A DNA stretch of 64,000 nt from Mediterranea sp. (in: CFB group bacteria). GTDB lineage: Bacteria; Bacteroidota; Bacteroidia; Bacteroidales; Bacteroidaceae. The stretch spans positions 1-64,000 of the forward strand of contig JAISIZ010000062.1 in assembly GCA_031261785.1 (NCBI GenBank). The letters are read 5' to 3'. The position numbers and the translations under genes were made by a program. This document shows positions 1 to 64,000 of the stretch, piece by piece (position 1 is the stretch's first letter; each line of letters begins with the position of its first letter). The notes below the pieces were generated by a model. That model saw only the letters and a list, made by a program, of their open reading frames with translations, was not told the origin of the DNA and did no database searches.

Positions 1-182
1 AAAAGCCCGGGCTTTTTTCTCCATTCCCGAAATCTGATTACAAAAGCTCGGGCTTTTTTCTCCATTCCCGAAATCTGATTACAAAAGCCCGGGCTTTTTT
101 CTCCATTCCCGAAATCTGATTACAAAAGCTCGGACTTTTTTCTTCATTCCCGAAATCTGATTACAAAAGCTCGGGCTTTTCG
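1..182. repeat. 41-bp palindromic tandem array A
   Basis: Five units begin at 1, 42, 83, 124 and 165, an exact 41-bp period, and the array continues left of the window. Each unit is a palindromic core (AAAAGCCCGGGCTTTT, or variants with the centre TCGG) followed by a T-run and a conserved spacer containing CATTCCCGAAATCTGATTAC. Core variation is mostly at the central bases; the AAAAG/CTTTT arms are kept. All complete units here carry AAATCTGATT. The same unit recurs near 41.4 kb and 61.8 kb. The hairpin plus T-run resembles an intrinsic terminator on the + strand, but the positions of the three arrays do not fit a pure terminator role. Confidence 0.95.
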
Positions 183-428
183 TTCCTCGCGAATCCGAGG
201 TTGAAATTTGTCGACCTCGCGAAATATCCATGTGGCGCGTGAGACCTTCGCGGATCAGCGAAGATTCGCCCACGACGAAGACTAATGATAGGGTCGGAAC
301 TCTCCTTCTTCCCGCATACATACAGGACACAAAGTCGCGACTTTCCCGGCTCGCACCACCCTACGCCACCCTATTTTAGGCCATAAGTAATTGATTATCA
401 ATGCACGCTATGTGATAGCGAAGAAAAG
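181..428. repeat. right flanking module and putative end of array A element
   Basis: Positions 181-263 match the right flank of array C (about 62053-62140), including GGTTGAAATTTGTCG and CTCGCGGATCAGCGAAG-like words. Further right, 383-428 contains ATTGATTATCAATG and, read as reverse complement, aligns with the left side of the array C region at 61604-61650. No credible gene is seen in 183-498; this stretch appears to be repeat-element DNA. Confidence 0.75.
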
Positions 429-498
429 TGATGAAGTCCGGAAATAGTGTATATTCTGCTCAGAAAGCCCGAGGATGTGCATTTTTCAACTTCATTCT

Positions 499-529
499 CT
501 TGCGGGAGCCAATTGTTTGCGTAATTTTG
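499..529 (+). promoter_or_regulatory. promoter of the etfB operon
   Basis: A perfect Bacteroidota -7 box TAATTTTG lies at 522-529 with a TTG -33 element at 500-502, spaced 19 bp. It lies 36 bp upstream of the chosen etfB ATG and inside the longer GTG-started reading frame, which argues against that longer start. Confidence 0.7.
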
Positions 530-565
530 CACGCCAGAAGATACATCAATACTAATATTAATAGA

Positions 566-1438
566 ATGAGTTTGAAAATCGTTGTACTGGCTAAACAAGT
601 TCCCGACACACGCAACGTCGGGAAAGACGCCATGAAGGCCGACGGCACTGTCAACCGTGCGGCACTTCCCGCCATCTTCAATCCCGAGGACTTAAATGCC
701 CTGGAGCAAGCGCTCCGGTTGAAAGACGCGCATCCAGGCTCTACCGTCACCGTGCTTACCATGGGACCGGGACGAGCCGCCGACATTATCAGAGAAGGTC
801 TTTTTCGTGGTGCCGACGACGGTTACCTGCTTACCGACCGCGCTTTCGCGGGTGCCGATACGCTGGCTACCTCGTACGCCTTGGCCACCGCTATCCGTAA
901 GATAGGAGAGTGCGACCTCGTTATCGGCGGGCGCCAGGCTATCGATGGCGACACCGCCCAGGTGGGGCCGCAAGTGGCCGAGAAGCTGGGACTGGCGCAA
1001 ATCACGTATGCCGAGGAAATTCTCGAGATAGGAAAGGGAAAGATCAAGGTGAAACGACATATCGACGGCGGCGTGGAGACCGTAGAGGGACCACTCCCCA
1101 TCGTCGTCACCGTGAACGGATCGGCGGCACCCTGCCGCCCGCGGAACGCCAAGCTGGTGCAGAAGTACAAACACGCCAAGACCGTGACGGAGAAGCAACA
1201 GGGCAACCTGGACTACACCGACCTGTACGACAAGCGCGACTACCTCAACCTCGTGGAATGGAGCGTGGCCGACGTGGACGGAGACCTCGCGCAATGCGGC
1301 CTGGCCGGTTCGCCCACCAAGGTGAAGAGCATACAGAACATCGTGTTCAAGGCCAAGGAGAGCAAGACGCTCACCAGCAGCAACCGCGACATCGAGGACT
1401 TGATGATGGAGCTGATCGAGAATCATACTATTGGGTAA
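566..1438 (+). CDS. etfB: electron transfer flavoprotein subunit beta
   Basis: This is the ETF beta subunit, which with EtfA forms the soluble FAD/AMP heterodimer that takes electrons from acyl-CoA dehydrogenases. The protein begins MSLKIVVLAKQVPDT, the family's usual N-terminus, and has the AMP/FAD-binding core including GGRQAIDGDTAQVGP near residues 120-135. An upstream GTG would add 46 residues, but these cross the promoter at 522-529 and have no family resemblance, so the ATG at 566 is preferred and gives 290 aa. It lies 60 bp upstream of etfA and in one transcription direction with the acyl-CoA dehydrogenase at 3376, so the three probably form one electron-transfer unit. Confidence 0.93.
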   Translation: MSLKIVVLAKQVPDTRNVGKDAMKADGTVNRAALPAIFNPEDLNALEQALRLKDAHPGSTVTVLTMGPGRAADIIREGLFRGADDGYLLTDRAFAGADTLATSYALATAIRKIGECDLVIGGRQAIDGDTAQVGPQVAEKLGLAQITYAEEILEIGKGKIKVKRHIDGGVETVEGPLPIVVTVNGSAAPCRPRNAKLVQKYKHAKTVTEKQQGNLDYTDLYDKRDYLNLVEWSVADVDGDLAQCGLAGSPTKVKSIQNIVFKAKESKTLTSSNRDIEDLMMELIENHTIG

Positions 1439-1498
1439 GAAGTAGTAAATAATTAGCTACTCTGATTACTACAATATGCCTACTAAAAGAATAACAAT

Positions 1499-2518
1499 AT
1501 GAACAATCTATTCGTATATTGCGAGCTTGAGGAAGGCGTCGTGGCCGACGTCAGCCTCGAACTGCTCACCAAGGGGCGTTCGCTTGCCAACCAACTGAAA
1601 TGCCAGCTTGAGGCGGTAGTGGCCGGAACGGACCTCAAGGACGTCGAGAAGCAAATCCTGCCCTACGGGGTGGACAAGCTGCACGTCTTCGACGGCAAGG
1701 GACTCTATCCCTACACCTCCCTGCCACACACCTCCATCCTCGTCAACCTCTTCAAGGAAGAGCAGCCGCAAATCTGCCTGATGGGCGCCACCGTCATCGG
1801 CCGCGACCTCGGGCCGCGTGTCTCCTCCGCGCTGAAAAGCGGACTGACGGCCGACTGCACCTCGCTCGAGATAGGCGACCACGAGGACAAGAAAGCCGGT
1901 AAGGTGTACAAGAACCTGCTTTACCAGATTCGTCCCGCCTTTGGCGGCAACATCGTGGCCACCATCGTCAACCCCGAACATCGCCCGCAGATGGCTACCG
2001 TCCGCGAGGGCGTGATGAAGAAAGAAATCCTCTCGCCCCGCTACGAGGGGCAGGTGGTGAAGCACGACGTCAAGACGTACGTGCCCGAGACGGACTACGT
2101 GCTCAAGGTCATCGAGCGCCACGTGGAGAAGGCGAAGAACAACCTCAAAGGCTCGCCCATCATCGTGGCCGGCGGATATGGCGTAGGCTCGAAGGAGAAC
2201 TTCGACCTGCTGTTCGACCTCGCCAAGGAGCTGCACGCCGAGGTAGGTGCCAGCCGCGCCGCCGTGGACGCCGGCTTCGCGGACCATGACCGGCAGATCG
2301 GACAGACCGGCATCACCGTACGTCCCAAGCTCTACATCGCCTGCGGCATCTCCGGGCAGATACAGCATATCGCCGGCATGCAGGAGAGCGGCATCATCAT
2401 CTCCATCAACAACGACCCCGAGGCCCCCATCAACACCATTGCCGACTACGTCATCAACGGGGCGATCGAGGAGGTGGTGCCGAAGATGATCAAGTACTAT
2501 AAACAGAATAGCAAATAA
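1499..2518 (+). CDS. etfA: electron transfer flavoprotein subunit alpha
   Basis: This is the 339-aa ETF alpha subunit and partner of EtfB. The C-terminal FAD-binding domain is clear: GGYGVGSKENFDLL near residue 225, then KLYIACGISGQIQH and SINNDPEAPI, the usual FAD-contact segments of the family. The length is typical. It is co-oriented with etfB upstream and lies 26 bp before a TonB_C-domain gene. Together with the downstream acyl-CoA dehydrogenase it suggests acyl-CoA oxidation or enoyl-CoA reduction coupled to ETF. The direction of the reaction cannot be told from sequence. Confidence 0.93.
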   Translation: MNNLFVYCELEEGVVADVSLELLTKGRSLANQLKCQLEAVVAGTDLKDVEKQILPYGVDKLHVFDGKGLYPYTSLPHTSILVNLFKEEQPQICLMGATVIGRDLGPRVSSALKSGLTADCTSLEIGDHEDKKAGKVYKNLLYQIRPAFGGNIVATIVNPEHRPQMATVREGVMKKEILSPRYEGQVVKHDVKTYVPETDYVLKVIERHVEKAKNNLKGSPIIVAGGYGVGSKENFDLLFDLAKELHAEVGASRAAVDAGFADHDRQIGQTGITVRPKLYIACGISGQIQHIAGMQESGIIISINNDPEAPINTIADYVINGAIEEVVPKMIKYYKQNSK

Positions 2519-2544
2519 AGGATTATATTCAAACGAAAGGCGAT

Positions 2545-3357
2545 ATGAAAAGTGCGATACTCACGTTATTTGCCCTCCTGCTCGTCGCTAATGTGGAGGC
2601 GCAACAGAAGAAATTCCTCTCGAAGGAAGAGGACTTCTGCAAAGCCGACAAGGCACGAAGCTATGTCCTTATCGAGAAAGAGAAGGGAAAAGGAATAAAG
2701 GTGGAATCCTATACTTTGGGAGGGACACTGAGAAACGTTTCCTACTTCTCCAAATATGGAAAGGATAGGGCGGACCGGATCAGGGAAGGACGCTCCGTGA
2801 CCAAGTATGCGAACGGAAAGGACAGCTTGGTTTGCTTTTACGTTGATAATCGACGTGAGGGTGAGGCGAAATCGTTTTATCCCAGCGGGCAGATCAAGAT
2901 GGACTTCCATTTTGGGAAAAACATCTTGAACGACTCCTTGAAGGTCTATTATCCTAATGGGAATATTCGCAGGAAAGAGGTGTACAAGGACAACCAATGC
3001 GTCAGCGGCAAACTCTGGGACAAGGACGGCAACGAGCTTGAATTCTTCCCTCATTACTCGCTGCCGCAATTCCCCGGAGGACTGGAGAATTACCAGAGGG
3101 TGGTGAAAGAACTTCTCAAATACCCCGAAGGCTTGCGCAAACAAGGCGTCCAAGGACGAGTAACGCTTCGATTCGTGATTGATAAAGATGGCCAAATGAT
3201 TGACATCATGGTGGCCGATACCGACGACTTCAAGCTGAACGAACCCGCCATAAAGACCATGAAGGCCATTGGCGCGATGTATTATTGGATTCCCGGCAAG
3301 GTGGAAGGCAAACCCGTCAAAACCTCTTTCGCGTCTCCCATCTCCTTTCGTTTATAA
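2545..3357 (+). CDS. secreted TonB_C-domain protein with MORN-like repeats
   Basis: The 270-aa protein has a signal peptide (MKSAILTLFALLLVANVEAQ). Its central part, residues about 80-155, carries repeated Y-x-x-G-x-I/K toxin-antitoxin/MORN_2-like motifs such as FYPSGQIKMDF and YYPNGNIRRKEVY. The C-terminal part, residues about 165-270, is TonB_C-like: FPGGLENYQRVVKELLKYPE followed by GRVTLRFVIDKDG, comparable to the TonB protein encoded at 41987. There is no N-terminal TonB membrane anchor or proline-rich spacer, so it is unlikely to be a classical energy transducer. It sits between etfA and an acyl-CoA dehydrogenase with gaps of 26 and 18 bp, which makes co-transcription likely. Its role there is unknown. 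Confidence 0.75.
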   Translation: MKSAILTLFALLLVANVEAQQKKFLSKEEDFCKADKARSYVLIEKEKGKGIKVESYTLGGTLRNVSYFSKYGKDRADRIREGRSVTKYANGKDSLVCFYVDNRREGEAKSFYPSGQIKMDFHFGKNILNDSLKVYYPNGNIRRKEVYKDNQCVSGKLWDKDGNELEFFPHYSLPQFPGGLENYQRVVKELLKYPEGLRKQGVQGRVTLRFVIDKDGQMIDIMVADTDDFKLNEPAIKTMKAIGAMYYWIPGKVEGKPVKTSFASPISFRL

Positions 3358-3375
3358 TAATTAAAGGCACAATTT

Positions 3376-5079
3376 ATGGACAACTTTTATACCGAAGTAC
3401 CGGAACTCAAGTTTCACTTGAACAATCCGATGATGAAGCGCATCTGTGAACTCAAGGAGCGCGATTACAAAGACAAGGAGGAGTTCGACTACGCCCCGAT
3501 GGACTTTGAGGACGCCATGGATTCCTACGACAAGGTGCTGGAGATCACCGGCGAAATCACCGGGCAAGTCATCGCCCCCAACGCCGAGGGCGTGGACCAG
3601 GAAGGACCGCACCACGTCGACGGACGGGTGGAGTACGCCTCGGGCACCAAGCGGAACCTCGAGACCATGGTGAAGGCCGGACTGAACGGCATGACCATGC
3701 CCCGACGGTTTGGCGGTCTGAACTTCCCCATCACCCCCTATACGATGTGCGCCGAGATCGTGGCCGCCGCCGACGCCGGCTTCGGCAACATCTGGTCGTT
3801 GCAGGACTGCATCGAGACGCTGTACGAGTTTGGCAACGCCGACCAGCACAGCCGTTTCATCCCGCTGGTCTGCCAAGGCGCCACCATGTCGATGGACCTC
3901 ACCGAACCCGACGCCGGCTCCGACCTGCAGTCCGTCATGCTCAAGGCGACGTACAGCGAGAAGGAGGGATGCTGGCTGCTCAACGGCGTGAAACGCTTCA
4001 TCACCAACGGCGACTCGGACATCCATCTCGTGCTGGCTCGCTCCGAAGAGGGCACGCGCGACGGACGCGGACTCTCCATGTTCATCTACGACAAGCGCCA
4101 GGGTGGCGTCGACGTTCGCCGCATCGAGCATAAGCTGGGCATCCACGGCTCGCCCACCTGCGAGCTGGTGTACAAGAACGCCCGCGCCGAGCTGTGCGGC
4201 GAGCGTAAGCTCGGACTGATAAAGTACGTGATGGCGCTCATGAACGGCGCCCGGCTGGGCATCGCCGCGCAGTCGGTAGGCCTGTGCCAGGCCGCCTACA
4301 ACGAAGGGCTGGCCTACGCCAAGGAGCGCCGCCAGTTTGGCAAGGTCATCATCGACTTCCCGGCCGTGTACGACATGCTCTCCATCATGAAGGCGAAGCT
4401 CGACGCCGGCCGTGCCCTGCTCTACCAGACCGCCCGCTACGTGGACATCTACAAGGCGCTGGAGGACATCGCCCGCGAGCGTAAGCTCACGCCCGAGGAA
4501 CGGCAGGAGCAGAAACGCTACTCCAAGCTGGCCGACAGCCTCACGCCGCTGGCCAAGGGCATGAACTCCGAATACGCCAACCAGAACGCTTACGACAGCA
4601 TACAGATTCATGGCGGATCGGGCTTTATGATGGACTACGCCTGCCAGCGCATCTACCGCGACGCGCGCATCACCAGCATCTACGAGGGCACCACGCAGCT
4701 GCAGACGGTGGCCGCCATCCGCTACGTCACCAACGGTTCCTACCTGGCCACCATCCGCGAGTTCGAGGCCACGCCTTGCTCGCCCGAGATGGAACTCTTG
4801 CTCTCCCGCCTGAAGAAGATGGCCGACAAGTTCGAGGCCGCCACCACCGCCGTGAAGGAGGCGCAGGACCAGGAACTGCTCGACTTCGTGGCTCGCCGAC
4901 TGATGGAGATGGCCGCCGACTGCATCATGTGCCACCTCCTGCTGCAAGACGCCAGCCGCTCGCCCGAGCTGTTCGCCAAGTCCGCCCACGTCTACCTCAA
5001 CTACGCCGAGGCCGAAGTGGAGAAACACTCCGCCTTCATCCACAACCTCGACAAGGAAGAGCTGGCGTACTATAAATAG
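3376..5079 (+). CDS. acyl-CoA dehydrogenase family protein
   Basis: This is a 567-aa flavoprotein of the acyl-CoA dehydrogenase superfamily that oxidises an acyl-CoA (or runs in reverse) with electrons passed to ETF. The FAD-contact segment MSMDLTEPDAGSDLQS is near residues 172-187, the arginine-containing RRQFGKVIIDFPAV segment is near 318, and IYEGTTQLQ places the probable catalytic glutamate at residue 437. It is about 180 residues longer than a typical short-chain enzyme; the extra length is a C-terminal alpha-helical domain. It is the last gene of the etfBA unit and is followed by a long inverted repeat. The substrate chain length is not evident. Confidence 0.9.
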   Translation: MDNFYTEVPELKFHLNNPMMKRICELKERDYKDKEEFDYAPMDFEDAMDSYDKVLEITGEITGQVIAPNAEGVDQEGPHHVDGRVEYASGTKRNLETMVKAGLNGMTMPRRFGGLNFPITPYTMCAEIVAAADAGFGNIWSLQDCIETLYEFGNADQHSRFIPLVCQGATMSMDLTEPDAGSDLQSVMLKATYSEKEGCWLLNGVKRFITNGDSDIHLVLARSEEGTRDGRGLSMFIYDKRQGGVDVRRIEHKLGIHGSPTCELVYKNARAELCGERKLGLIKYVMALMNGARLGIAAQSVGLCQAAYNEGLAYAKERRQFGKVIIDFPAVYDMLSIMKAKLDAGRALLYQTARYVDIYKALEDIARERKLTPEERQEQKRYSKLADSLTPLAKGMNSEYANQNAYDSIQIHGGSGFMMDYACQRIYRDARITSIYEGTTQLQTVAAIRYVTNGSYLATIREFEATPCSPEMELLLSRLKKMADKFEAATTAVKEAQDQELLDFVARRLMEMAADCIMCHLLLQDASRSPELFAKSAHVYLNYAEAEVEKHSAFIHNLDKEELAYYK

Positions 5080-5084
5080 TGATT

Positions 5085-5241
5085 AGTGATTAGTGATTAG
5101 CGGGGGGAGACACCACAGAGGACACAGAGTAGCACAGAGTTTTTAAATTAATATCTCCTCGCTCTCCGTGGCGGAGTAAGTTAAAAACTCTGTGCAACTC
5201 TGTGTCCTCTGTGGTGAGTTCCCCGCTAATCACTAATCACT
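5085..5241. repeat. long intergenic inverted repeat between acyl-CoA dehydrogenase and fur
   Basis: The arms are 5085-5146 and 5181-5241, nearly complementary over about 60 bp. They contain CCACAGAGGACACAGAG and its complement plus GTGATTAGTGATTAG-type ends. The roughly 35-bp centre includes a smaller palindrome CTCCGTGGCGGAG. It would form a large hairpin at the 3' end of the etf/acyl-CoA dehydrogenase transcript. It has no coding potential. Confidence 0.9.
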
Positions 5242-5273
5242 AACCGCTCTTCACTATTTTCTCCTCCTTTCTT

Positions 5274-5303
5274 TTTGCGTTCTATAAAAAAGGGCTAACT
5301 TTG
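5274..5303 (+). promoter_or_regulatory. promoter of fur-purA
   Basis: The -7 box TAACTTTG is at 5296-5303 and the -33 TTTG is at 5274-5277, with an 18-bp spacer. It lies 22 bp upstream of the Fur-family ATG. Confidence 0.7.
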
Positions 5304-5325
5304 CTCGCGCTAATTCGGGCAGACA

Positions 5326-5820
5326 ATGGAAAATCAAAATGTTAAGGATACCGTGAAGCAGATCTTTACGGAATACCTCACCGCGAAAGGACATCGGAAG
5401 ACGCCCGAGCGGTTTGCCATACTCGACACTATTTATTCCATCGACGGGCACTTCGACATCGACTCGCTCTATCTACGCATGATGGAGCAGCAGAACTTCC
5501 GGGTGAGCCGTGCCACCCTCTACAACACCATCATCCTGCTCATCGACGCACGGTTGGTCATCAAGCACCAGTTTGGCAACTCCTCGCAGTACGAGAAGTC
5601 GTACAACCGCGAGACACACCACCACCAGATTTGCACCCAATGCGGCAAGGTCACCGAGTTCCAGAACGAGGAGCTGCAACGGGCCATCGAGAACACGAAG
5701 CTCAGCCGCTTCCAGCTCTCGCACTACTCCTTATATATATATGGCGTGTGCGGCAAGTGCGAGCGAGCCAACAAGAAGAAAAAGAAAACAGGAAACATCA
5801 CTCATAAGAAAGAAAAATGA
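5326..5820 (+). CDS. Fur/PerR-family metal-dependent transcriptional regulator
   Basis: This 164-aa cytosolic repressor has the Fur layout. The N-terminal winged helix (residues about 18-85, with RKTPERFAILDTIYS and VSRATLYNTIILL) is followed by the dimerisation and metal domain with HHHQICTQCGKV near residue 100 and a second CxxC (YGVCGKCERA) near 143. The two CxxC pairs indicate a structural zinc site. The C-terminus is a lysine-rich tail. The last 4 bp (ATGA) overlap the purA start, so the two are translationally coupled. The family covers iron, peroxide and zinc sensors; which one applies here is not resolvable from sequence. Confidence 0.88.
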   Translation: MENQNVKDTVKQIFTEYLTAKGHRKTPERFAILDTIYSIDGHFDIDSLYLRMMEQQNFRVSRATLYNTIILLIDARLVIKHQFGNSSQYEKSYNRETHHHQICTQCGKVTEFQNEELQRAIENTKLSRFQLSHYSLYIYGVCGKCERANKKKKKTGNITHKKEK

Positions 5821-7088
5821 AAGTAGACATTCTATTAGGATTGCAATGGGGCGACGAAGGGAAAGGAAAAGTCGTCGACGTGCTCACTCCCCGCTACGAC
5901 GTCGTAGCCCGCTTCCAGGGCGGTCCAAATGCCGGGCATACGCTCGAGTTCGGCGGACAGAAGTACGTGTTGCGCTCCATTCCCTCCGGCATCTTCCAAG
6001 GCGATAAGGTCAACATCATCGGCAACGGCGTGGTGCTCGATCCCGCCCTCTTCAAGGCCGAGGCCGAGGCGCTCGAGGCATCGGGCCACCCACTCAGGGA
6101 ACGGCTCCACATCTCGAAGAAAGCGCATCTCATACTCCCCACGCACCGCCTGCTCGACGCCGCCTACGAGGCCGCCAAGGGCGACGCCAAGGTGGGAACC
6201 ACCGGCAAGGGGATAGGCCCCACCTACACCGACAAGGTGAGTCGCAACGGCCTGCGCGTGGGCGACATCCTGCACCGGTTCGACGAGAAATACGCCGCCG
6301 CCAAGGCACGCCACGAACAGATACTGAAGGGTTTGGATTACGCCTACGACCTCGCCGGCCTGGAGAGGGAATGGATGGAAGGCATCGAATACCTGAAGCA
6401 GTTCCACCTCGTCGACAGCGAGCAGGAGGTGAACGACCTGCTGGCCAGCGGCAAGAGCGTGCTCTGCGAAGGCGCGCAAGGCACGATGCTCGACATCGAC
6501 TTCGGCTCTTACCCATTCGTCACCTCCTCCAACACCGTGAGCGCCGGCGCTTGCACCGGGCTGGGCGTGGCGCCCAACCGCGTGGGCGAGGTGTACGGCA
6601 TCTTCAAGGCGTACTGCACCCGCGTGGGAGCGGGACCGTTTCCCACGGAGCTGACCGACGAGGTCGGCGAGCGCATCGGCGCCATAGGGCACGAGTTCGG
6701 GGCCGTGACCGGACGGAAGCGCCGCTGCGGGTGGATCGACCTGGTGGCCTTGCGCTACTCCGTGATGATCAACGGTGTCACCAAGCTCATCATGATGAAG
6801 AGCGACGTGCTCGACACCTTCGACACCATCAAGGCTTGCGTGGCCTACCGCATCGACGGCGAGGAGGTGGAGCACTTCCCCTACGACATCACCGAGGGCG
6901 TGGAACCCATCTACGCCGAACTGCCTGGATGGCAGACCGACATGAGCGCCATGCGCAGCGAAGACGAGTTTCCCGAGGAGTTCAACAACTACCTCTCCTT
7001 CCTCGAGGATCAGCTCGGCGTGCCTGTGCAAATCGTCTCCGTGGGACCCGATAGGGAACAGACCGTGGAGCGATACCAGGAGGAATGA
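5817..7088 (+). CDS. purA: adenylosuccinate synthetase
   Basis: This 423-aa enzyme makes adenylosuccinate from IMP, aspartate and GTP, the first committed step from IMP to AMP. GLQWGDEGKGKVVD at residues 8-21 is the family's GTP/catalytic loop, followed by NAGHTLEFGGQ, GTTGKGIGPTYTDK near 130-143 (IMP-binding) and TGRKRRCGWIDLVALR near 300. The length is normal. It overlaps the upstream Fur-family gene by 4 bp. Confidence 0.97.
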   Translation: MKVDILLGLQWGDEGKGKVVDVLTPRYDVVARFQGGPNAGHTLEFGGQKYVLRSIPSGIFQGDKVNIIGNGVVLDPALFKAEAEALEASGHPLRERLHISKKAHLILPTHRLLDAAYEAAKGDAKVGTTGKGIGPTYTDKVSRNGLRVGDILHRFDEKYAAAKARHEQILKGLDYAYDLAGLEREWMEGIEYLKQFHLVDSEQEVNDLLASGKSVLCEGAQGTMLDIDFGSYPFVTSSNTVSAGACTGLGVAPNRVGEVYGIFKAYCTRVGAGPFPTELTDEVGERIGAIGHEFGAVTGRKRRCGWIDLVALRYSVMINGVTKLIMMKSDVLDTFDTIKACVAYRIDGEEVEHFPYDITEGVEPIYAELPGWQTDMSAMRSEDEFPEEFNNYLSFLEDQLGVPVQIVSVGPDREQTVERYQEE

Positions 7089-7130
7089 GGAATTAAAAAT
7101 TGAAAATTAAAAATTAAGAAATAAATGATC

Positions 7131-7266
7131 GGCTTATCTCCTTCGGGCAAGTCTGCACCCCGGCGGGGTGCCTCCTTAATAGCCCGGCAGCTTGCTGCCG
7201 GGTATCGTCGGCCGCTCCCGTGCGCCTCCGTAGGTTGCGCACGTCGCCGGGCTATTGGAGATAAGC
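7131..7266. repeat. structured intergenic element upstream of the fucosidase
   Basis: The outer arms GGCTTATCTCC (7131-7141) and GGAGATAAGC (7257-7266) pair with each other. Inside are AATAGCCCGGC, paired with GCCGGGCTATT, and a local palindrome CCCGGCAGCTTGCTGCCGGG. The whole would fold into a branched hairpin. An AT-rich tract of repeated AATTAAAAATT-type words precedes it at about 7091-7120. The element ends 7 bp before the fucosidase ATG. Confidence 0.8.
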
Positions 7267-7273
7267 AGTTTAA

Positions 7274-8587
7274 ATGAGTATCGCGATGAGAACACGTTAT
7301 TTTTCTATCTTGCTGTTGCTGTGCTTGTCGACGGGGCTGTTCGCCCAGTCGGCTTACCAGCCCACGGAGGCCAACCTCAAGGCTCGGGAAGAGTTCCGGG
7401 ACAATAAGTTCGGCATCTTCCTCCATTGGGGACTGTATGCCATGCTCGCCACCGGCGAGTGGACCATGACCAACAACAACCTGAATTACAAGGAGTATGC
7501 CAAGCTGGCCGGAGGATTCTATCCCTCCAAGTTCGACGCCGACAAGTGGGTGGCGCAGATCAAGGCCTCGGGTGCCAAGTACATCTGCTTCACCAGTCGG
7601 CACCACGAAGGTTTCTCGATGTGGGACACCAAGTTCTCCGACTTCAACGTGGTGAAGGACACGCCTTTCGCCCGCGACATCGTGGGCGAGCTGGCCGCCG
7701 CCTGCGCCAGGCAGGGCATCAAGCTGCACCTCTACTATTCGCATGCCGACTGGTCGCGCGAGGACTATCCCCGCGGTCGCACCGGACGGGGAACCGGCCG
7801 GCCCAACCCGAAAGGCGACTGGGCGAGCTACTACCGCTTCATGAACAACCAGCTCACCGAGCTGCTCACCAACTACGGCCCCATCGGCGCCATCTGGTTC
7901 GATGGCGTGTGGGACCAGGACCAGAATCCCGGCTTCGACTGGCAACTTCCCGAGCAGTACGCCCTCATACACCGCCTGCAACCTTCCTGCTTGGTGGGCA
8001 ACAACCATCACCACGCGCCCAACCCGGGCGAGGACATACAGATCTTCGAGCGTGACCTCCCCGGAGAGAACAAGGCCGGATACTCCGGACAGGAAGTCAG
8101 CCAGCTTCCGCTGGAGACTTGCGAGACGATGAACGGCATGTGGGGATACAAGATTACGGACCAGAATTATAAATCGACCAAGACACTGATCCACTACTTA
8201 GTGAGAGCCGCCGGCAAGAACGCCAACCTGCTGATGAACATCGGCCCGCAACCCGACGGCAACCTGCCCGAGACGGCCGTGCGACGTATGAAGGAGATGG
8301 GCGAGTGGATGGCCGTCTACGGCGAGACCATCTACGGCACGCGGGGCGGACTGGTGGCCCCCCACGACTGGGGCGTGACGACGCGCAAGGGTGACAAGCT
8401 CTACGTGCATATCCTCAACCTCGAGGACCGCTCGCTCTTCCTGCCGCTCACGCAGAAGGTGAAGCGGGCCTCGCTCTTCAAGGACAAGTCGCCCGTGAAG
8501 ATGACGAAGACGAAGACGGGGCTGCTGCTCGACTTCCCCGAGGTACCGAAGGAGATCGACTACGTGGTGGAACTCACCTTGGAGTGA
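7274..8587 (+). CDS. alpha-L-fucosidase, GH29
   Basis: This 437-aa secreted glycosidase removes alpha-L-fucose from glycans. A signal peptide (ILLLLCLSTGLFAQS) is followed by the GH29 barrel: KFGIFLHWGLYAML near residue 46, YICFTSRHHEGFSMWDTK near 107, and GAIWFDGVWDQD, in which Asp210 is the expected catalytic nucleophile. The C-terminal roughly 90 residues form a small beta domain. ATG at 7274 is used; an in-frame ATG four codons later is equally possible. Host-glycan or xyloglucan/pectin fucose are both plausible substrates. It stands alone, not in either polysaccharide cluster. Confidence 0.92.
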   Translation: MSIAMRTRYFSILLLLCLSTGLFAQSAYQPTEANLKAREEFRDNKFGIFLHWGLYAMLATGEWTMTNNNLNYKEYAKLAGGFYPSKFDADKWVAQIKASGAKYICFTSRHHEGFSMWDTKFSDFNVVKDTPFARDIVGELAAACARQGIKLHLYYSHADWSREDYPRGRTGRGTGRPNPKGDWASYYRFMNNQLTELLTNYGPIGAIWFDGVWDQDQNPGFDWQLPEQYALIHRLQPSCLVGNNHHHAPNPGEDIQIFERDLPGENKAGYSGQEVSQLPLETCETMNGMWGYKITDQNYKSTKTLIHYLVRAAGKNANLLMNIGPQPDGNLPETAVRRMKEMGEWMAVYGETIYGTRGGLVAPHDWGVTTRKGDKLYVHILNLEDRSLFLPLTQKVKRASLFKDKSPVKMTKTKTGLLLDFPEVPKEIDYVVELTLE

Positions 8588-8622
8588 CGTGCTTTTAGCT
8601 AATTCTTCCTAAATAGAGAGAC

Positions 8623-8658
8623 GAACCGCGGGCTTATCGTCCGGTTCCCCTTATTTTT
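8623..8658 (+). terminator. possible intrinsic terminator after the fucosidase
   Basis: A GAACCG/CGGTTC stem (8623-8628 and 8642-8647) is followed by a T-rich tail to about 8658. The stem is short and the loop is 13 nt, so the call is weak. Confidence 0.4.
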
Positions 8659-8711
8659 GGCAAGGTATTTGCTCAACCTTAATAGTATAAACCCTAAAAA
8701 CAGAAAGAACA

Positions 8712-9434
8712 ATGATAACGATGATGATGTACACCTATGCGGGCGGCGGAATGGGGATATTCCCCTGGATCCTGTTCGGGGGCATAGCTCTGGTGAGCTG
8801 GTTGGTACAGGCCAACCTGCAAAGCAAGTTCAAAAAGTACTCGCGGATCGCTACGGGCAATGGCATGACCGGTGCCGACGTAGCCCGAAAGATGTTGGCC
8901 GACAACGGCATCACCGACGTCAAGGTGACGCACGTGCAAGGTCGGCTGACCGACCATTATAACCCCGCCAACAAGACGGTGAACCTCAGCGAGGGGGTGT
9001 ACGAGAGCAACAGCATCATGGCCGCCGCCGTGGCGGCGCACGAGTGTGGACACGCCGTGCAGCACGCCCGTATGTACGCCCCGCTGAAGATGCGTAGCGC
9101 CTTGGTGCCCGTGGTGAGTTTCGCCTCGTCCATCATGACGTGGGTGCTGCTGGGCGGCATCCTCCTGCTCAATGTCTTCCCGCAGTTGCTGCTGTTTGGC
9201 ATTATCCTCTTCGCCGCCACCACGCTCTTCAGCTTCATCACGCTGCCGGTGGAGATCAACGCCAGCAAGCGCGCGTTGGTATGGCTGAGCGGCTCGGGCA
9301 TCACCAACTCCTACAACCATTCGCAGGCCGAGAGCGCCCTTCGCTCCGCCGCCTACACGTATGTAGTCGCCGCGCTTGGCTCGCTGGCCACGCTCATCTA
9401 CTACATCATGATTTTCATGGGTAGAAGAGACTGA
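8712..9434 (+). CDS. YugP-type membrane zinc metallopeptidase
   Basis: This 240-aa integral membrane protein belongs to the neutral zinc metallopeptidase family typified by Bacillus YugP. It has an N-terminal membrane segment (residues about 13-32), a soluble segment with the zinc motif HECGH at residues 110-114, two more hydrophobic segments at about 135-185, and a C-terminal one at about 217-237. Several ATG codons are clustered at the start (8712-8727), so the exact start is uncertain by a few residues. The physiological substrate is unknown for the family. Confidence 0.88.
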   Translation: MITMMMYTYAGGGMGIFPWILFGGIALVSWLVQANLQSKFKKYSRIATGNGMTGADVARKMLADNGITDVKVTHVQGRLTDHYNPANKTVNLSEGVYESNSIMAAAVAAHECGHAVQHARMYAPLKMRSALVPVVSFASSIMTWVLLGGILLLNVFPQLLLFGIILFAATTLFSFITLPVEINASKRALVWLSGSGITNSYNHSQAESALRSAAYTYVVAALGSLATLIYYIMIFMGRRD

Positions 9435-9448
9435 CCGCCCGCTGAATG

Positions 9449-9528
9449 AAGTTTAGGCACGGGTTTCACGGATTACGCTGTTATTATCGCGAGGGCAGCG
9501 GAATCCATGAAATCCGTGCCTAAACTTT
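9449..9528. repeat. inverted repeat with CACGGATT motif, convergent gene ends
   Basis: The arms at 9449-9480 and 9497-9528 pair over about 32 bp with a few mismatches and begin with GTTTAGGCACGGG. It lies between two convergent genes and its right arm reaches the stop codon of the esterase. It belongs to a family with the elements at 34039, 58908 and 61487. Confidence 0.85.
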
Positions 9529-10378
9529 ATCTCCTGGCTTCCGCTATTCTGTCCCTCCGTCCGAAGTATTTCTCGAAGAACAGCAGTTGGTAGTCGATGG
9601 CGTTTTGCCAGTAGGGACCGTTGTGTCCGCCGGGACGGGTGATGAAGTCGTGGTCGATGCCCCGTGCCAATAGGCGTTGGTGCAGCTCCTTGTTCACCTC
9701 GAGGAAGAAGTCGTCCTCCCCGCAGTCGATGATGATGGCCAGGTCGCCGTGGGCGACGCGTCCCAGCTGGTTGGTTACCGTATGTTCGTCCCATACCTTT
9801 TGGTTGGCTACGTACTCGCCCAGCTGCTTCGCCATCTCCCAGTTTTGCGGGAAGGGGCGTATATCCACCCCGCCGCTGGTGCTTCCGCAGGCGCCGAAGG
9901 TTTCCTTATGCCTGAAGGCGAGCCACAGCGCGCCGTGCCCGCCCATGCTAAGGCCGGTGATGGCGCGTGCCTCCCGCTTGGCGGCGGTGGGGTAGTGGGT
10001 GTCGACGTAGCGCACCAGTTCCGTGCTCACGAAGGTCTCGTAGCGATACGAGGGGTCGCGCGGGCTGTCCCAGTACCAGCTGTTCCGTCCGTCGGGACAG
10101 ACGAATATCAGTCCTTTCTCGTCGGCGATGCGCTTCAGGCCGGGCTTTAGCGCGATCCACGACGTGGCGTTGCCGCCGTATCCGTGCAGCAGGTACACCA
10201 CGGGAAACTCACTCGCTCCCTTCCTTCCCGCCGCGTCGGGCACCACTACAACCACTTGTACCGCCTTGTTCATCGAGGGACTTCGCACCATTAGCGTGTC
10301 CACCTTGGCCGCCGTCGACGGCAGGACCGACGCGAGCAGTAAGCTCGCTACCAGCCACATTCTCTTGTTTTTCTTCAT
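9527..10378 (-). CDS. secreted CE1-type esterase (esterase D/S-formylglutathione hydrolase-like fold)
   Basis: This 283-aa exported alpha/beta hydrolase has a signal peptide (LVASLLLASVLPSTAA). Its features are HGYGGNATSW (oxyanion region), ITGLSMGGHGAL with the nucleophilic serine, DCGEDDFF with the acid and PGGHNGPYW with the histidine. Unlike the esterases at 15193, 16349 and 52368-58902 it lacks the N-terminal E-set domain and is a minimal CE1 enzyme. The esterified substrate, such as a feruloyl or acetyl ester, cannot be assigned from sequence. It follows mutB in the same direction, but a terminator lies between them. Confidence 0.88.
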   Translation of the reverse strand: MKKNKRMWLVASLLLASVLPSTAAKVDTLMVRSPSMNKAVQVVVVVPDAAGRKGASEFPVVYLLHGYGGNATSWIALKPGLKRIADEKGLIFVCPDGRNSWYWDSPRDPSYRYETFVSTELVRYVDTHYPTAAKREARAITGLSMGGHGALWLAFRHKETFGACGSTSGGVDIRPFPQNWEMAKQLGEYVANQKVWDEHTVTNQLGRVAHGDLAIIIDCGEDDFFLEVNKELHQRLLARGIDHDFITRPGGHNGPYWQNAIDYQLLFFEKYFGRRDRIAEARR

Positions 10379-10452
10379 ATCGTTTTCTTAATATGTACTT
10401 GATGGCGCGAAGATACGAATCTATTTTGTAGCCGCGAGTGTCCGCGCGCGGC

Positions 10453-10490
10453 AAAAAAAGAAGAGGCGACCTTCGCGGGCCGCGCTCTTC
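10453..10490 (-). terminator. intrinsic terminator of mutAB
   Basis: Read on the minus strand, GAAGAG-CGC at 10490-10481 pairs with GCG-CTCTTC (10468-10460) and is followed by seven T residues (10459-10453). It lies downstream of mutB and upstream of the esterase. Confidence 0.65.
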
Positions 10491-10552
10491 AAACGTCTCT
10501 AATTCCAATGAAAGAATTATTGACCGATTAAGTCTATAATTGCCTTGTTGAG

Positions 10553-12697
10553 CTATTCTTCGTCCATCAGTATCTCGAGGATCTGGCAGGCGGCTTTCGC
10601 CACCGAGGTGCCGGGACCAAAGATGGCCGCTACGCCCGCCTTGTACAGGAAGTCGTAGTCCTGCGCGGGGATGACACCGCCGGCGATGACGACGATGTCC
10701 TCGCGGCCGAGCTTCTTCAGCTCCTCGATGATCTGGGGGATCAGGGTCTTATGCCCCGCGGCGAGCGACGAAACGCCCACTACGTGCACGTCGTTCTCTA
10801 CGGCCTCGCGGGCCGCTTCGGCCGGCGTTTGGAAGAGCGGTCCCATGTCTACGTCGAAGCCGCAGTCGGCATATCCGGTGGCTACCACCTTCGCGCCGCG
10901 GTCGTGACCGTCCTGCCCCATCTTCGCCACCATGATACGCGGGCGGCGACCCTCTTTCTTGGCAAACTTCTCGGCCAGCTCGCAAGCCTGCCTGAAGTCC
11001 GCGTCGTTTTTGCTTTCTGCTGAATACACGCCTGATATGGTTCTAATGATTGCTTTGTAACGTCCCACCACTTTCTCGCACGCGTCGGAGATCTCGCCCA
11101 GCGTGGCACGTACGCGCGCGGCCTCCACGGCCAGCTCGAGCAGGTTGCCCTCGCGGGTCTCCACGCACCGGGTGATGGCTTCGAGCGCCTTGTCCACGGC
11201 GGCCTGGTCGCGATGCGCGCGCAGCCACTTCAGGTGCTCGGTCTGCTCGTTGCGCACGGCGGTGTTGTCCACCTCGAGGATGTCGATGGGCGCTTCCTTC
11301 TCTAAGCGATACTTGTTCACGCCTACGATGGTCTGCTCACCGCTGTCGATACGGGCTTGGGTGCGTGCGGCGGCCTCTTCGATGCGCATCTTGGGGATGC
11401 CGGTCTCGATGGCCTTGGCCATGCCTCCCAGCTTCTCGACCTCCTCGATGTGCTCCCATGCCTTGCGCGCCAGCTCGTCGGTCAGCGTCTCCACGTAGTA
11501 GGAACCGCCCCAGGGGTCGACGTTCTTGCAGACGTAGGTCTCCTCCTGGATGTAGATCTGCGTGTTGCGGGCGATGCGTGCCGAGAAGTCGGTGGGCAGG
11601 GCGATGGCCTCGTCAAGGGCGTTGGTGTGCAGCGACTGCGTATGTCCCAGCGCGGCGGCCATGGCTTCGATGCAGGTACGTCCCACGTTGTTGAAGGGGT
11701 CTTGCTCGGTGAGCGACCATCCCGACGTCTGGCAGTGCGTGCGCAGGGCCAGCGACTTGGGGTTCTTGGGGTTGAAGCGTTTCACGAGCTTGGCCCAGAG
11801 CATGCGCGCGGCACGCATCTTGGCGATCTCCATGAAGTGGTTGGTGCCGATGGCCCAGAAGAACGAGAGGCGCGGGGCGAAGGCGTCGATGTCCAGTCCG
11901 GCGTTGACGCCGGCACGGAGGTACTCCAGTCCGTCGGCCAGCGTGTAGGCCAGCTCGATGTCGGCCGTGGCGCCCGCTTCCTGCATGTGGTAGCCCGAGA
12001 TGGAGATGGAGTTGAACTTCGGCATCTTCTTCGAGGTGTACTCGAAGATGTCGGAGATGATCTTCATCGAGAATGCGGGCGGATAGATATAGGTGTTGCG
12101 CACCATGAACTCCTTGAGGATATCGTTCTGTATGGTTCCGGCCATCTCCTCGAGCTTGGCGCCTTGTTCCAGTCCGGCGTTGATGTAGAAGGCCATGATG
12201 GGGAGCACGGCTCCGTTCATGGTCATGGAGACCGACATCTTGTTGAGCGGTATGCCGTCGAAGAGCGTCTGCATGTTGTTGAGCGAGCAGATGGAGACAC
12301 CCGCCTTGCCCACGTCGCCTACCACGCGCTCGTTGTCGGGGTCGTAGCCGCGGTGCGTGGGGAGGTCGAAGGCTACCGACAGTCCTTTCTGTCCCGAGGC
12401 CAGGTTGCGGCGATAGAACGCGTTCGATTCCTCGGCGGTGGAGAATCCGGCGTACTGGCGGATGGTCCACGGACGCATGACGTACATCGTCGAATAGGGT
12501 CCGCGGAGGTAGGGTGCCTCGCCGGCGGCGTACCGCAGGTGTTCCATCCCTTCGAGATCCTCTTTGGTGTACACCGGCTTCACCTCGATGTGTTCCGGTG
12601 TCTTCCAGTCGGCCGTTATGCCGTTGGCTTTCTGCCACTCCGCGCCGTTGGCGGGTTGGAAAGCGGCATATATATCAATGTGCTTAAAATCTTTCAT
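10553..12697 (-). CDS. mutB: methylmalonyl-CoA mutase large (catalytic) subunit
   Basis: This 714-aa adenosylcobalamin enzyme interconverts succinyl-CoA and (R)-methylmalonyl-CoA, a step of propionate formation. The catalytic TIM barrel occupies about residues 1-560 ([20 protein letters not shown] near 77, [13 protein letters not shown] near 148). The C-terminal B12 domain has [11 protein letters not shown] with the cobalt-ligating His598 in the DxHxxG motif, then SSLAAGH and AGGVIP. It follows mutA with only a 2-bp gap, so translation is coupled. Both subunits are intact. Confidence 0.97.
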
Positions 12698-12699
12698 CT

Positions 12700-14592
12700 T
12701 TACTTCAATAGTTTGGCGTTATACTCTTTCAAGGTCTCCAGCACGTTGACGCGTACGTGGATGAAGTTCTCGATGCCGGCCGCTTTCAGCTCGTCGGCGC
12801 AAGCGGGATTGCCGGCCACGATGAACATCGCGCGTCCGTCGAGCGCCTTGAACGCCGGTATGGCGTAGGTGGCGTACTCGTCGTCGCTCGAGCAGATGAC
12901 CACGATGTCGGCCTTGGCCTCCATCGCCGCGTCCACTCCCGCCTCGACGGTGTCGAAGCCAAGGTTGTCGATCACCTCGTATCCGGCGCAGGCCAGGAAG
13001 TTGCAGGCGTACTGCGCGCGGGCTTGGCGCATGGCGAGGTTGCCTATGGTGAGCATGAAGGCTTTGGGACGTTTGCCCGATGCCTCGGTCTGCAGGCGCA
13101 GTGCCTCGAACTCGCTGGAGGCGCGGTCCATCAGCAGTGTGCGCACGCCTGTTTCGGCTGTGCCGCCGCAGCAGCATTTCGCCTCCACGGGTTGCTTGCC
13201 GTTGGCCAGTTCGTTGAAGTTGGGGTATTGGTTGGTGCCGAGCAGGATCTCGCGGCGTTGTGCCACGGCCTTGTGGCGGGCTTTGTTGCTCTCGTTCACG
13301 GCGTCCTGTACCGTTCCGTCTTTCAGGGCGGCGTAGAATCCTCCGGCCTCTTCGACGGCGAGGAAGAGTTCCCAGGCTTGCTTGGCGATGGAGGCGGTGA
13401 GTGTCTCTATGTAATAGGATCCGGCGGCAGGGTCGATCACCTTGTCGAAGTGCGACTCTTCCTTGAGCAGCAGTTGCTGGTTGCGGGCGAGGCGCTCCGA
13501 GAAGTCGTCGGGAGTCTCGTAAGCCTTGTCGAACGGTGTCACCGTCATGGAATCCACGCCTCCCAGGGCGGCGCTCATGGCCTCGGTCTGCGTGCGCAGC
13601 AGGTTGACGTGGGCGTCGAACAGGGTGAGGTTGAAGGTCGACGTCTCGGCGTGCACGGCCATCTTGGCGGCGCAGCGGCATTCGCCGTTGGCGCCTTTGT
13701 TCTCGCAGTCGCGCAGGCATTGCGTGGGGTACGACGCCACGATGTTGGCCCACAGCAGGCGCGCGGCGCGGAACTTGGCGATCTCGAGGAAGTAGTTGGA
13801 GCTGACGCCGAAGTTGAACTTGATCTTCTTGGCTACGGCGGCGGCGGGCAGTCCGGCCTCGGTGAGCTGGTCCATGTACTCGTTGCCCCAAGCCAGGGCA
13901 TAGCCCAGCTCTTGCGAGATGTAGGCGCCGGCGTTGTTGAGCGAGAGGGCGTTGACGCCCAGCACGCGATAGAGCGGCAGGGGCTGCACGGCGTCCATCA
14001 GCGCTTTGGCGGTCTGTACCATGACGCCTTTCTCCTTGCCTCGGGTCAGCATCTTGTCGAAATAGTCGTAGTTGATGGAACCTCGTAGTCTCTTGGCGTC
14101 ATAGCCTTTCTTCTCGAAGTAGGCCGCCAGCAATTGGGCCAGCTCCACCACGTGCCCTTGGCAGGTCGAGAAGTTCAGCTCCACGCATTGGGGGTCTATG
14201 CCGTCGAGCAGCGTCTCGATGTATTCGGCGTTCAGGTCCTTCGCGCTCACGTGCAGTCCGAGCGAGTCGATGCCCTTGTTCAGGATGTCGAGTGCCTTGG
14301 CGTTGCCCGCTTTGGGGCATTCCACGCGGATGTCCTGGCGCACGAGCCACTCGTTGTTGTCCTTCTTCGTGCCCCGCAGGTAGGGAAACTCACCAGGGAG
14401 GGCGTCGGTGGTCTTCAGCCCTTCCAGGTCTTCCATACGGTAGAAGGGTTGCACCTTGAATCCTTCGTTTGTCTTCCAAACGAGTTTCTTCTCGAAGTCG
14501 GCTCCTTTCAAGTCGGCCGTCACCTTTTCCATCCATTCCTCGGTCGAGACGGGTGGAAATTCGGAGAAGAGTTTTTCTTTTTTAACTGCCAT
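12700..14592 (-). CDS. mutA: methylmalonyl-CoA mutase small subunit
   Basis: This 630-aa non-catalytic partner of MutB shares the same barrel-plus-B12-fold layout. In its C-terminal domain (about residues 500-630, [20 protein letters not shown]) the DxHxxG cobalamin motif is replaced, as is normal for the small subunit. A cysteine-rich stretch near residue 475 (EAKCCCGG) sits in the linker between domains. It is the first gene of mutAB. A TATCTTCG, one base off the -7 consensus, lies upstream on the minus strand at about 14675-14682. The 22-bp repeat array at 14830-14939 is farther upstream. Confidence 0.95.
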
Positions 14593-14829
14593 AGTTTATT
14601 TGAATATTAAAACAAAGATTTTGTTATTGTTCTTGTTATTTGTTCTTTGTCGCTATACCTGTTCTTTCGCTCCGCGAAGATACTTAATTACTCCTAACGT
14701 AATACGCTTTTTAGGAAAAATTCAGGCTCGTAGGCGAAAGTCCGCGGATATGAAGCCCATGTCTATCCACCAACCCTTCCGGCGCGCGCTCCCCGGTAGC
14801 CGTCCAATCACCGCTTGCGAGACCGCGGT

Positions 14830-14939
14830 GTCCCACGGGCATGGGACAACTGTCCCAAGCCCGTGGGACAAACGTCCCATGCCCGCGGGAAAAACGTCCC
14901 AAGCCCGTGGGACAACTGTTTCAACGGCATGGGACGCGC
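14830..14939. repeat. five-unit 22-bp palindromic tandem array
   Basis: Units start at 14830, 14852, 14874, 14896 and 14918, exactly 22 bp apart. Each has the form GTCCCA-n6-TGGGAC followed by AACT or AAAC; the last two are GTCCCAAGCCCGTGGGAC and a diverged GTTTCAACGGCATGGGAC. Changes in one arm are often matched by the other. It lies between divergent mutA and the esterase at 15193. The rest of the 600-bp gap (14593-14829 and 14940-15151) shows no gene. Confidence 0.93.
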
Positions 14940-15151
14940 GCTTCTCCCCCTTGCGCAAGCCATAGCCGCTGGACAAGGCATTTCGGTAGCGCGTAGGGGG
15001 TGTTTGCGAAAACTTCTTGTAGGTGAGAGAGGATGATATGCTGTTCGGGTATAATCGCCCAACCGACTTCGGGCGTAAGTGTCGTCGTCACGATCTGGTA
15101 CCTGCGGGGCAAGTATTCGGAGATTATAGGGCTGGCTACGAAGATTTCGCG

Positions 15152-15159
15152 TATCTTTG
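15152..15159 (+). promoter_or_regulatory. -7 promoter box of the CE1 esterase pair
   Basis: A perfect TATCTTTG lies 33 bp upstream of the esterase ATG at 15193. No good -33 TTTG is seen. Confidence 0.5.
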
Positions 15160-15192
15160 TGGCGATATGAATTAAAAACGTAATCCAGTAAC

Positions 15193-16329
15193 ATGCCTAT
15201 GAAACGCAACATTTTCCTTTCCGTCTTCCTCGCATTGGTCGCCGCCAACTACTGCGTGGCGCAACCCTCCGCCGGCAGGAGGTGGATCAACACCCATTCG
15301 CCCGAGGTGCACGCCGACCGCACCATCACCTTCCGCTACCTGGCGCCGCACGCCAAGGAGGTGAAGCTCAACACGCAGTTCGCCGCCGAACCGTATGCCA
15401 TGACCAAGAACGCCGACGGCGTGTGGAGCGCCACCGTGGGACCCGTAGATCCCGACATGTATCCATACGAGTTCCTCGTCGACGGCCTCCGCGTGATGGA
15501 TCCCGGTAATCCCGACTGCTTCCCCAACGAGCATTTCAAGGGCAGCATGGTAGAGGTGCCCGACACCATTCCTTCCGTCTACTCCATACTCGACGTGCCG
15601 CACGGCAACGTGGAGTACGTGATGTACGACGCGCCATCCATAGGCGCCACCGGACGACTCGTCGTCTACACCCCACCGGGATACGACGCGCATGGCGACC
15701 GCCGCTACCCCGTCTTCTATTGCATCAGCGGAACCACCGACACCGAGGAGGTGTACTTCAAGGTGGGACGCGCCAACTTCATCATGGACAACCTGCTGGC
15801 CGCGGGCAAGGCCGAACCGATGATCATCGTGATGCCCTACGGCAATCCCGCCGCCTACTTCCCGCCCACCAGCGAGATGCCCCGCGTCGACCTTTTCGGC
15901 AAGGAGTTGATGGAAGACATCATTCCCTTCGTGGACAAGAACTACCGCACCGTCGACAACCGGCTGGGACGAGGCATCGGCGGATTCTCGCGCGGAGGTG
16001 GACAAGCCTTGCGCAACGGACTGACGCACACCGACAAGTTCGCTTGGGTATGCTCCTACGCCTCGGGCATAGGGACGGACGATTTCGAGAAGAACTTCAA
16101 GAACATCTACGAAGATCCCGACAAGACCAACCGCGAGATGAAGCTGATATGGACCGGCGTGGGCAACACCGACTTCCTTTACCGGATGGCCACGCAGTTC
16201 AGCGCCACGCTGACAAAGCATCGCGTCAACCACATCGACTTCATCAGTACCGGCGGACACACCTGGATGAACGCCAAGCTATACCTGCACGAGACATTCC
16301 AACGCCTGTTCCGCGCCGGCAATTACTAA
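15193..16329 (+). CDS. secreted CE1 family esterase with N-terminal E-set domain
   Basis: This 378-aa exported protein has a signal peptide ending near AQPSAG. An N-terminal immunoglobulin-like E-set/CBM48-like domain (about residues 30-125, FRYLAPHAKEVKLN) is followed by an alpha/beta hydrolase domain. Ser266 lies in GGFSRGGGQ (the usual GxSxG), an acid is in TGVGNTDFLY, and His356 is in GGHTWMN. Known relatives of this architecture are feruloyl or acetyl esterases acting on hemicellulose and pectin side chains; the substrate is inferred, not shown. A second ATG two codons in (15199) is an alternative start. It is 19 bp upstream of a paralogue. Confidence 0.85.
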   Translation: MPMKRNIFLSVFLALVAANYCVAQPSAGRRWINTHSPEVHADRTITFRYLAPHAKEVKLNTQFAAEPYAMTKNADGVWSATVGPVDPDMYPYEFLVDGLRVMDPGNPDCFPNEHFKGSMVEVPDTIPSVYSILDVPHGNVEYVMYDAPSIGATGRLVVYTPPGYDAHGDRRYPVFYCISGTTDTEEVYFKVGRANFIMDNLLAAGKAEPMIIVMPYGNPAAYFPPTSEMPRVDLFGKELMEDIIPFVDKNYRTVDNRLGRGIGGFSRGGGQALRNGLTHTDKFAWVCSYASGIGTDDFEKNFKNIYEDPDKTNREMKLIWTGVGNTDFLYRMATQFSATLTKHRVNHIDFISTGGHTWMNAKLYLHETFQRLFRAGNY

Positions 16330-16348
16330 CCCACCACATCCCGAAACA

Positions 16349-17542
16349 ATGAAGAACAAGCATTCCATACTCATCCTGTGGATGGCCTTCGCGCCGATCG
16401 CCATCACGGCGCAGACCTTCGCCACGCCGCGCCCCGCCGCGTCCGACACCTCCGCCGCCCGTGCCCCTCGTCCCGCCTTCCGCTTCCCCCCACGCGTCAT
16501 CTCCCCGCAGGTGAACGCCGACGGTACCGTCACCTTCCGCTTCTCGGCTCCCAACGCCACGCGGGTGGAGCTTGCCGGACAGTTCCTCGACAAGAACCTC
16601 TCCCTCGCCAAGGACGAGAAGGGCCTTTGGAGCGTCACCACGGGAAAGGTGAAGCCCGACATCTATCCCTATAACTTCGTGGTCGACGGTACCGCCGTGG
16701 CCGACCCTAACAATGTCGACATCTTCCCCAACGAGCGTTTCAAGGCCAGCCTCGTCGACGTGCGGGGCAAGACACCCGCCACGCACGACCTGCAAGACGT
16801 GCCGCACGGCAAGGTGACCTACGCCTTCTACCACTCCCGCCAGCTCGGCCTCGAGCGTCCGTTGCTCGTCTACACCCCGCCCGGCTATACCGACGACGCG
16901 GCCAGGAATTACCCCGTGCTCTACCTCATCCACGGCATGACCGACACGCACGAGACGTGGTACAAGGTGGGCCGCGTGAACTACATCCTCGACAACCTCA
17001 TCGCCGCGGGCAAGGCCGAGCCGATGATCGTCGTGATGCCTTACGCCAACCCCTATCCCGCGCTGATGAAGAAAGACCCGTCGACGAAGATGGACCTCAT
17101 GGGCACCCGGCTGTTCACCGACGAGCTGCTGCTCGAGATCATCCCCTACGTCGAGAGCCGTTATCGCGCGAAGACAGGACGCGACAACCGGGCCATCGCC
17201 GGCTTCTCGCTCGGCGGACGGCAGGCGTTGGGCGCCGGACTGTCGCGTACGGAGGAGTTCGCCTACGTCTGCCCCATGGCTCCCGCCGTATTCCCGCAAG
17301 GCATCGACAAGGACTTCGCCGACGTCTACGCCTCGCCCGAGAAGCTGCGCACGCTCAAGCTGCTCTGGATAGGCTGCGGCAAGGACGACGGCCTGTACGA
17401 GGGTTCCAAGGCGCTCGCCGGGAAGCTCGATGCCGAGCGGGTGAAGCACGAGACGTTCTATTCCACGGGTGGACACACGTGGATGAACTGCCGGCTCTTC
17501 CTCGCTACTGTCGCGCCAAAGCTCTTTACGATTACTCGCTGA
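16349..17542 (+). CDS. secreted CE1 family esterase with N-terminal E-set domain
   Basis: This is a 397-aa paralogue of the preceding gene. It has a signal peptide, a proline/alanine-rich linker (about residues 25-48), an E-set domain (FRFSAPNATRVELAGQF) and a CE1 hydrolase domain with Ser287 in AGFSLGGRQ, an acid in GCGKDDGLYEG and His376 in GGHTWMN. It shares the HTWMN ending with the 15193 gene, whereas the 52-59 kb esterases end in HEWLTW, so these two form a separate subgroup. Its 3' end overlaps the convergent GH28 gene by 11 bp. Confidence 0.87.
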   Translation: MKNKHSILILWMAFAPIAITAQTFATPRPAASDTSAARAPRPAFRFPPRVISPQVNADGTVTFRFSAPNATRVELAGQFLDKNLSLAKDEKGLWSVTTGKVKPDIYPYNFVVDGTAVADPNNVDIFPNERFKASLVDVRGKTPATHDLQDVPHGKVTYAFYHSRQLGLERPLLVYTPPGYTDDAARNYPVLYLIHGMTDTHETWYKVGRVNYILDNLIAAGKAEPMIVVMPYANPYPALMKKDPSTKMDLMGTRLFTDELLLEIIPYVESRYRAKTGRDNRAIAGFSLGGRQALGAGLSRTEEFAYVCPMAPAVFPQGIDKDFADVYASPEKLRTLKLLWIGCGKDDGLYEGSKALAGKLDAERVKHETFYSTGGHTWMNCRLFLATVAPKLFTITR

Positions 17543-18965
17543 TGCGCAGCGTGACGTTGGTGAGGTTGAAGTTGCGGGTGAGCTTGACTTGCCCCAGATT
17601 GTCGGTGGTGGCGTCGATGCGATAGAGGTAGAAATTCTCTAAGCGAAGAGAGTCGTTCCATCCCGCGGCGGAGACGAACTCGCCCACTTCGTCGGCGTCG
17701 ACGTGCGAGAGATAGACGTTACGGAAGTGGGGATAGCCCCGCTCGGGTGGGCTGACGGGGGTGAGCATCACCTGCCAGTGGTCGGGTAGGGGCTGTCCTT
17801 CGTAGTCGGCCGGCAGCGTGCTGTAGCTGTAGTTGGGGTTCCAGTTGAGGTCGGCGGCGAGTAGTTGTCGGACATTCTCGGCCTTGACACGGGTCATGTA
17901 GATGTTCTCCGTCACGCCGCCCCGGTTCATGGCGCTCTTGAGGCGCAGCACGGTGGAGGTGCCGATGGCTTGGAGGTCGTGCCCCAGGATGTTGCGTATG
18001 CCGCCAGAGGTCTCGCTGCCGCAGGTGATGAGGCCGGCGCCCTTGCGTGCCACGCAGTGGCGGACGACGACGTTCTCGGTCGGGCGGTTGACACGCAGTC
18101 CGTCGGCGTCGCGTCCCGCCTTGATGCAGATGTTGTCGTCGTTGCAGTCCACGTCGCAACGCTCGATAAGTATGTCGTTGGACGAGTCGATGTCGATGCC
18201 GTCGGTGCTGGGACCGTGTCCGCCGACGTTGTTGTTGATGGTCAGCCCGCTGATGGTGCAGTGCTCGGAGTAGAGCACCTGGCAAGCCCAGAAGCCGGTG
18301 CGCAGGAGGGTGAAATCGCTGAGGGTGATGTCGGCGCTGTTCTCCACCAGTATGCCCCGCACGCGCTTGCAGTCGTAGTCGACGATCCATCGCAGTCCCT
18401 TGGCCTCGTACTCCTTGCGCATGCGCCAGTACTTCTCCCAGAACACCTCGCCCCGGCAATCGATGGTGCCGGCTCCACTCACCGCGGCGCCCCGCTCGCC
18501 TACGATGTTGATGACGGCCGACGGCCACTCCATCTCTATGCCCGCCACGCGCGAGGGAAACTCGGGATAGTGGCTGAGGTCGGTGGCGGCCAGTAGCGTC
18601 ACCCCTTTGTCGACGTGAAGGTCGACTCCACTTTTCACGAATAGGGCGCCGATGAGGTATCGTCCGGGCATCAACGTCACCCGTCCGCCTCCGGCTACGG
18701 CACAGCTGTCGATGGCACGTTGTATGCCCTCGGTGCTGAGCACGGTGCTGTCGGCCACGGCGCCGAAGTCGTTGGCCAGCCAGGTTCGTCCATTTTCGTC
18801 GGGCGCGACGCGGCTGCCTACGTGGGCAACCCACGAGAGGTCGGGCCGTTGGGGCAGCGGCCCCCAGTCGAACTCCTTGGTTACCGTTCCCGGCTCGGCG
18901 CAGGAAGTGAGCAGTGCCGTCGCGAGCCAGATGCCGACGGCGACGCGGATGTAGATCTGTTTCAT
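17532..18965 (-). CDS. GH28 family polygalacturonase-like lipoprotein
   Basis: This 477-aa protein has a lipoprotein signal peptide (ATALLTSCAE). It is a parallel beta-helix pectin hydrolase for galacturonan or rhamnogalacturonan. The four family motifs are visible: STDGIDIDSS (Asp), CNDDNICIKAG (the DD pair), CGSETSGG in place of the usual GHG, and RLKSA in place of RIK. The helix starts with the N-terminal NDFGAVADS. It faces the two CE1 esterases and lies beside the fimbrillin/SusCD/PL11 genes, consistent with pectin breakdown. Its substitution at GHG is common in exo-acting or rhamnogalacturonan-type GH28 members. Confidence 0.9.
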   Translation of the reverse strand: MKQIYIRVAVGIWLATALLTSCAEPGTVTKEFDWGPLPQRPDLSWVAHVGSRVAPDENGRTWLANDFGAVADSTVLSTEGIQRAIDSCAVAGGGRVTLMPGRYLIGALFVKSGVDLHVDKGVTLLAATDLSHYPEFPSRVAGIEMEWPSAVINIVGERGAAVSGAGTIDCRGEVFWEKYWRMRKEYEAKGLRWIVDYDCKRVRGILVENSADITLSDFTLLRTGFWACQVLYSEHCTISGLTINNNVGGHGPSTDGIDIDSSNDILIERCDVDCNDDNICIKAGRDADGLRVNRPTENVVVRHCVARKGAGLITCGSETSGGIRNILGHDLQAIGTSTVLRLKSAMNRGGVTENIYMTRVKAENVRQLLAADLNWNPNYSYSTLPADYEGQPLPDHWQVMLTPVSPPERGYPHFRNVYLSHVDADEVGEFVSAAGWNDSLRLENFYLYRIDATTDNLGQVKLTRNFNLTNVTLRISE

Positions 18966-19044
18966 TTTCGTAGGGATGGATGGTGAAGTTTCACACTCTT
19001 GTTCTTTTCATCCGCTAAAGTAGGGTATTCCCCTGATTCAGGGA

Positions 19045-19117
19045 ATGGAAATGCGTACATATACATGGAAAATCGTACACCAGGCGAAAAATTCCATGCT
19101 TATGTACGCATCTCCAT
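19045..19117. promoter_or_regulatory. inverted repeat upstream of the pectin locus, possible operator
   Basis: The arms at 19045-19069 and 19093-19117 are 25 bp each and differ at 3 positions, with a 23-bp centre. CGTACA occurs at 19054-19059 and again 20 bp later at 19074-19079, and TGTACG is at 19103-19108. The site lies between GH28 (minus strand) and the first fimbrillin-like gene (plus strand), where a locus regulator such as the HTCS at 34193 could bind. That link is an inference. Confidence 0.55.
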
Positions 19118-19235
19118 TGTTTAGCGTCCCGCTCTTGCGTAGATTCGCGGATATATTTCGCGTGCGAACTATTTCCCTCACTCCGTTCAAGAAGAACAGT
19201 ATGAAAAACTATATATTCATTATATTAACCAAGGT

Positions 19236-20321
19236 ATGAAAAACGATTCGAGAAAACATCAGAAGATGATGAAAGGCAGCTATCTGGCGCTGGCTTTCGC
19301 GTCGCTTCTCTTCGCGGGATGCGACAACGACATCAAGGAAGGCGACTACAAGTTCGCCGGCGACCAGGGGACCAAGGTGACATTCAGCGCCGTGGTGAAT
19401 CCTCAGGGCGACGATAACCTGAACGGAAGTACCCGCGTGTCGGGAGTGACATGGGAAACAGGCGACAGCCTCGGTATCACCTGCGGACCCAAGCAAGTGA
19501 ACATCCAATATCGCTATGAAGGACCGGAAACGCACGCCTTCTACGCCGTGGACAACACCCACGAGGTGTGGCTGCTCGGCTCGGAAGAGTACGCCGTGAG
19601 TGCCTACTATCCTTATATGGGTAGCGACGGCGTGGAGTTGGCCGCGCAGCAAGTGGTCACCTCGTCGGAGAACAACGCCACCGAGGAGGGACGCGCCAAG
19701 CTCGACTTCCTCTACGCGTCGGCCACCGCCAACCGCGACAACCCCAACGTGCAGCTCACCTTCAACCATAAGATGAGCCGCGTCATGCTCACCTTCCAGG
19801 CCGACGCCGGCGTGGAGCTGACGGACATCGACTGCTACATCGTGGGCACGCGCCAACACGGTACCATCAACCCCAACACGGGAGCGGTCGCGCTCGACGA
19901 GATGGATCCCGAGAGTACCGACGAGAACCCTATCCCGCAAAAACCCCGCGACCTCAACCAGGTGCTCACCGCCGCGAACAACTACACCTTCACCGCCATC
20001 CTCTTCCCGCAGACGCTCACCGAACGCGTGCTCCTCATCGAGGCCGGCATGCGCGGCATCTATTATAAGGTGGAGATTCCGCTGGCCGACCTGCCAGAGC
20101 TGAAGGGCGGCTATTCGTACAACTACACCGTGACGGCGAAGAACTACTCCAACGAACCTATCGTGCTCGAACTCACCGGATCGGAGATCATGCCTTGGAA
20201 CAACCAGGACGGCGGCACCTTCGTGCCCGAGCCTTCGCCCGCCGGAACGGACGCCGGAGCCAACCCGCCATCGTGGGGCGACATCCCCACGGAGACCATC
20301 ACGCCTACCGTGAAGCCGTAA
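19236..20321 (+). CDS. Mfa-like fimbrillin family lipoprotein
   Basis: This is a 361-aa surface lipoprotein with signal peptide and lipobox (ASLLFAGCDND). The family pattern of Mfa_like_1 proteins is present: TRVSGVTWETGDSLGI, AYYPYMGSD, LTFNHKMSRVMLTFQ near residue 175, and a C-terminal VLELTGSEIMPW before a proline-rich tail. Such proteins are either pilus subunits or surface glycan-associated proteins. Its place at the head of a susC/susD/PL11 run favours the latter here. The start could also be the internal MMK at residue 11, directly before the hydrophobic signal. Confidence 0.82.
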   Translation: MKNDSRKHQKMMKGSYLALAFASLLFAGCDNDIKEGDYKFAGDQGTKVTFSAVVNPQGDDNLNGSTRVSGVTWETGDSLGITCGPKQVNIQYRYEGPETHAFYAVDNTHEVWLLGSEEYAVSAYYPYMGSDGVELAAQQVVTSSENNATEEGRAKLDFLYASATANRDNPNVQLTFNHKMSRVMLTFQADAGVELTDIDCYIVGTRQHGTINPNTGAVALDEMDPESTDENPIPQKPRDLNQVLTAANNYTFTAILFPQTLTERVLLIEAGMRGIYYKVEIPLADLPELKGGYSYNYTVTAKNYSNEPIVLELTGSEIMPWNNQDGGTFVPEPSPAGTDAGANPPSWGDIPTETITPTVKP

Positions 20322-20387
20322 CTTCGCTTCCCCCTCATCGAGAAAGAGTTCAATCAGTACTATACATTATTATAATATAGAAAGACT

Positions 20388-21995
20388 ATGAAGTTCTACA
20401 ATTACATATCCCTCTTCATGTTCGCCGCCACGCTCGGTCTCGCCTCGTGCGCGCAGCAGGAAGACCCGACGGCTCCTGCGGCCGACGACATCCAGCCGTT
20501 GCGGCTCACCGTATCCGACAACGGATTCAAGGACATCACCCCCACCCGCGCCTCCGACGCGGGATACACCACCACCTTCGTCGAGGGCGACGCCATCGGC
20601 GTGTTCGCCGTACGCAACGGCGCGGTGATCGAAGATATCAGCAACCGCAAGTTCACCTACACCGAAGGCGTGTGGGAGCTGGACGGCGACGTGATCGAAT
20701 ACAAGGGCACGGACTTCAACAAGATGCAGTTCTTCGCCTACTATCCCTACCAGGCGACGATGGCGATCGATCCCTCGAAGGTGAACACCGCCGACCCGAG
20801 CCTCTCCGACCCCTTCGAGACCGTGGTGAGCAACTGGACCATCGGCGCCGACCAGAGCGGAGACAACTACACCCAGTACGACCTCATGACCAGCGTGGGC
20901 GCCGCCCAGGGCGAACGCCTGCAAGGCAAGGTGAGCTTCCAGATGAAACACCGCATGAGCCTCGCCGTGATCGAGATGCCCAAGATCAATTACTCGTTCA
21001 CCAACGGCGGGATGGCAGACTATCAGTCGGACGTCAGCGTGGGCGAGTTCACCATGAACGGCACCGCCATGCAGCCCTACTACGACGCCACCACCGAGAC
21101 TTACCAGGCATTGGTGAAGCCCGCCACGGCATATACCATAGCGGGTACCTACACCGGAGCCAGCGAGATGGAGTACTCGGCGCAAGGCACGCTCGAGAGC
21201 GGCACGGCGAAGAAGTACGTCATCAGCGATCCCACGAGTATCACCTACACGCTGGCCGTGGGCGACTACTACTGCGCCAGCGGTAAGCTCGTGAGCGGCA
21301 ATGAGGAGACCGTGCCGGAGGATTGCATAGGCATCGTGTTCTACGTGGGCAACCCGCAACCGTCGGCATTGCCCGACGACGCCTCGTACACCGAGACCAA
21401 CGACGCCCTGCGTCGCGACTATCCCAACGCCACGCACGGATTGGTGGTGGCCATGGACAATGCCACGAGATATGGCGTGACCGACGTGCGTTTCGCCTCG
21501 ACCAGCACCTCGCAGTTCGCCGCCTGGTTCACCTCCGACCCCGACTGGAGCGACAAGTTCATAACCGACATCGGCCGCACCGTCAACCCCGGCTTCCTGG
21601 GCTACAACAACACCGTGCTCATGGAGATGTCGCCCTCGACGACCGCCTGCGACTCGGCCATGAGCTTCATCACCACCTACCGCGAGGAAGTGCCCGCACC
21701 CAAGGGAGCCTCCAGATGGTTCATCCCCACCCTCCGCGAGTACGAGACGCTGACCACCAACCTGGCCGCCGTCAACGCCAAGCTGAACGCCGCCAACACG
21801 CAGACAGGCGGTGCTCTCGGCACGGCGCTCATCACGGGCGGTGCCCTGGGCGGAACGGCATACTGGACATCGAAGGAACGCGACCGCAACACCACCATTG
21901 TCTATCAGCATAACCTGACAGCCGGTTCCTTGCTCACCCCCTATCGCGACCGAGGTAGCCAAGATGGACTGTTCCGCTTCATGCTCGCGTTCTAA
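20388..21995 (+). CDS. Mfa-like fimbrillin family lipoprotein with C-terminal DUF1566-like domain
   Basis: This 535-aa lipoprotein (LGLASCAQQ lipobox) has an N-terminal Mfa_like_1 half: TTFVEGDAIGVFAV, FFAYYPYQATM and VSFQMKHRMSLAVIEM. The C-terminal roughly 200 residues contain WFIPTLREYETL and AYWTSKERD, the pattern of Lcl/DUF1566-type domains often fused to fimbrillins. It is probably exposed at the cell surface. It sits 66 bp after the first fimbrillin-like gene and 50 bp before susC, in one transcription direction. It may bind the glycan handled by the SusCD pair, though no function is proven by sequence. Confidence 0.8.
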   Translation: MKFYNYISLFMFAATLGLASCAQQEDPTAPAADDIQPLRLTVSDNGFKDITPTRASDAGYTTTFVEGDAIGVFAVRNGAVIEDISNRKFTYTEGVWELDGDVIEYKGTDFNKMQFFAYYPYQATMAIDPSKVNTADPSLSDPFETVVSNWTIGADQSGDNYTQYDLMTSVGAAQGERLQGKVSFQMKHRMSLAVIEMPKINYSFTNGGMADYQSDVSVGEFTMNGTAMQPYYDATTETYQALVKPATAYTIAGTYTGASEMEYSAQGTLESGTAKKYVISDPTSITYTLAVGDYYCASGKLVSGNEETVPEDCIGIVFYVGNPQPSALPDDASYTETNDALRRDYPNATHGLVVAMDNATRYGVTDVRFASTSTSQFAAWFTSDPDWSDKFITDIGRTVNPGFLGYNNTVLMEMSPSTTACDSAMSFITTYREEVPAPKGASRWFIPTLREYETLTTNLAAVNAKLNAANTQTGGALGTALITGGALGGTAYWTSKERDRNTTIVYQHNLTAGSLLTPYRDRGSQDGLFRFMLAF

Positions 21996-22045
21996 GAGAG
22001 AGAATAGGTATCAATCTCCAAATACTGACACTTATCGCAATACTT

Positions 22046-25000
22046 ATGAATAAAGAGAACTCTATAAGAAGGACTACTTTGCCTTTGGCCCTCTGCTTCT
22101 CCCTGCTGGTGCTCGCGCCGGCATGGAGCGGCGGACAGGCGCTGCGGGCAGGGACGAACGCCACGCAACAGGCGGGCACCGTCTCGGGTACGGTGGTCGA
22201 CGCCTCGGGCGAGCCGGTGATCGGCGCCAACGTCGTGGCCGATGGCGCGACGACGGGAACCATCACCGACATCGACGGGCGGTTCAAGCTCAGCGTGCGC
22301 CCCGGCACACGCCTGCGGATATCGTTCATCGGCTACGTCGCCCAGACCGTGACGGCCCGCGACGGCATGACCGTCACCCTCGCCGAAGACGCCACCACCC
22401 TCGACGAAGTGGAGGTAGTGGCCTACGGCACACAAAAGAAAGTGACCATGACCGGCGCCATCGCCAGCGTGAAAGGCACCGAACTCACCCGCGTATCCGT
22501 CGGCTCGGTATCCAACGTGCTGGGCGGACAGATGGCTGGATTGACAACAGTTCAGTTCACTGGCGAGCCGGGTGCGGATGCGGCGAGCATATTGATTCGC
22601 GGCAAAGGAACGTTCAATATGTCCAGCCCGTTAGTGCAGATTGATGGTGTGGTACGTGAGTTAGACGAAGACAACGGTGTGAATGTACTGGCCACAATCG
22701 ATCCCAATGAAATAGAGAGCATCAGTATCCTGAAAGACGCTTCAGCTACGGCCGTTTTTGGAATCCGCGGTGCGAACGGTGTGATCTTGATTACGACGAA
22801 ACGCGGCAAAGAGGGAAAGGCGAAAGTGACATTCAGTACTTCTGTAAGTGCGGTGACGCCCACCAAGATGGTGGATCAAGCCAATTCATACGAATATGCA
22901 TCCTTTCATAATGCCATGAATCGAAATGATGGAACTGGCGAGATGTTCTCAGAAGCTGTCTTGCAAAAATTTAGGGATCATTCCGATCCTATTCGCTTCC
23001 CAGATACCCGATGGGCGGACTATATCATGAAGGACTTAACGTTGCAGAGCCAGCACAGCCTGAATATCTCTGGAGGAACGGAGAAAGTGCGCTATTTTAT
23101 CTCGGCAAGCGCCTATACGCAAGGAGGTATGTTCAACGAATTCAACTTACCATATAAGTTGAGCTATCAATATCGTCGTTTCAACTACCGCAGCAACTTG
23201 GACATGGACGTGACGAAAACGACGACCTTGTCGTTCAACATCAATGGCAATGTGAGTAATTCAGACAAGCCTCGTACCAGCCAAGCAGCTGGCGGATTAA
23301 TACGCAATATGTATGCGGCCACTCCTTTCTCAAGCCCGGGCGTTGTGGATGGAAAGCTGGTAAATACCGCCACTGATTACAGCGATGGCGTGCAACTCCC
23401 TTTCACGGGGGCAAATGGCATGCAATATTATGGTAACGGATTCCAGCGAACAAGCAAAAACGAATTGGCTATGGACGTCATGCTGAACCAGAAGCTAGAT
23501 TTCGTGACCAAAGGACTGAAGTTTAGATTGAAAGGATCGTATCACAGTGAGTTCACGGTCTATAAGGATGGTACAGGCGGAGCGGTAGCTAATTATAGCC
23601 CTGTGCTATTAGACGATGGAACGATAGGTTATCGGAAATCGGGAGAAAATACCGATGTCGTATATGGCTATGGAACGGGAAAGTATCGTGGTTGGTATAT
23701 GGAAACAGGATTCGATTATTCCAGGACATTCAATGATCATACAGTAGGCGCGTTGCTGCTTTACAATCAATCCAAAGATTATTATCCCCGCGAATATTCA
23801 GATATTCCTCGAGGATACGTGGGATTGGTAGCTCGTGCCACGTACGACTGGAAAAACCGCTATATGGCCGAATTCAATATGGGATACAATGGGTCCGAGA
23901 ATTTTGCTCCCGATAGACGATTCGATTTGTTCCCGGCTGGTTCTGTAGGATGGGTGATGAGTGAGGAAGAATTCTTCCAACCCGCCAGATCAGTGATCAG
24001 TTTTCTCAAGCTCAGAGCCAGTTTTGGATTAGTAGGTAACGATAAAATCGGAGGGGCGCGATTTATGTATATACCCGATCCGTATGGGGTAAACTTGGGA
24101 GACTTACCTAATCGCATCACAAGCAATAATAATGCATGGGGATATGGCTTTGGAGTTGACAACGGAACAGTGTCCATGGGTGCGAGAGAAGTTTCTAAGA
24201 ACAATCCTCTCGTGACGTGGGAAAAGGCTTTCAAGCAGAACTATGGAATAGATATTAATTTCTTTAACGACCGACTGAAAACTACTTTCGAGTACTTTAG
24301 AGAACATCGGAAAGATATATTGGTCACTCCCTACATCGCTCCAACCCTGCTCGGCTTCACTCCGTCTGTAGTCAATGGAGGTATCGTGGATAGTCACGGT
24401 TGGGAACTTTCTTTGAAGTGGAATGACCAAATAGGAAAGGATTTCCGTTATTGGGCCAACTTGAATCTCTCCTATAACCAGAACAAGATTATCGAGATGC
24501 AAGAAGCCCCAATGGAGAACGCATACCAATACGAGAAAGGACATCGCATCGATTCGCGCCCCCAGTATCTGTTCTGGAGGTATTACGACGAGAATACGCC
24601 AGCACTGTACGAACAGACGTTCAATAGGCCGTTCCCTGTGCACCAAGTCGTGCTACAGAATGGGGATGCCGTCTACGTCGATCTGAATGGCGACCGGAAA
24701 ATCGATAACAACGATTCGAGCCGTGATTACGGATTCACTGATGATCCCGAATACATGGCGGGTCTCAATCTCGGATTCAGTTGGAAGAACCTGGAAGTGA
24801 ATACGCAATGGACGGCGGCTTGGAACGTGAGCCGCATGATCTCCGACGTGTTCCGCCAACCGTTCTACTCGGCGGCGGACACTAAGACTGGTGGCTTGCT
24901 CTCGTACCACTTAACCAATACATGGACATCCGATAATCCCTCGCAAAATGCGGAATACCCGCGTGCCACATGGGAGAACGCCGCTAACAATTACGCCACG

Positions 25001-25240
25001 TCCACGCTGTATGAGAAGGACTCGAAGTACTTGCGTTTGAAGACAATCCAAGTGGCCTATAACTTTAAATTCCCTCTGATGAAGAACTTGGGACTTTCCA
25101 CTTGCCAACTGGCTTTCAGCGGATACAACATCTGGACCATTACGCCGTATCTTTGGGGAGACCCCGAGACACGTGCGAGCAACAGCCCCTCGTACCCATT
25201 GTCGAAGACATACACGTTGAGTTTGAAATTAGGATTCTAA
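22046..25240 (+). CDS. SusC-family TonB-dependent outer-membrane transporter (mosaic)
   Basis: This 1064-aa outer-membrane barrel imports oligosaccharides with its SusD partner. A signal peptide is followed by a CarboxypepD_reg-like domain (about residues 47-125, GTVSGTVVDASGEPVIGANV), then the plug (VVAYGTQKKVTMTGAI, then ISILKDASATAVFGIRGANG), then the barrel ending in LKLGF with a terminal Phe. Base composition changes inside the gene: 22441-22500 is 38/60 GC, 22861-22920 is 24/60 and 23581-23640 is 26/60, with values near 60% again at 24841-24900. This suggests that most of the plug and barrel was replaced by recombination. The reading frame is intact. Confidence 0.93.
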   Translation: MNKENSIRRTTLPLALCFSLLVLAPAWSGGQALRAGTNATQQAGTVSGTVVDASGEPVIGANVVADGATTGTITDIDGRFKLSVRPGTRLRISFIGYVAQTVTARDGMTVTLAEDATTLDEVEVVAYGTQKKVTMTGAIASVKGTELTRVSVGSVSNVLGGQMAGLTTVQFTGEPGADAASILIRGKGTFNMSSPLVQIDGVVRELDEDNGVNVLATIDPNEIESISILKDASATAVFGIRGANGVILITTKRGKEGKAKVTFSTSVSAVTPTKMVDQANSYEYASFHNAMNRNDGTGEMFSEAVLQKFRDHSDPIRFPDTRWADYIMKDLTLQSQHSLNISGGTEKVRYFISASAYTQGGMFNEFNLPYKLSYQYRRFNYRSNLDMDVTKTTTLSFNINGNVSNSDKPRTSQAAGGLIRNMYAATPFSSPGVVDGKLVNTATDYSDGVQLPFTGANGMQYYGNGFQRTSKNELAMDVMLNQKLDFVTKGLKFRLKGSYHSEFTVYKDGTGGAVANYSPVLLDDGTIGYRKSGENTDVVYGYGTGKYRGWYMETGFDYSRTFNDHTVGALLLYNQSKDYYPREYSDIPRGYVGLVARATYDWKNRYMAEFNMGYNGSENFAPDRRFDLFPAGSVGWVMSEEEFFQPARSVISFLKLRASFGLVGNDKIGGARFMYIPDPYGVNLGDLPNRITSNNNAWGYGFGVDNGTVSMGAREVSKNNPLVTWEKAFKQNYGIDINFFNDRLKTTFEYFREHRKDILVTPYIAPTLLGFTPSVVNGGIVDSHGWELSLKWNDQIGKDFRYWANLNLSYNQNKIIEMQEAPMENAYQYEKGHRIDSRPQYLFWRYYDENTPALYEQTFNRPFPVHQVVLQNGDAVYVDLNGDRKIDNNDSSRDYGFTDDPEYMAGLNLGFSWKNLEVNTQWTAAWNVSRMISDVFRQPFYSAADTKTGGLLSYHLTNTWTSDNPSQNAEYPRATWENAANNYATSTLYEKDSKYLRLKTIQVAYNFKFPLMKNLGLSTCQLAFSGYNIWTITPYLWGDPETRASNSPSYPLSKTYTLSLKLGF

Positions 25241-25261
25241 CAGATGAAAGGAGATACAACA

Positions 25262-27256
25262 ATGAAGTTACGAAATAAAGGATTTATCGCCGCATTGGCG
25301 GGGATATTGATCAGTCTTTCCTCCGTCTCGTGCGTGGATGAGATCAAGTTTGGAAACGCTTTCCTCGATAAGCCTCCCGGCGGTAATGCGACCATCGACA
25401 CAGTGTTCAACAACGCCGACTACGCCCGCCAGTTCCTGAACACCTGTTATGGCCGCCAATATTACGGGCTTCCATATAATACGGATTCACAGGGACGAAT
25501 CCCCGATTCGTCCAGCCCCTATCTCGGCAAGAAAGACGCCTTGACCGACTGTTGGCATATCCACTGGAATGGAGCTGCGATCTATAACCTCTACTATGTG
25601 GGTACAATGACAAGCCTCGGGGGACAAAGAGGTAACATCTTCGGCTACGACCGCGAGATGGTGTGGCAAGTGGTGCGCTGGTGCTGGCTCTTCTTAGAGA
25701 ATATCGATCGGGTGCCGGGCATGGATGCCACCGAGAAGGCGAGACTCGTGGCCGAGGCCAAATGCCTCATCGCCTCTCGCTACTTCGACCTGTTCCGCCA
25801 CTACGGCGGCCTGCCGCTGGTCTACAATTCGTTCACGGGTTTGGAGGGAACTTACGAGATGCCTCGCGGCACCGTGGAGGAGACCGTCAACTACATGATA
25901 TCGTTGCTCGACGACGCCATCAACTCGGGCGCCTTGCCTTGGGACTATCGCAACGACGCCACCACGCAGACGGGACACTGGACGAAAGCCGGCGCCATGG
26001 CGCTGAAGTGCAAGATCTGGCAATTCGCCGCCTCACCGCTGTTCAACGACGCGCAAGGCTATGCCGGAGGCACGTCCGACGCCGAGGAACAACACTTGGT
26101 GTGGTACGGCAGCTACCGTTCCGACCTTTGGGACAAATGCCTGCAAGCCTGCCAGGAGTTCTTCACCGCCCTGCAGCAGAACGGCTTCTACGAGCTGAAC
26201 CAAGCCACCGCCGCCACGCCCGAGGCGTATCGCCAAGCCTACCGCATGGGATACATCAAGCTGGCCAGCAAGGAGGTGCTACACTCGGTACGCGTACAGA
26301 TGGGCGACGCCTTCAACTCCAGTTCCTACATGTGGCACTCGTGGAGTACCAACGGACGCAACTCGTACACCCCCACGCAAGAGTACGTGGAGATGTTCCC
26401 CTGGAGCGACGGTACCCCCTTCAACTGGGAGAAGACGGAAGCCGAGGGACGGCTCGACGAGATGTTCCTCACCGGAACATTCAAGCCAGGAGAGCAGAAC
26501 CTGTCGGACATCGTGCTGACGCGTGACCCGCGCCTGTACGAGACGGTACGCTGCAACGGCGTGCCCCAATCGCTCGACTGGACGGCCGGCACCATGAGCG
26601 GCCTGCCCTTCGAACTCTGGGTGGGCGGCGCCGATGCCCTCCAAGCCAGCCTCAACGAGACCGGCAACTACGCCACGGGATACGACAACATGAAGTACTT
26701 CCTCGGCGTGGAGTACCAACGTCAATACACGCAGTGGGTGGCGCTCCGCCTCTCGGACCTCTACCTGACGTACGGCGAGGCGCTGATGCAAGCGCGGGGC
26801 GACCTGGCGGGATGCATCGAGCAGATAGACATCGTACGTGCCCGCGTGGGACTGCCCGGCCTGGCCGAGAGCAACCCCGACAAAAGCCTCACGGCCGACA
26901 AGGCCGCGCTGCTCGAGGAGCTGCTCCGCGAGCGGGTGTGCGAACTGGGTATGGAGGACGCGCGCTACTTCGACCTCATACGCTACAAACGTGCCGACCG
27001 CTTCGAGAAGCCTCTTCACGGACTGCTCATCTACCGCTTGGACGAGGACGGCGAGCGTACCGACACCAAGTGGAACGACGGCGATAAGAACCGCGGTGCC
27101 CTGCAACCTACGCACTTCGCCTATGAGAAGTTCCAGATACATAACATCCCCCGCCGGTGGTGGTCGTACGGCTTCGATCCGAAGTGGTACCTCTCGCCCT
27201 TCCCGCAAGCGGAGATCAACAAAGCGTACGGTCTGGTCCAGAACCCCGGATGGTAA
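25262..27256 (+). CDS. SusD-family surface glycan-binding lipoprotein
   Basis: This is the SusD partner of the preceding SusC. It caps the transporter at the cell surface and binds the oligosaccharide. The lipobox is LSSVSCVDE. SusD-type features include ARQFLNTCYGRQYYG near the N-terminus, LFRHYGGLPLVY near residue 175, and the RagB/SusD C-terminal segment with RERVCELGMEDARYFDLIRYKRA. An ATG at 25244 would add six residues, but AAAGGAG lies just before ATG 25262, so the latter is preferred, giving 664 aa. The first roughly 400 bp have lower GC than the rest, continuing the composition shift seen in the susC. Confidence 0.92.
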   Translation: MKLRNKGFIAALAGILISLSSVSCVDEIKFGNAFLDKPPGGNATIDTVFNNADYARQFLNTCYGRQYYGLPYNTDSQGRIPDSSSPYLGKKDALTDCWHIHWNGAAIYNLYYVGTMTSLGGQRGNIFGYDREMVWQVVRWCWLFLENIDRVPGMDATEKARLVAEAKCLIASRYFDLFRHYGGLPLVYNSFTGLEGTYEMPRGTVEETVNYMISLLDDAINSGALPWDYRNDATTQTGHWTKAGAMALKCKIWQFAASPLFNDAQGYAGGTSDAEEQHLVWYGSYRSDLWDKCLQACQEFFTALQQNGFYELNQATAATPEAYRQAYRMGYIKLASKEVLHSVRVQMGDAFNSSSYMWHSWSTNGRNSYTPTQEYVEMFPWSDGTPFNWEKTEAEGRLDEMFLTGTFKPGEQNLSDIVLTRDPRLYETVRCNGVPQSLDWTAGTMSGLPFELWVGGADALQASLNETGNYATGYDNMKYFLGVEYQRQYTQWVALRLSDLYLTYGEALMQARGDLAGCIEQIDIVRARVGLPGLAESNPDKSLTADKAALLEELLRERVCELGMEDARYFDLIRYKRADRFEKPLHGLLIYRLDEDGERTDTKWNDGDKNRGALQPTHFAYEKFQIHNIPRRWWSYGFDPKWYLSPFPQAEINKAYGLVQNPGW

Positions 27257-27286
27257 CGGCGAAACAAGATAAACAATCGTTTGAAT

Positions 27287-30160
27287 ATGAACAGTATGAA
27301 AAACAATAGAATACTCATAAGCGCCTTGCTGGCTGCTCTCTGCCTGCCTGTGGGCGCTCAAAATAGGGTGCCGGAAGCCGCCGACACGGTCGACGTGGCG
27401 ACGGGCTACAAGGCGCAAGCCATCGACGTGGGGGCGAACCGGACGTTCAGCCGCCACGAGTCGACCGCCGCCGTGGGCGTGACCTACAACGAAGAATTCA
27501 ATAAGCGAGGCTCTAAAGATATCGCGCAGTCGCTCTACGGCTGGGGACTGGGACTGATGTCGCTCCAGCAGGCCGGCCTCTACTCGGAGGCGGAACCGGC
27601 GTTCTACGTACGCGGCGTGCAGAGCACGTCGAGCAGCGCGCCCTTGGTGCTGGTGGACGGACTGCAACGCGACATCAGCGTGGTCAGCCCCGAGGAGGTG
27701 GAATCGGTTTCCGTGCTGAAGGACGCCGCCGCCGTGGCCCTGTACGGCTATAAAGGCATCAACGGTGCGATATTGATCACCACCAAGCGCGGCAAGTACC
27801 AAGCCAAGGAGATCAAGTTCACTTACGACCACCTCACCAACTTCCAGGCACGCAAGCCCGAGTTTGTCGACGCGGGCACTTACGCCGCCGCCGTGAACGA
27901 GGCGCGCGGCTACGAGGGACTGTCGGCACGCTACGCCCCCGAAGAGGTGGCGGCCTTCGCCCAAGGCGCGGGACACGGTGGAGCCTCCGCCATGTATCCC
28001 TACCTCTACCCCAACGTGAACTGGATGGACGAGACGTTCAAGAATACGGGCGCCACCAATAAGTACACCATCGAGTTCTCGGGCGGCGGGACCAAGTTCC
28101 GCTACTACACCTTGGTGAGCCTGATGACCGACAAGGGATACATCAAGAACGCCAACATGAACGAAGGCTACTCCACGCAGGACAAATACTCGCGAGGCAA
28201 CCTCCGCACCAACCTCGACATCGACCTCACCCCCACCACCAAGCTGAAGCTGAACTTGCTGGGCGTGCTCTCCGAGTCGAGCCGTCCGGGCAACGCGGCC
28301 AACCTCTGGGACATGGTCTACTCGCTGCCCGCCGCGGCGTTCCCCGTACGCACCGACCTCGGCGCGTGGGGAGGCAACGCCACCTGGGACGGTACACTCA
28401 ACCCCGTGGCGCAGTCGCAAGGCGCCGCCTACACCAAGAACCACACCCGTAGCCTCTACGCTGACCTCACCATGTCGCAGGACCTCTCGGGCTTCGTGAA
28501 GGGACTGGGCGCCAGCTTCCGCCTCTCGTACGACAACGCCTCGCTCATCATCGAGGACCACAGCAAGCTATTCGAGTACGGAGGCTACGCCACCACGTGG
28601 AGAGAGAACGGACCGTTCTACACCCGCTACACCGGCGGACAGCCCGGAGAGATGGGAACGGGAGCCTCCATACAGGACTGGGCGCGGCAATTCAACTTCG
28701 CCGGCAGCGTGGACTACACCCGTTCGTGGAAAGCGTTCGACCTCTACACCCAGCTTCGGTGGGAGTACGAGTACCGCGACACGTTCGGGCTGAACACCAC
28801 CGTCTACCGCCAGAACGCCTCCTGGTTCGCGCACCTCGGGTACGACAAGCGTTACTACCTCGACCTGGCCTTGGTTGGCTCGGGATCGAACCTGCTGGCA
28901 CCGGGACATAAGTGGGCCATCTCGCCCACCGCGTCGGCGGCCTGGGTGCTCTCCGAGGAGAGCTTCCTGAAGGATGCCACGTGGCTCGACTTCCTCAAGC
29001 TGCGCGCCTCGTTCGGCATCATCAACGCCGACTACCTGCCGCGCGACGGCTCCGACACCGTGTTCAACTACTGGGACCAGATCTATACCACCACCGGTAC
29101 GCAGTACAAGTTCAACAGCAGCTACGACTCCACCTTCGGCAGCACGCTCATCGGCCGCCTGGCGACCATGAACTCCACGCACGAGAAAGCCTATAAATAT
29201 AATGTAGGCATCGACGCCACGCTGATGAAGAGCCTCAACATCACCGCCGAGGGATTCTACCAACGCCGCAAGGACATCTGGGTGACCTCGGGCGGGAAGT
29301 ACACCGACGTGCTGGGCCTCACCCCCCCGTTCGAGAACGCCGGCGTGGTGGACAGCTGGGGAGCCGAGGTGGGCGCCAACTACACCAAGCGCCTGAACAA
29401 AGACGTGACGCTGAACGTGGGAGGCAACTTCCTCTGGACGCAGAACAAGATCCAGGAACAGCTCGAGGAGCCGCGTATGTACGACAACCTCGTGCGCACC
29501 GGTAACCGCGTGGACCAGGTCTACGGCTTGCAGGCCATCGGCTTCTTCAAGGACGACGCCGACATCGCCGCCAGCCCCACGCAGACCTTCAGCACCGTGG
29601 TGCCGGGCGACATCAAGTACAAGGACGTGAACGGCGACAACATCATCGACGCCAACGACCTCACGGCCATCGGCGAGGGCAACACCGCGCCCCGGATGTA
29701 CTACTCCTTCCACCTCGGGGCGGAATGGAAAGGGCTGGGATTCGACGCCATGTTCCAAGGCATCGCCGGCATGTCGGGCATGCTCAACACCAAGAGCCTC
29801 TTCTGGCCCTTGATCAACAACACCTCGCTCTCCACCCACTACTACGAGAACCGCTGGACACCCGAGACACCCGACGCGCGCTACCCGCGCCTCAGCTCGG
29901 AGAGCAACGCCAACAACTACCGCGACAACACGGTATGGCTGGCCAGCCGCTCTTACCTCAAGCTGCGCAACCTCGAGGTGTACTACAAGCTGCCCAAGCA
30001 GTTGCTGATGAAGACGGGATTCGTGAACAGCGCCCGCCTTTACCTCCGCGGCATCGACCTGCTTTGCTTCGACAACATCAAGGTGGCCGACCCCGAGGCT
30101 TACGGCGCCTACAACCCCTTGAACCGGAGCGTGGCCATAGGCGTGACGATAGGTTTTTAA
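27287..30160 (+). CDS. SusC-family TonB-dependent transporter, short form
   Basis: This is a second SusC of about 957 aa. It has a signal peptide (ISALLAALCLPVGAQ) but no CarboxypepD_reg domain: the sequence goes directly to the plug (AVGVTYNEEFNKRGSKDIAQ, then VSVLKDAAAVALYGYKGING). The barrel ends in VAIGVTIGF. The longer frame begins with TTG at 27281; ATG at 27287 or 27296 is more likely. It is 30 bp after the first susD and paired with its own susD. Two different SusCD pairs in one run suggest separate products of one pectin, or two glycans. Confidence 0.92.
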   Translation: MNSMKNNRILISALLAALCLPVGAQNRVPEAADTVDVATGYKAQAIDVGANRTFSRHESTAAVGVTYNEEFNKRGSKDIAQSLYGWGLGLMSLQQAGLYSEAEPAFYVRGVQSTSSSAPLVLVDGLQRDISVVSPEEVESVSVLKDAAAVALYGYKGINGAILITTKRGKYQAKEIKFTYDHLTNFQARKPEFVDAGTYAAAVNEARGYEGLSARYAPEEVAAFAQGAGHGGASAMYPYLYPNVNWMDETFKNTGATNKYTIEFSGGGTKFRYYTLVSLMTDKGYIKNANMNEGYSTQDKYSRGNLRTNLDIDLTPTTKLKLNLLGVLSESSRPGNAANLWDMVYSLPAAAFPVRTDLGAWGGNATWDGTLNPVAQSQGAAYTKNHTRSLYADLTMSQDLSGFVKGLGASFRLSYDNASLIIEDHSKLFEYGGYATTWRENGPFYTRYTGGQPGEMGTGASIQDWARQFNFAGSVDYTRSWKAFDLYTQLRWEYEYRDTFGLNTTVYRQNASWFAHLGYDKRYYLDLALVGSGSNLLAPGHKWAISPTASAAWVLSEESFLKDATWLDFLKLRASFGIINADYLPRDGSDTVFNYWDQIYTTTGTQYKFNSSYDSTFGSTLIGRLATMNSTHEKAYKYNVGIDATLMKSLNITAEGFYQRRKDIWVTSGGKYTDVLGLTPPFENAGVVDSWGAEVGANYTKRLNKDVTLNVGGNFLWTQNKIQEQLEEPRMYDNLVRTGNRVDQVYGLQAIGFFKDDADIAASPTQTFSTVVPGDIKYKDVNGDNIIDANDLTAIGEGNTAPRMYYSFHLGAEWKGLGFDAMFQGIAGMSGMLNTKSLFWPLINNTSLSTHYYENRWTPETPDARYPRLSSESNANNYRDNTVWLASRSYLKLRNLEVYYKLPKQLLMKTGFVNSARLYLRGIDLLCFDNIKVADPEAYGAYNPLNRSVAIGVTIGF

Positions 30161-30181
30161 TCACTCTTAAAGCAGAACGAA

Positions 30182-31894
30182 ATGATGAAACTGAAAAACG
30201 TACTGTATGGAGCCGCCTGCTTGCTGGCGCTGAACGCGTGCAGCGAGAAGATGGACTACCATGAATACAATAACTACGACGAGGAGTTCGTAAAGCTCAA
30301 CTTCGGCAACGTGGGCGGGCTGATTACGGACATCTACCTCGGGATGGACACCGACTTCGGCAATTACAGCGGAGCCTTGCTGGCCTCCGCCTCCGACGAG
30401 TCGGAGTACGCCTACTCGGGCAACCAGATCGCCGACTTCTACAACGGCGCCTGGAGTCCCACCAACGCCAAGAGCAGCATCTGGACCTCCAGCTACGCCG
30501 GCATCGCCAAGTGCAACCAGTACCTCGAGAAGTTCACCGGACTGACCTTCCCCGAGCTGGCGCTCAACGCCGACTATCCGCAGCAGATGTTCCGCTACAA
30601 CAACTATCCGCACGAGGTGCGCTTCCTCCGCGCGTACTTCTACTTCAACCTCGTGCGCCAGTATGGCGACGTGCCCTTCGTGGACCGCGTGATCACGGCC
30701 GACGAGTCGAACACCCTTTCGCGTACCCCCGCGGCGGAGATCTTCGAGTACATCATCAGCGAGTGCGACGCCATCAAGAATCTCATCATCGCCGATTACA
30801 GCAATCTGGGAGACATGGCGCTGAAGGATCCCTCCGAGACGGGACGCGCCAACCGCCGCACGGTGCTCGCCCTCAAGGCACGCGCCGCGCTCTACGCCGC
30901 CAGCCCGCTGTTCAACACCGGTGGCGACCAGGAGCTGTGGCACCGCGCCGCCACCGCCTGCAAGGAGCTGATCGACGACTGCGAGGCCAGCGGCATGAAG
31001 TTGGTGTCCGACTACTCCACGCTCTGGGCGACGGACAGCTACGTCACCGCCGTGAACGAGATCATCTTCGGACGACGCGCCAACCGCACCAGCCGCTCCA
31101 TGGAGGAGTACAACTTCCCCGTGGGATTAGAGGGATGCAACGGCGGCAACTGCCCCACGCAGACGCTGGTCGACGCCTACGAGTTCCAGGCCAGCGGCCT
31201 GCGTCCCGACCAGACGGCCGACTACGATCCCAACCTGCCCTACTACGAGGGACGCGACCCCCGCTTCGCCCTCACCGTGGCCAAGAACGGCGACGAGAAG
31301 TGGCCCAACTGGAACACCACGCCCCTGCAGACCTACCAGGGCGGACTGAACGGACAGCCCCTCTCGGGCGGAACGCCCACGAGCTACTACCTCAAGAAGT
31401 ACTGCCAAAGTTCTGTCGATACCCGCCCCGGAACGGCCAACGCCTTCTGGCATACGTGGATCACCTTCCGCATGGGCGAGGCCTACCTCAACTACGCCGA
31501 GGCGCTGTTCCGCTACCTCGGCAGTCCGTACGCCACGGATAGCGAGTTCCCCAAGTCGGCCGTCGATATGCTGAAGATCGTCCGCGACCGCGCCAAGATG
31601 CCGGGCTTCCCCGTGCAGATGAGCAACGAGGACTTCTGGAAGAAGTACCAGAACGAGCGCATGGTGGAGCTGGCCTTCGAGGGACACCGCTTCTGGGACG
31701 TGCGCCGCTGGAAAGAGGCGGCCGAGACCTTCTCCGCCATCGACGAGATGAAGATCACGCGCAACGCCGACGATACGTACACCTATACCCGCCAGACGGT
31801 AGCCCGCCAGTGGAACGACAAGATGTACTTCTTCCCCATTCCGCAATCGGAACTGACCAAGAATCCCAACCTGACGCAGAACGCCGGGTGGTAG
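30182..31894 (+). CDS. SusD-family surface glycan-binding lipoprotein
   Basis: This 570-aa protein is the partner of the second SusC. The lipobox is LALNACSEK. The SusD fold is indicated by IAKCNQYLEKFTG, EVRFLRAYFYFNLVRQYGDV (TPR-like helices near residues 140-160) and a C-terminal MVELAFEGHRFWDVRRWKE followed by the family ending FPIPQSELTKNP. The length is normal. It is 21 bp after susC and 21 bp before the PL11 lyase, so transport and cleavage of the same polysaccharide are likely coupled. Confidence 0.93.
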   Translation: MMKLKNVLYGAACLLALNACSEKMDYHEYNNYDEEFVKLNFGNVGGLITDIYLGMDTDFGNYSGALLASASDESEYAYSGNQIADFYNGAWSPTNAKSSIWTSSYAGIAKCNQYLEKFTGLTFPELALNADYPQQMFRYNNYPHEVRFLRAYFYFNLVRQYGDVPFVDRVITADESNTLSRTPAAEIFEYIISECDAIKNLIIADYSNLGDMALKDPSETGRANRRTVLALKARAALYAASPLFNTGGDQELWHRAATACKELIDDCEASGMKLVSDYSTLWATDSYVTAVNEIIFGRRANRTSRSMEEYNFPVGLEGCNGGNCPTQTLVDAYEFQASGLRPDQTADYDPNLPYYEGRDPRFALTVAKNGDEKWPNWNTTPLQTYQGGLNGQPLSGGTPTSYYLKKYCQSSVDTRPGTANAFWHTWITFRMGEAYLNYAEALFRYLGSPYATDSEFPKSAVDMLKIVRDRAKMPGFPVQMSNEDFWKKYQNERMVELAFEGHRFWDVRRWKEAAETFSAIDEMKITRNADDTYTYTRQTVARQWNDKMYFFPIPQSELTKNPNLTQNAGW

Positions 31895-31915
31895 CCGAGA
31901 GCATACAATAGAATT

Positions 31916-34012
31916 ATGAATAGCAAGAATCAAAGAAGCATGAAGAAGATACAATGGATAGTGGCCGCGTGCTGCCTCATGGCCGCCGTAGCCTGCTCGG
32001 ACAACGACCCCATAGTGCCGCCCGTCGTCGAGGAACCCGGAGAGGAGTTGCCCGAACTCCCCACCGAAGTGATTACCGGCAGCCGGGCGATGTGGGTGAG
32101 CTACGACTCCAACGCCCTGGCCGACGCCAACAACGCCACCGGCATATCGGCCGCGCTGGTGAGCTGGCGCCTCCTGCTCACCGACCCGGCTAACATCGCG
32201 TTCGACATCTACCGCTCGGCCGACGGCGCCGCGGAGGAGAAGCTCAACGCCGAACCCATAGCCACCGCCACGTCGTGGGCCGACGCCACGATGGACGCCA
32301 CCAAGACGAACCATTACCGCGTGACACTCACCGGACAGACGGCGACGCTCTGCGAGGCCACCCTCACCGCCGAGCAGGCCACCTCCTTCTATCGCGCCAT
32401 CAGGCTCAACACCAACGTGCCCGAGGCCGGCATCACCTACGCCCCCGACGACACGCAGGTGGGCGACATCGACGGCGACGGCGAGCTGGAACTCATCATC
32501 AAGCGGGAACCCTACGACGGCGCCAACCAGGGCGGATGGCAGAACGGCACCACCCTGCTCGAGGCGTACAGGATGGACGGCACCTTCCTCTGGCAGATAG
32601 ACATGGGCATCAACATCCGCTCCGGATCGCACTACACCTCGTTCGTGGTGTACGACTTCGACGGCGATGGCCTCTGCGAGGTGGCCTTCCGCTCTTCCGA
32701 GGGGACGAAGTTCGCCGACGGCAAGGTGATCACCGACGCCTACGGACAGGTGAACGACTACCGCATCCGCGAAGACGGTGGCGGGGGATGGTCCTCGGGC
32801 GCCAGCCTCGGATCCATCACCGGCCTGATATTCGAGGGACCGGAGTACATCTCCATCTGCCGCGGATACGACGGGCGAGAGATTACCCGCATGGACAACA
32901 TCCCACGGGGAGGCGAAGGTTCGAAGCCGAGCCGCGGAAAGTACTGGATAGACTACTGGGGCGACGACTACGGCAACCGCATGGACCGCTTCTTCATCGG
33001 CGTGGCCTACCTCGACGGAGTGCCCGACGCCGCCACGGGGACGCGCACGTCGAACCCCAGCCTTATCGTCACCCGGGGAATCTACAAGAACTGGCAGGTG
33101 TGGGCGGCCGACCTGAAAGGCGGCAAGCTCGAGACACGCTGGAAGTTCGACACCGCCGAGCACTCGAGCAACCTGCTCAGCATGGTGTCGCATAGCTTCC
33201 GCGTGGCCGACCTCGACGGCGACGGACGCGACGAGATCCTCCTCGGATCGGCCGCCATCGACGACAACGGCGCCGAGCTGTGGTGCAGCGGCAATGGACA
33301 CGGCGACGTGCTCAACGTGGGCAAGTACATCAAGGACCGCCAGGGACTGCAGGTGGTGGCCTCGTTCGAGGACGCCAATACCTACAACAATATGGGCCAC
33401 GGCTACGGATGCCAGGTGCTCGACGCCGCCACCGGCGAGCTGATTACCGGGCACGGCGCCGGATCGACCGCCGACGTGGGACGCTGCATCGTGGCCGACA
33501 TCGACCCCGACAGCCCCGACTTCGAGTACTGGTCGTCGCTCCAGGAGGGCGTGTTCAGCACCAGCGGCGCCGGATTAGTGTCCACCCGCTACCCCACCGG
33601 CATCGGCGGCGGGGTGATGTACAACGTCGCCATCTACTGGAGCGGGCAACCCACCCGCGAGCTGTTCGACCGCGCCCTGGTGGTGAGCTACACCGACAAC
33701 CCCGACGTGGAGAAGAGCAACAAGACGCGCCTGCTCAGCTTCGGCTACTACGGCAGCAGCGACGGCAACCACAGCACGAAGTACAACCCGTGCTACTACG
33801 GCGACTTCCTGGGCGACTACCGCGAGGAGATGATACTCCCCTCGGCCGACCTGACGTCGGTCTACATCTTCTCGACCAACCATCCCACCGCCCATCGCCT
33901 GCCGCACCTGATGTCGGATCATACCTACGACATCTCGCAAGCCATGCAGAACATCGGCTATAACCAAGGCACCAACCTCGGTTACTACGTGGGAGCCGAG
34001 ACGATGAGATAG
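31916..34012 (+). CDS. PL11 family rhamnogalacturonan lyase (lipoprotein)
   Basis: This 698-aa lyase cleaves the rhamnogalacturonan I backbone by beta-elimination. The lipobox CCLMAAVACSD places it at the cell surface. An N-terminal fibronectin-like beta domain (about residues 55-160) precedes the eight-bladed beta-propeller. The propeller shows the PL11 pattern VGDIDGDGELELI, VVYDFDGDGLCEVAF and VADLDGDGRDEIL, calcium-binding DxDGDG loops. The C-terminal LMSDHTYDISQAMQNIGYNQ is the strongly conserved end of the family. ATG at 31940 is an alternative start. This gene fixes rhamnogalacturonan as the likely substrate of the locus. Confidence 0.94.
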   Translation: MNSKNQRSMKKIQWIVAACCLMAAVACSDNDPIVPPVVEEPGEELPELPTEVITGSRAMWVSYDSNALADANNATGISAALVSWRLLLTDPANIAFDIYRSADGAAEEKLNAEPIATATSWADATMDATKTNHYRVTLTGQTATLCEATLTAEQATSFYRAIRLNTNVPEAGITYAPDDTQVGDIDGDGELELIIKREPYDGANQGGWQNGTTLLEAYRMDGTFLWQIDMGINIRSGSHYTSFVVYDFDGDGLCEVAFRSSEGTKFADGKVITDAYGQVNDYRIREDGGGGWSSGASLGSITGLIFEGPEYISICRGYDGREITRMDNIPRGGEGSKPSRGKYWIDYWGDDYGNRMDRFFIGVAYLDGVPDAATGTRTSNPSLIVTRGIYKNWQVWAADLKGGKLETRWKFDTAEHSSNLLSMVSHSFRVADLDGDGRDEILLGSAAIDDNGAELWCSGNGHGDVLNVGKYIKDRQGLQVVASFEDANTYNNMGHGYGCQVLDAATGELITGHGAGSTADVGRCIVADIDPDSPDFEYWSSLQEGVFSTSGAGLVSTRYPTGIGGGVMYNVAIYWSGQPTRELFDRALVVSYTDNPDVEKSNKTRLLSFGYYGSSDGNHSTKYNPCYYGDFLGDYREEMILPSADLTSVYIFSTNHPTAHRLPHLMSDHTYDISQAMQNIGYNQGTNLGYYVGAETMR

Positions 34013-34038
34013 GGCAGAGAACACGCGGCCTGAATCGC

Positions 34039-34116
34039 TTTTAGCGCGGACGACACGGATTATACGGTCTCGATTCGACGATGGGACCGTATAATCCGTG
34101 TCGTCCGTGCCTAAAA
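34039..34116. repeat. inverted repeat with CACGGATT motif before the HTCS gene
   Basis: The arms 34039-34069 and 34085-34116 are almost perfectly complementary (ACACGGATTATACGGTC paired with GACCGTATAATCCGTGT). The element separates the PL11 gene from the HTCS and could end the susCD/PL11 transcript. It belongs to the family with 9449, 58908 and 61487. Confidence 0.85.
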
Positions 34117-34155
34117 AATGTAGCCACATCCATGCGCCATCTCCGAAAATTGGTG

Positions 34156-34163
34156 TATTTTCG
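34156..34163 (+). promoter_or_regulatory. possible -7 box of the HTCS gene
   Basis: TATTTTCG differs from TAnnTTTG at one base and lies 29 bp before the ATG. It is a weak match. Confidence 0.35.
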
Positions 34164-34192
34164 CGACACGTTCTATCCAAACTCGCTATACC

Positions 34193-37100
34193 ATGGCATA
34201 CAAGAAGCTACTTCCTATCCTTATCCTTTTCCTCCTCGGCCAGCCTTGGGGCGCGCTCCGCGCCGCCATCGACTTCCGCTCCACGCAGCTGAACACCAGC
34301 GACGGGCTACCCAACAATTCCGTGCGCTACATCTACCAAGACAGCAAGGGATTTCTCTGGATGGCCACCTTGAACGGACTGAGCCGATACGACGGCAACT
34401 CCTTCGTCACTTACCGACCCGAGCAGGGCGAGGACGTGTCGCTGGTGGACAACCGCATCTTCGCCATCAACGAGGACAAGGACGGGTTCCTCTGGATCAA
34501 TACCACGCCCGAGATGTTCAGCTGCTACGACCTGCGGCGTAGCCGGTTTGTCGACTTCACCGGATGCGGGGAGCTGCGACAGAACTACTCGGCGCTGTTC
34601 GTCGCTTCCAACGGCGACGTCTGGCTCTCGCACTCACGCAACGGATGCCGGCAGGTGAGGCACGGCAGGGATGGGCAGATGACCTCCACGGTGTACCGCG
34701 TGGAGCGGGGCAACCTGCCCGACAACCAGGTGGAGTTCGTGGGCGAGGACAATGCCGGACGGATATGGATAGGCACGCGGAGCGGATTGGTGAGCGTGGC
34801 GGGCGGGAAGTACCGCATCGAGGAACGCTCTAAGCGCTTCCTCTTCGGACAGGCCTACCAGGGCGACATGTACTTCCTCACGGCCGACGGCATAGTGTAT
34901 CGCTACCGCACCACCACAGGAAAGCTGCGACAAATGGGCGCGTTGCCGGCGCAAGCCGTGGTCACCGCGCCCACCGGATGCTTTCTCCGGCGGGGACACT
35001 GGACCATACTGACCACCACGGGCGTGTACAACTACCGCTTCGACAGCGAACGCGTGGAACCCGACCCGCGCTTGGACATCGAGCGGGGTGAGGTGATACG
35101 CGACAACCGGGGCGACTACTGGATATACAACCACACCGGACACCTCACCTTCGTGGCCGCCAACAGCGACGAGAGCAAGGAGTTCGCCCTGATCTCGCCC
35201 GACAAGATAGGCTACATCGACTATGAGCGCTACCACGTGGTGCGCGACTCGAGAGGCATCGCCTGGATCTCTACCTACGGCAACGGGCTATTCGCCTACG
35301 ATCCGACGGAGGACCGGCTGGAACATTTTCTCTCCAGCGCCGACAACATGAGCCACATCAGCTCCGACTTCCTGCTTTACGTCATGGAGGATCGCTCGGG
35401 AGGGATATGGGTCAGCTCGGAATACTCGGGCGTGTCGCGCATCTCGGTGGAGGGCGGAGGCACTATGCGTATCTATCCCGAGTCGCCCGAGCTGTTCGAT
35501 CGCTCCAACACCATCCGTATGCTCACCCGCATGCCCGGAGGCGACATCTGGGTGGGTACGCGCAAGGGAGGACTGTATGCCTTCGACGCCAACCTGCGCC
35601 AGAAGGTGTCCAGCCAATACTTCGCCTCCAACATCTACGCCATAACCGACGACGCGCAAGGACGCACCTGGATGGGTACCCGAGGCGGCGGATTGCGGAT
35701 AGGCGACCAGTGGTACCGCAACAACCCCACCGACCCCACGACCATCTCCAACGACAACGTGTTCGCCATACACCGCGACCGCAAGGACAGGATGTGGGTA
35801 GGCACTTTCGGAGGCGGACTGGACTTGGCCGAGCTGGGCGACGATGGGAAATACCGTTTCAGGCACTTCTTCCAGCAGACCTACGGATTGCGCATGACAC
35901 GCGTCATCGAGGAGGACAAGGACGGTATGGTCTGGCTCGGGACGAGCGAGGGTATCTGCGTGTTCCACCCCGACTCGCTGGCACTCGATGCCGAGAACTA
36001 CCGCCTTTTTAGCTACACCAACCGGAAGTTTTGCAGCAACGAGATCAAATGCCTCTACGCCGACGGACAGGGACGGATGTGGGTAGGCACTTCCGGATCA
36101 GGCCTCAACCTCTGCGAGCTGGCCGATGGCGGACGGGAGCTGCGCTACGAGCACTACGGATCGGCCGAGGGACTGGCCAACGACGTGGTGCAGTCCATCC
36201 TGGGCGACGAGCACGGCAATCTCTGGGTGGCCACCGAGTACGGCATCTCCAAGTTTAACGTCGACAACCGCTCGTTCGAGAACTTCTTCTTCTCTTCCTA
36301 TACCCTGGGCAACGTGTACAGCGAGAACAGCGCCTGCGTGAGCGCCGACGGTAAGCTCGTGTTTGGCACCAACTATGGCATGGTATCCATCGACCCCGAC
36401 GAGATGCGCGCCAGCGAGAGCTTCCAGCCCGTGGTATGCACCAGCATCTACGTGAACGGTACGCTCATGACGCCGCAGATGGAGGATTCGCCCTTGAGGC
36501 AGTCGCCCGCCTACTCCGACGAGATCCGCCTGAAACACTATCAGAACTCCCTGCTCATCGACTTCTCCACCTTCGACTACTCGGAGAACGGACGCACCAA
36601 GTATAAGTATTGGCTCGAGAACTACGACAAGGAGTGGAGCGCGCCCTCGTCGCTCAACTTCGCCTCCTTCAAGTACCTCGCCCCGGGCGAGTACGTGCTG
36701 CACGTGAAGTCGTGCAACAGCGCCGGGGTATGGAACGAGAAGGAGACCCGGCTGCGTCTCGTCATCGTTCCGCCCATCTGGCGTACGGGATGGGCCATAT
36801 CGCTCTACGCCTTGCTGTTGGCGGCGTTGCTCTATCTCTCGTTCCGTGTATTCCGGAACTTCAACAGCTTGCGCAACCGTGTCGACGTGGAGAAACGGCT
36901 CACGGAGTACAAGCTGGTGTTCTTCACCAACATCTCCCACGAGTTCCGCACGCCGCTTACCCTCATACAGGGCACGCTGGAGAAGATTCATCGCGAGGGC
37001 GGCATCCCGGCCCGATGGGAATACCCGCTGCGCATCATGGACAAGAACACCCAGCGCCTGCTGCGCCTCATCAATCAGCTGCTGGAGTTTAGGAAGATGC

Positions 37101-38500
37101 AGAACAACAAGCTGTCCCTCTCGCTCGAGGAAATGGACGTGGTGGCTTTCCTCCACGACATCTTCCTGAGCTTCGGCGACGTGGCCGAGCAGAAACGGAT
37201 GAACTACGACTTTGTGCCATCCATCCCTTCGTACCGCATGTTCGCGGACAAAGGGAACCTCGACAAGGTGGCCTACAACCTGCTCTCCAACGCCTTCAAG
37301 TACACGCCCCAGGGCGGCACCATCACCTTCGCCGTGGAGGTGGACGAGGCGGCCGGGCTGTTGCGTTTCAGGGTCACCGACACGGGCGTAGGCATCCCGC
37401 GCGAGAAGCAGGGCGAGCTATTCAAGCGGTTCATGCAGAATAGCTTCTCGGGCGACAGCATTGGCGTGGGGCTGCACCTCACCCATGAGCTGGTGCTGGT
37501 GCACAAGGGTACCATCGAGTTTCAGGAGCGTGAGGGCGGAGGATCGGTGTTCACCGTCTGCCTGCCCACGGACAAGGAGGTGTACGAGGAACAGGATTTC
37601 CTCGTCTCGAGCCATCTCTGGCTGAAGGACGACGAGGAGCTTATGCCTGTCGTACAGGAGCCGGCGCCAACTCCCCCGGCAGCCGAAGCGAACAGCGATA
37701 CTCCCACTCCCGTCGACAACGACAGGCCGAAGATATTGGTCATTGAGGACGACGCCGACATCCGCGCCTTCCTGCGGGAGGAGCTAAGCGCCTTCTTCGA
37801 GGTGGAGACCGCGGCCGACGGCACTTCGGGGCTGGCCCGTGCCAAGGAGTATGACGCCGACCTCATCGTATGCGACGTGCTGATGCCCGGCCTGACGGGT
37901 TTCGAGGTGACGCGTGCCCTGAAGACCGATTTCGACACCAGCCACATCCCCATCATCCTGCTCACCGCCCTCAATTCGCCCGAGAAGCAGCAAGAGGGCA
38001 TCGAGTCCGGAGCCGACGCTTACCTGGCGAAGCCTTTCAGCCTCAAGCTTCTCCTTACCTATATATATAGGTTGATGGAGCAACGGGAGCGCCTGCGCGA
38101 GAAGTACTCGCGTGAGCCGGGACTGAACCGTCCACTGGCCGGCCTCTCGGCCCCCGACCGCGAGTTTGTCGCCCGCCTTGGCTTGGTGGTGGAGCAGAAC
38201 CTGGCACGGCAGGATTTCTCCATCGAAGAGTTTGCCCGCTTCATGAAGCTGGGACGAACGGTCTTCTACCGCAAGCTGAGTGGCATCACGGGTTACACTC
38301 CGAACGAATACCTGAGGGTGATGCGCATAAAGAAAGCTGCCGAGTTGCTGCTTAGCGAATATGAGCTTACGGTGGCCGAGGTCGCTTTCAAAGTAGGTAT
38401 CAAGGATCCGTTCTACTTCAGCAAATGTTTCAAGGCGCAGTTTGGCGTGTCGCCGAGTGCATACCAGAAAGGGATGAGGGCGGGTGAGGAGCCGGAGTAA
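34193..38500 (+). CDS. hybrid two-component system sensor/regulator (HTCS)
   Basis: This 1435-aa inner-membrane regulator senses a glycan breakdown product in the periplasm and activates a polysaccharide locus. The domains in order are: signal peptide; two seven-bladed propellers of Reg_prop repeats (about 30-770; for example LPNNSVRYIYQDSKGFLWMA); a Y_Y_Y domain (about 780-850); a membrane helix (about 867-887); HisKA with phospho-acceptor His916 in NISHEFRTPL; HATPase (about 1020-1130); a receiver with Asp1228 in VCDVLMPG; and an AraC-type HTH (about 1330-1430). All signalling residues are present. It lies just downstream of the susCD/PL11 run and is its probable regulator. Confidence 0.95.
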   Translation: MAYKKLLPILILFLLGQPWGALRAAIDFRSTQLNTSDGLPNNSVRYIYQDSKGFLWMATLNGLSRYDGNSFVTYRPEQGEDVSLVDNRIFAINEDKDGFLWINTTPEMFSCYDLRRSRFVDFTGCGELRQNYSALFVASNGDVWLSHSRNGCRQVRHGRDGQMTSTVYRVERGNLPDNQVEFVGEDNAGRIWIGTRSGLVSVAGGKYRIEERSKRFLFGQAYQGDMYFLTADGIVYRYRTTTGKLRQMGALPAQAVVTAPTGCFLRRGHWTILTTTGVYNYRFDSERVEPDPRLDIERGEVIRDNRGDYWIYNHTGHLTFVAANSDESKEFALISPDKIGYIDYERYHVVRDSRGIAWISTYGNGLFAYDPTEDRLEHFLSSADNMSHISSDFLLYVMEDRSGGIWVSSEYSGVSRISVEGGGTMRIYPESPELFDRSNTIRMLTRMPGGDIWVGTRKGGLYAFDANLRQKVSSQYFASNIYAITDDAQGRTWMGTRGGGLRIGDQWYRNNPTDPTTISNDNVFAIHRDRKDRMWVGTFGGGLDLAELGDDGKYRFRHFFQQTYGLRMTRVIEEDKDGMVWLGTSEGICVFHPDSLALDAENYRLFSYTNRKFCSNEIKCLYADGQGRMWVGTSGSGLNLCELADGGRELRYEHYGSAEGLANDVVQSILGDEHGNLWVATEYGISKFNVDNRSFENFFFSSYTLGNVYSENSACVSADGKLVFGTNYGMVSIDPDEMRASESFQPVVCTSIYVNGTLMTPQMEDSPLRQSPAYSDEIRLKHYQNSLLIDFSTFDYSENGRTKYKYWLENYDKEWSAPSSLNFASFKYLAPGEYVLHVKSCNSAGVWNEKETRLRLVIVPPIWRTGWAISLYALLLAALLYLSFRVFRNFNSLRNRVDVEKRLTEYKLVFFTNISHEFRTPLTLIQGTLEKIHREGGIPARWEYPLRIMDKNTQRLLRLINQLLEFRKMQNNKLSLSLEEMDVVAFLHDIFLSFGDVAEQKRMNYDFVPSIPSYRMFADKGNLDKVAYNLLSNAFKYTPQGGTITFAVEVDEAAGLLRFRVTDTGVGIPREKQGELFKRFMQNSFSGDSIGVGLHLTHELVLVHKGTIEFQEREGGGSVFTVCLPTDKEVYEEQDFLVSSHLWLKDDEELMPVVQEPAPTPPAAEANSDTPTPVDNDRPKILVIEDDADIRAFLREELSAFFEVETAADGTSGLARAKEYDADLIVCDVLMPGLTGFEVTRALKTDFDTSHIPIILLTALNSPEKQQEGIESGADAYLAKPFSLKLLLTYIYRLMEQRERLREKYSREPGLNRPLAGLSAPDREFVARLGLVVEQNLARQDFSIEEFARFMKLGRTVFYRKLSGITGYTPNEYLRVMRIKKAAELLLSEYELTVAEVAFKVGIKDPFYFSKCFKAQFGVSPSAYQKGMRAGEEPE

Positions 38501-38529
38501 GAATGGGGTTTGATGGAAGCGGCACGGCG

Positions 38530-39510
38530 TCAGATGGAGAGTTCCTTGAGTACGTTGACCAGATCGCGCTTGATGGGCTTGTCGTTTTTGATAGCCTTGC
38601 TGAAGGGGATGTACACCACCTCGTCGTTCTCGATGCCGATCATGACGTTGCGCTGGTCCTCCATGATGGCGTCGATGGCGGCGGCGCCGAGGCGGCTGGC
38701 CAGGATGCGGTCGTGTGCCGTGGGACTTCCGCCGCGCTGGAGGTGTCCGAGTATGGTGACACGTACGTCGTACTGCGGGTATTCGTTCTTCACGCGTTCG
38801 GCGTAGTGCATGGCTCCGCCAGTAACCTCGCTCTCGGCCACGATGACGATGCTGCTGTTTTTGGATTTGCGAAAGCCGTTCTTGATGAATTCTTCCAGCT
38901 GGTCGACTTCGGTGTTGAACTCGGGGATGATGGCGGCTTCGGCTCCGGAGGCGATGGCTCCGTTGAGGGCCAGGAATCCGGCGTCGCGTCCCATCACCTC
39001 GACGAAGAAGAGTCGCTCGTGCGAGGTGGCGGTGTCGCGGATCTTGTCGACGGCGTCGATGATGGTATTCAGTGCCGTGTCGTACCCGATGGTGGTGTCG
39101 GTGCCGTAGAGGTCGTTGTCGATGGTGCCTGGCAACCCGATGCAGGGCACGTCGAACTCTTGGGCGAAAATGCGCGCGCCCGTGAGCGAGCCGTCGCCTC
39201 CGATGATGACGAGGGCGTCGATGTTCTCGGCTTTCATGTTCTCGTAGGCCAGCTTGCGTCCCTCGGGCGTCATGAACTCTTGGCAGCGGGCGGTCTTGAG
39301 GATGGTGCCTCCCTGCTGGATGATGTTACTCACGTTCTGGCTCTTGAACTCCTTAATCTCGCCGGTGACCAATCCCCGATAGCCCCGGTATATCCCTTTA
39401 ACTTGCAATCCGTTGTAGATGGCCGAGCGGGTGACCGCCCTTATTGCCGCGTTCATTCCCGGGGCGTCGCCTCCGGACGTCAAGATGCCAATGCATTTAA
39501 TAGCTCCCAT
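38530..39510 (-). CDS. pfkA: ATP-dependent 6-phosphofructokinase
   Basis: This 326-aa glycolytic enzyme phosphorylates fructose 6-phosphate. Seen are the ATP loop [16 protein letters not shown] at residues 9-24, GGDGSLTGA near 103, the catalytic PGTIDND near 127, and [14 protein letters not shown] near 167. The length is normal. It is transcribed away from the HTCS side, converging with it over a 29-bp gap, and lies 117 bp downstream of cmk-ispH in the same direction. Confidence 0.96.
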
Positions 39511-39627
39511 AATTTTATGATATACTTTATACTGTTTTCTATTTCTATTAGTTTTTTCCGATGCCGCGAAAGTACAATAAAAAGCTGAACGTTAGATTCA
39601 AGATCTCTTCATTCGTGCTACTTATTG

Positions 39628-41184
39628 TTAAATCGCCTCCCCAATGAGAGTCAGGATGTGGGTGCGCACTTTCTCCATGAGCCAGTTGGGGGTGGAGGTA
39701 GCTCCGCATATTCCGATGGACGCGGCTTGCCGGAGCAGGGTGGGGTCAATCTCTTCTTCGCTGTCGATGAGGTGCGAGTTGGGGTTGACGTCGAGGCACT
39801 CCTTGAAAAGCACCTTGCCGTTGGAGCTTTTCTTGCCGCTCACGAAGAAGACCAGTTCGTGTGTGGAGGCGAACTCACGGAGACGCGGCATGCGGTTGGC
39901 CACTTGCCTGCAGATGGTGTCGTAGTACTGGAAGGTGGTGCCGGGGGCGACGTTGCGGCGGAGGTAGTCGCCCAGCTCCTGGTATTCGTGCAGCGACTTG
40001 GTGGTTTGCGAGAAGAGGCGCACGCTCCGGCCGAGGTCGACCTTGCTCACTTCTTCGGGTGTCTCGAGCACGATGGCTTTCCCGTCGGTCTGTCCCACTA
40101 AACCCAATACTTCGGCATGTCCTTTCTTGCCGTAGATGACGATTTGCTTCCCGTCGTCGTCGTCCTGCTGAAATTCCCGCTTGATGCGTTTCTGTAGCTG
40201 GAGCACCACGGGGCAGGTGGCGTCGATGATCTCGATGTTGTTCTCGCGGGCGATCTGGTAAGTCTCGGGTGGCTCGCCGTGGGCGCGGAGCAGCACTCTG
40301 GCATTGTGCAGGTGTTTGAATTCGTCGCGGTTGATGCTGATGAGGCCTATCGTCTTGAGGCGTTCCACCTCCCGGCTGTTGTGCACGATGTCGCCGAGGC
40401 AATAGAGGGTGCCTCCCTTCGCCAGCTCCTCCTCGGCCTTGTTGATGGCTGTCACCACACCGAAGCAGAAGCCCGAGCTTTCGTCGATCTCTACCTCAAC
40501 ATGGCATACGTCGTTGTACCTCTCGAGCAGCCATGCCTGCTGCTGTTCGCGGGTGAGGTGGGTATTGTCCAGCAGGATGGCGTCGTCGGCCTTGCGCAGG
40601 GGGCTTACCTCCCTGTGCTGGTCGATGTAGTCGCGTTGCTTTACGTTCGCGAGCACTTGCTCGTAGTCGGCCTCGGCACCTTTGGCTTTCAGCTCGTCGT
40701 AGCGTCGCCGGGCGCGTACCTCGGGCGAGGCGGTGACGAAGATTTTCAGCTCGGCGGTGGGGAAGACGGTGGTGCCGATGTCGCGCCCGTCCATCACGAT
40801 GCCGCCTTCCTCGCCCATGGCCCGCTGCTGCTCCACCATCGCCTGGCGCACGAAGTCGAGGGCGCTGACGAGGCTTACCTTGGCCGAGACGTCCATGGAA
40901 CGTATCTGGCGTTCCACGCTCACGCCGTTGAGGAAAGTTTCGGGCAGACCCGTGTCGGGGTCGAGGTGGAAGGTGACGCGGATGTCCGGGAGTTCGCGCC
41001 TCAGGCGCCCGGTGTCGATCGTGTCGCCGTTGAAAATGCCGTTCCGCATGGCGTACAGGGTAACTGCCCTGTACATGGCTCCGCTATCTATATAGGTGTA
41101 CCCGATGGCACGGGCCAATCCTTTGGCCATGGTGCTCTTCCCGCAGGAGGAGAAACCATCGATTGCTATTCTTATCTTTTTCAT
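39628..41184 (-). CDS. cmk-ispH: fused cytidylate kinase / 4-hydroxy-3-methylbut-2-enyl diphosphate reductase
   Basis: One 518-aa frame contains two complete enzymes. Residues 1-225 are (d)CMP kinase: the P-loop [11 protein letters not shown] at 10-20, then [11 protein letters not shown] near 132. Residues about 229-518 are IspH, the last step of the non-mevalonate isoprenoid pathway, with its [4Fe-4S] cysteines Cys240 (SSGFCFGVV), Cys324 (DATCPVV) and Cys425 (YDTICRQ). At the junction ([17 protein letters not shown]) there is no stop and no in-frame ATG, GTG or TTG between residues 221 and 250, so IspH has no start of its own. In many bacteria the two are separate neighbouring genes. The upstream promoter at 41216-41247 would serve both activities. 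Confidence 0.93.
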
Positions 41185-41215
41185 ATCCTGATTCTTCTTT
41201 TGCTTAATTCGGCGT

Positions 41216-41247
41216 CAAAGATACGCTTATTTTGGCTCATGCGCAAT
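41216..41247 (-). promoter_or_regulatory. promoter of cmk-ispH
   Basis: On the minus strand a perfect -7 box TATCTTTG (41223-41216) is preceded by ATTG (41247-41244) with a 20-bp spacer. It lies 31 bp upstream of the ATG. The -33 region overlaps one copy of the 14-bp repeat CATGCGCAATAGTC. Confidence 0.7.
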
Positions 41248-41795
41248 AGTCGGTGAATGAGCGGATCAATGACTAACGCCAACTCCTTGCTTCTGGGCGT
41301 GGCAAGTATAGTCTGCAAACAGGTCTGCGAGTACCTATCGGAGACGCGAAAGCTTCATGCAAACCCGTATGAGACGAGAAGCCCGGGCTTTTTTCTCCAT
41401 TCCCGAAATGTGATTACAAAAGCCCGAACTTTTTTCTCCATTCCCGAAATGTGATTACAAAAGCCCGAGCTTTTTTCTCCATTCCCGAAATGTGATTACA
41501 AAAGCTCGGGCTTTTTTCTTCATTCCCGAAATGTGATTACAAAAGCCCTGGCTTTTTTCTCCATTCCCGAAATGTGATTACAAAAGCCCGGGCTTCCAGC
41601 TTTTCGCAAATCTGCGATTGACGTTTTTCGGTCTCGCAAAACCTCCATGCGGCATGCGTATAGCTTTCTTGGCTCCACGGACTATTGCGCATGGGCTGGA
41701 TTGAAGGCGTAGGCGATCTGCTATTCTACTTCTATCGTTGCCGTGTAATATTTGGTTGGTCATGAGGCTGATTCCTCCATGGACTATTGCGCATG
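41238..41795. repeat. three 14-bp repeats bracketing array B
   Basis: GACTATTGCGCATG occurs at 41680-41693 and 41782-41795, and its exact reverse complement at 41238-41251. The two plus-strand copies also share CTCCA upstream. The outer two copies bracket the whole array B region in inverted orientation. Between 41664 and 41923 no gene is seen. Confidence 0.8.
41377..41597. repeat. 41-bp palindromic tandem array B
   Basis: Six units begin at 41377, 41418, 41459, 41500, 41541 and 41582 (exact 41-bp period); the first begins GAGAAGCCCGGGCTT and the last is the core only. All five complete spacers here read AAATGTGATT, whereas array A has AAATCTGATT. The left flank (41334-41376, with GACGCGAAAGCTTCATGC) matches that of array C, and the right flank (to about 41663, with AAACCTCCATGCGG) matches arrays A and C. 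The array lies between divergent cmk-ispH and tonB. Confidence 0.95.
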
Positions 41796-41923
41796 TCCCC
41801 TTACTTTAAAGACAAACCATCGCTTCGCCTCAGAAAAAGCTTCAAAAGAGGCCGAAAGATTTAAAAATATAAAAAAAGAGAAGATAAATGGCACCGCGGG
41901 AAACAGCTTCTATATAAATGCCC

Positions 41924-41931
41924 TATATTTG
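41924..41931 (+). promoter_or_regulatory. -7 promoter box of tonB
   Basis: A perfect TATATTTG lies 55 bp upstream of the tonB ATG. No clear -33 TTTG is seen. Confidence 0.55.
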
Positions 41932-41986
41932 CGGTAGAAGATAAGGATTGACACTTTTTTATTAATCATTATATTCATTTAATTGT

Positions 41987-42670
41987 ATGGAAGTTAAAAA
42001 ATCACCCAAAGCTGACCTCGAAGGCAAGAAGTCTACGTGGTTGCTTGTCGGCTATGTGATCGTATTGGCTTTCTTGTTCGTGGCGTTCGAATGGACCCAG
42101 CGTGACAAGCAAATCGATATGACTGGTGCCGTCGCAGATGTAATTGCGGAACAAGAAATTGTCCCTATCACCGAAACCCCTGAACAACCGGCGCCGCCTC
42201 CACCAGAGGCTCCCAAGGTGGCCGAATTGCTGGAAATCGTGGACGATAAGACCGAAGTGGACGACGCGACCATGATTACCAACGAAGATAACGCCCAACC
42301 CGTGGAAGTGAAATGGACCGCCCCCGTGGTTCAGGAAGAGGCTCCCGAGGAGACCGAAATCTTCGAAGTCGTGGAGAAGATGCCGTCGTTCCCTGGCGGT
42401 GACGCGGCGTTGATGGCGTATATGAATAAAAGCATCAAATACCCGACTATCGCTGCCGAGAACGGTACGCAAGGACGCGTCATCATACAGTTCGTGGTCA
42501 ATCGCGACGGTAGTATCGTCGACGCCACGGTTATGCGTAGCGTAGACCCCTACTTGGACAAGGAGGCGATGCGCGTGGTAAACACCATGCCTAAGTGGAA
42601 TCCGGGCATGCAACGCGGAAAAGCCGTGCGTGTGAAATTTACGATTCCTGTGACATTCAGATTGCAGTAA
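41987..42670 (+). CDS. tonB: TonB energy transducer
   Basis: This 227-aa inner-membrane protein spans the periplasm to drive TonB-dependent transporters such as the SusC proteins of this window. It has one N-terminal membrane helix (about residues 17-36, STWLLVGYVIVLAFLFVAFE), a short proline/glutamate-rich spacer (TPEQPAPPPPEAPK near 62-75) and a TonB_C domain (about 135-227, with FPGGDAALMAYM and GRVIIQFVVNRDG). A strong terminator follows, so it is a single-gene unit. exbB/exbD are 3.6 kb away. Confidence 0.92.
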   Translation: MEVKKSPKADLEGKKSTWLLVGYVIVLAFLFVAFEWTQRDKQIDMTGAVADVIAEQEIVPITETPEQPAPPPPEAPKVAELLEIVDDKTEVDDATMITNEDNAQPVEVKWTAPVVQEEAPEETEIFEVVEKMPSFPGGDAALMAYMNKSIKYPTIAAENGTQGRVIIQFVVNRDGSIVDATVMRSVDPYLDKEAMRVVNTMPKWNPGMQRGKAVRVKFTIPVTFRLQ

Positions 42671-42685
42671 TCTGTCGTACTTAAT

Positions 42686-42718
42686 AGAGAGGCTGCTTCG
42701 GAAGCAGCCTCTCTTTTT
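42686..42718 (+). terminator. intrinsic terminator of tonB
   Basis: The perfect stem GAGAGGCTGCTTC / GAAGCAGCCTCTC is followed by five T residues, 16 bp after the tonB stop. Confidence 0.92.
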
Positions 42719-42777
42719 ATCCTGTCGTCATCTTCTATTTTATTTGTTTTAGAATCCCTTCCCCCTAAACAATCAAC

Positions 42778-43752
42778 ATGTACACTACCTCCCAACTGTT
42801 GGATAAGATCAACCGACGTCTCTCGGAGTTCTCGTTGGAGAGAGAACCAAACACCCTTTATCAGCCCATCCGTTACGAACTCTCGCTGGGAGGCAAACGC
42901 ATACGTCCGGTGCTGATGCTGATGGCGTACAACCTTTATCGGGAGGACGTGAGCCAGGCGTACGCTCCCGCCATAGGCATAGAGATCTACCACAACCACA
43001 CGCTGTTGCACGACGACGTGATGGATCGCGCCGACCTCCGCAGGGGGAAGCCCACCGTGCACAAGGTGTGGGGCGACAACACGGCCATACTCTCGGGCGA
43101 CGCGATGCTGATCCTGGCATTCAGGCAGATGACCCTCGTGCTCCCCGAGTATCAGAGGGAGGTGATGAATATATTCAGCCAGACGGCTTTGGAAATTTGC
43201 GAGGGACAGCAATTGGACATGGATTTCGAGTCGCGCTCCGGCGTGTCGGAAGGGGAGTACATTGAGATGATCCGCCTGAAGACGGGCGTATTGCTGGCCG
43301 CCAGCCTACATATAGGAGCCTTATTGGCCGGCGCTTCGGCCGAAGACGCGAAGAATCTCTACCAATTTGGCATGCAGATCGGTATCGCCTTCCAGCTGCA
43401 AGACGACCTGCTCGACGTGTATGGAGACCCGGTCGTGTTTGGCAAGGAGATAGGCGGCGACATCCTGTGCAACAAGAAAACGTATATGCTGATCCAGGCC
43501 TGGAACCGCGCCGACGAGGCGCAACGGAAAGAGCTGAAGCAGTGGATGGACGCCGCCGACTACCTGCCGCTCGAGAAGATTGCGGCGATGACCCGGCTGT
43601 ACGACCAACTGGGGATTCGCGAAGCCTGTGAGCGTAAGATGCGGACGCATTACGAGCTGGCCATGGAGAAGCTGGCGGCCGTGAGTGTCGACGAGGAGAG
43701 AAAGCGTGAATTGAAAAGCCTGACCGAACGGCTCATGTATCGGCAGGCGTAA
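42778..43752 (+). CDS. polyprenyl (trans-isoprenyl) diphosphate synthase
   Basis: This 324-aa enzyme condenses isopentenyl diphosphate onto allylic diphosphates. The first aspartate-rich motif is DDVMD at residues 79-83, followed by RRGKPTVHKVWG, and the second is FQLQDDLLDVYGD near 215. The product length (farnesyl to octaprenyl) cannot be fixed from the sequence alone. It uses the isoprenoid units whose last step is the IspH half of the fused gene at 39628. Confidence 0.92.
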   Translation: MYTTSQLLDKINRRLSEFSLEREPNTLYQPIRYELSLGGKRIRPVLMLMAYNLYREDVSQAYAPAIGIEIYHNHTLLHDDVMDRADLRRGKPTVHKVWGDNTAILSGDAMLILAFRQMTLVLPEYQREVMNIFSQTALEICEGQQLDMDFESRSGVSEGEYIEMIRLKTGVLLAASLHIGALLAGASAEDAKNLYQFGMQIGIAFQLQDDLLDVYGDPVVFGKEIGGDILCNKKTYMLIQAWNRADEAQRKELKQWMDAADYLPLEKIAAMTRLYDQLGIREACERKMRTHYELAMEKLAAVSVDEERKRELKSLTERLMYRQA

Positions 43753-43772
43753 CCTATACCTAAAAGACCGAA

Positions 43773-44483
43773 ATGCCATATCGACGATTACCGAATACCG
43801 ACCAAGCCCGCTGCCGGGCGCTGAAGACCGTGGTGGCCAAAGCGGATCAACTCAACGTGAACGATTTGCCTATTTCACTGAAGACATTGTCGGAAGCGCG
43901 TAACTTCTCACAGAAGTTCGAAGCCGCGCGAGGCTATTATTCCCAATGCTACGCCAACCAGGCGCGAGCCAGCCGTAAACACCAGGAAAACGTGAGGATG
44001 GCCCGCCTCTATGTATCCCACTTCATACAGGTGCTCAACCTGTCGGTGCTGCGCGACGAGATCAAACTGTCGCAAAAACGACTCTACGGACTGCCCGACG
44101 CCAACGTGGTGCCCGACCTGCTCAGCGAACCCGCCCTCGCCGAATGGGGACGAAAGATCATCGCCGGCGAGCGGCAACGCACCTCACAAGGGGGAGGCAT
44201 CCCCATCTACAACCCCACGATAGCGAGAGTGCAGGTGCACTACGACATCTTCATGGAGAGCTACGAAAAGCAGAAGGGACTCCAGTCGCTCACCAACCGG
44301 AGCCTCGAGGCGTTGGCGGCTATGCGCGGGAGAGCCGATGAGCTGATTCTCGACGCCTGGAACCAGATAGAGGCCAAGTACCAAGATGTACTTCCCAACG
44401 AGCTGAGGCTGAAAAAATGCCGCGATTATGGCTTGGTGTATTATTATCGTACCAGCGAGAAATCGCTGAGCGAGAACGATTAA
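43773..44483 (+). CDS. conserved hypothetical protein, helical
   Basis: This 236-aa soluble protein has no signal peptide or membrane segment. It begins MPYRRLPNTDQARCRALKTV. It is predicted mainly alpha-helical with a charged, basic N-terminal half, and appears to have two similar halves: LSEARNFSQKFEAARGYYS... and ARVQVHYDIFMESYEKQKG.... The C-terminus contains ELRLKKCRDYGLVYYYR. It resembles an unnamed conserved protein of Bacteroidales known from many genomes (from memory of the N-terminal pattern). It lies 20 bp after the polyprenyl synthase and 9 bp before tatD, so it is probably in their operon. No function can be assigned. Confidence 0.8.
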   Translation: MPYRRLPNTDQARCRALKTVVAKADQLNVNDLPISLKTLSEARNFSQKFEAARGYYSQCYANQARASRKHQENVRMARLYVSHFIQVLNLSVLRDEIKLSQKRLYGLPDANVVPDLLSEPALAEWGRKIIAGERQRTSQGGGIPIYNPTIARVQVHYDIFMESYEKQKGLQSLTNRSLEALAAMRGRADELILDAWNQIEAKYQDVLPNELRLKKCRDYGLVYYYRTSEKSLSEND

Positions 44484-44492
44484 ACTCTCCGT

Positions 44493-45269
44493 ATGCTGGT
44501 CGACACCCATTCCCATCTTTTTCTCGAAGAGTTCGACGACGACTTGCCGCAGGTGATGGAACGGGCGGTGGATGCCGGGGTATCTGCCATCTTCATGCCC
44601 AACATCGACAGCACGACGGTGGTGTCGTTGCTGGCTGTCTGCGACCGCTATCCCGGACTGTGCCGTCCCATGATGGGGCTTCACCCTACCTCCGTGGACG
44701 CTGGGTACGAGGCCGAACTGGCCGTTGTCAGGCGGTACCTCGAGGCTTCCAGCCGTTTCGTGGCGGTGGGCGAGATCGGTATCGACCTCTATTGGGACAA
44801 GACGTTCCTGCGGGAGCAGCTTGCCGCCTTCGAGACCCAGGTGAGATGGGCGCTCGAGTTCGACCTCCCCATCGTGATCCATTCGCGCGAAGCGGGTGAC
44901 TATATATATAATGTATTAGCACCCTATAAAGAGACTATGTTGCGAGGGATTTTCCACAGCTTTACGGGAACGGCGGAAGAGGCTGCCCGACTGCTGGAAT
45001 TCAACCGTTTCCTGGTCGGCGTCAACGGCATTGTCACGTTTAAGAAGTCCACTTTGCCCGATGCCCTGCGTGCGATTCCTTTGGAACGTATCGTGCTTGA
45101 GACCGATTCGCCCTATCTCGCCCCCGTCCCCCATCGCGGCAAGCGGAACGAGAGTGCCTACGTAAAGGATGTGTTGGAAAAGGTGGCGGAAATCTATCGG
45201 ATGCCGGCGGAAGAAGTGGCTGCGATAACCTCCGCGAACGCGCTTAGGATGTATGGAAGTGACGTATAG
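44493..45269 (+). CDS. tatD: TatD family metal-dependent hydrolase (DNase)
   Basis: This 258-aa TIM-barrel hydrolase of the TatD/YcfH family comprises metal-dependent deoxyribonucleases. Metal ligands visible are DTHSHLF at residues 4-10, EIGIDLYWDK near 93, IVIHSREAGDY near 127, HSFTGTAEEA near 153 and ETDSPYLAPVPHRGKRN near 204. The length is normal. It is the last gene before tRNA-Ser. Confidence 0.93.
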   Translation: MLVDTHSHLFLEEFDDDLPQVMERAVDAGVSAIFMPNIDSTTVVSLLAVCDRYPGLCRPMMGLHPTSVDAGYEAELAVVRRYLEASSRFVAVGEIGIDLYWDKTFLREQLAAFETQVRWALEFDLPIVIHSREAGDYIYNVLAPYKETMLRGIFHSFTGTAEEAARLLEFNRFLVGVNGIVTFKKSTLPDALRAIPLERIVLETDSPYLAPVPHRGKRNESAYVKDVLEKVAEIYRMPAEEVAAITSANALRMYGSDV

Positions 45270-45356
45270 GAGGGCGAAAGGTTTTAAAATATATTAATTT
45301 GGGGTATTTATTCGATATTAAAGAGGCATAATGCTTCACGGATAGAAAAAAAAGGA

Positions 45357-45364
45357 TACATTTG
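45357..45364 (+). promoter_or_regulatory. -7 promoter box of tRNA-Ser
   Basis: A perfect TACATTTG lies 25 bp before the mature tRNA 5' end. Confidence 0.6.
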
Positions 45365-45389
45365 TAGCTGAATTCGGAGAAAACCGTTT

Positions 45390-45477
45390 GGAGAGATGCT
45401 CGAGTGGTTGAAGAGGCACGCCTGGAAAGCGTGTATACGCCAAAAGTGTATCGGGGGTTCGAATCCCCCTCTCTCCG
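45390..45477 (+). tRNA. tRNA-Ser (GGA)
   Basis: An 88-nt class II tRNA. The acceptor stem is GGAGAGA paired with TCTCTCC, with discriminator G at 45477 and no encoded CCA. The anticodon loop CTGGAAA has anticodon GGA at 45424-45426, reading UCC and UCU. The long variable arm and the T-loop GGTTCGAATC fit tRNA-Ser. Confidence 0.96.
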
Positions 45478-45551
45478 CAGTGAAAGGATAAGCTGTAAAT
45501 AATTCAATAAAATAGTAATCAAATTATTTAATCTTAAAAATTAGACACACA

Positions 45552-46364
45552 ATGAAAAAGTTATTCGCTATTGTTGCTGTGATTGGAGCCTTGACATTTG
45601 GCTCTACCCAACTTGCTCAGGCACAGGACGCCCCTGCGGCGGACCAAACCGAACAGGCTGCCGCTCCCGCCGAGACGACCGCTCCCGCCGCTGACGCGCC
45701 TGCCGCGTCAGCGACCGAAGGTGGAGGCATCCACAAGGAGATCAAGACGAAGTTCATTGAGGGTACCGCCTCTTTCATGAGCTTGGTTGCCATCGCCTTG
45801 GTCATCGGTTTGGCATTCTGCATTGAGCGTATCATTTATCTGAGCTTGGCCGAGATCAATACGAAGAAGTTCATGGCTTCCATCGAGGCTGCTCTGGAGA
45901 AGGGTGACGTAGAGGCTGCCAAGGATATTGCCCGCAACACCAGGGGACCTGTGGCTTCCATTTACTATCAAGGTCTGATGCGTGTGGATCAAGGCATCGA
46001 CGTCGTTGAGAAATCTGTCGTTTCCTACGGCGGCGTGCAAGCCGGCTACCTGGAAAGAGGATGCTCTTGGGTGACGCTGTTCATCGCCATGGCTCCGTCT
46101 CTGGGATTCTTGGGAACTGTGATCGGTATGGTGCAGGCATTCGACAGGATCCAGCAAGTAGGTGATATCTCTCCGACGGTTGTGGCCGGTGGTATGAAAG
46201 TCGCCCTGATCACGACCATCTTCGGTCTGATCGTGGCCCTGATCCTGCAGGTGTTCTACAACTACGTACTTTCTAAGATCGAAGCATTGACGAGCGAAAT
46301 GGAAGATTCTTCCATCAGCCTGCTCGACATGGTCATCAAGTACAATCTGAAATACAAAAAATAA
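45552..46364 (+). CDS. exbB: ExbB/TolQ family proton channel protein
   Basis: This 270-aa inner-membrane protein with ExbD powers TonB. It has a cleavable-looking N-terminal signal (MKKLFAIVAVIGALTFGSTQ...AQA) and an alanine/proline-rich linker (residues about 25-58), then three membrane segments at about 72-92, 173-195 and 213-235. The MotA/TolQ/ExbB core contains RGCSWVTLFIAMAPSLGFLG TVIGM-type sequence, the family's conserved block. The N-terminal signal and linker are an extension over the shortest ExbB forms. It heads a unit with 46372 and two exbD genes. Confidence 0.92.
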   Translation: MKKLFAIVAVIGALTFGSTQLAQAQDAPAADQTEQAAAPAETTAPAADAPAASATEGGGIHKEIKTKFIEGTASFMSLVAIALVIGLAFCIERIIYLSLAEINTKKFMASIEAALEKGDVEAAKDIARNTRGPVASIYYQGLMRVDQGIDVVEKSVVSYGGVQAGYLERGCSWVTLFIAMAPSLGFLGTVIGMVQAFDRIQQVGDISPTVVAGGMKVALITTIFGLIVALILQVFYNYVLSKIEALTSEMEDSSISLLDMVIKYNLKYKK

Positions 46365-46371
46365 ATAGAAA

Positions 46372-46854
46372 ATGAGTAAGTTAACATACAAAGTATCGTA
46401 TTACGTCCTGTATGCGTTATTTGCCGTAATCATCGCCGTGCTGCTCATCTTCTACTTAGGTGGTGATGCCAGAGGTACTGCGGAGGCTATCCCAGGGGTG
46501 GATCCCTCCATGGCACAACCTATTTATACGGGCCTGCTGATCTATTTGATGTATGGCTTGTTCCTGTTGGCTGTCGCCTTGACCGTCATCGCTGCCGTGT
46601 TCCAGTTTGGAGCCGCGCTGAAGGACAATCCGGGTGGTGCCATAAAGTCCTTGTTGGGCTTGGTACTCCTGGTCGTTCTTTTAGTGGTCACTTACACGAT
46701 GGGCGACGGCACCAACATGCATATTCAAGGGTACGAAGACTTGTCCGAGTTCTGGTTTAAGATAACCGACATGTTCTTGTACTCCATCTATATCCTGTTG
46801 GGTGTCACCATTCTTGCCATGCTGTTCAGCGCCATCAAGAAGAGGCTGTCATAA
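46372..46854 (+). CDS. membrane protein of the exb operon, unknown function
   Basis: This 160-aa protein has four predicted membrane helices, at about residues 8-29, 48-75, 85-105 and 133-155. There is a short periplasmic or cytosolic loop with GGDARGTAEAIPGVD after the first and YTMGDGTNMHIQGYEDL after the third. It is not homologous by eye to ExbB or ExbD. It lies 7 bp after exbB and 39 bp before exbD, so it is probably part of the energising complex or its assembly. That role is inferred from position only. Confidence 0.75.
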   Translation: MSKLTYKVSYYVLYALFAVIIAVLLIFYLGGDARGTAEAIPGVDPSMAQPIYTGLLIYLMYGLFLLAVALTVIAAVFQFGAALKDNPGGAIKSLLGLVLLVVLLVVTYTMGDGTNMHIQGYEDLSEFWFKITDMFLYSIYILLGVTILAMLFSAIKKRLS

Positions 46855-46893
46855 GTAGAGTGCGAACATTTTAATTCAATTAAAGTAATTACA

Positions 46894-47484
46894 ATGGCAA
46901 AAGGAAAAAGAAAAGTTCCTGATATTAACTCCAGCTCTACGGCGGACATCGCTTTCCTGTTGTTGATCTTCTTCCTGATTACGACTTCGATGGATACGGA
47001 CCGGGGATTGGCACGTATTCTTCCTGAGCCGCCTAAAGGAGAAAAAGATCCGACTGTCGATAAGATCAAGGAGCGCAACATCTTGCAGGTGTACCTCAAC
47101 AAGGACGACGCATTGTTGTGTGGAGATGATTATATCAGTGTAACCCAACTGCGGGATAGGGCCAAAGAGTTCATCGTCAATGCCGACAATAAGGAGACTT
47201 TGCCCGAGAAAACCAATAAGCACGTGGACTTCTTCGGCGACGTGGATTGTTGCGACAAAGGGGTAATCTCTTTGCAGAACGACCGGGGATCCTCGTATCA
47301 GGCATACTTCGCGGTGCAGAACGAATTGGTGGCCGCATACAACGAAGTGAGAGACGAATTGTCGAAGCAGAAGTTCAATATGCCTTACGCCAAGCTGACG
47401 GAGGATCAACAGAAAGCCGTGCGACAGATTTATCCGCAACGTATTTCTGAAGCTGAGCCTAAAAAATACGGAGAAAAAAAGTAA
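46894..47484 (+). CDS. exbD: ExbD/TolR family protein 1
   Basis: This 196-aa protein has the single N-terminal membrane helix with the proton-pathway aspartate: SSSTADIAFLLLIFFLITTS at residues 10-29. A periplasmic domain follows. It is longer than usual: an insert at about residues 85-135 (NKHVDFFGDVDCCDKGVISL region) includes a CC pair. It works with ExbB and TonB. It is 6 bp upstream of a second exbD. Confidence 0.9.
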   Translation: MAKGKRKVPDINSSSTADIAFLLLIFFLITTSMDTDRGLARILPEPPKGEKDPTVDKIKERNILQVYLNKDDALLCGDDYISVTQLRDRAKEFIVNADNKETLPEKTNKHVDFFGDVDCCDKGVISLQNDRGSSYQAYFAVQNELVAAYNEVRDELSKQKFNMPYAKLTEDQQKAVRQIYPQRISEAEPKKYGEKK

Positions 47485-47490
47485 AGAGTT

Positions 47491-47958
47491 ATGGGAAAGT
47501 TTAATAAGACTGGTAAACGTGAAATGCCGGCGCTGAATACTTCTTCATTGCCTGACTTGATCTTCACCTTGTTGTTCTTCTTTATGATTGTGACAACGAT
47601 GCGTGAGGTATCGCTGAAGGTAGGCTTTACGCTTCCGCAAGGTACTGAGCTTGAGAAATTGGAGAAGAAATCGCTGGTAACGTTCATCTATATAGGCGAA
47701 CCGACGCAGGAGTATCGTGCCAAGATGGGTACGGAAAGCCGCATCCAGCTCAACAACAGCTATGCTGAAGTGAGCGAAGTGCAGGACTTCATCTTCCAGG
47801 AACGCGCCAATATGGGTGAAGCCGACGCCTCTAAGATGACGGTGTCGCTGAAAATCGATCAAAAGACTAAGATGGGTATCGTCACCGACGTGAAGAACGC
47901 GCTTAGGAAATCGTACGCGCTAAGGATTAACTATTCGGCCACCAAGCGTGACTCATAG
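47491..47958 (+). CDS. exbD: ExbD/TolR family protein 2
   Basis: This 155-aa second ExbD has its membrane helix with LNTSSLPDLIFTLLFFFMIV at residues about 12-31, in which Asp19 takes the channel position. A periplasmic domain of normal length follows. Two different ExbD proteins per ExbB are common in Bacteroidota. It is the last gene of the unit before a strong bidirectional terminator. Confidence 0.9.
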   Translation: MGKFNKTGKREMPALNTSSLPDLIFTLLFFFMIVTTMREVSLKVGFTLPQGTELEKLEKKSLVTFIYIGEPTQEYRAKMGTESRIQLNNSYAEVSEVQDFIFQERANMGEADASKMTVSLKIDQKTKMGIVTDVKNALRKSYALRINYSATKRDS

Positions 47959-47970
47959 TTGTCGTTAGGG

Positions 47971-48027
47971 ATATAAAGAAAGAGAGGAGGCGCTTCCCAA
48001 TGGAGCGCCTCCTCTCTTTCTTTATAT
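47971..48027. terminator. bidirectional terminator between exbD and GH43
   Basis: The perfect 24-bp arms 47971-47994 and 48004-48027 have a 9-nt loop. The GC-rich inner stem AGAGGAGGCGCT is flanked by A/T-rich outer parts, so it can work for exbD (+) and the convergent GH43 gene (-). Confidence 0.92.
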
Positions 48028-48060
48028 ATGGATGTTTCTTTGATATAGGCGTTTCCCCTG

Positions 48061-49092
48061 TCATGAGGATTTCTCGGCCACGCCCTCTTTGGTTTGCTTC
48101 ACCACTTGCATGGTGCCGTCGGCGTTGTAGTGCAGCTCGTCCACGCATACGCTGCGTCGGCCTGTGGCACCGGCGTGCCCATCGAGGGTGAGCGTGGCGT
48201 TGTGGTAGAAGAGGTACCATTTGCCCCCGAACTCGGCGATGCCCGGATGGATGGTGAAGCTGTTCTCGGCCATGCCGCTCAGCTCGCCGCGTGGTGTCCA
48301 CGGCCCTTCCATGGTGGGTGCGGTGGCGTAGGCGATGTTCTCGCGTCCCTCTCCCATCGAGGCGTAGGTGAGGTAGTAGAGGTCGCCATGCCTGTGCAGC
48401 CACGGTCCCTCGACATAGCGGGGCAGGTCGATGACGCGGATCTCCCCGTCCAGCTCCGTCATGTTGGGTTTCAGCTTGGCCATGAAGCAGGTGCCGTTGC
48501 CCCAGCAGAGCCACGCCTGTCCGTCGGCGTCGACGATGGCGGTGGGGTCGATGTCGTTCCACCATCCACGGGGGCCGTTGTCGGTCATGTCGTCGGTGAC
48601 GAGCGGCTTGCCTATTGGGTCGGTGAAGGGTCCGGTGGGCGTGTCACCCACGGCCACGCCTACCACCCGACTGTTGTAAGGCGGTCCGGCCATGGCGGTG
48701 ACGTAGTAGTAGAAGCGTCCGTCGCGCGGCACCACCTGCGCCGCCCACGCCTCGCCTATGCCCCACGCGAAGTCGGTAGGTTTCAGCACCGCGCCGTGGT
48801 CGGTCCACGTCTGCATGTCGGTGGTGGAGTAGCAGAGCCATTCGGTGATGTTGAACTCCTTGCCGCCCCCCGCGGTGTCCTGGCCTTCATAATATTCGTC
48901 GTGGCCGGTGTAGAGGTAGAGCGTGCCGTCCCATACCAGCGGGGCGGGGTCGGCGGTGAATTTGTCCGTGATGAGCGGATTCCCCGTGTTCTTGAAGGTG
49001 GGGAGCTTGGGTCGGTCGGCGCATCCCGCGAGGAGCAGGAGTAGCGCGGCGCATTGGCAGCAAGCTGCCACAATCGAAATGTTTCGTTTCAT
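48061..49092 (-). CDS. GH43 family glycosidase (arabinosidase/xylosidase type), lipoprotein
   Basis: This 343-aa lipoprotein (LLLLAGCAD lipobox) has the five-bladed propeller of GH43. The catalytic acids are visible as FTADPAPLVWDG (Asp near residue 48), NDIDPTAIVDADG (Asp) and RYVEGPWLHR (Glu). It lacks an extra C-terminal carbohydrate-binding domain. The family includes alpha-L-arabinofuranosidases and beta-xylosidases; the neighbours favour arabinoxylan side-chain removal. It is divergent from the GH43 gene at 49293 with its own promoter. Confidence 0.92.
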   Translation of the reverse strand: MKRNISIVAACCQCAALLLLLAGCADRPKLPTFKNTGNPLITDKFTADPAPLVWDGTLYLYTGHDEYYEGQDTAGGGKEFNITEWLCYSTTDMQTWTDHGAVLKPTDFAWGIGEAWAAQVVPRDGRFYYYVTAMAGPPYNSRVVGVAVGDTPTGPFTDPIGKPLVTDDMTDNGPRGWWNDIDPTAIVDADGQAWLCWGNGTCFMAKLKPNMTELDGEIRVIDLPRYVEGPWLHRHGDLYYLTYASMGEGRENIAYATAPTMEGPWTPRGELSGMAENSFTIHPGIAEFGGKWYLFYHNATLTLDGHAGATGRRSVCVDELHYNADGTMQVVKQTKEGVAEKSS

Positions 49093-49121
49093 AAGTGCGT
49101 ACGTTTTAAATTTAGACTTGG

Positions 49122-49152
49122 CAAATATAGATATTATTCGTTCATTATCAAA
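49122..49152 (-). promoter_or_regulatory. promoter of the leftward GH43 gene
   Basis: On the minus strand TTTG (49152-49149) and TATATTTG (49129-49122) are spaced 19 bp, a complete consensus match. The ATG is 29 bp downstream. Confidence 0.85.
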
Positions 49153-49234
49153 GCCCTAATTTTGCGTATAAGGACGAAACGCTTAAATTTGCGGAAATAT
49201 GTAACGCCTGCCATAATCCATGTAACCTCAGCAC

Positions 49235-49266
49235 TTGGTCAATGGAGACAAGTGGGGTTAACTTTG
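49235..49266 (+). promoter_or_regulatory. promoter of the hemicellulose operon
   Basis: The -7 box TAACTTTG is at 49259-49266 with TTG at 49235-49237, a 21-bp spacer. A second perfect -7 box TAATTTTG is at 49157-49164. The first lies within the longer possible frame from 49242, which supports the ATG at 49293. Confidence 0.65.
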
Positions 49267-49292
49267 CGGAAAAATACATTTCAGAACAGCTT

Positions 49293-50984
49293 ATGAAAAA
49301 GATCGTATGCGCAGCCGTCCTGCTGCTATCAGGGACAACCGCCGCCGCACAGGTATTCACCAAGGCGGCGTACGAGGGCAACGACCCCGTGTACGCCCAA
49401 GCTCCGCTCGGGGCGGACGAGTTCTACAACCCCATCCTGCAAGGATGCTACCCCGACCCCTCCATCTGTCGGCGGGGGAACGACTATTTCCTGGTATGCT
49501 CCTCCTTCGCCATGTTTCCCGGAGTGCCAATCTTCCACTCCACCGACCTGGTGAACTGGAAGCAGATAGGGCACGTGCTCGACCGCAAATCGCAGCTCAA
49601 GGTGGCCGACACCGGCATCAGCGCCGGCATCTACGCCCCTACCATACGCTATAATCCGCGCAACGAGACGTTCTACATGATCACCACCCAGTTCGCCGGC
49701 AACATGGGAAACATCATCGTGAAGACGAAGAACCCCTTCGAAGGCTGGAGCGACCCCATCAAGCTACGGTTCGACGGCATCGACCCCGACATCTTCTTCG
49801 ACGACGACGGCAAAGCCTACATCGTGCACAACGACGCGCCGCCGCGCGGCACGGAACGGTACGAGGGACACCGCGTCATCAAGCAGTGGGAGTACGACGT
49901 GGAGCGCGACCAAGTGGTGCCCGGCACCGACCACATCATCGTGAACGGTGGCGTCGACCTCTCCAAGCGTCCCATCTGGATCGAGGCACCACACCTTTAT
50001 AAAAAGGACGGACGCTACTACCTGATGTGCGCCGAGGGAGGCACGGGCGGATGGCACAGCGAGGTCATCTTCATGGGCGACAAGGCCACCGGCCCCTTCG
50101 TCCCCGCCGCGAACAACCCCATCCTGAGCCAACGCTACCTCAACCCGAGAAGGGAGAACAAGGTGGACTGGGCCGGACATGCCGACATCGTGAGCACCCC
50201 CGCGGGAGAATACTACGCCGTGTTCCTCGCCGTGCGTCCCAACGAAAAAGGCCGCGTGAACACCGGACGCGAGACGTTTATCCTCCCCGTGGACTGGACA
50301 GGCACCTACCCCGTGTTCGACAACGGGCTGATCCCGATGGAACCCAAGCTGAAGCTGCCCGAAGGGGTGACGAACCTCACCGGCAAGGAGGGGTACCTGC
50401 CCAATGGCAACTTCCGCGTCGACGAGGCGTTCGCTTCCCTCCCGTTAGACTACCGGTGGATTGGGTTGCGAGGTCCCCGCGAGGACTTCATCTCCCTGCG
50501 CAAAGGTGGCGGACTGCAAATCACCCCCTTCGCCGTGAACATGAAGGCCGCCTTACCCACCTCCACCCTCTTCTGGAGGCAGCAACACCGCGATTTCAGC
50601 TTCAGCACCACGCTGGAGTATAAGCCCAAGTCGGCCGTTGACCTGGCCGGCATCGCCTGCGTGCAGGGCGAGCGGTTCCATTACGTGTTCGGCCTCACCC
50701 TCAAGGAGAAGCAGACCTACTTGGTGCTCGAGCGCACCTCCCGCCGCGGCTCGCGGGTGATGGCCTCCGTGCCTGTGAACATCAAGAAAGCCATCGACCT
50801 CCGCGTCGAGGCGCATGGCGACGAGTACCTCTTCAGCTACTCCACCGACGGCGGCGCCAACTACGTGCCGATGGGCAACGACACCGTGTCGGGCGACATC
50901 CTCTCCACCGACGTGGCGGGCGGCTTCACCGGCTGCATGTTGGGCCTCTATGCCACCACGGCCAACGACATCGTACCCGACTGA
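49293..50984 (+). CDS. GH43 family beta-xylosidase/alpha-L-arabinofuranosidase with C-terminal beta-sandwich
   Basis: This 563-aa secreted enzyme is the first gene of an operon of eight plant cell-wall enzymes. The signal peptide (MKKIVCAAVLLLSGTTAAAQ) begins at 49293; the ATG at 49242 would add 17 residues that overlap the promoter. The GH43 propeller has GCYPDPSIC (Asp), DGIDPDIFFDDDG (Asp) and PIWIEAPHLYKK (Glu). Residues about 360-560 form the GH43_C2-type beta-sandwich seen in xylan side-chain enzymes, with ISLRKGGGLQITPF and VDLAGIACVQ. It is 18 bp upstream of the next GH43. Confidence 0.92.
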   Translation: MKKIVCAAVLLLSGTTAAAQVFTKAAYEGNDPVYAQAPLGADEFYNPILQGCYPDPSICRRGNDYFLVCSSFAMFPGVPIFHSTDLVNWKQIGHVLDRKSQLKVADTGISAGIYAPTIRYNPRNETFYMITTQFAGNMGNIIVKTKNPFEGWSDPIKLRFDGIDPDIFFDDDGKAYIVHNDAPPRGTERYEGHRVIKQWEYDVERDQVVPGTDHIIVNGGVDLSKRPIWIEAPHLYKKDGRYYLMCAEGGTGGWHSEVIFMGDKATGPFVPAANNPILSQRYLNPRRENKVDWAGHADIVSTPAGEYYAVFLAVRPNEKGRVNTGRETFILPVDWTGTYPVFDNGLIPMEPKLKLPEGVTNLTGKEGYLPNGNFRVDEAFASLPLDYRWIGLRGPREDFISLRKGGGLQITPFAVNMKAALPTSTLFWRQQHRDFSFSTTLEYKPKSAVDLAGIACVQGERFHYVFGLTLKEKQTYLVLERTSRRGSRVMASVPVNIKKAIDLRVEAHGDEYLFSYSTDGGANYVPMGNDTVSGDILSTDVAGGFTGCMLGLYATTANDIVPD

Positions 50985-51002
50985 TCCATACATCCCCTCA
51001 CC

Positions 51003-52331
51003 ATGAAGAAAAGAATATTCACGCTGCTCCTCACCACGGCCACCGTCGCCGTGGGAGTGGGCGCGCAGAACCCCATCATAAGCGACCAGTTCACCGCCGA
51101 CCCCACCGCACGGGTCTTCGACGGCAAGCTCTACCTCTACCCATCGCACGACATCCCCAGCCCCATCGAACGGCTGAAGGAGTGGTTCTGCATGGCCGAC
51201 TACCATGTCTTCTCCTCCACCAACCTCACCGACTGGACCGACCACGGCGTCATCCTCACCCAGAACAACGTGCCCTGGGTACAGCCCGACTCGTACGCCA
51301 TGTGGGCACCCGACTGCGTGGTGAAGGACGGGACGTACTATTTCTATTTCCCCAGCGCCCCCAAGGGCGGACGCGGATTCGCCATTGGCGTGGCCACGGC
51401 CGACACTCCCGTGGGACCGTTCACGCCGCAGCCCGAACCCATCAAGGGCGTGACGGGCATCGATCCCTGCGTGCTGGTGGACAAGGACGGCGAGGCCTAT
51501 ATCTATTGGTCGGGCCGGGGCATGTCGATGGCCAAGCTGAAACCCAACATGGTGGAGCTGGCCACGGAGCCGAAGCAGGTAGAGGGCCTGCCCGCCGGAT
51601 TCAAGGAGGGACCTTACGTGTTCGAACGGGGCGGGAAGTATTACTTCACCTACCCGTGGGTGCAGGACAAGACGGAGAACCTGGCCTACGCCATGGGCGA
51701 CAGCCCGAGGGGGCCGTTCACCTTCCAGGGCCTCATCATGGACGAGTCGCCCGTGGGGTGCTGGACCAATCACCACTCCATCACCGAGTACAACGGCCAG
51801 TGGTACCTCTTCTACCACCACAACGACTATTCGCCCCGGTTCGACAAGAACCGTTCGGCGCGCGTCGACTCGCTCTCGTTCAACGCCGACGGCACCATCA
51901 AGAAGGTGAAAGCCACCCTCCGCGGCGTGGGCATCACCGACGCCCGGAGCAAGATACAGCTCGACCGCTACTCCTGGCTGGCCCCATACGGGGCGTACAT
52001 CGATTATCTCAACCCCGCCAACACGTTCGAGGGGTGGCAACTCACCTTCAACCGCACCGATGCCGGCGCGCGATACAGCGATGTGGAGTTTGGTACCCAT
52101 CCCGTACGCCTGCTCAAGGCCCGCGTGCGCACCGATAAAGGTGGTACTCTCACCGTGCGCAAGGGAGGCGAGAAGGGCGACATCATAGCTCGGCTTTCCG
52201 TCAAGCCTACCGGCGGGGCGTGGGTCGAAGCACGCGCCATCCCGCTCTTGTCCGTCACGGGGCGGCAGGAACTGCACGTATCGCTCACCGAAGGGCAAGC
52301 CGTGTCGGTGGATTGGATCACGTTTGAATAA
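51003..52331 (+). CDS. GH43 family glycosidase with C-terminal CBM6-like domain
   Basis: This 442-aa exported enzyme has a signal peptide ending VGVGAQ. The GH43 propeller (about residues 20-315) shows FTADPTARVFDG (Asp), TGIDPCVLVDKDG (Asp) and GFKEGPYVFERG (Glu). The C-terminal 120 residues have the pattern of a CBM6-type beta-sandwich (WQLTFNRTDAGARYSDVEFG and a final VSVDWITFE), a common partner of arabinoxylan enzymes. It is co-oriented with 49293 and followed by esterases. Confidence 0.9.
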   Translation: MKKRIFTLLLTTATVAVGVGAQNPIISDQFTADPTARVFDGKLYLYPSHDIPSPIERLKEWFCMADYHVFSSTNLTDWTDHGVILTQNNVPWVQPDSYAMWAPDCVVKDGTYYFYFPSAPKGGRGFAIGVATADTPVGPFTPQPEPIKGVTGIDPCVLVDKDGEAYIYWSGRGMSMAKLKPNMVELATEPKQVEGLPAGFKEGPYVFERGGKYYFTYPWVQDKTENLAYAMGDSPRGPFTFQGLIMDESPVGCWTNHHSITEYNGQWYLFYHHNDYSPRFDKNRSARVDSLSFNADGTIKKVKATLRGVGITDARSKIQLDRYSWLAPYGAYIDYLNPANTFEGWQLTFNRTDAGARYSDVEFGTHPVRLLKARVRTDKGGTLTVRKGGEKGDIIARLSVKPTGGAWVEARAIPLLSVTGRQELHVSLTEGQAVSVDWITFE

Positions 52332-54683
<2,352 letters not shown>

Positions 54684-54689
54684 GGTATA

Positions 54690-55874
54690 ATGGCAATGAG
54701 AAAACATATACGTCTGCTTGCCTTTATTCTCCTCGCGTCGCTCTGCGCCTTGCCCGCGCAAGGACAGCAGAGCCACGTGGACATCGACTGGGCACCGCAG
54801 AAGAACACCGGGAACCTGGTGCCGCTCGCCGCCAACCTCATCTCGCCCGAGGTGAACGACGACCATACCGTCACCTTCCGGCTGCGTGCCCCACAGGCCA
54901 CCGACGTGCGCCTGACGGGCAACATCCTGGGTCGCCTCACCCGCGAGCGGTCGCTCCCCTTCAGTAAGGATGCCGACGGGCTGTGGACGCTCACCATCGG
55001 GCCGCTCGCCCCCAACATCTATCTCTATCACTTCGTCGTCGACGGAGTGAATACGACCGACCCCAACAACACCTTCGCCGGGCAGGCCAACATGCCGCCT
55101 TTCAGCATGGTGTGGGTACATGGCGACGGGCCGGCCTTCTACGATGCCAAGCCCGTGCCCCACGGCGACATCGTGACCCACTACTACCACTCGCCCGTGA
55201 CGGGAGGCGAACGCTATATGCTCGTCTACACGCCGCCGGGCTACGACCCCGCGAAAGCCTATCCGGTGCTCTACCTCATGGGTGGTTCGGGCGACCTCCC
55301 CGAGACGTGGACCATGCACGGACAGATCAACTTCATCATGGACAACCTCCTGGCCGAGGGGAAGATGAAGCCGATGATCGTGGCCATTCCCAACAACCAG
55401 TTGGCGCACCGCATGGATCCCCGGCACGCCGAGCTGAGCTTCTCACTCACCGACCGCGAGTTCATGGAGGCCATCGTCCCCTTTGTCGAGAGCCGGTACA
55501 AGGTGATACGGTCGCCCGAGGGACGCGCCATCGCCGGCTTGTCGATGGGCGGTCGCCATGCCCAGTACGTGGGTTTGCGCCACTTGGACGTGTTTGGCAG
55601 CATCGGCCTGTTGAGCGCCGCATTGCCTATCAAGGACACGCCCGTGCTGCTCACGCCCAAGACCGTGAACGACTCGCTGGATTACTTCTTCGTGGGAGCC
55701 GGTCCTTTCGAAACCTTTCCCGGGGTACGGCACCAGGTGCTGCACGAGCAACTCGACTCGCTCGGCGTGCGCCACGAATACTACGTAGGCGGCCCGGGAG
55801 CGCACGACTTGCAGACCTGGAGGCACTTGATGCACGAGCGCTTCTTGCCGAATTTATTTAAAGACCCGCAATGA
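54690..55874 (+). CDS. secreted CE1 family esterase with N-terminal E-set domain
   Basis: This is a 394-aa exported member with a signal peptide ending PAQGQQ. The E-set domain has FRLRAPQATDVRLTG. The hydrolase has Ser285 in AGLSMGGRH, and the histidine is in GPGAHDLQTWRH, so the usual GTAHEWLTW ending of its neighbours is altered. The acid position (GAGPFETF) is also different, so the substrate may differ. Its stop overlaps the start of the next gene by 4 bp (ATGA). Confidence 0.87.
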   Translation: MAMRKHIRLLAFILLASLCALPAQGQQSHVDIDWAPQKNTGNLVPLAANLISPEVNDDHTVTFRLRAPQATDVRLTGNILGRLTRERSLPFSKDADGLWTLTIGPLAPNIYLYHFVVDGVNTTDPNNTFAGQANMPPFSMVWVHGDGPAFYDAKPVPHGDIVTHYYHSPVTGGERYMLVYTPPGYDPAKAYPVLYLMGGSGDLPETWTMHGQINFIMDNLLAEGKMKPMIVAIPNNQLAHRMDPRHAELSFSLTDREFMEAIVPFVESRYKVIRSPEGRAIAGLSMGGRHAQYVGLRHLDVFGSIGLLSAALPIKDTPVLLTPKTVNDSLDYFFVGAGPFETFPGVRHQVLHEQLDSLGVRHEYYVGGPGAHDLQTWRHLMHERFLPNLFKDPQ

Positions 55875-56875
55875 TGAAACGAATCCTACTCACACTCATG
55901 GCGCTGGCCGCCCTCACGGCGGCCCATGCGCAAAACCCCTTCGGCGGCATGATGAACCGTCCGATCGCGGAGGGGAAACCCACCGAGCAATCGGCACGGA
56001 TATTCCGGCAGGAGAGAGCGCCCGACGCCGCGCCCGGCGTGATGTACCTCAAGGACGTGAAGTACACGTCGCCCGACGGCACCGACCTTTACTTGCAGTT
56101 GCTCATCCCCATGACCTCGATGGCCGACCGCGCCCCCAAGCCGTGCGTGGTCTACATCCCCGGCTCGGCCTGGTTCAAGCAGAACACCTACGGCAGCGTG
56201 CTACGTATGGCCGAGTTCGCCAAGCGAGGCTTCGTGGTGGCCATCGCCGAGTATCGCCATTCGGGCATCGCGCCCTTCCCGGCGCAGCTCGTCGACATGA
56301 AGAACGCCATCCGCTTCCTGCGGCGCGACGGTGTACGCATGGGCATCGACCCCGATAACATCTTCGTGTGGGGCGACTCCTCGGGCGGACATCTTTCGCT
56401 CTTGGTCGGCGTGACGGAGAATCTCGAGGACGCCACGCTCGACAAGCCCGACTTCCCCGACGTGCCCTGCACCGTGAACGCCGTGGTGGCCTACTACCCG
56501 CCCACCGACCTGACGGCCATCAAGGACGTGCCCGACGCCATCAGCAAGGGAGAGGCCACCAGCCCCGAAGGGATGTTGCTGGGCGGCAAGCTCGCCATTG
56601 CCGACAACGCCGAGGCCGCACGCCGGGCCAGCCCCGACTTCTACGTGAAGAAAGAGGTGTCCATACCCCCCATCTTCCTCGCCGCGGGGACGATGGACCA
56701 CGTGGTGCCTTTCGCGCAGACCGACCTCATGGCCAATGTGCTGGCGCATGCTGGCAAGCGCTTCGAATACTACGTGCTGCCCGGCGCCGACCACGGCTCG
56801 TGGGAGTTCTGGACACCCGCCATGTTCGACAAGGTAGAAGCCTTCCTCCGCGCCAACCTGCGCAAGGCCCAATAA
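55871..56875 (+). CDS. BD-FAE-like alpha/beta hydrolase (carbohydrate esterase)
   Basis: This 334-aa exported esterase (signal ending TAAHAQ) is of the type known as bifunctional feruloyl/acetylxylan esterase in Bacteroidota. The hydrolase features are VVYIPGSAWF (oxyanion), WGDSSGGHLS with Ser170, GTMDHVVPF (Asp) and GADHGSWEFW (His). It has no E-set domain and is unrelated to its CE1 neighbours beyond the fold. Translation is coupled to 54690 by a 4-bp overlap. Confidence 0.85.
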   Translation: MMKRILLTLMALAALTAAHAQNPFGGMMNRPIAEGKPTEQSARIFRQERAPDAAPGVMYLKDVKYTSPDGTDLYLQLLIPMTSMADRAPKPCVVYIPGSAWFKQNTYGSVLRMAEFAKRGFVVAIAEYRHSGIAPFPAQLVDMKNAIRFLRRDGVRMGIDPDNIFVWGDSSGGHLSLLVGVTENLEDATLDKPDFPDVPCTVNAVVAYYPPTDLTAIKDVPDAISKGEATSPEGMLLGGKLAIADNAEAARRASPDFYVKKEVSIPPIFLAAGTMDHVVPFAQTDLMANVLAHAGKRFEYYVLPGADHGSWEFWTPAMFDKVEAFLRANLRKAQ

Positions 56876-56889
56876 CGCGAAACCCGTAA

Positions 56890-58902
<2,013 letters not shown>

Positions 58903-58907
58903 ACACA

Positions 58908-58979
58908 CTTCGGACGCGGATGACGCGGATGACAGGGATCTCTCTCTTTCATTAAAATCCGTGTCATCCGCGTCCGAAG
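58908..58979. repeat. inverted repeat with GCGGATGAC motif inside the hemicellulose operon
   Basis: The arms 58908-58930 and 58957-58979 pair (CTTCGGACGCGGATGAC with GTCATCCGCGTCCGAAG). It lies between the CE6-CE1 and GH9 genes and is a member of the family at 9449, 34039 and 61487. Confidence 0.88.
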
Positions 58980-58999
58980 AATCAATCAATAACCCTATA

Positions 59000-61468
59000 A
59001 TGGCTAAATCATCCCCTATCCTCTTCGGCTGCCTCGCGGCTGCCGGACTGTTCCTGCTCACCGCCTGCGGGCAGAGCGGCGGCCCCTCGTTCACGCAGAC
59101 CAACGACCTGGTGCTGAACGACTCCAATTATTTCGAGACGCGAGGGCTGAACTACCTCGTGTTCAACAATCCCTACGACGCCCTGTTCGATGACTCCAAG
59201 GTGAGCGCCGTGGAGCTGATACACCACGGCATACGTACCGCCACCAACGGCGACGTGCGCCTCAACCCCGCTCCGGGACAATGGGACAAGCTGCCCAAGA
59301 CCGTGGATCGCACGGTGGATAAGGAGGCCAAACGCATCGACGTGAAGCAGGAGTATCCAGATTATGGTTTCGCCTACACCCTGAGCGGTGAGGCGCGCGA
59401 CGGGGGATTCTACCTCAGCGTCTCTACCGACAAGGCGTTGCCCGACTCGCTCGTGGGCGTGGCCGGGCTGAACCTCGAGTTTTTCCCGCCCGTATTCTTC
59501 GAGCACGCCTACCTCATGGACGGACGTCCCGGACTCTTCCCTACTTCGGCAGCCGACGACATGACCGTCATCAACGACATCGTGGAGCCAATGCCCATGG
59601 CCACCGGACGCGTGATAGAGATCGCTCCCGACGACCCCATGAAGCACGTCACCATCCGCGCCACCCTTGAGGGCACCGAGCTGATGCTATACGACGGACG
59701 CGACAAGCAGCAGAACGGCACATTCACCGTGCGCACCCTGCTTCCCGCAGGACGGACGGGCAAGATCGCCGAATGGTTCATACAGGCCGAAACCGACACC
59801 CGCTGGCTGCGCAAGCCCGTGGTGAGCTACTCGCAGGTAGGCTACCATCCCGCGCAAGAGAAGATGGCCGTGGTGGAACTCGACAAAGCCGATCCCTCTG
59901 TGGACGACATGGCGATCCACCGTGTCAACGCCGATGGAACGCTCACCACCATCCTCGCCGGCAAGCCCGCCGAATGGGGCATGTACACCCGTTACCACTA
60001 TGTGCGGTTCGACTTCTCGTCCATCAAGGAACCAGGCATCTACAAGCTCTCCTACGGGGAGCGGTACACCGGTCCGTTCCCCATCGGCGAGGAAGTGTAC
60101 GCCCGCGCCTGGCATCCCACGCTCGACGTGTTCATGCCCGTGCAGATGGATCACATGTTCGTGCGCGAGGCATACCGCGTGTGGCACGGGGCCGCCCACC
60201 TCGACGATGCCCTCCAGGCACCGCTCAACCGTCGTCATTGGGATGGATGGAGACAAGGCCCCACCACAGGCAATAAGTACAAACCCGGGCAGCACATCCC
60301 CGGGCTGGCCGTAGGCGGATGGTTCGACGCCGGCGACTTCGACATACAGACACCCTCGCAACAGCAGACCGTACAGTCGCTCGTCGACGTCTGGGAGGAG
60401 TTCAAGCCCGAGCGCGACCAGACCACCGTGGACCAGCGGAAGCTCTACACCGAAATTCACCTGCCCGACGGCAAGCCCGACCTGCTGCAACAGATCGAGC
60501 ATGGCACGCTGCAGCTCGCCGCCCAAGTCAAAGCCATCGGATACGCCATCCCCGGCATCAACGAATCGCACCTCTACCAATACCGCCACCTCGGCGACGC
60601 CGTGACCAAGACCGACGGCATCATTGGTAACGAGGACGATCGCTGGGCCTTCACCGACCGTAGCGCCTACGTCAACTACGGCACCGCCACCTCGCTGGCC
60701 GCCGCCGCCCGTGCCCTCAAGGAGATGAACCCCGAGCTGTCACGAGAGATTCTCCAGCTCGCCGAATACATCTGGACCGACGAGCACGCCCACGTCTACG
60801 ATACCGAGGGACAGACCTTCTTCGCCCGTTCGGCCAACCCCACCGCCGCCGAATGTCGAGCCGCTTTCGAACTTTGGCGCTCCACCGACAAGGAGGAGTA
60901 CAAGACGCGTGTCGACGAGCTTGCGCCCAGCCTGTTCGAGCGCGGCCAATGGAATATAGGTTTCGTAGCCCGTTTGCTTCCCTACATGGACGACGCCTTC
61001 AAGGCCAAGGCCAAGCCTTTGGTGGAGCGATACGTGCAAAGCCTCCGCGACGTGGAGACCACCAACCCCTACGGCATCACCATCACTCTGCGTAGCTGGG
61101 CGGGCAACGGACAGATCATCCGCACCGGCATCACCAACTACATGCTGCGCAAATCGTTCCCCGACCTTATCGACACCGAGTTGATCTACCGCGGGCTGAA
61201 CTATATCTACGGCTGCCATCCCGACCACAACCGTTCGTTCGTGTCGGGCGTGGGTGCCCAACCCAAGAAGATTGCCTATGGCAACAACCGGGCCGACCAT
61301 TCGTTCATTCCCGGCGGCATCGTGCCAGGCGTACGCCTGCTCAATCCCGACCTGCCCGAGAATCGCGACGACTACCAGTTCCATTGGAGCGAGAATGAGT
61401 ACGTCATCCCACTGGCACCCGACTACATCTACTTAGTGCATGCCGTACAGCGGCTACTCGGCGAGTAG
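59000..61468 (+). CDS. GH9 family glycosidase with N-terminal CelD_N domain, lipoprotein
   Basis: This is an 822-aa protein. The lipobox (LFLLTACGQS) lies behind the ATG at 59000; an ATG at 58961 would begin inside the inverted repeat, so it is rejected. The CelD_N immunoglobulin-like domain precedes the (alpha/alpha)6 barrel. GGWFDAGDFDIQT holds the catalytic-base aspartates near residue 445, GCHPDHNRSFVSGVG the conserved histidine loop and WSENEY, near the C-terminus, the acid glutamate. GH9 members cleave cellulose, xyloglucan or mixed-linkage glucans. In this operon it may act on the glucan associated with arabinoxylan. Confidence 0.92.
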   Translation: MAKSSPILFGCLAAAGLFLLTACGQSGGPSFTQTNDLVLNDSNYFETRGLNYLVFNNPYDALFDDSKVSAVELIHHGIRTATNGDVRLNPAPGQWDKLPKTVDRTVDKEAKRIDVKQEYPDYGFAYTLSGEARDGGFYLSVSTDKALPDSLVGVAGLNLEFFPPVFFEHAYLMDGRPGLFPTSAADDMTVINDIVEPMPMATGRVIEIAPDDPMKHVTIRATLEGTELMLYDGRDKQQNGTFTVRTLLPAGRTGKIAEWFIQAETDTRWLRKPVVSYSQVGYHPAQEKMAVVELDKADPSVDDMAIHRVNADGTLTTILAGKPAEWGMYTRYHYVRFDFSSIKEPGIYKLSYGERYTGPFPIGEEVYARAWHPTLDVFMPVQMDHMFVREAYRVWHGAAHLDDALQAPLNRRHWDGWRQGPTTGNKYKPGQHIPGLAVGGWFDAGDFDIQTPSQQQTVQSLVDVWEEFKPERDQTTVDQRKLYTEIHLPDGKPDLLQQIEHGTLQLAAQVKAIGYAIPGINESHLYQYRHLGDAVTKTDGIIGNEDDRWAFTDRSAYVNYGTATSLAAAARALKEMNPELSREILQLAEYIWTDEHAHVYDTEGQTFFARSANPTAAECRAAFELWRSTDKEEYKTRVDELAPSLFERGQWNIGFVARLLPYMDDAFKAKAKPLVERYVQSLRDVETTNPYGITITLRSWAGNGQIIRTGITNYMLRKSFPDLIDTELIYRGLNYIYGCHPDHNRSFVSGVGAQPKKIAYGNNRADHSFIPGGIVPGVRLLNPDLPENRDDYQFHWSENEYVIPLAPDYIYLVHAVQRLLGE

Positions 61469-61486
61469 ACAAGGGAGAATGGGTTT

Positions 61487-61566
61487 CTTTTAGACACGGA
61501 TTTCACGGATTACCCCGTCTCGATAGAGAACGAGACGGGGTAATCAGCGAGATCCGTGTCTGAAAG
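61487..61566. repeat. inverted repeat with CACGGATT motif after GH9
   Basis: The arms 61487-61522 and 61531-61566 pair over about 36 bp (AGACACGGATTTCACGGATT on the left, CGAGATCCGTGTCTGAAAG on the right) with an 8-bp loop. It begins 18 bp after the GH9 stop and probably ends the operon transcript. Confidence 0.88.
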
Positions 61567-61603
61567 ACACTCTCTCCGGAATCCTCCCTTCTTAACTTCA
61601 TCA

Positions 61604-61650
61604 CTGTTCTTCGTCATCATATAGCGCACATTGATAATCAATCATTTCCT
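61604..61650. repeat. inverted copy of the array A end segment
   Basis: This segment aligns with the reverse complement of 383-428. Both contain TTCTTCG, ATCA, ATAGCG and CATTGATAATCAAT in the same order. It may mark the outer end of the repeat-bearing element. The remaining part of 61469-62191 is repeat DNA only. Confidence 0.7.
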
Positions 61651-61752
61651 GACTTCGTCAATGTGCCACCCATTTTTCTCACCCCTCGAAGAGGCGTCAT
61701 GTAAGGGCCTATCTCGAAGACGCGAAAGCTTTATGCAAATCCGCATGAGACC

Positions 61753-62055
61753 AAAAGCCCGGGCTTTTTTCTCCATTCCCGAAATCTGATTACAAAAGCC
61801 CGGGCTTTTTTCTCCATTCCCGAAATCTGATTACAAAAGCCCGGGCTTTTTTTTCCATTCCCGAAATCTGATTACAAAAGCTCGGGCTTTTTTTCCCATT
61901 CCCGAAATCTGATTACAAAAGCTCGGGCTTTTTTTTCCATTCCCGAAATCTGATTACAAAAGCTCGGGCTTTTTTTTCCATTCCCGAAATCTGATTACAA
62001 AAGCTCGGACTTTTTTCTCCATCCTCGAAATGTGATTACAAAAGCCCGGGCTTCT
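61753..62055. repeat. 41-bp palindromic tandem array C
   Basis: Eight units begin at 61753, 61794, 61835, 61876, 61917, 61958, 61999 and 62040, all exactly 41 bp apart. Spacers read AAATCTGATT except the last complete one (AAATGTGATT). Four consecutive units have a longer T-run in which TTTTCC replaces TCTCC (or TTCCC in one), with no change of length. The left flank 61708-61752 (GACGCGAAAGCTTTATGC) matches array B. The array lies between convergent GH9 and rseP. Confidence 0.95.
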
Positions 62056-62140
62056 CGCGCCTCGCAAATCCCTGGTTGAAATTTGTCGGCCTCGCGAAAC
62101 CTCCATGCGGCGCGTGAGAACCTCGCGGATCAGCGAAGAA
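62053..62140. repeat. right flanking module of array C
   Basis: This module matches 181-263 beside array A (shared GGTTGAAATTTGTCG and CTCGCGGATCAGCGAAG) and, more weakly, 41596-41663 beside array B. The region between it and the rseP end (62141-62191) shows no gene. Confidence 0.8.
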
Positions 62141-62191
62141 AATCTTCCCGCATGTTCCTGTGCGGTGCGCTTCCCCAACAACAAGGGAGCG

Positions 62192-63535
62192 TTAGAAGAA
62201 GAATCGCTTCACGTCGTTGAAATTGGCCAGGATGAGCAACCCGAAGAGGAGAACCATGCCCGTGATCTGCGCATATTCCATGAACTTATCGCTCGGCTTA
62301 CGGCGGGTCACCATCTCGTAGATAAGGAAGAGTACGTGACCACCGTCGAGCGCGGGGATGGGCAGGATATTCATGAAGGCGAGGATAATAGAGAGCAAAG
62401 CCGTCATCATCCAGAAGCTGTACCAATCCCACATCGGCGGGAAGATGCTGCCTATGGTACCAAAACCACCCAACATTTTAAATCCACCGTCGCGGAAAAG
62501 ATACTTCAAGTCGCTCACGTAGTTCACTAATTTGTCTACTCCAAAGGCGATGCCTACGGGGAACGATTCGAAGAAACCGTAATAGGTATCGACCTGCGGC
62601 TGCTCGAATTGCCGCATATAGACGCCCAGCTTGAAATCGGGATCCACGCTCATGCTCAGCGTATCCGTCACCCCGGCACGCACGTAGGTCAGCTCCACAC
62701 GTCGCAAGTTCAGGCTGTCTTGCGGACGTTCTTTCGCCTCCATTGCCCGAGCGTTCATCGCGAAGGTGAAGCCGGGAGAGGATATAGCTTGCCCGTCCAA
62801 GGCGACTATGCTGTCACCGGGAAGCAAGCCGGCCTTCATGGCTGGCGAATTGGCCATGAGCGAATCGATGACGAAAGGTTGGCTGAAGCTGAAGAATCCC
62901 GCCTTGGATTTCTCCAAGCGGTAAATCAGGTCGTCGGGAATAGGGATGGAGACGATGGCCTCGCCTCGACGCACGGTCACCTCGCGGGCGTTGAGCACCT
63001 GGCGGCTCATCTTGTCGCTCCGCAGGAAAGGCACGCCATCGGCAGAAAGGAGCACGTCTCCGTCGCGGAAGCCCAATTCTTCGGCGGCAGGCGCGAACTC
63101 CATACCGTAGGTGGCCTCGGGGACGTTGATATAATGATCGCCCCAAGTGAAGATCACCATGGAGTAGATAAGGAGCGCCAACAGGAAGTTGAACAGCACG
63201 CCACCCGTCATGATGAGCAGGCGTTGCCAAGCCGGCTTGGCCCTGAACTCCCATGGCTTCATGGGTTGTTTCATCTGCTCGGTATCCATCGACTCGTCGA
63301 TCATGCCCGAGATCTTGACGTATCCGCCCAGCGGCAGCCATCCCACGGCGTATTCGGTCTCGCTCTTCTTCGGCTTGAACTTGAACAGGGTGAACCAGGG
63401 GTCGAAGAATAGGCAGAACTTCTCTACACGCACCTTGAACAGGCGGGCAAAAAGGAAATGTCCGCCCTCGTGGATGATGACGAGCAGCGACAGGCTCACG
63501 ATCAGTTGCAGGGCACGAATCAAAAATGTATCCAT
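62192..63535 (-). CDS. rseP: RseP family site-2 membrane metalloprotease
   Basis: This 447-aa inner-membrane protease cuts transmembrane substrates; in other bacteria it releases envelope-stress sigma factors by cleaving anti-sigma factors. The zinc motif HEGGH at residues 22-26 is in the first membrane helix, the third ligand is in PIPALDGGHVLF near 395, and a PDZ region lies at about 200-285 (GLLPGDSIVALDG), with perhaps a first PDZ at 120-190. C-terminal membrane helices lie at about 370-440. It is 29 bp downstream of dxr in the same direction, a common pairing in Bacteroidota. Confidence 0.94.
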   Translation of the reverse strand: MDTFLIRALQLIVSLSLLVIIHEGGHFLFARLFKVRVEKFCLFFDPWFTLFKFKPKKSETEYAVGWLPLGGYVKISGMIDESMDTEQMKQPMKPWEFRAKPAWQRLLIMTGGVLFNFLLALLIYSMVIFTWGDHYINVPEATYGMEFAPAAEELGFRDGDVLLSADGVPFLRSDKMSRQVLNAREVTVRRGEAIVSIPIPDDLIYRLEKSKAGFFSFSQPFVIDSLMANSPAMKAGLLPGDSIVALDGQAISSPGFTFAMNARAMEAKERPQDSLNLRRVELTYVRAGVTDTLSMSVDPDFKLGVYMRQFEQPQVDTYYGFFESFPVGIAFGVDKLVNYVSDLKYLFRDGGFKMLGGFGTIGSIFPPMWDWYSFWMMTALLSIILAFMNILPIPALDGGHVLFLIYEMVTRRKPSDKFMEYAQITGMVLLFGLLILANFNDVKRFFF

Positions 63536-63564
63536 ATCACAATCTTTTTTTCTATATTACGTTA

Positions 63565-64000
63565 TTACTGTTTGGCGATGAATTCGTGGGCTATCCGCCT
63601 CGCCTCGGCGTCGGTAGCCACATAGTCATCATAAGTTGGGCTTGAAATGAACGAGGCACGTCCCATGGTGTCGGCGATCATGTCGCTCATGCCGAGAAAG
63701 CTCACGGCATCGCGCAGGAAAGCTGCGACGGCCACTTCGTTGGCGGCGTTGACGACGCAAGGCATGTTGCCGCCGCGGCGCATCGCTTCGTAGGCCAGGG
63801 CCAGGTTGCGGAAGCGCTCCGTGTCGGGACGCTCGAAGGTGAGGCAGCCCAGCTTGGCGAAGTCAGCCCGCTCGAACGACGAATGAACGCGGTTGGGGTA
63901 AGAGAGGGCATACTGGATGGGGAGGCGCATGTCGGGCAAGCCCAATTGTGCCTTCACCGACCCGTCCTCGAATTGTACCATGGAATGGACGATGGACTGT
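63565..64000 (-). CDS. dxr: 1-deoxy-D-xylulose 5-phosphate reductoisomerase, C-terminal part
   Basis: The gene is cut by the window end and continues to the right. The visible roughly 145 residues read QSIVHSMVQFEDGSVKAQLG followed by PNRVHSSFERADF, LTFERPDTERFRNLALAYEA and VVNAANEVAVAAFL, the C-terminal domain of DXR. It performs the second step of the non-mevalonate isoprenoid pathway, whose last step is the IspH half encoded at 39628. The visible ATG at 63981 is internal, since the family sequence continues upstream of it in frame. Confidence 0.92.
   Translation of the reverse strand, partial: QSIVHSMVQFEDGSVKAQLGLPDMRLPIQYALSYPNRVHSSFERADFAKLGCLTFERPDTERFRNLALAYEAMRRGGNMPCVVNAANEVAVAAFLRDAVSFLGMSDMIADTMGRASFISSPTYDDYVATDAEARRIAHEFIAKQ

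Follow-up and report, generated by a model that had tools for sequence, protein, structure and literature searches.

The stretch of DNA analysed here (in the following, the window) is 64,000 nucleotides long and corresponds to bases 1-64000 of contig C8 in a draft genome of Mediterranea, a genus of the Bacteroidaceae; the draft comprises 3.77 Mb in 131 contigs and is 94.4% complete. TRF finds three tandem arrays with a period of 41 bp in the window, all on the plus strand: array A with 4.4 units (1-180), array B with 5.3 units (41379-41595) and array C with 7.4 units (about 61752-62053, delimited below as 61753-62053). Base 1 of the contig falls inside array A, so that the left part of copy A lies outside the window. 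Array A is situated upstream of a gene with an ETF domain, array B between a divergent cytidylate kinase/LytB gene and a TonB-type gene, and array C between a convergent glycosyl hydrolase 9 gene and an M50 peptidase gene. No open reading frame of at least 100 amino acids lies wholly within 1-442 or 61647-62139, the reading frames that start at 428 and 62105 overlapping the edges of these regions. A scan of the window with Rfam at the gathering thresholds gave one tRNA and nothing else. Around 61611-61661 there are weak promoter-like sites (2 found, 0.6 expected).

Three further repeats were seen in the window. Just left of C, 3' of the glycosyl hydrolase gene, lies a 40-bp inverted repeat (88%) with a loop of 8 bases (61483-61570), which is perhaps a transcription terminator. 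Around array B there are inverted and direct copies of a small repeat, CCAYGGACTATTGCGCATG (41235-41260, 41673-41696 and 41773-41795); its exact pattern has no match in the 188 loci that were fetched. Finally, a 22-bp tandem repeat of 3.5 copies with the palindrome TGGGACAAATGTCCCA is found at 14842-14919 and is, by eye, unlike the 41-bp unit.

The 41-bp unit, AAAAGCYCGGGCTTTTTTCTCCATTCCCGAAATSTGATTAC, contains the 16-bp palindrome AAAAGCCCGGGCTTTT. In its own genome there are 146 exact matches to the pattern and 229 matches to a similar pattern with up to three mismatches. The own-genome loci that were fetched contain 65 groups of units, of which 59 were kept after short single-unit matches and one duplicated locus had been dropped; 35 lie wholly within their locus and have 1-7 units each. 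Units differ on average by 3.03 positions within and 3.44 between arrays, which does not support a strong homogenisation within arrays, and end-specific units common to all arrays are likewise unsupported. Many contigs of the assembly end inside 41-bp arrays, which probably explains part of its fragmentation. Apart from its own genome, we found the unit at one locus of one congener. Exact matches were found in one genome_contigs record only (JAISIX010000088.1, a Mediterranea MAG), a collection outside which the own genome may lie.

The palindrome, present in each unit, could mean that the arrays are kept for a function, as rows of bidirectional transcription stops or of cruciform sites between genes. 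On both strands, the first two units of C can form a stem of 16 bp (z = -4.26 and -3.61), and none of 200 shuffled sequences was as good; furthermore, C sits between convergent genes. On the other hand, a terminator scan of 61400-62250, which admits only loops of 3-8 bases, found no terminator (mean of shuffled sequences 1.1). The three arrays are placed inconsistently, since the neighbours of B are divergent and A precedes the ETF-domain gene. We consider such a function improbable as the reason for the arrays.

The sequences beside the arrays are repeated as well. For the flank at 181-428 we found at least 44 matches in the own genome, itself included, and for 61590-61770 at least 47, again itself included; these are lower bounds, as 40 of 65 and 40 of 107 candidates, respectively, were scored. 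When the flank matches are lined up outward, 33 left ends start with TCCTGACTTCGTCAATGCGCCACCC or a variant and 17 right ends, the truncated one beside C included, end with GTGATGAAGTCAGGA or a variant, and outside these termini the sequences vary from copy to copy. Shared ends followed by copy-specific sequence define a terminal inverted repeat of about 14 bp, TCCTGACTTCRTCA. Its exact consensus is present in 18 of the 33 left and 9 of the 17 right ends; as a 14-mer it occurs 33 times in the own genome, the reversed control not at all. This alignment places the left terminus of C at 61647 and the right terminus of A at 442.

The initial annotation had proposed a MITE-like non-coding element of several hundred bp, bounded by terminal inverted repeats and holding the 41-bp array inside. 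This proposal agrees with what we find, and the element is present in many copies. Its choice of termini does not. It had taken an inverted pair of about 45 bp, one member right of A and the other left of C, for the terminal repeats. The pair exists (390-437 against 61595-61642, 87.5% over 48 bp, E = 1.3e-11 in BLAST), but the alignment of the ends rules it out, the real terminal repeat being the 14 bp at 61647-61660 and 429-442. Its member to the left of C is part of an extra, truncated right end of the IS1634 5'-end type, which lies on the minus strand at 61595-61646, directly beyond C's left end and in inverted orientation. According to the BLAST table, copy C is the sole one of the 33 left ends examined that has a right end inverted against it.

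The three copies in the window are preserved to different degrees. In copy A, the right arm and right end extend over 181-442 on the plus strand (including 383-428) and end with the right terminal inverted repeat at 429-442, which here reads TGATGAAGTCCGGA. Copy C has a left end and left arm (61647-61752), the array (61753-62053) and a right-arm fragment that lacks the right terminus (62054-62139). Array B is bordered by a left-arm remnant that has lost its terminus (41338-41378) and by a diverged right-arm remnant (41604-41666), all on the plus strand. The homologies between flanks that had been noticed earlier hold: BLAST finds the right flank of A again at 62060-62139 (89% over 80 positions) and pairs the left flanks of B and C at 41338-41384 (87%). 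The diverged right-flank copy at B has no BLAST match to the flank of A, and its local alignment scores 51 compared with 25 for the best of 200 shuffled sequences.

A search of the genome with the flanks, as had been suggested, yielded five array-bearing elements that are complete within one locus (508, 508, 538, 540 and 589 bp), three of them with target duplications, as well as two composite elements, L023 with 786 bp and L012 with 188 bp. The own genome also contains an element of 96 bp without array (L061), in which the right end follows directly on a 25-bp left end, the two meeting at a common CGCCACCC; this motif is present on the inner side of both ends. No empty site was found at C: ten relatives have listed matches to each of the two genes that border this array, and in every one of them the two matches sit on separate contigs.

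Several copies adjoin other sequences. An unrelated insertion that starts with ATAGAGATC lies within a MITE left end on contig C127 (L071, 1666-1797) and occurs also on contig C129 (L078). We had taken this contig end of C127 for a possible autonomous partner, represented by its 5' end, and rejected it: C129 has the same sequence without the start TCCTGACTTCGTCA, which indicates an unrelated insertion into a MITE end. By eye, the left flank at the C127 insertion is similar to the one on the right of the copy on contig C33 (L020), which suggests rearrangement between copies. A second dispersed repeat, the first 215 bases of L040 (contig C97) on the reverse strand, adjoins several MITE copies; parts of L015, L017, L028, L035, L046 and L067 match it at 93-100%. 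Furthermore, a stretch like CACAGATTACACAGATTCGCACAGATT recurs beside MITE ends, in the left flanks of L026, L039, L043 and L059, and is perhaps another dispersed repeat.

The termini lead to a family of insertion sequences. The 14-mer is found in 23 of 149 genomes of the genus, the own genome included, and the reversed control gave single matches in four. Three complete insertion sequences of relatives have the same termini (L103, L104 and L105, with 1672, 1690 and 1674 bp), that is, inverted ends with one transposase gene between them, encoding proteins of 525, 514 and 518 amino acids. All three transposases match the NCBIfam family IS1634 (NF033559) with 372.6, 370.9 and 388.6 bits, where the cut-off is 100 bits, and also Pfam DDE_Tnp_1. 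The termini, read as CCTGACTT, fit the IS1634-family end pattern C-----YT given in the excerpted text of PMC2266710.

Both ends of the MITE can be assigned to parts of these insertion sequences. The MITE left-end consensus shares 24, 25 and 21 of 25 bases with the 3' ends of L103, L104 and L105, and the left end of copy C shares 23, 24 and 22; in the window, 61647-61671 corresponds to the 3' end of IS1634-family elements. The right end of copy A, from 342-352 to 442, aligns over 91-101 bp with the 5' ends, upstream of the transposase, of four congener insertion sequences, with 71-80% identical columns (74/104 for L104, 74/92 for L160, 76/104 for L172 and 73/94 for L166); the inner limit varies with the insertion sequence compared. 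This part of the right arm, at most 342-442 on the plus strand, contains a repeated motif, CGCACCACCCTACGCCACCC, at 352-371. The middle of the element, that is, left arm, 41-bp array and right arm, has no counterpart that we recognised in the insertion sequences compared. The initial annotation had counted a wide occurrence of the segment ATTGATTATCAATG without arrays as evidence against its reading. The segment does occur without arrays, in the IS1634-family 5' ends of relatives and in the 96-bp element of the own genome; since it is part of an IS1634-family 5' end, its occurrence names the parent and strengthens the MITE reading.

The genus also contains shortened elements, in a series of sizes. 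Insertion sequences of 1.67-1.72 kb are followed by internally deleted elements of 570 and 775 bp that still encode parts of the transposase (L106 in G084 and L111 in G023), and these by minimal elements of 96-106 bp in which both ends are nearly joined (L107, L108 and L167). Internal deletion of an insertion sequence is the simple explanation for the MITE ends. A search with the whole element in 158 genomes of the genus, with at most four candidates scored per genome, gave matches in 11: the own genome, one congener (G099) through array and ends, and nine through pieces of the ends only. At L111 3274-3313 (contig C10 of G023) there is a 40-bp near-palindrome that resembles two 5' ends of insertion sequences placed head to head.

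The transposase with the same ends for which the initial annotation advised to look is thus present in congeners (L103, L104 and L105). In the draft genome that bears the window we found no intact IS1634 transposase and no match to the L104 protein. Its one trace of IS1634 is a fragment of 137 amino acids on contig C53, which we rejected as the parent since it is below the family cut-off and lacks these termini.

To find direct repeats, each left flank was compared with each right flank, anchored at the termini, which gives 561 pairs; of the six same-locus rows, the one combining C's left end with A's right end was left out. Six pairs score at least 19 and the next best scores 13. The six are L066/L040 (56/53 bp), L011 (35/34 bp), L050/L010 (30 bp), L027 with window copy A (14 bp, exact), L024 (18 bp) and L043 (12 bp). 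Accordingly, three of the five complete copies have a flanking repeat of 12-35 bp (L011, L024 and L043), and in the other two (L016 and L020) the anchored comparison found none. For copy A, the direct repeat is AATAGTGTATATTC at 443-456 on the plus strand, which also abuts a left end (L027) at the end of contig C51. It is probably the target duplication of copy A, split over two contigs, and the two contig ends may belong to one copy.

In the pairs L066/L040 and L050/L010, the assembly assigns the two ends to different copies, so that a later rearrangement or a misassembly must be assumed. A single copy split by contig ends is rejected for L066/L040, because L040 lies inside its contig and has a truncated left arm beside another dispersed repeat.

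The insertion sequences themselves have much longer repeats. In the one-contig chromosome of a congener (G067) there are six identical copies (L173-L178) of one 1.70-kb IS1634-family element, and all six are abutted by perfect direct repeats of 40, 53, 90, 276, 439 and 515 bp with the terminal A and T counted (38, 51, 88, 274, 437 and 513 bp without them). So counted, the repeats start with A and end with T in all six. The same A at the start and T at the end is seen by eye on both sides in five of the six MITE pairs, the left side of L011 being unclear. No repeat that is both perfect and two-sided was seen in the seven complete copies checked outside G067: in L104 (275 bp, with a gap of N) and L179 (85 bp) the repeat abuts one end, in L184 it abuts neither, and L103, L105, L180 and L181 have no repeat at all. 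None of the seven short derivatives checked has a perfect two-sided repeat either. According to the excerpted text of PMC2266710, the direct repeats of IS1549 and IS1634 are long and variable (8-514 bp), and the lengths of the flanking repeats of the MITE thus fit IS1634.

One could also suppose that the 41-bp array itself is the dispersed unit, spread by recombination or gene conversion, and that the flanks are neighbouring DNA that hitchhiked with it. There are indeed arrays without termini, namely B and several arrays at contig edges, and the two flank duplications that link different copies make recombination between copies, or between other repeats, probable. Nevertheless, all 33 left and 17 right ends have sharp termini that resemble one another, and such termini occur without any array in the 96-bp element of the own genome and in whole insertion sequences of relatives. 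For a spread of this kind we therefore see very little chance.

In our opinion, the arrays are very probably the inside of a MITE that has the ends of an IS1634-family insertion sequence. According to the alignments, this MITE of about 510-590 bp combines 25 bp from the 3' end of an insertion sequence at its left with about 91-101 bp from a 5' end at its right, the array and its arms lying between them. A DDE transposase of the IS1634 type would bind the TCCTGACTTCRTCA ends, perhaps together with the inner CGCCACCC motif, and move the element in trans. The two ends would attach to opposite strands of the target, at points separated by a variable distance, and gap repair would then produce direct repeats with lengths from 12 bp up to tens of bp. 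As a passenger, the array would probably travel along, its length shifting by slippage or recombination. The transposase may since have been lost from this lineage. Because the draft genome contains no intact matching transposase, most copies are probably immobile and decaying relics; some have been rearranged since their insertion.

A more speculative extension of the IS1634-MITE reading concerns the origin of the array. Each end might be joined to the target without regard to the other, at an A of its own strand, with 14 to more than 500 bp between the two joining points, so that host DNA would be copied with each insertion. The 41-bp array could then perhaps have started from a duplication of this type. 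If an insertion had hit an older copy and subsequently disappeared, two tandem copies with a length of some tens of bp would have stayed behind, and slippage would have expanded them. We think this rather unlikely, but if it were true, the minisatellite would be a by-product of the unusual transposition chemistry of IS1634-type elements. Apart from this, a 2008 paper states that a mechanistic model for the long duplications of IS1634 elements had yet to be put forward (PMC2266710), and the flanking repeats of the MITE, but most of all the six identical insertion sequences of G067 with their perfect repeats of 40-515 bp, provide clean material for studying these unexplained duplications.

The closest counterparts in architecture come from Porphyromonas gingivalis. 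As described in the excerpted text of PMC4596501, BrickBuilt is a MITE with a 23-nt minisatellite and MITE464/MITEPgRS a MITE with 41-nt tandem repeats, both with IS5-type termini. BrickBuilt, like the element described here, is multi-copy and gene-less, consists of a leader, a minisatellite and a tail, has small terminal inverted repeats and includes many truncated copies. It differs in its 23-nt unit, its IS5-type termini and its short flanking duplications (CT, GAAA and a run of A, in three of four copies), whereas we find a 41-bp unit, IS1634-type termini and, in complete copies, repeats of 12-35 bp. MITE464/PgRS shares tandem repeats of 41 nt within a MITE, a likeness in unit length, and differs in having IS5-type rather than IS1634-type termini. 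That our element is itself such a Porphyromonas-type minisatellite MITE (BrickBuilt or MITE464/PgRS), moved by IS5-family transposases, is suggested by the common arrangement of leader, array, tail and small inverted ends and by the 41-nt repeat of PgRS, yet it is extremely improbable, since the termini there are of the IS5 type (e.g. GAGACTGTTGCA, Table 2 of PMC4596501, compared by eye) and here are TCCTGACTTCRTCA with IS1634 relatives, and since the unit, with up to three mismatches, is found only in its own genome among 393 genomes of the order (206 genera) and is absent from the other 392, G099 not being among the genomes listed.

With the IS1634 family, as represented by IS1549 and IS1634 in the excerpted text of PMC2266710, the element shares the C-----YT ends and the long and variable direct repeats, and the DDE transposases of its relatives have the family's length of about 500 amino acids. 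It differs from the family in that it has an array and no transposase. In the literature searched, mostly at the level of listings, we recognised no MITE derived from IS1634. To our knowledge, minisatellite-carrying MITEs were so far known solely from Porphyromonas, with IS5-type ends. Since the minisatellite is here combined with IS1634-type ends, the combination of minisatellite and MITE seems to have arisen more than once in the Bacteroidales.
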